In this document: piece by piece, positions 1 through 34,166 of the stretch
How the letters are laid out: the number at the start of each line of letters is the position of its first letter
Numbering within the stretch: the first letter of the stretch is position 1
NCBI GenBank assembly: GCA_013289165.1
Contig: JABDAL010000018.1
Span: 1-34,166 of the forward strand
DNA: 34,166 nucleotides
From: Bacteroidota bacterium
Lineage (GTDB): Bacteria > Bacteroidota > Bacteroidia > JABEUT01
Direction: 5' to 3'
Position numbers and translations under genes: made by a program
Notes under the pieces: generated by a model
Told to the model about the DNA's origin: nothing
Seen by the model: only the letters and a program-made list of their open reading frames with translations
Databases searched by the model: none

Positions 1-482
1 GCAATGGCGCCTATTTGCCAGGCTGTGCTGTTCCATGTGGTAGCATTGGGATAATCTTCGCGAGGAATAATTTGCGAAAGGAATGCAAACTGCGCCGGGG
101 CAATAAATGCCCTTGCTATGCCTGTAAAGAATATGATTATATAAATGGGAAGAATACCATACTGATGAAGGAAAGAGTCATTATTCAAGGTAAACAGGTA
201 AAGAACAAAAGTCGAAATATTCATAATGGCAGCCGATACCAATATAATTCGTTTGCGCTGGATAATATCTGCCACATGCCCGGCAAATAAAGCTGTTGAT
301 ATAAATGGAATAGCTTCTGTGAGCCCGATTAAGCCAAACATGAAAGGGTCCTTTGTATATCCCAATATTTGCCAGCCCACAATGACACCCTGCATTTGGG
401 TAGCTATGGTTATTAAAAGGCGGGCAAGTGCGAATAGCCTGAAATCTTTATTTTTTAATGAAATGTAAGGGTCCGGTCGCAC
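1..482 (-). CDS. MFS transporter, N-terminal part (truncated by window start)
   Basis: Not in the ORF track (no stop within the window). Manual minus-strand translation from a GTG at 482 gives MRPDPYISLKNKDFRLFALARLLITIATQMQGVIVGWQILGYTKDPFMFGLIGLTEAIPF..., with MFS-like TM segments and a HVADIIQRKRI loop-type motif. An in-frame TAA lies just upstream of the GTG. Confidence 0.85.
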   Translation of the reverse strand, partial: MRPDPYISLKNKDFRLFALARLLITIATQMQGVIVGWQILGYTKDPFMFGLIGLTEAIPFISTALFAGHVADIIQRKRIILVSAAIMNISTFVLYLFTLNNDSFLHQYGILPIYIIIFFTGIARAFIAPAQFAFLSQIIPREDYPNATTWNSTAWQIGAI

Positions 483-544
483 AATAGGATATCTTCTTTA
501 TTCAGGACAAAAATACAATTGTTGAACTTGCCACCAAGGCACAA

Positions 545-593
545 TTAGTGAAAAACCCCACCCCAAGTAATTTGGAGCGGGGCTTTTCACTAA
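545..593 (-). terminator. Intrinsic terminator-like long hairpin downstream of nrdJ
   Basis: TTAGTGAAAA-a-CCCC ... GGGG-c-TTTTCACTAA: perfect 10-bp outer arms plus a CCCC/GGGG inner stem and a CCAA/TTGG apical stem. Lies 26 bp past the nrdJ stop. Confidence 0.7.
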
Positions 594-618
594 CCAGCAA
601 TCATCATAGCATCATCTA

Positions 619-3177
619 TCAACCACACTTAGTATGTCCGCAACTGGTACATTTTAGGCAGCCTTCTTCGTAAATCAGGGTGGAATCTCCACATTGGGGG
701 CAGATTTTATCCTTACCTTGGGTACCGTTGGGTATATATTTTTTCAATGCTCTTTCTACGCCTGCCTTCCAGGTGTTGATGGATTCATCGTAGAGGCTTA
801 GGTTGCTTATCAGGGTTACCACTTGTGGTATAGGCATTCCATGGCGAAGCACACCTGAAATTAATTTAGCATAGTTCCAAAATTCCTTATCGAATAAGCG
901 GGACAATCCTTGAATAGTAACACTGTAGCCGTCTTTGTCGGAAAATTGGAAGTCATAGCGTTTTTTTTCGTCTGAGCCTTTGCTCTTTATTACGGTTCCT
1001 TTTTGAACCCAGCTCGGAAGGTTAAATACGTCTTCTGCTTTACCGGTAAATATTTCATAAGGTTTGCCATTCAATAAGCCAACTACAGCAATCCATTTTT
1101 CTGTTCCATTGGTAAAACGGATAACATCAGCCTCCAGTTCCGTAGGACGCTTGGGAGCATGGGTTTCCAGGATTTGATTAGCTGTTTTCTGGGGTTTCTC
1201 TTCTGTAGATAGAAGCACCCCGCTCCTGGAGCCGTCGCGGTATACAGTAATTCCTTTTAATCCTTGTTTCCAGGCTTCTACATAAATTTCTCCTACTTTT
1301 TCAACCGGGACATCATTAGGCAGGTTGATAGTAGAACTGATAGAGTGAGTAGTGTATTTTTGAACAAGGGATTGTAACTGAACACGCTTAATCCAGTCAA
1401 TTTCCGGGGCAGTTGAGCCATAGTAAGGGCATTGGGTAATATCCGTATTGCCAGTTACATCCATCCAGGTTTTTACTTTTGGATGGTACACAATAAATTC
1501 CTGCCACTTGTCTCCCATTTTATCTATAAAGTCAACCGTAGCATCTTTATCATTCGGATTTATTTTCCTTCTTCTCTTGTAAGATAATAAGTAAACAGGT
1601 TCCAATCCTGATGATGTTTCGGCGAGAATACTTAAGCTGCCTGTAGGAGCTACCGTGCTGATGGAAATATTTCTTCTGCCATATTTCATCATGCGGGTAT
1701 AAACCTCGGGCAATTCTTTTTGCAGCATTTGAACAAACTCAGAAGTGTTTTCAATCTTTTCATTGAAACCTTCAAAACTGCCGCGCTCAATAGACATATC
1801 TATAGAACTGCTAAATTCAGCTTCACATTTGGTGCGCATAATTTTTTCCACTTCCTCCATGGCTTGGGTCGAATCGAATTGCATATTCAGGGCTGCCATT
1901 GTATCTCCCAGTGCGGTAAATCCAAGTCCTGTCCTTCTGCCTTTTTTCCCCGCTTCATACAAGAGCTTCCAGGTATTCAGCTCAATTTGCTTAATATCGT
2001 AAGGCTCCTTATCGCTTTGTATTTTAGTCAATATTTTTTCAATGGCTTCCAATTCCAGGTCAACCAAATCGTCCATCAGGCGCTGCGATTCATAGGTAAC
2101 CTCATAGAATTTCTTATAGTCGAAAGAAGCTTCTTTCGTAAAAGGCTTGTCAACAAAGTGATACAAGTTCATAGCTATAAGCCTGCAACTGTCGCCACCC
2201 TGCATAGCTATTTCGGAGCATGGATTGGTAGATACGTTTTTAAAACCCGGGTATACCGATGAGGTGGAATACTTATGTTGCCTATCCCAGAAAATAAGGC
2301 CTGGTTCAGCACTTTGGTGGGCGCATTTAATAATGGTGCTCCATAATTCGCGTGCCCGTACGGTTTTGGTAATTTCCGGATTTTCGGACTCAATAGGGAA
2401 ACGGTGAGTATATTCTTTATCTTCCACTACCGCTTCCATAAATTCATCAGATAAGCGCACCGATATGTTAGCGCCAGTTACTTTGCTCAAATCTTGTTTG
2501 ATAGTTACAAATTGCTCTACATCAGGGTGAGCAATATCAATAGTAATCATTAAAGCGCCGCGTCTTCCATTTTGTGCTACTTCACGGGTAGTATTGGAAA
2601 ACCTTTCCATAAAAGAAACAGCACCTGTAGTGGTACCTGCTGCATTATTAACCACACAGCCGGCAGGGCGCAATGTAGAAATATCAATTCCTACGCCGCA
2701 ACGCCTCTTAAAAAGCTGGGTTAATTGCTGGTCAGTATACATTACTCCTCCATATGAGTCATAGATTTCAGGTAATACTACACAGTTGGAGAGGGACGCA
2801 ATAATGTGTTTGTTACCAAGACCAAACATTACGCTACCCTGGGGGATAACATATTTAAAGTCTTTAAAAAGTTCAAATATTTTTTCTTCCGAGAGGAATT
2901 CTCTTTTTTGTCCATAATCAGAGAGATAGGAAAAGGTCCCGTTCATGGCTGTTATTTCAGCATACTCTTTTTCCTTGCGGGCAAATTCATGCGCCATACG
3001 GCGGTGCATATCATCCGGTGTTTTTTCCAGTACGTTCCCGTTCCGGTCACGCAGGGCATATTTATTTACCCAGGTAGATGCTGCCAGTTCATCTCCTCCA
3101 AAATATTTGATGGATGCTTTTTTTACTTCATCTGCATCAACCATGACTTTTGTTTTTGTTAAAGTACTTTGTGTCAT
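619..3177 (-). CDS. nrdJ: Adenosylcobalamin-dependent (class II) ribonucleoside-diphosphate reductase
   Basis: 852 aa; RNR motifs such as NPCSEIAMQGGDSCRLIAMNLY and the STVAPTGSLSILAETSSGLEPVY region; C-terminal zinc-ribbon CPQCGDSTLIYEEGCLKCTSCGHTKCG typical of NrdJ. Confidence 0.93.
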   Translation of the reverse strand: MTQSTLTKTKVMVDADEVKKASIKYFGGDELAASTWVNKYALRDRNGNVLEKTPDDMHRRMAHEFARKEKEYAEITAMNGTFSYLSDYGQKREFLSEEKIFELFKDFKYVIPQGSVMFGLGNKHIIASLSNCVVLPEIYDSYGGVMYTDQQLTQLFKRRCGVGIDISTLRPAGCVVNNAAGTTTGAVSFMERFSNTTREVAQNGRRGALMITIDIAHPDVEQFVTIKQDLSKVTGANISVRLSDEFMEAVVEDKEYTHRFPIESENPEITKTVRARELWSTIIKCAHQSAEPGLIFWDRQHKYSTSSVYPGFKNVSTNPCSEIAMQGGDSCRLIAMNLYHFVDKPFTKEASFDYKKFYEVTYESQRLMDDLVDLELEAIEKILTKIQSDKEPYDIKQIELNTWKLLYEAGKKGRRTGLGFTALGDTMAALNMQFDSTQAMEEVEKIMRTKCEAEFSSSIDMSIERGSFEGFNEKIENTSEFVQMLQKELPEVYTRMMKYGRRNISISTVAPTGSLSILAETSSGLEPVYLLSYKRRRKINPNDKDATVDFIDKMGDKWQEFIVYHPKVKTWMDVTGNTDITQCPYYGSTAPEIDWIKRVQLQSLVQKYTTHSISSTINLPNDVPVEKVGEIYVEAWKQGLKGITVYRDGSRSGVLLSTEEKPQKTANQILETHAPKRPTELEADVIRFTNGTEKWIAVVGLLNGKPYEIFTGKAEDVFNLPSWVQKGTVIKSKGSDEKKRYDFQFSDKDGYSVTIQGLSRLFDKEFWNYAKLISGVLRHGMPIPQVVTLISNLSLYDESINTWKAGVERALKKYIPNGTQGKDKICPQCGDSTLIYEEGCLKCTSCGHTKCG

Positions 3178-3359
3178 ATCGAAAAAAGTTTTGAGGGTGG
3201 ATTTGTAATATTTTTTGTTTTTTTAAACATAATGCAAATCTATGTTCTCCCCTTTTTTTTCGACAGGCACATGCCTTATAGTTTTTAACACGGTTATTAA
3301 CAAATCCCTGAAGACCCTTGCCAATTATAGCTTATAAGAGTTATTAGGATTTTTCAACA

Positions 3360-4580
3360 CTATTGATTGTTCATAATTAGCAGTTCAATATCGTTATAGG
3401 GAATATTATAAGTTTCGCCCAAATATTTGTTTGTCAATATTCCTTTATATAGATATACACCGTTCCTTAAATACATGTCATTCTTTATCAGGTTTTCAAA
3501 CCCTCCCAAGTCACCTGCTTTTTGTAAAACGGGAGTGAAAATATTGCTGAACGCAATCGATGCTGTTCTCGAAACGCGTGATGCAATATTCGGAACACAG
3601 TAATGAGTTACCCCATGTTTTCTGAATACCGGCTCGCTGTGATTAGTTACATGAGAAGTTTCAAAACATCCACCCTGGTCAATGCTTACATCTACAATCA
3701 CAGAACCTACTTTCATATCGCTCACCATTTGCTCTGTAACTACCATAGGCGTTATGCCTTCCTCAGCACGAATGGCTCCAATAGCCACATCGGCAGTTTT
3801 TAAGTGGCGCGAAAGAACACGTGGCCGGATGGTAGATGTAAATATCCTGGTGGCAAGCATTATTTGCAAACGCCTCAATCTTGATATGGAGTTATCAAAT
3901 ATTTTCACGATGGCTCCGCGGCCAATGGCAGCACGGGCTGCAAATTCTCCCACAGTTCCGGCTCCCAATATAACAACCTCTGTAGGTGCTATCCCGGAAA
4001 CGCCACCCATAACAAGTCCAGGGCCATTATGCACATTGCTTAAATATTCTTCGGCAATGGAGATGGATGTGCCTCCCACAATTTCGCTCATAGAACGGAT
4101 TACGGGAAATATACCTGCTACATCGCGCAATGAATCGAATGCAATAGCATTGATTTTTTTCTCCATCAAGTATTTTAGGAAATCTTTGGGCTGCGAGGTA
4201 AGCTGCAATGCCGATATAAGTGTTTGCCCCGGGTGCATTAATTCTATTTCATTTGTAACCGGGGGAGTAACTTTTAAAATGACATCCGCTTTAAATACCT
4301 CATGCGAACTGGGCGTAATCTGGCAACCGGCTTCGCTAAAGTCAGTATCCTCAAAGTGGGCATTTTTGCCTGCATTTGCTTCCACCACCACTTTGTGTCC
4401 ATGATTGATGAGCAATGCAGCATCATCCGGAACAAGCGCAATGCGGTTTTCCTGGTAGGTTAGTTCTTTCGGTATGCCTATGGTAAGGCTTCCTTTTTTA
4501 TGGCCTACTTCCAACATTTCTTCCTGGGTGGCTAATGCTCCCTTGGTTAATGTTCTTAATACGTCTTTGTAAGTACTCAT
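3360..4580 (-). CDS. ald: Alanine dehydrogenase
   Basis: 406 aa; GIPKELTYQENRIALVPDDAALLINHGHKVVVEANAG and the GAGTVGEFAARAAIGRGAIVKIFD Rossmann motif, as in the AlaDH/PNT family. Confidence 0.92.
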   Translation of the reverse strand: MSTYKDVLRTLTKGALATQEEMLEVGHKKGSLTIGIPKELTYQENRIALVPDDAALLINHGHKVVVEANAGKNAHFEDTDFSEAGCQITPSSHEVFKADVILKVTPPVTNEIELMHPGQTLISALQLTSQPKDFLKYLMEKKINAIAFDSLRDVAGIFPVIRSMSEIVGGTSISIAEEYLSNVHNGPGLVMGGVSGIAPTEVVILGAGTVGEFAARAAIGRGAIVKIFDNSISRLRRLQIMLATRIFTSTIRPRVLSRHLKTADVAIGAIRAEEGITPMVVTEQMVSDMKVGSVIVDVSIDQGGCFETSHVTNHSEPVFRKHGVTHYCVPNIASRVSRTASIAFSNIFTPVLQKAGDLGGFENLIKNDMYLRNGVYLYKGILTNKYLGETYNIPYNDIELLIMNNQ

Positions 4581-4666
4581 TTTATCATACGTTTTCAGGG
4601 GTTTTATGGATGCTATTATAGGACGTTTTTATGGGAAGATTGCTTTTCAATTTTGTATTTATTATG

Positions 4667-5101
4667 CTATATTCTTATATCCTTTACCCATAATTCTCTG
4701 CTGCCATTAATTACTTCTATTTTTATTTCTACAGCATCCTGTGGTACTAGTCCTGGTATTTTTTCGGGCCATTCGATAAAACAATAGTTACCCGAATAAA
4801 AATACTCTTCGTAACCTATATCATAAGCCTCCTGTACATCTTTTATACGGTAAAAATCGAAATGATAAACCAAAGAGCCATCAGCACATTCATATTCATT
4901 TACCAATGAAAATGTGGGGCTGCTGATTCCTGAATGGACCCCTAATGCTTTACAAATATACTTAATAAAGGTGGTTTTGCCGCTTCCCAAGGTGCCGGAA
5001 AATATAAACACCCTTTTGTTCTTAAATTCTGCTAATAAAACCTTTGCCGCCTGCTCTAATTCTTCTTCCTTCCTGACAGTACCTAATAATTTCATTGCCA
5101 A
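4667..5101 (-). CDS. tsaE: tRNA threonylcarbamoyladenosine biosynthesis ATPase TsaE
   Basis: 144 aa; P-loop FSGTLGSGKTTFIKYICKALG, then SPTFSLVNEY and HFDFYRI, characteristic of TsaE. Confidence 0.92.
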   Translation of the reverse strand: MAMKLLGTVRKEEELEQAAKVLLAEFKNKRVFIFSGTLGSGKTTFIKYICKALGVHSGISSPTFSLVNEYECADGSLVYHFDFYRIKDVQEAYDIGYEEYFYSGNYCFIEWPEKIPGLVPQDAVEIKIEVINGSRELWVKDIRI

Positions 5102-5104
5102 ATA

Positions 5105-6661
5105 TTATTTTGGCGATAAATGTATAAAAGGTATTATCATCTCTTCTAAAGAAATACCACCATGCTGGAAGGTATTCCGGTAATAACTTACATAGTGGTT
5201 GTAGTTATTAGGGTAGGCAAAAAACTTGTTTTCCTTGATAAAGAGGAATATACTGCTCACATGTTGACGGGGAAGGAAAGCATCGGCCGGGTTCTTCAGC
5301 ATAAATACATCTTTTCCTTGGTAGGTAAGGCTTTTGCCCTGTTTGTAGCGCAGGTTGGTAGTCGTATTTTTATCACCAATAACTTTCGAGGGTTCCCCTA
5401 CCTTTATAGTTCCATGGTCGGTGGTAATAATAAGCTTTCCGCCTATAGCCCTGATATTCTTAATAATATCACGGAGAGGGGAGTGCTGGAACCATGATAC
5501 GGTGAGGGAGCGGTATGCCGCATCATCACTGGCAAGCTCGCGTATTACCTCCATTTCGGTGCGGGCATGCGAAAGGGTGTCTACAAAGTTATATACAATA
5601 GCATTCAGCTTATTGTTGGCAAGGCTGTGTATACTGTCTGCCAGCCTTTTTCCTGCCTCAAAATTGGTAATTTTATTGTAGGAGAACTTGATATCTTTTC
5701 CTGACCGTCTCAATAGTCCGGCAAGGAATTCTTCTTCATGAAGATTCTTGCCTCCCTCATCCTCATCATTTTGCCATTTTCCGGGATACATCTTTTCTAT
5801 TTCCGAGGGCATTAAACCTGCAAAGAGGGAGTTTCGGGCATATTGCGTACAGGTAGGCAATATGGCAAAGTACATTTCTTCTTTGTCAGTGTAAAAGTCT
5901 TCCTCTATAATGGGTTGAAGCAATTTCCACTGGTCATACCGCAGGTTATCAATTACCACCAGGAATACCGGGTGGCTATGCTTTTCCACATCGGGCAATA
6001 CTTTGGTTTTAATTAGTGTATGTGAAAGAACAGGCACATCCTTGCTTCTTCCATTGAACCAGTTTACATAATTCCGTTCAATAAACTTGCTAAATAAGGT
6101 ATTAGCTTCCGATTTCTGCATGGCAAGTATTTCCTTCATGCTCGAATCAACTGACTTTTCCAGTTCCAGTTCCCAAAAGATGAGTTTTTTATACACATCT
6201 TCCCACTCTTTAATACTCAGGTTATCCGACAACATCATGCTGATATTGCGAAAATCTTGTTGGTAATTACTCGTTGTTTTTTCACTGATGAGCCTGTTCT
6301 TATCAATGTTTTTCTTGATGGAAAGCAATATCTGCCCGGGATTAACAGGTTTTATCAGGTAGTCTGAAATTTGCGAGCCTATGGCATTGTCCATAATGGC
6401 TTCTTCCTCGCTCTTGGTTATCATTATAACAGGAACCCGTGGTTTCAGATTCTTTATTTTGGTGAGCGTTTCCAACCCGGAGAGACCCGGCATGTTTTCA
6501 TCCAGAAATACTAAATCGTATCCATCCTTGCTAAACTCGTCCACGGCATCGTTACCATTGGTAACCGTCTTTACATTAAAGCCTTTGTCTTGAAGGTATA
6601 ACAGGTGGGGCTTAAGGAGATCTATCTCATCGTCTGCCCAAAGTATGCTTATTTTATCCAT
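5105..6661 (-). CDS. porX: PorX: response regulator receiver + PglZ (alkaline-phosphatase superfamily) domain, T9SS regulator
   Basis: 518 aa; MDKISILWADDEIDLLKPHLLYLQDKGF...DLVFLDENMPGLSG receiver followed by a PglZ-type domain (FLVVIDNLRYDQW, LPTCTQYARNSLFAGLMP, IITTDHGTIKVGEP). Confidence 0.93.
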   Translation of the reverse strand: MDKISILWADDEIDLLKPHLLYLQDKGFNVKTVTNGNDAVDEFSKDGYDLVFLDENMPGLSGLETLTKIKNLKPRVPVIMITKSEEEAIMDNAIGSQISDYLIKPVNPGQILLSIKKNIDKNRLISEKTTSNYQQDFRNISMMLSDNLSIKEWEDVYKKLIFWELELEKSVDSSMKEILAMQKSEANTLFSKFIERNYVNWFNGRSKDVPVLSHTLIKTKVLPDVEKHSHPVFLVVIDNLRYDQWKLLQPIIEEDFYTDKEEMYFAILPTCTQYARNSLFAGLMPSEIEKMYPGKWQNDEDEGGKNLHEEEFLAGLLRRSGKDIKFSYNKITNFEAGKRLADSIHSLANNKLNAIVYNFVDTLSHARTEMEVIRELASDDAAYRSLTVSWFQHSPLRDIIKNIRAIGGKLIITTDHGTIKVGEPSKVIGDKNTTTNLRYKQGKSLTYQGKDVFMLKNPADAFLPRQHVSSIFLFIKENKFFAYPNNYNHYVSYYRNTFQHGGISLEEMIIPFIHLSPK

Positions 6662-6673
6662 ATATATATAAGT

Positions 6674-6786
6674 AATATTTATTTAATTGTCAGTAAAGAG
6701 TTGCCAGTTGTAAATTATTAAGCCTATGGAAAACCACCGATAACTGACGACTGACAACTTTTACTGAGTAAATTTACTTAATATTT
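6674..6786. repeat. Long imperfect inverted repeat (~45-nt arms) in the porX upstream region
   Basis: AATATTTATTTAATTGTCAGTAAAGAGTTGCCAGTTGTAAATTA (left) against the reverse complement of the right arm AATATTAAGTAAATTTACTCAGTAAAAGTTGTCAGTCGTCAGTTA. Confidence 0.7.
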
Positions 6787-6826
6787 GCTTTGGATGTTAT
6801 AAGATAACTCTCTTTACGAGGATGCA

Positions 6827-6834
6827 CAAATTTA
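6827..6834 (-). promoter_or_regulatory. Possible Bacteroidota -7 element (TAAATTTG) upstream of porX
   Basis: Minus-strand TAAATTTG matches TAnnTTTG; no clear -33 TTG at consensus spacing. Confidence 0.35.
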
Positions 6835-6884
6835 GTTTCATTAAACGAGCTACGGGAGTTTTTGTTGTGAAAAGATGTTAAAGG

Positions 6885-6922
6885 AAATAAAAAAGCCCAA
6901 CCTTCCGGCCGAGCCTTTTTGA
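6885..6922 (-). terminator. Intrinsic terminator of the T9SS cargo gene
   Basis: Minus strand AAAAAGGCTCGGCCGGAAGGTTGGGCTTTTT: GC-rich stem with GGAA loop, T-run, just after the stop at 6940. Confidence 0.75.
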
Positions 6923-6939
6923 AAACACCTACCTATTAA

Positions 6940-7783
6940 CTACTTATTCAGTACGATTTTTCCTTCATTTATAGTAGCCCCGCCTTCTCCCAATGCCTTG
7001 TAGAAGTAAATCCCATTCGGTTGATTGCTTAAGTTTAGCTGGATAAAATGCCCGGAAACATTCTCCGTTTGGACTTTTTCTCCAATAATAGTATAAATAT
7101 CTATGGTTTTAAGCACATTGTTTTCAGAAGCTATTTGAACAATTCCCCTTGTTGGATTTGGGTAAACCGTAATATTTCCTCCCGATGTTTGTAGATCTTC
7201 CATTCCTGCAACATGGTTGCCTGTAACGGTAACATTGTCAATAAAGATACCATTGTCCTGGTTATAGTATCCTCTGAAATCTACATAAACACTGTCTGAG
7301 CCACCCGGAATGGTAAGTGTTGCCGAATCATATTTAGGATTTGCATTTGAGTTTACAGTTTTATAACCGGGTATAGGAAGCGAATGGAGCGAACCATGTT
7401 TACCTATATAATAGAAGACTGCAAGGCTATCATCAAAGCCAAAATAATTACATGCTATATAATAGAACTTTACTTTAGCATTACTATATGTTTTTAGATT
7501 AACCAATGGTGTTACCAGGTCCGTTACGCAGGAAGTTGCTCCCCCATCCCACAGAGCTGCCATATAGTTTCCTTTATAGGCAGAAACGTTACTGTTAAGT
7601 ACACTGCCCGATTGGGCCTCCTCCCATTTATTGGTTCCATTGGTATTGAATGCTCCCCCCCCCTTGCCAGGTACTGGGCATAGTGCCATTCTCCTCAAAG
7701 CCTTCATTGATTAAAACTGTTTGTGCATTTGAAAATGCAATTCCGGCAAATAATATTGCCACTGTGAATAGTCCTTTTTTCAT
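6940..7783 (-). pseudogene. T9SS type A sorting-domain secreted protein, frameshifted at a G9 tract
   Basis: ORF 7628..7861 (real start likely MKKGLFTVAILFAGIAFSNAQ at 7783) and ORF 6940..7707 join at a 9-bp homopolymer (7655..7663). Removing one G gives a continuous 280-aa protein: signal peptide, adhesin-like/choice-of-anchor-type domain, and C-terminal VYPNPTRGIVQI...NGIYFYKALGEGG..NEGKIVLNK sorting domain. Confidence 0.8.
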
Positions 7784-8009
7784 GGTTTTTGATTTGTTTT
7801 TAATTAGGTTTTCTACCTGATTAAAACGAAAAGAATTTATCCGGTGTTGGGATTTTAGCAACTGGCATATTTTTGCAAATAATTTGAAACTGTAATACTT
7901 GTAACTATTTTTGAAATAAGTAGTTATGAGTAAAATATTGAGATATATTTGTAAACTAAAATAGTTAAAGTATTCCTAAAATATAGTTAATGAATACCTA
8001 AAAGGGCTC

Positions 8010-8891
8010 TTAATGCTTGTCTCTTAGCTTTGAAACATCCGGTTGTCCGGCATTCACCCAGGCAGTGTACCAAAAGTTTGACACATCTACAGCTGACGAG
8101 CGGAGTTGTTTTTCCACCATACCGTTCAAAGCCCTATTATAGGCTGCAATATATGCAGGAGTGTATCGTATTTTATTGTTTTTAGACGGCAGGTACTTTT
8201 CGCTTTTAGTAAAGTGGGTTGATACTTCTTTCTCCTTTATCAATACAATAGGGACCAATGAATAGGTCTGTTTTAAAATATTCCAAATTGTAGCAGCGGG
8301 GTCTTTTAAATAAACGGCTCCTCCATTTATATGTTGGTAAGTATCTCCGAAAGCCTCCGATATAGCTGATTCCCAAAGGGCATGTATGCCCTCCTGTCCT
8401 GTCAATTGTCCGTTATAGTTTGCTACCGTATGCAATGGTACATGTGCATCTGCTACGTAGTGGCCTATGTTCGCTGATGCTCTCAAAATAGTGTTTAAAT
8501 CCTTTTTCTTAAAAGCATCGGTTAGTTTATTTTCCCAATAAATTACCTCCCAGGGTAAGGTGCCATATTTGTTCAATGTATCTTCTGAATACCTTTTGGC
8601 AGCGTCTTTCCAGTATTTGGGTAATACATCAAACGGATGGCTGCCGTAGTGGTCAATATTTATAAAGTGATGGGGGCCTTCGGCAGAGTCAATAAATTTC
8701 TTCTTATCAGGATCAACGGCGTGTATAGTGATGTATTCAATATTCCTTTTATAAAACCCTGCAAGTGGAGCGGGAACTCCATATACTGCCATTCGGTTGA
8801 TTTTTTTGTGGGCGTAAAATCCCAATGAGAATGCATTGAGATAAATAATAATACCAGGTAAAATAAGGGCAACTGGGCGTATCCTTCTCAT
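8010..8891 (-). CDS. Zinc-dependent phospholipase C / S1-P1 nuclease-like protein
   Basis: MRRIRPVALILPG...GFYAHKKINRMAVYG...EGPHHFINIDHYG...ANIGHYVADAHVPLHTVANYNGQLTGQEGIHALWES, with His/Asp spacing typical of the PLC/P1 superfamily. The start at 8891 overlaps the upstream stop as ATGA; the track start at 8963 is probably too long. Confidence 0.8.
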   Translation of the reverse strand: MRRIRPVALILPGIIIYLNAFSLGFYAHKKINRMAVYGVPAPLAGFYKRNIEYITIHAVDPDKKKFIDSAEGPHHFINIDHYGSHPFDVLPKYWKDAAKRYSEDTLNKYGTLPWEVIYWENKLTDAFKKKDLNTILRASANIGHYVADAHVPLHTVANYNGQLTGQEGIHALWESAISEAFGDTYQHINGGAVYLKDPAATIWNILKQTYSLVPIVLIKEKEVSTHFTKSEKYLPSKNNKIRYTPAYIAAYNRALNGMVEKQLRSSAVDVSNFWYTAWVNAGQPDVSKLRDKH

Positions 8892-9634
8892 TTGCCTTTG
8901 TGACGCACAATATAATTGCCTTCCAGTATAGGAACTACAGGAGCCAGGTCTGGCGTAAGACAATATTTTACATCTTCCGAAAGGTTCAATTTCTCCAGGC
9001 GCTTGAAGTGTGATGATTTTTCCATAAAGCCCAGGAGATCCTTTTGTGCCAACTCGTACAATGTTTTAGATGCCAACGTTGAATCATAATTTGTTTCAAA
9101 TAAATTTGTTTTATCTAACGTATAGGCAATAGCTCCTGCACAAAGTGTATCTTCCAGGTTGAAAAAATCCTTCCATCCTGCACACAGTAATATAATATTC
9201 TTATGCTGATGAGATAACCACTCACAAAGGATGCTAAGGTTAACAAATGAGCCAATAACAATACGAAAGGCTTTCCTGGCAGCACGAATGGCCTGTGTAC
9301 CATTGGTGGTGGTAAATACAATAATTTTACCTTTTAGTTTGGGGTCCTTATATTCCGATGGGGAATTACCCAAGTCAAATCCTTCCACTCGTTGTGCCTG
9401 CCGTTCCGCCGCACACAAAAACCCTTTCGATTGAAAATTCCGTGCTTCTAATACGGAAGCTACTGGCAAAATTTTTTCTACCCCATTATGTAATGCAGCG
9501 CAAATGGAAGAAGTGGCACGCAAAACATCAATTACAACTATAATGCTGCTTTCATGCGGGTAAAGCGGAAAGGAGTGTGGAGAGAAACACACTTCAATGG
9601 TATGCTTAGTAGTTCCGGCTCCCATTTCCTTCAA
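8888..9634 (-). CDS. comB: 2-phosphosulfolactate phosphatase family (ComB-like)
   Basis: 248 aa; VVIDVLRATSSICAALHNGVEKILPVASVLEAR, CAAERQAQRVEGFDLGNSPSEY, TTTNGTQAIRAARKA: ComB family hallmarks. The annotated start is TTG; ATG at 9625 is an alternative. Confidence 0.85.
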   Translation of the reverse strand: MKEMGAGTTKHTIEVCFSPHSFPLYPHESSIIVVIDVLRATSSICAALHNGVEKILPVASVLEARNFQSKGFLCAAERQAQRVEGFDLGNSPSEYKDPKLKGKIIVFTTTNGTQAIRAARKAFRIVIGSFVNLSILCEWLSHQHKNIILLCAGWKDFFNLEDTLCAGAIAYTLDKTNLFETNYDSTLASKTLYELAQKDLLGFMEKSSHFKRLEKLNLSEDVKYCLTPDLAPVVPILEGNYIVRHKGK

Positions 9635-10720
9635 TTAGGCGGGTTTATAGAAAGGAATTTTAGTCACGGCAGTTTTTATCAGCTTATCCCTTATTTTGAT
9701 AAATATTTCAGAACCCGGTTTGCTTAGCTCTGTTTTTACATAGCCCATTCCAATAGCTTGTTGCAATGATGGTGATTGAGTGCCGGAAGTTACAATACCA
9801 ATGCTGTTTCCTGCTGCATCGGTTATCTCATACCCGTGCCGGGGAATGCCCTTATCAATCATTTTAAAACCTACCAGCTTACGGGATACACCTTTTTCCT
9901 TTTGTTCGAGTAAGGCATCCGAGTTAGTAAATTTTTTAGTGAATTTCGTAATCCATCCCAAGCCTGCTTCAATAGGGGAGGTCGTGTCATCAATGTCGTT
10001 ACCATACAGGCAAAATCCCATTTCGAGGCGAAGGGTATCACGTGCTCCTAATCCGGCGGGTTTAATACCTTCTTCCTTTCCGGCTTCCAGTATGGCATCC
10101 CAAAATTTTCTGGCATCTTCATTTTTGCAGTAAATCTCAAATCCTCCGGCACCTGTATATCCCGTATTGGAAATAATAACATCATCAACCCTGCAGAAAG
10201 TACCCAACGCAAAAGTATAATAGGGTATTTGGCTTAAATCAACCGGCGTAAGTTTTTGCAATATAGCCGTAGCCCTGGGGCCTTGAATAGCTAATAACGA
10301 AGTAGCATCGGACACATTGTTCATAATAGCCCCTGAATCGTTATGAGACTCGACCCAGTTCCAATCTTTTTCCATGTTGGAGGCATTCACCACGACTAAG
10401 TATTTTTCATCGTTTATTTTGTATACGAGCAAATCATCTACAATTCCCCCTTTGTCATTTGGCAGGCAGGAGTATTGCACTTTGCCCGGGGTAAGCACCG
10501 AAGCATCGTTGCTGGTTACTTTTTGAATGAGTGGCAAAGCTCCTTTACCGGTAATGAAAAACTCCCCCATGTGCGAAACATCAAATATTCCGGCTTTGGT
10601 GCGAACAGTAATATGCTCATCATTTAACCCGGTGTAGGATACAGGCATGTTATAGCCCGCAAATTCCACCATTTTAGCTCCCAATGCAATGTGCTTTTCA
10701 GTAAGTGCGGTTTGTTTCAT
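9635..10720 (-). CDS. gcvT: Aminomethyltransferase (glycine cleavage T protein)
   Basis: 361 aa; [29 protein letters not shown]...[11 protein letters not shown]...[20 protein letters not shown]. Confidence 0.95.
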
Positions 10721-11436
10721 TTAATTTCAAATATATTATTAACTCCAAAAAATTTACGCTGTGTTATAAATCCCTCTGCATATTTTACTCCTATTATATA
10801 TCCCCAATTGGAAGCTCTTTCCCTTATATGGTCCAAATAATAGGGTTGCGAAAGTACAGTTTGCGGCTCTGTAGAATCTTTAGAATAAAATTGCGAACCA
10901 AAAGCTTTAATGGCTTCCATTTTTTGTTCTATTTCATCGCTTATGTCCACCAAAAAAGATGGCTCATAGTTATAATGCTGCATAAAATAAAACAGTTGTG
11001 AAGGACGATGTGGCTCCTGTTTTTTACCTTCCCATTCGGTTTCTATTTTTTGCAATCCTGCATAAAAACAGGCTTCGGTAACCATTGCCGATGCCCTTCC
11101 ATGGTCAGGGTGGCGGTCATTAGGAGGATTGGTAATTACAATATCCGGCTTATACTGCCTTATTTTCTGAATAATTTTATTCCGGTTTTCATGGTTATGT
11201 TCAAAATAGCCATCCATCATTCCCAGGTTATCCCTCACCAAAGCCCCAATTATTTTGGCAGCATTGGCAGCTTCTTTTAATCGCAATTCCGCGCTGCCCC
11301 TTGTTCCCAGCTGGCCTTCCGTCATGTCTATCATACCGACCTTTTTACCAGCCTTCACAGCTTTAGCTACTGTACCTGCACAAGCAAGTTCCACATCATC
11401 TGGGTGGGCAGCTATGGTAAGAATATCGAGTTTCAT
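10717..11436 (-). CDS. bshB1: Bacillithiol biosynthesis deacetylase BshB1 (PIG-L family)
   Basis: 239 aa; [21 protein letters not shown]...[20 protein letters not shown]...[15 protein letters not shown]. Confidence 0.9.
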
Positions 11437-11454
11437 GTCGCTAAAATACGGTAA

Positions 11455-11874
11455 TTATGAATTATGGCTCTGTTCAAAGCTCACATTATCCAGAAACCTC
11501 CCCTTTATGTCTTCTGTGGGAACCATACACCGGTCTCTTTTTCCAAATAATTTATACCTGTTTTTGGCAACCATTCGGTAAAACCCGTTGCGGATAAAGC
11601 GTGGTATAATGATAAAAACAAATATACCTTTCCAAATTCCACCGAAGGAAGTTACAATCTTAATTACTGCATCCGATTCAGTAAGGATTTTTTGTTTGTC
11701 ATACAATACTATTGTCTCAGGCCTTGTAGTAGGGAGATTGAAGTGGGTGGACAGAGCAGTTCCATATGTAGATTGCAACGAGGCAAATTGAAAAGTCTGT
11801 TTTTTGTCTCTTTTCAATACGAATTGAACAAAGCTATTACACAAATTGCAAACCCCATCAAATAATATGACCAT
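11455..11874 (-). CDS. DCC-type thiol-disulfide oxidoreductase family protein (DUF393)
   Basis: 139 aa; MVILFDGVCNLCNSFVQFVLKRD. Confidence 0.85.
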   Translation of the reverse strand: MVILFDGVCNLCNSFVQFVLKRDKKQTFQFASLQSTYGTALSTHFNLPTTRPETIVLYDKQKILTESDAVIKIVTSFGGIWKGIFVFIIIPRFIRNGFYRMVAKNRYKLFGKRDRCMVPTEDIKGRFLDNVSFEQSHNS

Positions 11875-11908
11875 GTTGCAAAGTTACTACTCTTCACTCT
11901 TAGCTACG

Positions 11909-13234
11909 TTAAAATTCCAAATGTACTCTCACAGAATATATGCTCACAGGCCCCCGGTCACCGTTATATCCCGGATTCACCGCAAATTGATAGTCGGGAG
12001 TTATGAAAAGATGGTCAATAAATTTAAGTGAGTAATAGGCTTCTAAAACCTGCTCAGGCTGATAGTTTTCAAGTATTCCATCACCTATGATAAATCCATA
12101 CCCGCCTGCATTTTCAAAATCCCTGTGTTCTTTAGATATACCATTTATAATATAGGCAATTCCAAAATTATCGCCTTTGCGGTGCCAAGCGGCTCCATCA
12201 AAACTTAAGCCCGGAGTAAAGGTCTGGTCAACCTCGGTAAATGCCCATGTTGCAGTTTTTCCATCACTCCATCCTGCTCGTGCGAAAACGCCAACATATT
12301 TACTTAATTGATAGCTAAAGCTTAGTCCAATGCCATATTTCTTATCTCCATTGTATGCAGTATCATTGTCTACATCTAGTGCTGCAGGATTTTTGGTTGC
12401 TTCATAATTTGCAATGGCATTTTCATAATAAGGTGCTCTGTTTTGGTTCATATAAAGTAGAACACTGAATGCTCCCGGTCGATTTGCCAATTTAAAGGTG
12501 AATCCGGTTTCAAAGGTCAGGCCAAAAGATTTGGTAAAATTAGGGTCCATTACAGGCCCGTTAGCATACGTGGGCTCCAATGCATCTGAAAATTCGGCAT
12601 ACCAGTTGGGTTCAATAAGTTGCAGCACAATCCCATAAGTATATCCCCTTGTATTGGCAGGGTAATCCCAAGCTCCGTTATCCATGAGTACCCAATTCAT
12701 AAATTGTCCCCGGGCATCGTGAGAGTAAGTATTATTATCAAAAAAATCCGCAAGAGAGAATTTACCTGCTGTGATAGTTAATCTTTTAGTGGGTAATAAT
12801 TGTCGGACTTGGTTTACGTCATCCTGCATCAACGTATCGTGGCTGCCATGCAGGGCAAATGATTGTTCAAAATAGCCCCTTGCAACATAGGCTGTTGTAA
12901 TCGGGTTTCCCACCCTATAAATTTCTCCATTGGGGAATGCCGCAAGCCCTGTGGTACTACTAAATCCTTTACCACCTGATATTTCAGGGTTAAAATAAAG
13001 TCCGCCGTATTTCCATAAGCGGTAGCCCAAAAAAATGGTGGATGTAACCGACATGTCCTGCTCTGTAGTATCCTGTAGGCTGTTTTGCCCCGAATAAGGA
13101 GCATTGAATTTTCCATGATATTGGTCTATTACGGTTGCCTGGAAATGAAATGTCCAGCGGGAGCCGGTATCCTTTTTCACAGAATCATGAGGAAGCATCA
13201 TAATGGGGAGGACTATGGCAGCGAGGTTAAGCAT
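11909..13234 (-). CDS. Carbohydrate-selective porin OprB-like outer-membrane protein
   Basis: 441 aa; WTFHFQATVIDQYHGKFNAPYSGQNSL, GYRLWKYGGLYFNPEISGGKGFS, KLTITAGKFSLADFFDNNTYSHDARGQFMNW, and a terminal aromatic-rich strand ending HLEF. Confidence 0.8.
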   Translation of the reverse strand: MLNLAAIVLPIMMLPHDSVKKDTGSRWTFHFQATVIDQYHGKFNAPYSGQNSLQDTTEQDMSVTSTIFLGYRLWKYGGLYFNPEISGGKGFSSTTGLAAFPNGEIYRVGNPITTAYVARGYFEQSFALHGSHDTLMQDDVNQVRQLLPTKRLTITAGKFSLADFFDNNTYSHDARGQFMNWVLMDNGAWDYPANTRGYTYGIVLQLIEPNWYAEFSDALEPTYANGPVMDPNFTKSFGLTFETGFTFKLANRPGAFSVLLYMNQNRAPYYENAIANYEATKNPAALDVDNDTAYNGDKKYGIGLSFSYQLSKYVGVFARAGWSDGKTATWAFTEVDQTFTPGLSFDGAAWHRKGDNFGIAYIINGISKEHRDFENAGGYGFIIGDGILENYQPEQVLEAYYSLKFIDHLFITPDYQFAVNPGYNGDRGPVSIYSVRVHLEF

Positions 13235-13321
13235 TGTAAGAGTAAGTTTTATAAATAGTCAATTAGGAAAGGGCTTAAAAATAACATTATACTGTTGTGT
13301 GTATATTAATTGGAAATTCCC

Positions 13322-14704
13322 TTAGAAGAAAGTATCGTAGAGCAGATATAAATTAAGAAGCAAAATTATTGCCGATACTGTCCATGCAATTATTTTAAGC
13401 AGTTTTTTATTTGCAAATGAACCCATCTTTGTTTTGTCATTTGTAAAAATTACAAGAGGAATTACCGCAAAGCTTAATTGCATGGATAAAATAACCTGGC
13501 TAAGCACTAATAAACTTGCTGTTCCATGTTCGCCCATCAAAAGTGTAACTATAAATGCAGGTATAATAGCAATCAGCCTGGTGATAAGCCTGCGGAGCCA
13601 GGGCTTTAAGCGTATATGAAGAAACCCTTCCATCACTATTTGTCCGGCAAGTGTCCCTGTTAAAGTAGAGTTTTGCCCTGATGCAAGCAGTGCTACAGCA
13701 AATAAAGTGCTGGCAAGTGTTGTTCCTAAAAGAGGCGTAAGTAATTTGTGGGCATCCATAATATCTGCTACATCCTGGTGCCCGCTTGAATGAAAGGTAG
13801 CGGCAGCAACTATAAGTATAGCCGCATTGATAAAAAAGGCAGACATGAGAGCGACTGTGCTGTCAATTCCTGCAAATTTTATGGCCATTTTCTTGCCCAC
13901 TTCTGTCCGGGGGTAATTGCGCGTTTGCACAATGCTTGAATGCAGGTAAAGATTATGAGGCATTACAGTTGCCCCCAAAATACCTATGGAAATGTATAAC
14001 ATGGAAGGATTCGTCACAATTTCGGCATGTGGTAATAACCCGCTAAGTAATGGGAATATTTGTGGATGGGAGGCTATAATTTCAAAACTGAAAGCTCCTA
14101 TAATGGTAAAGATAAGCGCTGCCACGAGCGCTTCTATAAACCGGAAGCCTTTATATTGAAAGAAAAGGATTACTAACACATCCAAAGCCGTCAATGCAAC
14201 GCCTAATGTAAGTGGCAGCCCAAATAAAAGGTTTAATGCAATGGCAGAGCCTATAACCTCTGCCAAGTCACATGCAGCAATAGCAATTTCACAAAGTACC
14301 CAAAGGCTAAAGCTTACTGCCGGGCTATAATGATCGCGACAAGCCTGGGCAAGGTCGCGCTCGGTTGCAACGCCCAATTTTACGGCAAGGTATTGCAGCA
14401 GAATCGCAAATAAATTAGATACAAATATTACGGACATTAAGGTATAACCAAAACTAGCCCCGCCTGCTATATCGGTTGCCCAGTTGCCCGGGTCCATATA
14501 ACCTACAGCTACCATTAACCCCGGACCTGAAAATGCCAGTAGTTTTTTCCAAAAGCTTCCGTGCAGAGGTACTTTTATACTGGAAAATACTTCCGGCAAA
14601 GAGTTGGCTGAAGAAGCTCTGCGCCAACCCAGAAAGGTTTTAGTATGGGTCTTTTCCTTATCCATTTTCTGAATGATGGTGCAAACATACAAATAATATT
14701 TCAT
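13322..14704 (-). CDS. mntH: Nramp family divalent metal (Mn/Fe) transporter
   Basis: 460 aa; [30 protein letters not shown] and [19 protein letters not shown], Nramp signature motifs. Confidence 0.92.
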
Positions 14705-14720
14705 GTAACTAATAAAAAAA

Positions 14721-14736
14721 ATTAGGTAAGACTAAT
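14721..14736. promoter_or_regulatory. Putative DtxR/MntR-type operator
   Basis: ATTAGgtaagaCTAAT palindrome in the divergent mntH/mntR intergenic region; further ATTAG/CTAAT half-sites at 14709-14713, 14751-14755 and 14776-14780. Confidence 0.55.
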
Positions 14737-14762
14737 AATTTTTATATATCATTAGTTTTTAA

Positions 14763-14770
14763 TAACTTTG
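14763..14770 (+). promoter_or_regulatory. Possible -7 promoter element of the mntR-like gene
   Basis: TAACTTTG matches TAnnTTTG, 19 bp upstream of the ATG at 14789. Confidence 0.45.
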
Positions 14771-14788
14771 TACTCCTAATAATTAAAT

Positions 14789-15442
14789 ATGGGTTCTTTA
14801 TCTGAAGAAAACTATCTGAAAGCCGTTTATCATCTCTCTCAAACAAGCGATAAAAAAGTTACTCCTACCGCCATTGCAAGGGAATTGTCTAATAATCCCG
14901 CTTCGGTAGTGGACATGCTAAAGAAACTTGGAGATAAAAAACTGCTTACGTATAATAAAGTGAAAGGAGCAAAGCTTACTGAGAAAGGGACAAAGCTTGC
15001 ACTGGAGATAGTTCGTAAACACAGGCTTTGGGAAGTATTTCTTCTTGATAAATTAGGTTATAAATGGGATGAGGTACATCCTTTGGCTGAACAATTGGAG
15101 CATGTGGGGGGAAGTGAATTTGCTGCCCGGCTCGATAAATTCTTAGGCTTCCCTACATACGACCCGCATGGGGACCCTATTCCCAAAGCTGACGGACGCG
15201 TTGCCGAAGTGTCGAGGACCATGTTGATTGAAGTTGAACCCGGCAAATCATATAAGGTAATGGCTGTTAAGGATGATTCACCGGAATTTCTGAATTATCT
15301 TCAAAAGCTGGGAATTGGAATTGGTACTAAGCTTAAAGTAATTGAGAAGATACCCTTTGATGGTTCCTTAGTAGTGCAGATTGAAAAGGATGCTAATACT
15401 ACTATCTCCAATAAGTTTGCCCAGAATGTGTTGGTAGGATAA
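14789..15442 (+). CDS. mntR: Metal-dependent transcriptional regulator, DtxR/MntR family
   Basis: 217 aa; SEENYLKAVYHLSQ, wHTH (VTPTAIARELSNNPASVVDMLKKLGDKKLLTY), HRLWEVFLLDKLGYKWDEVHPLAEQLEHV, C-terminal FeoA-like domain. Confidence 0.92.
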   Translation: MGSLSEENYLKAVYHLSQTSDKKVTPTAIARELSNNPASVVDMLKKLGDKKLLTYNKVKGAKLTEKGTKLALEIVRKHRLWEVFLLDKLGYKWDEVHPLAEQLEHVGGSEFAARLDKFLGFPTYDPHGDPIPKADGRVAEVSRTMLIEVEPGKSYKVMAVKDDSPEFLNYLQKLGIGIGTKLKVIEKIPFDGSLVVQIEKDANTTISNKFAQNVLVG

Positions 15443-15459
15443 TAACCTACGATTTTTTT
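15434..15459 (+). terminator. Compact hairpin plus T7 at the mntR/cytochrome convergent junction
   Basis: GTAGGataataaCCTAC followed by gaTTTTTTT; overlaps the mntR stop (15440-15442) and the stop of the convergent gene (15447-15449). Confidence 0.45.
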
Positions 15460-17510
15460 GACCCAAGCAGTACATCTATCTTTCCCAATAAATTTTTTGC
15501 CTGTGTATCGTCCGGGTATTTTTTCAATACCAGTTCAAGATATTCTTTGGTTTTATCATATTGCTTTTTGTAGCCATACCAACCTGCCGTATTCATAAGC
15601 GCCTGGCGGTCGTCAGGGTTATATGACAGGGCTTTATCATAGTATTGCTTAGCTCCTTCCACGTTTCCTTTTTGGAGCTCTAAAAAGCCTTTATTGGTGA
15701 GTGCAGAAATATATTCCGGGTTTTGGGAAAGAATATAATCATACACTTTTTCTGCTTCATTGTTCTTATTAAGCGCCCCCAGCGCAACTCCCAACTTATT
15801 TTCAAATTCTAACACATAAGGAGCTAAATCGGTAGCTCGCTTATAAAAGGAATAAGCATTTCCCAAGTCATTCATTTGGAAATAAGCTTCCCCAATTCTA
15901 TAAGCTGTCCAGGCATCTGCATTGCTATAATCTTCATGCGTAAGGATACTATCAAATAAATACTTTGGACTAACAATGCTTACATAATAGAGTATCTTTT
16001 GATAATTTATTTTGTAGAAACTGATATCGACAAGCGAAGCAAAACTCTTTTTTATATCAGCAGGTGAGTCATCAAGGAAATAATGTTTGGCGGAATCCAG
16101 CAATAAAGGCTTGTCCGATTCAAAGCTTGAAAACTGTTGTATAAAAGCCCGGCCTCTTGTATAAGCAGATGGATTGGGATTATTTACATCATACAGGGTT
16201 ATAAACTTTTTTACCTTTTCCTTATCTTTTTTCTTTACAGGTATGCGTATATAGTGGTCGGTAGTAATTACGTGGGGGATATCAATCGTATTGCCTTTGG
16301 GCATGTGGCAGCTTACGCAGTTATCATTTACCTTATTGCGGACTTCTATTTTTTCAGTGCATTCAGGTTGGGTTAGCTTTCCGCCATGGCAATTCTGACA
16401 AATAGTATTATAGGAATTATCATTCACTGAACGGACATCTAAGTGGGGATTATGGCAGGTTACACAGGTTAATGATTTTTGATATGGCTTCAAAGAACTC
16501 TTATCGTCTTTTCCCGGTTTCAGGCTTTGCAGGTAGCATTGGCTCATCTTTAACCGGGCTATGTGGGAGGCCATAATGTACTCGTCTTCCATACCTTCGT
16601 ATTTGGGCATAAATACGTCTTCAATGTCTGAAAGCTTCATTCCCGGTCTGAAATCGTAAAATGATTTGCCCGGTTTTAATACCGCATTCCCTTGCAGGTG
16701 GCAGCGCTGGCAAACATCAACTTGCAAGTCAACCGGCAGCTTGGCAGGATTTACAATGGTATAGTCAATGGCTTTTGTCGTATCTACGGTATGTCCGAGC
16801 TGTATTGCCTGAACATGCAATTCTCCTGCTCCGTGGCAGCGTTCGCAGGCAATTCCGTTTGGTACACCGGTATATTTATTGTTGGAGCCTTTTACGAAAT
16901 CAGGATAAGAGTTATGGCAATTCATGCACTCTAAGCCAACTTCGCGGGAAAAGCGTGAGTTAAACCCATCAGAAAACCCCGGGGCTAAATCCCACCTGCC
17001 CTCCTGTGTGTAAAAGGTTATAGGATCCTGGTATAAATAGCCATTCACCCGGTAGATATGGGAATTGGTATGCTGCCCCGAACCAATGATATAATTTATT
17101 TGTTGTTCACGTTTGTAAATGGTATCTTTTCCTTGTAAGCGGAATTCTAATATATAGAGACTGTCTTTTTTCCAGAAGGGGTGGTAATAGAAATCTTTGT
17201 CTTTATCATAAACAACGACATGGGGGCCAAACTTAGCCGAGCTTTTAGTTTTGCTTGCCACGTCAAACGATTCCCCCATCCCCGTATGGATAAAAGAATT
17301 GTAAATGCTTTGGTGGCATAACATGCAGGTCTTCGCCCCGACATATTTCACCGTGTCATTAATATTCAAATAATGGTGTGCAGTATCGAGTATGGAAAGG
17401 AGTGATGCCTTTTGTTGTTTTGCAGGAGTATGGCAACGTATAACTGAAAGGGTTACTAATCCCGATAAACCAAGTATAAATAATATCCGTATTCTACTGG
17501 CGCGTTTCAC
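15447..17510 (-). CDS. Multiheme c-type cytochrome with C-terminal TPR repeats
   Basis: 687 aa; seven CxxCH motifs (CMLCH, CMNCH, CERCH, CQRCH, CVTCH, CQNCH, CVSCH), then TPR-like repeats (AYFQMNDLGNAYSFYKRATDLAP..., LELQKGNVEGAKQYYDKALSYNPDD). GTG start. Confidence 0.88.
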   Translation of the reverse strand: MKRASRIRILFILGLSGLVTLSVIRCHTPAKQQKASLLSILDTAHHYLNINDTVKYVGAKTCMLCHQSIYNSFIHTGMGESFDVASKTKSSAKFGPHVVVYDKDKDFYYHPFWKKDSLYILEFRLQGKDTIYKREQQINYIIGSGQHTNSHIYRVNGYLYQDPITFYTQEGRWDLAPGFSDGFNSRFSREVGLECMNCHNSYPDFVKGSNNKYTGVPNGIACERCHGAGELHVQAIQLGHTVDTTKAIDYTIVNPAKLPVDLQVDVCQRCHLQGNAVLKPGKSFYDFRPGMKLSDIEDVFMPKYEGMEDEYIMASHIARLKMSQCYLQSLKPGKDDKSSLKPYQKSLTCVTCHNPHLDVRSVNDNSYNTICQNCHGGKLTQPECTEKIEVRNKVNDNCVSCHMPKGNTIDIPHVITTDHYIRIPVKKKDKEKVKKFITLYDVNNPNPSAYTRGRAFIQQFSSFESDKPLLLDSAKHYFLDDSPADIKKSFASLVDISFYKINYQKILYYVSIVSPKYLFDSILTHEDYSNADAWTAYRIGEAYFQMNDLGNAYSFYKRATDLAPYVLEFENKLGVALGALNKNNEAEKVYDYILSQNPEYISALTNKGFLELQKGNVEGAKQYYDKALSYNPDDRQALMNTAGWYGYKKQYDKTKEYLELVLKKYPDDTQAKNLLGKIDVLLGSKKS

Positions 17511-17650
17511 TCCGCTTTATTTTCTTTATCCTTTTTCCGGTTTTCTTTAATGATTAAGCGAATGAGGCCAAAGAATCCGATGACAATAAGCAGGGCTATA
17601 GGCGAAAGTAAAAAGATAAAAGTATAGGAAACAGGATTAAATAATAACAT
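17507..17650 (-). CDS. Small 47-aa membrane protein (below the ORF-track threshold)
   Basis: Minus-strand translation MLLFNPVSYTFIFLLSPIALLIVIGFFGLIRLIIKENRKKDKENKAE*: one TM helix plus a positively charged tail. Its TGA overlaps the GTG start of the cytochrome (GTGA) and its ATG lies 4 nt after the stop of the preceding ORF. Confidence 0.65.
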   Translation of the reverse strand: MLLFNPVSYTFIFLLSPIALLIVIGFFGLIRLIIKENRKKDKENKAE

Positions 17651-17654
17651 GGGT

Positions 17655-18206
17655 TTAGTGATTTTGTAAGGCTTTGGGTTGTGAAAGTTCTTGTATCCTA
17701 TTCTTTATTTGAGCCATAGTGTATTTGGGCAAAGTTACATCGTTTGGCGCACAAAAAACCGAAAGACATTCTTTTAGCAGCCCTTTAGTTTGTGCCAATG
17801 CAAGTAATTCAAAAATATAATTGCTTTTGGAAAATTCTTCAGAATAAGTTGTTGCAAAAAGCTCCTTAATAGGGGAGAGGCAGGTTTTGTCAGTATTGCC
17901 GAGGGGGGGCAAATCTTTGTAAAGATTCTCTAAGAATGAGAGGATGTTATTATTTGTTTCTATATGGACAAACAGTGTTGGTATTTTTTTCCGCTGCAAT
18001 GTGTCTATTAATCTCACCAATGGACTTCCATTATCTAATTTACGTGCTGTGAGCGAATAATATTTTCCTTCATACGCAAGTGCAATATGTGGGGGTACGT
18101 CATTTATTCCAATCAACAGCAACCATAGCCCTTCTTCAAGCTCCTTAATTGATTTAAGGGGAGTTGCACTAAACGAGAAACTATTATTGTCTTCCAAGAA
18201 CAACAT
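17655..18206 (-). CDS. Hypothetical protein, 183 aa
   Basis: Complete ORF tightly packed between dapF and the small membrane ORF; no family recognised. Confidence 0.7.
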   Translation of the reverse strand: MLFLEDNNSFSFSATPLKSIKELEEGLWLLLIGINDVPPHIALAYEGKYYSLTARKLDNGSPLVRLIDTLQRKKIPTLFVHIETNNNILSFLENLYKDLPPLGNTDKTCLSPIKELFATTYSEEFSKSNYIFELLALAQTKGLLKECLSVFCAPNDVTLPKYTMAQIKNRIQELSQPKALQNH

Positions 18207-18235
18207 AAATAATTCTTAAATCACAAATCTGAATT

Positions 18236-19024
18236 CTAAATTTTTATTTCTCCTTTGAAAACAAAGGTGGCAGAACCTTCCAGCCAAATATCCGAAAAAC
18301 CTTTGTCAGTTTGCTTAAACCATACTTTCAACATTCCACCCATGGTTAAAATATCACAGCTATCTTCACCGGTGGCAAGCCCTTTGCTGGCAAGTACCAG
18401 CGCTGCAGCTACTGTTCCCGTTCCACAGGAAAGGGTTTCATCTTCCACACCTCTTTCATAGGTTCTGATTAATGGCACATTGTTAGCAGACACCTCAACA
18501 AAATTCACATTGATGCCGTTTTTCTTAAAGGGTGCCCTGTTCCGTATGGTTTTACCATCAATTTTAACAGGCATATTCATTATATTCTTCACCATAGTAA
18601 CATAATGTGGAGAGCCTGTATTCAACATATAATACGTTGCATGATTATTGATATTTTTTACATCGTTCATTTTTAATTTTACGGTATGTTTTCCTGTAAA
18701 TACCGCTTCATGTTTCCCGTCAATCGCAATAAACTTTGCTAATTTTCCATCGACCATATCCAATTTTTTTGCCAGGTGGGTAATGCATCTTCCCCCATTT
18801 CCGCACATAGAACTTTCCTTGCCATCCGCATTAAAATATACCATTTCGAAGTCATAACCTTTCTTATTTTGCAGCAACATCAGTCCATCGGCACCTATGC
18901 CAAAATGCCGGTCACATAGTTCCTTCCATAAAGCAGTATTATTAGCTTTCAGCTTTTTCTTGCGGTTATCAATGAGTATAAAGTCATTTCCTGTCCCTTC
19001 ATATTTATAGAATGGTATTTTCAT
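18236..19024 (-). CDS. dapF: Diaminopimelate epimerase
   Basis: 262 aa; FYKYEGTGNDFILIDNR, FNADGKESSMCGNGGRC, YERGVEDETLSCGTGTVAAAL. Confidence 0.95.
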   Translation of the reverse strand: MKIPFYKYEGTGNDFILIDNRKKKLKANNTALWKELCDRHFGIGADGLMLLQNKKGYDFEMVYFNADGKESSMCGNGGRCITHLAKKLDMVDGKLAKFIAIDGKHEAVFTGKHTVKLKMNDVKNINNHATYYMLNTGSPHYVTMVKNIMNMPVKIDGKTIRNRAPFKKNGINVNFVEVSANNVPLIRTYERGVEDETLSCGTGTVAAALVLASKGLATGEDSCDILTMGGMLKVWFKQTDKGFSDIWLEGSATFVFKGEIKI

Positions 19025-19737
19025 AATCCCAGTTTTTTTAATACTATTTTATCGGCAACTTTTTCAAATGGTTTATAATCGTCCGTATATTCCACCTTAT
19101 AGGCACTTTGGTTCACAACCAGGTAATAAGTATCCTCGTCATGGGTAAGATTAACAGGTGTTACAGGATTTATGCCATATAAAATAATTTTTCCCCTCGA
19201 CATTTTATAGCCTTTATAATTAAGGGGCGATTTCCAAAATTCCACCCGGTAGTTTGGCGACTCTTTCGAATTACCTACATCACTCATAGCCGCAATAGTG
19301 GAATCTGTTTGTTGGTTTTTTTTATTTGGCCTGGCAGTATCTTTATTTAATAAAGGTACCGCTAATACAGCCACAAGTTGGTTTGTCATTACCACTACGT
19401 CAGTATCCTGGGGCATACTAGTGGATGCAGTATTAGATGGAAAAGTATTTTGTGTTTTTGTGCCGGGCTGGTTCACGGATGTTTTGGTAGCCACTGGTGC
19501 AGGGTTTTTCGAGTTATTTTGTGTGGGCGTAGCAGGCTTTTTAGCATCCGGAATTAGTTTTCCTTGTATACTATCTATCCGTTGTGACAGCTCACTTTGC
19601 CTCAGGTTAATTTTATTGAGGCTAAGGTGAAGTTCCTTAAACTGGGTGATTAACTCTTTTATGGCAACACTGAACAGAACACCTATGGTTAAACCGGCAA
19701 CCAGTCCAACACTGAAAATAAATATTTTATTTCTCAT
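19021..19737 (-). CDS. Hypothetical single-pass membrane protein with coiled-coil/low-complexity linker
   Basis: 238 aa; N-terminal TM (IFIFSVGLVAGLTIGVLFSVAI), heptad-like stretch, Thr/Pro-rich linker, C-terminal YKMSRGKIILYGINPVTPVNL domain. ATGA overlap with dapF. Confidence 0.7.
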   Translation of the reverse strand: MRNKIFIFSVGLVAGLTIGVLFSVAIKELITQFKELHLSLNKINLRQSELSQRIDSIQGKLIPDAKKPATPTQNNSKNPAPVATKTSVNQPGTKTQNTFPSNTASTSMPQDTDVVVMTNQLVAVLAVPLLNKDTARPNKKNQQTDSTIAAMSDVGNSKESPNYRVEFWKSPLNYKGYKMSRGKIILYGINPVTPVNLTHDEDTYYLVVNQSAYKVEYTDDYKPFEKVADKIVLKKLGL

Positions 19738-19817
19738 TACGATAATCCCTGTTTGGGAAAACAGGAGCGCAAAGTTAACAATTTTTCACAGTTAATAATT
19801 GTTAAAGATACGAGTGT

Positions 19818-19832
19818 TTACAAGGCTTGTAA
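19818..19832. promoter_or_regulatory. 15-bp palindrome upstream of degP/htrA
   Basis: TTACAAG-G-CTTGTAA, flanked by GATAC (19807-19811) and GTATC (19841-19845). Confidence 0.35.
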
Positions 19833-19870
19833 CGATATTTGTATCCGAAACTAATAATCTATTTAAGTAT

Positions 19871-21352
19871 ATGAAAACAGTCAGAAAATTCTTAGCAGTA
19901 TTTACCATCGCCCTTATGGGAGCAGGTGTAGCACTAACTATTGACCACTATTATTTACAGCAGGCTTATAATTATGGATCAGAAGCATCAATAAGGAATC
20001 CCGCCCCGGTGAAATTAGCAGGATTGAAAACCATGCTGCCTGAAAACAACATAGACTTTGTAACGGCAGCACAAAAGGGTGTTCCTGCTGTGGTATATAT
20101 TGAATCGAAAGTGAGAATGGAAGGTGAAAGAACGTATAATTCTATCTGGGATTATTTTTACGGACAATCCCATCCTAATATTGTGGAAGGTGAAGTGAGC
20201 GGCTCCGGTGTTATTGTTTCTGCCGACGGGTACATTGTTACCAATAACCACGTGGTGGATGAAGCGGGTAAAATAAGAGTTACGTTAAGCAATAAGAAAA
20301 TGTATACAGCAAAGGTGATTGGAAAGGACCCCGAAACAGACCTGGCTCTGCTTAAAATAGATGCAAGCAATCTTCCTTATATAGAATATGGAAACTCGGA
20401 TGACTTGCAAATCGGGCAATGGGTATTGGCTGTAGGAAATCCTTATAACCTTACCTCAACGGTAACGGCAGGTATTGTAAGTGCCAAAGGCAGAAACATT
20501 GATATACTGCCCCGTGAAGTAGCCTCGCACAAGATATATCCTATTGAATCATATATACAAACCGATGCGGCCGTTAATCCTGGTAATAGTGGAGGAGCCT
20601 TGTTGAATACAAATGGCCAATTGGTGGGTATTAACTCTGCCATTGCATCTACCACCGGTTCCTATACGGGTTATTCATTTGCCATACCTGTGAATTTGGT
20701 GAAGAAGGTTGTCGCTGATTTGCTTCAATATGGTAATGTGCAACGGGCTTTTATAGGTGTAAGTATTAAGGATGTAAATGAAGAAATAGCTAAAACAGCA
20801 GGACTTAACAACATCAGCGGGGCTTATGTTGATTCCCTTACCCCTGAGGGTGCTGCAAGAGTTGCCGGAATTAAACAAGGTGATATTATTTTGAAAGTGG
20901 GCGGACAGGATGTAAATGATGTATCGAGCCTGGAAGAACTGGTAGGCAGGTACAGGCCCGGTGACAAAGTGGATGTTACTGTAATGCGCAATGGAAGCGA
21001 GGTGGTTATTCCTGTTACTATGCGCAACCTGGATGGTACTACCTCGGTTGTTATGCCTGATAAAACTCCCGACATGGTTTCCATATCCCAAATTGGAGCT
21101 GCTCTTTCACCCGTATCTGATGATGAAAAGCAACATCTGAATATAAAAGGCGGAGCGAAAGTGGCACAGCTAAATGAAGGAACGTTGAAACAGGTGGGGG
21201 TGAGAAGAGGATTTATTATAACCTCTATAGACCATCATAAAATTAGCTCCCCCGAAGAAGTTAAAGATATCCTTAACCAAACTTCCGGTGGTGTGTTGGT
21301 TGAAGGAGTCTATCCTAATGGAATGAGGGCTTATTATGCCTTCGGGATATAA
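19871..21352 (+). CDS. degP: DegP/HtrA-family serine protease with two PDZ domains
   Basis: Probable start MKTVRKFLAVFTIALMGAGVALT at 19871 (the track start at 19799 is a TTG). GSGVIVSADGYIVTNNHVVDEA, DPETDLALLKID, TDAAVNPGNSGGALLN catalytic motifs; two C-terminal PDZ-like regions. Confidence 0.92.
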   Translation: MKTVRKFLAVFTIALMGAGVALTIDHYYLQQAYNYGSEASIRNPAPVKLAGLKTMLPENNIDFVTAAQKGVPAVVYIESKVRMEGERTYNSIWDYFYGQSHPNIVEGEVSGSGVIVSADGYIVTNNHVVDEAGKIRVTLSNKKMYTAKVIGKDPETDLALLKIDASNLPYIEYGNSDDLQIGQWVLAVGNPYNLTSTVTAGIVSAKGRNIDILPREVASHKIYPIESYIQTDAAVNPGNSGGALLNTNGQLVGINSAIASTTGSYTGYSFAIPVNLVKKVVADLLQYGNVQRAFIGVSIKDVNEEIAKTAGLNNISGAYVDSLTPEGAARVAGIKQGDIILKVGGQDVNDVSSLEELVGRYRPGDKVDVTVMRNGSEVVIPVTMRNLDGTTSVVMPDKTPDMVSISQIGAALSPVSDDEKQHLNIKGGAKVAQLNEGTLKQVGVRRGFIITSIDHHKISSPEEVKDILNQTSGGVLVEGVYPNGMRAYYAFGI

Positions 21353-21385
21353 GATTGTTTTCTTTTTTGTGTTTTGTGTAGCCTT

Positions 21386-21433
21386 AACCTTTTCCCTTTC
21401 CTTATTTTAAGGGGAGGGATAAAAGGGGAGGTT
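21386..21433. repeat. Intergenic CT/AG-rich inverted repeat between degP and sigA
   Basis: AACCTTTTCCCTTTCCTTattttAAGGGGAGGGATAAAAGGGGAGGTT forms an imperfect hairpin. Confidence 0.5.
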
Positions 21434-21516
21434 GAGAAGCCAAATGCTTTCTTTTGATAAACAGTGTTTTAAGGTACAGGGGTTAAATTTTGGATGGAAA
21501 CCGGATTTTTTTTTCT

Positions 21517-21524
21517 TATATTTG
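21517..21524 (+). promoter_or_regulatory. Probable -7 promoter element of sigA
   Basis: TATATTTG (TAnnTTTG) 48 bp upstream of the ATG; a TTG at 21490-21492 is 24 bp upstream (slightly long spacing). Confidence 0.5.
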
Positions 21525-21571
21525 CAAAAAATCTATACATCCCCACTACCACACAACTCCAAAAAATATAG

Positions 21572-22438
21572 ATGAGACAGCTAAAAATCACTAAATCAAT
21601 TACTAACAGGGAGAGTGCTTCGTTAGACAAATATTTACAAGAAATTGGTCGCGAAGAACTTATCACTGCTGAAGAAGAAGTAACATTAGCAAAAAAGATC
21701 CAGGAAGGCGACGAATTATCCCTTGAAAAACTTACCAGGGCAAACCTGCGTTTTGTAGTTTCTGTTGCTAAACAGTATCAAAACCAGGGTCTTAGCTTAC
21801 CCGATTTAATCAATGAAGGCAACCTCGGGCTAATTAAAGCTGCCAAGCGTTTTGACCCAACCCGGGGGTTCAAATTCATCTCTTATGCTGTGTGGTGGAT
21901 TCGCCAATCTATTTTACAGGCTTTGGCGGAGCAGTCTCGTATTGTGCGCTTACCACTTAACCAGGTAGGTTCATTAAATAAACTGAACAAGACTTTTTCT
22001 CGCCTTGAGCAGCAATTTGAGCGTGAACCGCTTCCGGAGGAACTTTCAGAGATATTGGAGCTTCCTATGGATAAGATAAAAGATACTATGCAACTTTCCG
22101 GCAAGCACGTATCCGTGGATGCGCCTTTTGCTAATGGAGACGATAATAACAGCCTGCTTGATGTACTGGTGAACCATGATTCACCTCGCGCTGACAGTAT
22201 GCTGATAAAAGAATCATTAAAAAGAGAAATTGAACGTTCCCTTTCTACCCTTAATGAAAAAGAAAAAGAAGTAGTAAAACTTTTCTTCGGGCTGGATGTA
22301 CCACATCCGCTTACCCTGGAAGAAATTGGAGCCAAGTTTGCACTCACCCGCGAAAGGGTTAGGCAAATTAAGGAAAAAGCTATCCGCAGGCTCCGCCATA
22401 CTTCCCGCAGCAAATTGTTAAAGGCCTATTTGGGATAA
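21572..22438 (+). CDS. rpoD: RNA polymerase primary sigma factor (RpoD/SigA)
   Basis: 288 aa; [76 protein letters not shown], region 4 [28 protein letters not shown]. Confidence 0.96.
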
Positions 22439-22478
22439 TCCCCCGTATTAAAGTACTAAAGGGATTGTCATGTGTTGA

Positions 22479-22510
22479 AACCCCGGCTTAGTCCGCCGGG
22501 GTTGTTTTTA
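22479..22510 (+). terminator. Intrinsic terminator of sigA
   Basis: AACCCCGGCttagtccGCCGGGGTTgttttta: perfect 9-bp stem then a T-rich run. Confidence 0.85.
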
Positions 22511-22512
22511 TA

Positions 22513-25269
22513 TTATCTCACCAAGGCCACATTTCCCTTGCGTTCAATTTGGGAGCCGTCTCTCAGCGTTGCCTTTAAAAACCATACGTAAGTTCCCATA
22601 TTTAGAGGCAATCCTTTATAGTTACCATCCCAGCCATCATTTACGTTGGTAGATGAAAAAACCGTATTGCCCCAGCGGTCAAATACTTCAAAGGTCATGT
22701 CGGTAATACAGTCCCCTCTTACATAGAAAAAGTCGTTATGGCCGTCTCCATTGGGAGAAAAAGCATCAGGAATAAATACATCTCCGCAAATTACGTCTAC
22801 AGTTATAGTTGCTATTGTAGTGCACCCATTTTTATCCGTAATATTTACTGTATAAGTAATAGTGTTAAGGGGGCTGATATTTATTGTGGCACTGCTTCCC
22901 TGGTTATTAGTCCAATTGTAGGTATAAGGTGCTGTTCCTCCCGATGCTGATGCAGTAAGGGTACCGGTTGCTCCTGCGAGTATGGTCCCGCTCGAAGATA
23001 TCGAAGCATTGAGGATTTCGGGCTGGGTGATAGTAACGGTATCAACTGCTGCACATCCATAAACATCAGTTACCATAAATGTATAGGTTCCGGGAGCCAG
23101 GTTAGTAATAGTATCGCCGGAACTATTAGTGGGGTACCATGCATAGGTATAGGGTGGTGTCCCTCTTGATGCTATGGCTTTAGCTGTTCCATTTTTTTCA
23201 TCAAAGCAGCTTACCTCCTTTACATCTGTAGAGGGTATGGCAACACTGGGATTGGAGCTGGGGAGAATACTAATTGTGTCGCTTATGATAGTGGAACAAT
23301 TTACCATGGCAGTAACCGTATAAGTTCCTGCACAAAGGTTATAAACAAACTCGCCCACATTACCATTACTCCATGAAATTTGTTCCGGCTCGCAGCCCGA
23401 TAAGGACACATGTGCCGTACCATTGCAGCCTGAACAGGCGGGAGTAGACGATTTGGTTAGAGATGGTAAAAATGAAGGTATGGAATAGGATGCTACAAAT
23501 CCATAGCCGCAGGCATAAAGAATTCCGGCAGGTAAAACATGAAGGTCGTAAACAGTATCAGAAGACGAAGGTAGATTCAACACATTGACAATATTAAAGC
23601 TACTGTCCAATACGTCAATGGTACTTCCGTTTCCAATATAAATATTTTCGCAGTAGTCGGCGTCAATTCCTCCGCAAGTAATTAACTCCTCGTTGAATGA
23701 CCCTCTTACATCAGGATTAATCCATTTAGATGATAATAGTGTACCGCTATTCTTATCATAGCTTGACATAAGCCTTCCATCCCATATATATACAGTATTC
23801 GCTGTGGAAACAATCCCATTTATTCCATTAGCTGCTATTTCACCGTTAGTTTCCAAAGGAATATCATTTACATAGCTATTACTTTGCAATTCTACAAAAG
23901 CATGTGTATCATAATTCATATACGCGGGTGGAACAACCGATGGTAAAGGGCATTGCATTAGTACATTGTCAAAATCACTGCTAAAATCATTTGCAACAGA
24001 TGTTGCCATATAACAATAAGGCCCTTGTCTGTCAGCTGTAAGAACAGCTATGTCATGTTTTCCGTCAATTGCCCCGAGCACATTAATAGTATTAATTCCT
24101 GATAAGGAAGTATCTGTCGTTGCAACCTGGCAAACATCCACTCTTCCACCACCTCCAATAATTATTTGGTGTGTGCAGTAATTTAAATCTATCCTCCAAA
24201 ATTCAGACATTGTGGGCCCCGCCTGCACACTATTTACAATCTTCCCCAACGTATTGACTTTTATGATTTCAGCCCCCCCTGCGCCATCGTTTACTCCTTC
24301 AGCAACGTAACTTGTTCCGGTAGTTTTATCTGTTACAAAATCACCGTAATAATAATTCCCCAATGTGTCGGGGAAAGCAACGTTATAAATCCATTGCAAA
24401 TTGCCGGAGCTATTAATTTTTGCCAACTGGTAAGGGCCATATCCACCATACATATAAACATTTCCGATGTTATCATAACATATATCGTAAAGGCCATCGT
24501 ATTTGGTGAATGCGGGATTGGTAATCCAAAGTGATGAAGAAGTTGCAGTTTTTAGAGATAATCCTATTTCTTTATTCGACTCATCAATGTTCATGGGAAT
24601 GCTTTCCTCATCTTGTTTCAATAGAATGAAATCTCCTATGTCATTTCGAATAGTAACGTTTACAGAAGTTCTTTTACCGGAGGCAACCATACCTTCATAA
24701 ATAAGCTGAACATTACCGGTATCTGCCCCAGGATGAGAATAAATCGTACAGAGTAAACTACTTGCATTAGCTGGAAAAGAATATTCCAAATCTATTCCGG
24801 GATGAAGGTTTCGGCAGAGTATTCTTTTAAAAGCATGGGCAATTGTTGTATGTATTGTATCCTTTGAATGCGAATAATAGAAGCTCACTTCATCTTCAGG
24901 GATGAATTGTACAAATGGATTTGTGCCTTTCCAGTTAAATTTTGCAAGATGATTAATTTTTGTTACGATTGCCTCATCCGGGTCCCTATCTTTTTTCCCG
25001 CTTTCCCTGTGAGATTTTTTTATTTCATCATAACTATATAGAATCCCTTTATTGGTAAAATAAATATCTACTCCTCCCAACGTGGTTTTGTAAGAAATTT
25101 TCTCTCCGGCCGGAGCTTTCTCATCAAACTGGCCCTCTCCGTTTTCAATAAAAACTCTTTGTTGCAGCGGATTCTCTATTCTCCAGTTTAGTTTAGGGCT
25201 TACTGTATGTTGGCCGTATAAACAACAAGGCAATAGTAAAATAGGCAAGCAGTAAAAACCGAGTTTCAT
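22513..25269 (-). CDS. T9SS type B (gliding motility-associated C-terminal) sorting-domain protein with SprB-like repeats
   Basis: 918 aa; signal peptide; repeat VSCFDEKNGTAKAIASRGTPPYTYAWYP...ITNLAPGTYTFMVTDVYGC; C-terminal VFIPDAFSPNGDGHNDFFYVRG...FDRWGNTVFSS...DGWDGNYKG...GTYVWFLKATL. Confidence 0.92.
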   Translation of the reverse strand: MKLGFYCLPILLLPCCLYGQHTVSPKLNWRIENPLQQRVFIENGEGQFDEKAPAGEKISYKTTLGGVDIYFTNKGILYSYDEIKKSHRESGKKDRDPDEAIVTKINHLAKFNWKGTNPFVQFIPEDEVSFYYSHSKDTIHTTIAHAFKRILCRNLHPGIDLEYSFPANASSLLCTIYSHPGADTGNVQLIYEGMVASGKRTSVNVTIRNDIGDFILLKQDEESIPMNIDESNKEIGLSLKTATSSSLWITNPAFTKYDGLYDICYDNIGNVYMYGGYGPYQLAKINSSGNLQWIYNVAFPDTLGNYYYGDFVTDKTTGTSYVAEGVNDGAGGAEIIKVNTLGKIVNSVQAGPTMSEFWRIDLNYCTHQIIIGGGGRVDVCQVATTDTSLSGINTINVLGAIDGKHDIAVLTADRQGPYCYMATSVANDFSSDFDNVLMQCPLPSVVPPAYMNYDTHAFVELQSNSYVNDIPLETNGEIAANGINGIVSTANTVYIWDGRLMSSYDKNSGTLLSSKWINPDVRGSFNEELITCGGIDADYCENIYIGNGSTIDVLDSSFNIVNVLNLPSSSDTVYDLHVLPAGILYACGYGFVASYSIPSFLPSLTKSSTPACSGCNGTAHVSLSGCEPEQISWSNGNVGEFVYNLCAGTYTVTAMVNCSTIISDTISILPSSNPSVAIPSTDVKEVSCFDEKNGTAKAIASRGTPPYTYAWYPTNSSGDTITNLAPGTYTFMVTDVYGCAAVDTVTITQPEILNASISSSGTILAGATGTLTASASGGTAPYTYNWTNNQGSSATINISPLNTITYTVNITDKNGCTTIATITVDVICGDVFIPDAFSPNGDGHNDFFYVRGDCITDMTFEVFDRWGNTVFSSTNVNDGWDGNYKGLPLNMGTYVWFLKATLRDGSQIERKGNVALVR

Positions 25270-25318
25270 TATCTTAATTGAATCTATATTCCAAACTTAC
25301 GAATTTTTAAGATAATTC

Positions 25319-26101
25319 TTAAATCTCAATAGTCCCTTTTAAATAGGTTTTAGCCTGTCCGCTAATCAGTACTCTGTTACCTGAGTAAGAGCATTGTAGG
25401 TAGCCCCGGCGTGGTGAAAGCTGGATAGCGCTGAGGTCGGTTTTTCCTAACCTGTTTGCCCAATAGGGTGTAAGAAGTGTATGGGCAGAGCCGGTTACAG
25501 GGTCCTCATCAATGCCACTACCGGGGGCAAAAAAGCGGGACACAAAATCAGAATTTTTACCTTTTGCAGTTACAATCACTCCCCGTATCCGTTCTTTTTT
25601 TAGTATCGCATGGTTGGGGATAATTCCTATGATATCATCCTCATTCTCATAAACGAGCATATAATCCGTTTTTCCTTTCCATTCTTCTATCGGAAGCTTA
25701 TTAAAGGCACTTCTCATTTCCGTGGTCAGGGTATGTGGATTCACAATATCGGCAGGGAAATCGAGTGTAAGTATATTTCCGGTTTTGGTTACAAGCAACG
25801 GCCCGCTTAAGGAATCAAAAGTGATTACGTTGCCACTAAAACCCTCTTGCTCAAAAATTATATGAGCAGTGGCTAATGTGGCATGCCCGCATAAAGCAAC
25901 TTCCACTACAGGAGTAAACCACCGGATATGAAACCGGTCATTTTCTTTTACATAAAAGGCCGTTTCAGCCAGGTTGTTTTCCATAGCTATGTTTTTGAGC
26001 ATTTCATCACTTAGCCAGGTTTCAAGAGGGCAAACGGCAGCAGGGTTACCTCCAAACAGGTGGTCTGTAAAGGCATCTGCCTGGTATATTTTTATTTTCA
26101 T
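25319..26101 (-). CDS. PhzF family epimerase/isomerase
   Basis: 260 aa; YQADAFTDHLFGGNPAAVCPLETWL, ALCGHATLATAHIIFE, DEDPVTGSAHTLLTPYW. Confidence 0.93.
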   Translation of the reverse strand: MKIKIYQADAFTDHLFGGNPAAVCPLETWLSDEMLKNIAMENNLAETAFYVKENDRFHIRWFTPVVEVALCGHATLATAHIIFEQEGFSGNVITFDSLSGPLLVTKTGNILTLDFPADIVNPHTLTTEMRSAFNKLPIEEWKGKTDYMLVYENEDDIIGIIPNHAILKKERIRGVIVTAKGKNSDFVSRFFAPGSGIDEDPVTGSAHTLLTPYWANRLGKTDLSAIQLSPRRGYLQCSYSGNRVLISGQAKTYLKGTIEI

Positions 26102-27783
26102 AATTGGTTTTGTTTTTTTAGGTAAAGATTTCGGTACAATTTAGTATTTTGACTATCTCCCATCAGCTGGTAATATTGGTATAATACTTTATAGGGTTTT
26201 ATAAATCCGGAATCTATAGCAAGAGATTTTTTCCATAGCGCTACCCCGTCTCTCTCATTGCTGTCTCCCTGGAAAACAACTAATCCCAGGTTAAATACAG
26301 CAACGTTGTTATTAGGGTGAAAATAGAGTTCCTTTCTCAGTTCCTTTTCTGCATCAGGGTAATCGTTCAAGTGTATATATTCTCCGGCAATGTTACTATG
26401 TGCATTTTCAACCGTAGAATCTCTTTTCAATGCTTCGCGGTAAGCTTCAATAGCATGCTGATAATCCCCAATTTGTTCGTAATGCTGGGCAAGATACATA
26501 CAGGGAAGTACTGCTTTGGGTGAAGTTTCTACTGCACTCTTATCAAAACTAAAACGATCATGGAAAATAGGTAGCCGCGAGGCTGAAACAGAATAAAACT
26601 CTACAACAGTTATAAGAAGTAAAACCAACCCTGCCTTTGAGTTGACGGGGAGTATCCCGGCATTTTTCACCATATCAACTTGTGATAGTATGAGTATAAT
26701 TCCTATCAGGGGAAGATATGCCCGGTGTTCTAATCCACTAAAACCTGAAAAAAATGATGGAATGAGGAAAAGCAAAAACCATAATAATCCAAACATAACA
26801 AGCGCCATCTTTTTTTGTTTGCTAAAGAATAAGAAAGCACCTACAAGTAAAATTGCTGCTAATCCAATGAGATAATTTGTATCGGCAGCAGTGGAGAAAA
26901 CGGAAAGATTAAAAGGCAGGATTGCTTTGCCAGCATACTGTATAAAATAGGGGCTATTCGAAATAAAAGAGTGCAACATACTCTTAGCTGAACTGTGACT
27001 ATTATTTAGTGCAAGGGCATGTTGCCGTATAAGTAGCCAGGGGATTATACAGAGCAGGTAAGCCAGCACCAATTTTTTATAAAGAGGATTGGTGAAGGGT
27101 TCTTTAAATACAGATCGCAGCAAAATGAAAATGGCCGGAATAAATAGTACCGCATTTTCTTTCGTAAATAATGCCAATAGAAAAAACAGAATATGTAGTG
27201 CAAAGGTTCTCCCTTTTTTTGATGCCCTGTATTTAATAAGTGACAAAAGCGATAACAAAATAAAAATGGCTAATAGTGAATCATTGCGCCCGGGTATCCA
27301 GGCTACAGCCTGGTTCAGCAGGGGATGAACGGCAAAAATAAGGGTTAATAAAAGGGAAGGCAGCCGGGCAACCTGCAATTGCAATAGCAACAAGAGCAAT
27401 AAAATGCAGGCAAGTCCATGATAAAATATATTGGCCTTCAAAAAGGGAAGTGGATTGGGGTATGTTCCGGAAGTATTAGATAGATGAGCATCTACCATAA
27501 AAGATAATGTCATTACAGGACGATAATAAGATGCGAGGGTATCCTTTTGGTTGGGTAGTTGAAATACCCCCTGTGTAAAGGCTTTGGGAATATTATTGAA
27601 ATGCTGAAGAAAAGAATAATCTTTAACTATGAGCGTTGAATCATCAAGGTCAAGGAAGTCATTGCTTAATAATGTATGATAAAGAGAAAAGATACTAATA
27701 CAGATAATTAAAATGGCAGCAGGAAGAAACCATTTACTGTGGTTCGTTTCGGGTTGCTTCTTTTTTCTTTCTGTAACCGCCAT
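26098..27783 (-). CDS. Polytopic membrane protein with C-terminal TPR repeats (TMTC/glycosyltransferase-like)
   Basis: 561 aa; multiple TM segments, NDFLDLDD near the N-terminus, AWIPGRNDSLLAIFILLSL, C-terminal TPRs (YQHAIEAYREALKRDSTVENAHSN...). ATGA overlap with the phzF-like gene. Confidence 0.8.
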   Translation of the reverse strand: MAVTERKKKQPETNHSKWFLPAAILIICISIFSLYHTLLSNDFLDLDDSTLIVKDYSFLQHFNNIPKAFTQGVFQLPNQKDTLASYYRPVMTLSFMVDAHLSNTSGTYPNPLPFLKANIFYHGLACILLLLLLLQLQVARLPSLLLTLIFAVHPLLNQAVAWIPGRNDSLLAIFILLSLLSLIKYRASKKGRTFALHILFFLLALFTKENAVLFIPAIFILLRSVFKEPFTNPLYKKLVLAYLLCIIPWLLIRQHALALNNSHSSAKSMLHSFISNSPYFIQYAGKAILPFNLSVFSTAADTNYLIGLAAILLVGAFLFFSKQKKMALVMFGLLWFLLFLIPSFFSGFSGLEHRAYLPLIGIILILSQVDMVKNAGILPVNSKAGLVLLLITVVEFYSVSASRLPIFHDRFSFDKSAVETSPKAVLPCMYLAQHYEQIGDYQHAIEAYREALKRDSTVENAHSNIAGEYIHLNDYPDAEKELRKELYFHPNNNVAVFNLGLVVFQGDSNERDGVALWKKSLAIDSGFIKPYKVLYQYYQLMGDSQNTKLYRNLYLKKQNQL

Positions 27784-27820
27784 ACAGGGCTATAGAAATC
27801 AAAGATACCGTATATTCCTT

Positions 27821-28201
27821 TTAAGGAACTAAATAAAACAGGATAGTCACAATCAAACCGCATAATACTCCGGTAAGAATCATTTTTTGCGCTTTTCTCT
27901 TATCAGCTTTTCTCATCTCCGCTTCTTCCACCGAGCTATATTGCCCCAAATCGGTGAAGTTAAAAATACCTCTCATGCCAAAATTCACACAAAATTTAAA
28001 GTTCCATTGCTCAATACCTATTACCAACGATACAATAGGGAAGAAAACTAAAAACCTCCATAGTTTATCGGCATGAGTAAGTAATAATAAAGCAACAATT
28101 ACTACAGTAAGCACACCTAAAAAAATAGCACTGTTCCTGCGTTTTGCTACTTCTTTCTTGCCAATATTGCAGGTGCCGGGAATATATTCTTCATCTCTCA
28201 T
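27821..28201 (-). CDS. Conserved-looking hypothetical membrane protein
   Basis: 126 aa with three predicted TM segments; complete ORF. Confidence 0.7.
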   Translation of the reverse strand: MRDEEYIPGTCNIGKKEVAKRRNSAIFLGVLTVVIVALLLLTHADKLWRFLVFFPIVSLVIGIEQWNFKFCVNFGMRGIFNFTDLGQYSSVEEAEMRKADKRKAQKMILTGVLCGLIVTILFYLVP

Positions 28202-28233
28202 TGAAAAGTGGTCTAATAGATTAGGCGATAAAG

Positions 28234-29352
28234 TTAAGTTGTTTTCCGGTAATTAAGTATAGCCCATGTATTAAGTACAAGCCCAATTAAGAATACATAA
28301 AGTAATTGCATCATTATGTCATGAAGCCCGCTGCCTTTTATAACCACCATCCGCATTACATCTATAAAATAACTTATCGGGAAAAGATGGGTTACAACTT
28401 TTGCCCAGCCTGGCATACTGTCAATAGGCGTATACAAGCCGCTCATCATGTTAAATATCATCATAAAGAGAAACATCAATGAGTTGGCTTGTTGCTGGGT
28501 TTCTGCGTAGGTGGAAACAAGCAGCCCAAACCCTAATATAGCGAATAAAAATACTAAAAGGAAAAGATAAAGAACGGCTAAATTGCCAAGAGGTACTATA
28601 CCATAACCTATCCAGGCTATAAGCATGCCAAAAGAGAAAACAATCGCGCCCATTACTACAAATGGAATAAGTTTACCCAGGATGAACTGGTACTTTTTAA
28701 TGGGGGTTACGTTAATCTGTTCAATGGTGCCCAGCTCTTTTTCTTTTACAATGTTAAAAGCTGCCGATAAGCCTGCAATACCCGTAATCAGCGATACCAA
28801 AATAGCCGGTACCATAAAAATGTAATAGGTGAGGGAAGGATTATACCAGAAAGATGGAACAACATCAATGGTGGGCTGGGGTTCCGTGCGTTCGGGCTGT
28901 ATCCATTGAAGGCGTATATCGTTATTATAGTCTGTTATAATGTTACTCAGGTAAGCAAATCCTATGCTTGCTTTTACTCCGTTTATGGCATTCACTTCTA
29001 TTGCCATTTTCTGGCTCCCTTCCCGAATTAGGTTACGCTCAAAACCTTCCGGAATTTCCATAACGATATCTGCCTTATCATCTTCAATCAGCTTGGTTGC
29101 TTTGGAATTGAAGTCGGTATAATCAGCCAGTTTGAAATATCCTGAAGATAATATTTTATTAGGCAACTTTGCAGAAATGGATGAATGGTCATGGTCGACA
29201 ATGGCAATATTGATATTTTTAATAGTGTAATTAGCTGCCATTGGCAACAGGATAAGCTGAATAGCGGGTGCTATGAAAAGCCTTCCTATGAATCCCCTAT
29301 CGCGGAATATCTGCCTGAATTCTTTCTGTAATAAAAACCAAAGTGGTCTCAT
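28234..29352 (-). CDS. ABC-2 type transporter permease
   Basis: Likely start MRPLWFLLQKEFRQIFRDRGFIGRLF at 29352, overlapping the upstream stop (TAATG); KEKELGTIEQINVTPIKKYQFILGKLIPF motif. The track start at 29493 is probably too long. Confidence 0.9.
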   Translation of the reverse strand: MRPLWFLLQKEFRQIFRDRGFIGRLFIAPAIQLILLPMAANYTIKNINIAIVDHDHSSISAKLPNKILSSGYFKLADYTDFNSKATKLIEDDKADIVMEIPEGFERNLIREGSQKMAIEVNAINGVKASIGFAYLSNIITDYNNDIRLQWIQPERTEPQPTIDVVPSFWYNPSLTYYIFMVPAILVSLITGIAGLSAAFNIVKEKELGTIEQINVTPIKKYQFILGKLIPFVVMGAIVFSFGMLIAWIGYGIVPLGNLAVLYLFLLVFLFAILGFGLLVSTYAETQQQANSLMFLFMMIFNMMSGLYTPIDSMPGWAKVVTHLFPISYFIDVMRMVVIKGSGLHDIMMQLLYVFLIGLVLNTWAILNYRKTT

Positions 29353-30458
29353 TATTCTAAACGTATTTTGAAGTTGCGGAGAGCAATTAATAAAAAGAAT
29401 AAGGTCATTCCTATCAGGATAGTGGTCTCTTTCCAGATGTAAGAAAACCCGAGTCCTTTCAGCATAATATCTTTTACAATGATGTAATACCACCGGGCAG
29501 GAACAATGTTTGATATTACTTGCAGCACGATAGGCATATTTTCAATAGGAAACAGATAGCCGCTCAGTAACATGGTAGGCAACATCATTCCCAGCATAGA
29601 AGCAAACATGGCAGATTGCTGTGACGAAGTAATGGTGGATATTAAAAGCCCCAGCGAAAGGGAAGTCATAATTAATAAGGTGCTTTCCAAAACAAGGAGC
29701 AGTATGCTGCCTTTAACAGGGAGGTCAAGCGCATAAACACTTAATAAGAGAATAGCACCAAGGTTAACCAGTGAAAGAAGAAGATAAGGGATTGCTTTGG
29801 CAATAATTATTAATACAGGTTTTATGGGCGATACAAGCAATATCTCCATAGTGCCTAACTCCTTTTCGCGTACAATGGAAACGGAGGTCATCATAACACA
29901 TACAAGAAGGAGCACCATAGCCATTACTCCCGGAACAAAGTTGGGCGCGCCTCTCAGGTCAGGATTATATAGCATCCTCACTTCAGGGTGTATGGAATAG
30001 GGGAGAGACGAATTTTGTGAAAGCTGGGACTGGTAATCATTAACGATGGAAGTAATGTAGCTGGTAAGCGTGGTAGCGGTATTAGGGTCAGAGGCATCGG
30101 CGATAACTTGCAGCGATGTTTTATTCAAGTGTAGAAGGTCGGTGTTGAAATTAGCGGGAAATACTACGGCGAGTTTTATTTTCCCGGTTTTAAATGCTGC
30201 ATCAATTTGTGCAGGATTCATCAACGTTTTTTGAACATTGAAAAACTTGCTTCCCTCAATTTTATTAATGATTTGCTGCGAAGCAATATCCTTAGCATTG
30301 TCCACCACTACAATATTGGCGTTCTTTATCTCGTTGGTCAGGGCAAACCCGAAAAGTATAATCTGTGCAATAGGCATACCAAAAAGCATTACGAGGGTTT
30401 TCTGGTCTCTGAATACCTGGTAAAATTCCTTTTTGATAAATGACAACAGTTGTTTCAT
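29352..30458 (-). CDS. ABC-2 type transporter permease
   Basis: 368 aa; MKQLLSFIKKEFYQVFRDQKTLVMLFGMPIAQIILFGFAL, REKELGTMEILLVSPIKPVLIIIAKAIPY. Confidence 0.92.
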   Translation of the reverse strand: MKQLLSFIKKEFYQVFRDQKTLVMLFGMPIAQIILFGFALTNEIKNANIVVVDNAKDIASQQIINKIEGSKFFNVQKTLMNPAQIDAAFKTGKIKLAVVFPANFNTDLLHLNKTSLQVIADASDPNTATTLTSYITSIVNDYQSQLSQNSSLPYSIHPEVRMLYNPDLRGAPNFVPGVMAMVLLLVCVMMTSVSIVREKELGTMEILLVSPIKPVLIIIAKAIPYLLLSLVNLGAILLLSVYALDLPVKGSILLLVLESTLLIMTSLSLGLLISTITSSQQSAMFASMLGMMLPTMLLSGYLFPIENMPIVLQVISNIVPARWYYIIVKDIMLKGLGFSYIWKETTILIGMTLFFLLIALRNFKIRLE

Positions 30459-30470
30459 AATTCCATTTGT

Positions 30471-31214
30471 TTAGTCAGCCGACCTCTTTGCTTCCCGGGC
30501 AAGTTTATAGAATACCTCGTCAATAGTAGCTACTCCGAATTTCTTTCTCAATCCCGCCGGAGAATCCAGTGCTTCAATTTTACCATCCACCATAATAGTA
30601 ACCCGGTTGCAATATTCGGCTTCATCCAGGTAGTGAGTAGTAACGAAAATGGTAATTCCTTTATCGGCTCCCTCATATATCAAATCCCAAAATTCCCTCC
30701 GCATATATGGGTCAACACCACCTGTAGGCTCATCGAGAAATACAATCTTAGGTGTATGAACAATTGAAACCAAAAAAGATAGCTTTTGTTTCCATCCAAG
30801 AGGGAGGGAGCGAACCAGTTTTTTAGCTTCTTTATGCAAACCTAATTTGTGGGTAAGTTCATCGCTTTTCTCTTTAATTTCTTTATCGCTTAATCCATAA
30901 ATCCCTCCATAAAACTGTATATTTTCCAATACGGTCAAATCTTCGTAAAGTGAGAACTTCTGGCTCATGTAGCCAATATTCTCTTTTATTTTTTCAGGCT
31001 GGGTAAAAACATCGTACCCCGCCACTGTAGCCTCGCCGGAGGTAGGTATAGATAAGCCGCAAAGCATACGCATGGCAGTAGTTTTGCCTGCTCCATTGGC
31101 ACCTAAAAAGCCAAATATTTCGCCCTTATGAACTTCGAATGATATTTCATCCACAGCCACAAAGTCACCGAAGCGCTTGGTAAGCTTATTCGTTTTTATT
31201 ACCGTTTCGTTCAT
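30471..31214 (-). CDS. ABC transporter ATP-binding protein
   Basis: Walker A GANGAGKTTAM, LPLGWKQKL signature variant, Walker B IVFLDEPTGGVDP. Confidence 0.94.
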   Translation of the reverse strand: MNETVIKTNKLTKRFGDFVAVDEISFEVHKGEIFGFLGANGAGKTTAMRMLCGLSIPTSGEATVAGYDVFTQPEKIKENIGYMSQKFSLYEDLTVLENIQFYGGIYGLSDKEIKEKSDELTHKLGLHKEAKKLVRSLPLGWKQKLSFLVSIVHTPKIVFLDEPTGGVDPYMRREFWDLIYEGADKGITIFVTTHYLDEAEYCNRVTIMVDGKIEALDSPAGLRKKFGVATIDEVFYKLAREAKRSAD

Positions 31215-32121
31215 TTTGTTCTTTTAACAAGCGTATAAAACAATCCTCAACCGTTGGGCTAGTTGTTTTAAATTCAAAATCATCATGCTCTTTTTCCTGT
31301 AAATATTTTTTCACTTCCTCTTCACTGCATTTAAGTGACAGGTGCAGGTATTCACCAAAAGTGTAACAGTTGATGGTTTGCTCAAAGCTTCTCAAGTTAT
31401 TGAGCAGTTTAAACATATTCGGTGATTTAACGGCATAAAGCTTTTCAGGATATGCCTTAATAGTATCATCGGGAGATGCGATAGAGAGTACTCTGCCATT
31501 TATGATAAGCCCGATGCGATCACAGAGGGTGGCTTCATCCATGTAAGAGGTAGATACAAGTATTGTAATACCTTGCTGTTTGAGGCGCTTAAGCATCTCC
31601 CAAAATTCTTTCCTTGAAACTACATCTACACCGGTTGTAGGCTCATCTAAAAATAAAACCTCCGGCTTATGGATGAGTGCGCAACATAGAGCCAGTTTTT
31701 GCTTCATCCCGCCTGATAACTTGCCTGCCCTCCGGTCTTTAAAAGGCTCAATTTGTACATAAATATCTTTTACCAGTTCATAGTTTTCTTCAATAGTGGT
31801 GTTGAATACAGTAGCAAAAAAATTCAGATTTTCTTCTACCGTTAAATCCTGGTAAAGCGAAAACCTGCCCGGCATATATCCCAATATGCCACGTATAGTT
31901 TTATAGTCTTTTACTATATCAAATCCGCCTACCGTGGCACTTCCTTTATCAGGCAATAGTAGGGTAGTCAGCATGCGGAAAATAGAGCTCTTTCCTGCAC
32001 CATCAGGTCCTATTAGCCCAAATATTTCACCTTTCTTCACCGAAAATGATACATCATCCACAGCAAGAACAGTGCCCTTGTTGTAGGTTTTTGTAATATT
32101 GTTTAGGGTGATAGCATCCAT
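31186..32121 (-). CDS. ABC transporter ATP-binding protein
   Basis: Walker A GPDGAGKSSIF, signature LSGGMKQKL, Walker B VLFLDEPTTGVD; overlaps the next ORF by 29 bp. Confidence 0.94.
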   Translation of the reverse strand: MDAITLNNITKTYNKGTVLAVDDVSFSVKKGEIFGLIGPDGAGKSSIFRMLTTLLLPDKGSATVGGFDIVKDYKTIRGILGYMPGRFSLYQDLTVEENLNFFATVFNTTIEENYELVKDIYVQIEPFKDRRAGKLSGGMKQKLALCCALIHKPEVLFLDEPTTGVDVVSRKEFWEMLKRLKQQGITILVSTSYMDEATLCDRIGLIINGRVLSIASPDDTIKAYPEKLYAVKSPNMFKLLNNLRSFEQTINCYTFGEYLHLSLKCSEEEVKKYLQEKEHDDFEFKTTSPTVEDCFIRLLKEQNERNGNKNE

Positions 32122-32122
32122 C

Positions 32123-32635
32123 TTATTGTGGTAGTAATGATTTCAATTCAGCCCGATCTTTCTGGGTCTGTATATATCCCTTGAAAAGAGAACTTAAAGC
32201 TATTGCCATAAATATTATCCTTATAATGCTTAAAATATTAAAAAGAACTGCCTTGCCCGGAATTACATCGGCATATTTTTGAATGTCGCCGAAACTTTGT
32301 TTAAAATTGATTTGTGTTAAAATATAAAATGTAATCGCCAACGACAAAACTTGAAATACGCTAGCCCATTTTAATCTATTTTTTAATGACATTTTTTGTT
32401 TGGGTGTCTTGAAATATAAAACAACCAATGTTAGTGTAGCCAATCCTACCCAGGGAGTATAATAGGCCAAGGGGCTTATAATAGAGGTGAAGTTTTTCCA
32501 AAAGAGCATTCTTTCCATAGAGGCATCCAGAAATTTTGGTCCATAAACAATCCCTTCGTAAAGGATGCCAAAAAAGCCTAGTGCGATACCGAATAGAGAA
32601 AACAATAGGAGGTTATTAAATAATTTGAGTTTCAT
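32123..32635 (-). CDS. Hypothetical four-TM membrane protein within the efflux operon
   Basis: 170 aa with about four hydrophobic segments; 1-5 bp gaps to neighbours. Confidence 0.75.
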   Translation of the reverse strand: MKLKLFNNLLLFSLFGIALGFFGILYEGIVYGPKFLDASMERMLFWKNFTSIISPLAYYTPWVGLATLTLVVLYFKTPKQKMSLKNRLKWASVFQVLSLAITFYILTQINFKQSFGDIQKYADVIPGKAVLFNILSIIRIIFMAIALSSLFKGYIQTQKDRAELKSLLPQ

Positions 32636-32640
32636 TTTAT

Positions 32641-33555
32641 TTATTTTGTTTCAGGATTAGAAAATTTCACTTCTCCGTACATTCCTATTTTAATAAACCC
32701 ATCATTTACTACTCTTACTTTTATGGCATAAACTAAGTCAGCTCGTTCATCTTTTGTTGGTATGGTCTTCGGTGTGAATTCCGATTGGTTGGAAATCCAG
32801 TAAACAGTCCCTGTATATTCCTTGTATTTACTTTCTCCTAAATCGGTACGGACTTTTACCACTTGGCCTAATTTCACCTGGTCGAGCTGTGTGCCCGTAA
32901 TGTATGCACGAAGAATGAGTGTGTCTGTTTCTGCAATTTTATAAAGTGCTTTGCCGGGAGTTACTACCTCATGGTCTTCACTGTATTTGGTGAGTACTGT
33001 GCCATGAATAGGGTTTATTATTTTGCATTTTAAAAGCTGGTCATTTGTTTGGTCAATTTCATGTTGTAAAGGAGTCACTTGTTTCGAAAGCGTATTCGTA
33101 GTGATGCCGAGTGATGATTTTTGTGCATCAATTTGCTTGTTGAGCATTTGCACCTGGGTATTGGCATCATCCAATTGCTGTTGTGTAGCTGCACTGGCTT
33201 TGAAAAGATTTGCCATTCGCTTCTGGTTTATTTCTGCTTCATCCAATTGTGCTTGCAGCGACGCGATTTGCACAGGTATATTGGGCACCTGGCTCGTGAT
33301 GGAACCAATCTGTGTTTCCAGTTGCATCTTTTTTTGATATAATTGCGTACTGTCAATGTATCCCACAAACTGGTTAGGCTTCAGAGTTTGTCCTTCTTCC
33401 ACATTAAACTCCATAATGGTTCCCGATGACTCGGTGGAGACAATAGTTTCTACCGATTCAAATGCTCCGGCAGCATCGTATCCATTATTGCTATTACCGC
33501 ACGATGCAAACAGGGCTGCAAATGCAAGTATTCCTAAAGATGTTTTATTTATCAT
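32641..33555 (-). CDS. HlyD-family periplasmic adaptor lipoprotein
   Basis: Likely start MINKTSLGILAFAALFASCGNSNN at 33555 (lipobox FASC); GTIMEFNVEEGQTLKPNQFVGYID biotinyl-lipoyl-like segment, coiled coil, HGTVLTKYSEDHEVVTPGKALYKIAE. Confidence 0.9.
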   Translation of the reverse strand: MINKTSLGILAFAALFASCGNSNNGYDAAGAFESVETIVSTESSGTIMEFNVEEGQTLKPNQFVGYIDSTQLYQKKMQLETQIGSITSQVPNIPVQIASLQAQLDEAEINQKRMANLFKASAATQQQLDDANTQVQMLNKQIDAQKSSLGITTNTLSKQVTPLQHEIDQTNDQLLKCKIINPIHGTVLTKYSEDHEVVTPGKALYKIAETDTLILRAYITGTQLDQVKLGQVVKVRTDLGESKYKEYTGTVYWISNQSEFTPKTIPTKDERADLVYAIKVRVVNDGFIKIGMYGEVKFSNPETK

Positions 33556-33574
33556 AGCTGGTTGATTTTTTATT

Positions 33575-34166
33575 TTAGTTTCCTGTTGTATTTTGGTAGT
33601 TGTATTCTGCTTGTAGTAATTGTATTTTATGAAGAATGAGGTTTTGCTTAGCTTCATCCTCTGCGTTTAATTCACCTACATATTCGTGCACTGTTATAGC
33701 TCCCTGCTCCATCTGCACCTTTGAGCTTTCTTTTATGCTTGTTCGCATAGCTATTATCTCATCGTCCTTGCCCATCATCTCCTGCAGCTTCGATATTTCT
33801 GTGTTTTGTTGTTTCATGGTTACTTTCGTGTTAAATAAAAAGGTTTCTCTGTTCACGTCAGTTGTTTCTCTGTCAACAGTAAGAAGCTGGCGTTGGTTTT
33901 TAAGCGTATAATATCCTCCGAAGTTCCAGCTTAGTTTCACCCCTCCTATATAATACCATTGAAAACCTACCTCAAAGGCATTGAGCCCGGGCTCAGCATA
34001 TCCACCCTGTGCAAAAAATGATAATTTGGGCCGGTTTTGTGTATTGAGTATTGCATCCTGTACATCATAGCTCTTTTTTTGGATATCATAAAGGGCTAAT
34101 TCCGGGCGGTTGATATTATCAGAAATAGTAACAGTAACGGGGCTTTGCAATACTGTAGATTCGTTT
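33575..34166 (-). CDS. TolC-family outer-membrane efflux protein, C-terminal part (truncated by window end)
   Basis: The reading frame continues upstream of the track's TTG start to the window edge (NESTVLQSPVTVTISDN...). RPKLSFFAQGGYAEPG...WYYIGGVKLSWNFGGYYTLKN..., terminal coiled coil; immediately upstream of the HlyD adaptor. Confidence 0.85.
   Translation of the reverse strand, partial: NESTVLQSPVTVTISDNINRPELALYDIQKKSYDVQDAILNTQNRPKLSFFAQGGYAEPGLNAFEVGFQWYYIGGVKLSWNFGGYYTLKNQRQLLTVDRETTDVNRETFLFNTKVTMKQQNTEISKLQEMMGKDDEIIAMRTSIKESSKVQMEQGAITVHEYVGELNAEDEAKQNLILHKIQLLQAEYNYQNTTGN

Follow-up and report, generated by a model that had tools for sequence, protein, structure and literature searches.

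Is a gene for a predicted secreted protein in an uncultured member of the Bacteroidota, which is split between two reading frames at a run of nine G's, a phase-variable gene that was assembled in its OFF state, or was it broken in some other way? The source is a draft MAG of 2.2 Mb, 70% complete and in 116 contigs, and we analyzed 34,166 nucleotides of its contig 18 (JABDAL010000018.1; hereafter, the window). The gene, which we will refer to as the tract gene, has these parts:

7655 to 7663, minus strand: G9 homopolymer (C9 on the plus strand, CCCCCCCCC), the frame-change site, where the two gene parts join in different frames

7628 to 7783, minus strand: 5' part, with an ATG at 7783, a signal peptide (MKKGLFTVAILFAGIAFSNAQ, judged by eye) and the initial residues of a domain (EGFEENGTMPSTWQ); 51 codons, then a stop, in the assembled (putatively OFF) frame

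6940 to 7662, minus strand: 3' part, which lies in the second frame and encodes a choice-of-anchor J domain (NF038128) and, at the C terminus, a type A sorting domain of the T9SS (TIGR04183; PF18962, 2.1e-11)

6940 to 7707, minus strand: longest in-frame ORF of the 3' part, from an internal ATG at 7707

The first 40 codons of the 5' part cover the signal peptide and the start of the domain, the G9 tract follows, and this frame stops at 7628-7630. The frame downstream is one base off; it stays open for 240 codons after the tract and ends with the stop at 6940-6942. A preliminary description of this locus had stated that the signal-peptide ORF and the ORF with the domain and the sorting signal lie in different frames and meet exactly at the G9 tract, which the sequence and the frames confirm. 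It had also stated that a tract shorter by one base fuses the two frames into a protein of 280 amino acids; this is correct. In the assembled G9 allele, the Sec signal peptide and the sorting domain are not in the same frame, and only a change of length puts them in phase. A product restarting from the ATG at 7707 would have no signal peptide, which would prevent its export.

From the list of ORFs alone, the two parts could be taken for unrelated ORFs that adjoin at the tract by accident. However, the choice_anch_J profile scores 33.5 bits against the downstream frame by itself (profile positions 23-162) and 47.1 bits against the read-through protein (positions 1-162). Homologues in other genera, found when 295 genomes of the class were searched (25-38% identity), span the junction within a single open frame, with no break. 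At the junction, the tract gene has the loop WQGGGAFNTN, where homologues have, for instance, GWTQEYVHDT. Because the profile and the alignments of the homologues are continuous across the junction, the two ORFs are one domain that is split at a loop, and an accidental meeting of unrelated ORFs is refuted. The match to the choice-of-anchor J family (NF038128) is above the cut-off, as are those of the 3' part to the sorting domain (TIGR04183/PF18962; 34.6 bits versus a cut-off of 23, and 44.4 versus 27). A search of the rest of the tract gene for another stop or frame change found none, and the sorting tail is intact. The second inactivating mutation that the preliminary description had associated with a plain pseudogene was thus looked for and not found: a change in tract length alone can restore the frame.

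A long tract is not unusual by itself. The window has no other G/C tract of 9, and the 2.2-Mb MAG has six of at least 9, including this one. In DNA the size of the window, a G/C tract of at least 8 is unremarkable by chance: of 100 shuffles, 31 gave two or more overlapping matches. Chance does not readily account for a frame change that lies exactly at the tract and that recurs elsewhere. When we read all 15 G/C tracts of at least 8 in the MAG (genome G000), 6 of them broke a gene. Besides the tract gene, these are:

G000, contig C12, 48273 to 48282: signal-peptide and LYG-repeat protein with a T9SS tail; G10, with the break directly after the signal peptide, a layout like that of the tract gene

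G000, contig C31: DUF2807 head-GIN putative autotransporter adhesin, broken at a G10

G000, contig C35: giant RHS protein, broken at a G9

G000, contig C54: outer-membrane-like protein, broken at a G8 (no family match; classified by eye)

G000, contig C59, 4658 to 4665: D12-class adenine methyltransferase, broken at a G8; a candidate phase-variable methyltransferase

Seven further breaks were found in congeners:

G007, C56:7867 and C48:8827: two paralogous SBBP-repeat T9SS proteins, both broken at the motif TYY-GGG (G9 and G8)

G007: an SprB adhesin and an RHS protein, with the frame broken at a G tract

G005: glycine-rich T9SS protein, with the frame broken at a G tract

G001: BNR-type T9SS protein, with the frame broken at a G tract

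G003: T9SS protein, with the frame broken at a G tract

Across 11 congeneric genomes, the 13 broken genes thus comprise 8 for T9SS cargo, 2 for RHS proteins, 2 for outer-membrane-like proteins, and 1 for a DNA methyltransferase. In all 13, the G run is on the coding strand, the downstream part is open to its own stop, and no second lesion was seen. The T9SS signal is intact in the broken cargo genes, and the remaining members of the same cargo families are largely intact.

No such break was found in genes of the cytoplasmic class. In the 11 genomes, none of nine genes that we classified as cytoplasmic and that have a coding-strand G8-G10 is broken: these encode ThiD, Ppx/GppA, IcmF, ClpC, a glycosyltransferase, a JmjC-cupin protein, a phage-tail sheath protein, PolA, and a protein with no assignment. 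Nine secreted or envelope genes with a coding-strand G8-G10 are also in frame. Overall, 13 genes are broken and 9 intact among those for surface proteins or methyltransferases, versus 0 broken and 9 intact among the others (13/22 versus 0/9, Fisher P = 0.0036, with the two classes set post hoc, after the breaks were known). If only tracts of G9 or longer are considered, the contrast is weak (9 broken and 5 intact versus 0 and 4, P = 0.08). Of the 14 surface genes with G9 or longer, 9 are out of phase, close to the two thirds that free drift in length predicts. Each of eleven genes with a C8-C9 on the coding strand is in frame (P = 0.009 versus coding-strand G). As for A/T tracts of 8-10, 157 lie within intact ORFs and 7 were flagged, mostly at ordinary gene junctions, as judged by eye.

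The number of tracts does not indicate that they have been selected. We found no excess of G8 or longer over shuffles of synonymous codons (about 14 observed versus 10 expected, in a sample enriched for tracts), and for the whole genome, the count of G8 or longer is at or below the synonymous-codon expectation. There is thus no sign that tracts have been selected for switching; the long G tracts look like by-products of glycine-rich loops rather than an evolved excess. A genome from another family of the same class, G017, carries 164 runs of at least nine G's in 4.0 Mb, versus about 1-2 per Mb in most relatives, and 27 of the 28 coding G9-G10 tracts that we examined in it are in frame, many of them in cytoplasmic enzymes. 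Most of the surface genes that have a G9 in this genome are likewise in frame, so a long tract by itself does not prove switching. G017 seems to tolerate very many poly-G runs without breaks. Another genome, G053, has 24 tracts of G9 or longer in 2.2 Mb, which is high for the class.

The preliminary description had proposed comparing the length of the tract in related genomes. However, we found no orthologue of the tract gene in the 10 other congeneric genomes, and the relatives that we examined have ordinary sequence at the homologous loop, with no G run. The tract at 7655-7663 is thus represented by a single assembled allele. Three paralogues of the broken LYG-repeat gene in the same MAG (C12:46392, C43:11521 and C43:13043; 80-88% identical) are in frame at the site and have an interrupted G5 or shorter there. 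In both this family and the SBBP family of G007, in which two paralogues are broken at the site, most copies have short or interrupted glycine codons at that position, which implies that the tracts are recent and not ancestral.

We also considered the neighborhood of the tract gene, since the preliminary description had placed the gene immediately upstream of porX, a regulator of the T9SS. Two features lie downstream:

6889 to 6920, minus strand: intrinsic terminator between the tract gene and porX (14-pair stem, GGAA loop and T tail; -18 kcal/mol, z = -3.2)

5105 to 6661, minus strand: porX, which encodes a T9SS response regulator with a PglZ domain (NF052313, 822 bits); the downstream neighbor of the tract gene and outside the proposed switch

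Although porX is indeed the downstream neighbor, the terminator separates the two genes and their adjacency is not conserved: a porX-tsaE-ald block is conserved in the genus, and the tract gene is beside porX in no other genome that we examined. Given the strong terminator and the retention of porX-tsaE-ald without the tract gene, a link to porX is not supported. The proximity to porX is due to chance and carries no evidential weight. As to whether the host encodes a T9SS, the MAG has PorX (the 822-bit match) and dozens of proteins with sorting domains. Upstream of the tract gene, at positions 8010-8963 of the window, there is a weak match to S1/P1-like nucleases (PF02265, 21.9 bits, below the cut-off of 29.5). 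A motif scan for MutS and MutL in about half of the MAG found no match.

Overall, we think that the tract gene is probably a translational phase-variable gene for a T9SS cargo protein, which was assembled in the OFF state and whose frame switches by slipped-strand mispairing. This rests on what can be read directly from the assemblies, namely, the break in the frame, the homology to a single protein across the junction, the intact remainder, and the recurrence in surface genes of the genus. The reading is favored because the break recurs in surface genes of this genome and of the genus and not in genes of the cytoplasmic class: breaks are found only at poly-G and only in genes for surface proteins or a DNA methyltransferase, and A/T tracts hardly ever break a gene. 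The tract gene would encode a surface or secreted protein of about 280 amino acids, with a Sec signal peptide, a choice-of-anchor J domain of the jelly-roll type, and a T9SS type A sorting tail. The reading frame would pass through a slippage-prone G tract that encodes a Gly-Gly-Gly loop early in the domain. In the G9 allele, which would be the OFF state, translation would stop after 51 codons and yield the signal peptide and a stub of about 30 residues, with neither the domain nor the sorting signal. If slippage during replication changed the tract to an in-phase length, such as 8, the complete T9SS cargo would be made again, and a population would therefore be expected to be a mixture of ON and OFF cells. 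We infer that G9 does revert to an in-frame length and that switching of the tract gene matters to the cell.

The preliminary description had left the choice between phase variation and a sequencing error. The genome-wide and genus-wide pattern favors switching by slippage and makes an error less likely; the switch may be reversible and may have an adaptive use. In the case of an error, practically every cell would have an in-frame tract, to which the consensus adds one G. The source is a fragmented and incomplete draft, indel errors usually sit in homopolymers, and 10 of the 13 broken genes in the genus have a tract that exceeds the closest in-frame length by one base (two-sided P = 0.09), a bias that a systematic over-call could also explain. 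However, errors should be blind to the function of the gene and to the coding strand, which does not fit with the nine genes of the cytoplasmic class with G8-G10 and the 11 genes with coding-strand C8-C9 that are in frame. Nor does it fit with the rarity of breaks at A/T tracts of equal length, or with the assembly of G017, in which coding tracts of G9-G10 are nearly always in frame. We consider an error to be rather unlikely, and G9 is presumably the true majority allele.

Neutral decay would explain the pattern differently: a dispensable, lineage-specific gene with a tract that is hypermutable by chance was lost by a single slip, and the OFF allele is useless and will degrade. That the genus has no orthologue of the tract gene and that the numbers of tracts fit the codon expectation are consistent with decay. 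So are the intact and nearly identical paralogues of the broken LYG-repeat gene, because of which single copies look dispensable. However, we saw no second lesion in the tract gene or in the other broken genes, whose downstream parts are open and, for the cargo genes, whose T9SS signals are intact. Also, at a tract of 9, the reverse slip is no harder than the one that broke the gene, so a physical switch is present even if it is not under selection. We consider decay to be unlikely. Alternatively, RNA polymerase might slip, or the ribosome might shift frame, on the G9 tract and give a low and constant level of the full-length protein, with no genetic switching: long homopolymers can make the polymerase slip, and it is exactly at the tract that the two frames overlap. 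However, the tract and the junction are not conserved in homologues, unlike programmed recoding sites. Furthermore, 10 of the 13 broken genes require a +1 shift and three require a -1 shift, so no single programmed shift would suit all of them. We consider recoding to be very unlikely.

As a candidate phase-variable gene, the tract gene resembles the contingency loci of Campylobacter jejuni, Helicobacter, and Neisseria, in which an in-frame G tract of 7-10 lies within the coding sequence of surface-related or restriction-modification genes. At those poly-G or poly-C loci, a change in length by one base toggles between a full-length and a truncated product. In C. jejuni NCTC11168, there are 29 polyG/polyC loci of at least 7 (PMC4965091), and a poly-G gene of C. 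jejuni was measured to switch at about 2e-2 (PMC8437040). Unlike those loci, the tract gene belongs to an uncultured member of the Bacteroidota and its cargo would travel through the T9SS; also unlike them, tract numbers are not above the codon expectation and the candidate is represented by one assembled length. Within the family of T9SS type A cargo with a choice-of-anchor J or cleaved-adhesin-like domain (NF038128, TIGR04183), the tract gene has the expected domain and sorting tail, both above the cut-off, but it differs from the relatives that we examined in having a G run at the loop.

Phase variation in Bacteroidota has been described mainly as DNA inversion, and invertases control surface genes such as capsule promoters and SusC/SusD family proteins (PMC11868660). 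The phylum and the class of target (surface proteins and capsules) are the same as for the tract gene, but those systems use site-specific DNA inversion, whereas the candidate element in the tract gene is a homopolymer. That review of phase variation in Bacteroidota (PMC11868660) mentions no homopolymer case in the phylum. A full-text literature search for homopolymer or poly-G phase variation in the T9SS, Flavobacterium, or Bacteroidetes found nothing relevant.

We can only tentatively suggest a broader possibility, that the genus has a poly-G "phasome" in which many T9SS cargo proteins, adhesins, and RHS proteins and a DNA methyltransferase switch independently by slippage in glycine-coding tracts, a route to surface variation in the phylum separate from the well-known inversions. 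The contrast in breaks between surface genes and genes of the cytoplasmic class, at equal tracts, is a simple test that could be applied to any MAG. If the switch is real, so that tract lengths are mixed, then free-living Bacteroidota would switch their T9SS surface proteins by the cheap mechanism that host-adapted pathogens use, and many of the apparent pseudogenes for secreted proteins in MAGs would be switchable genes in the OFF state.
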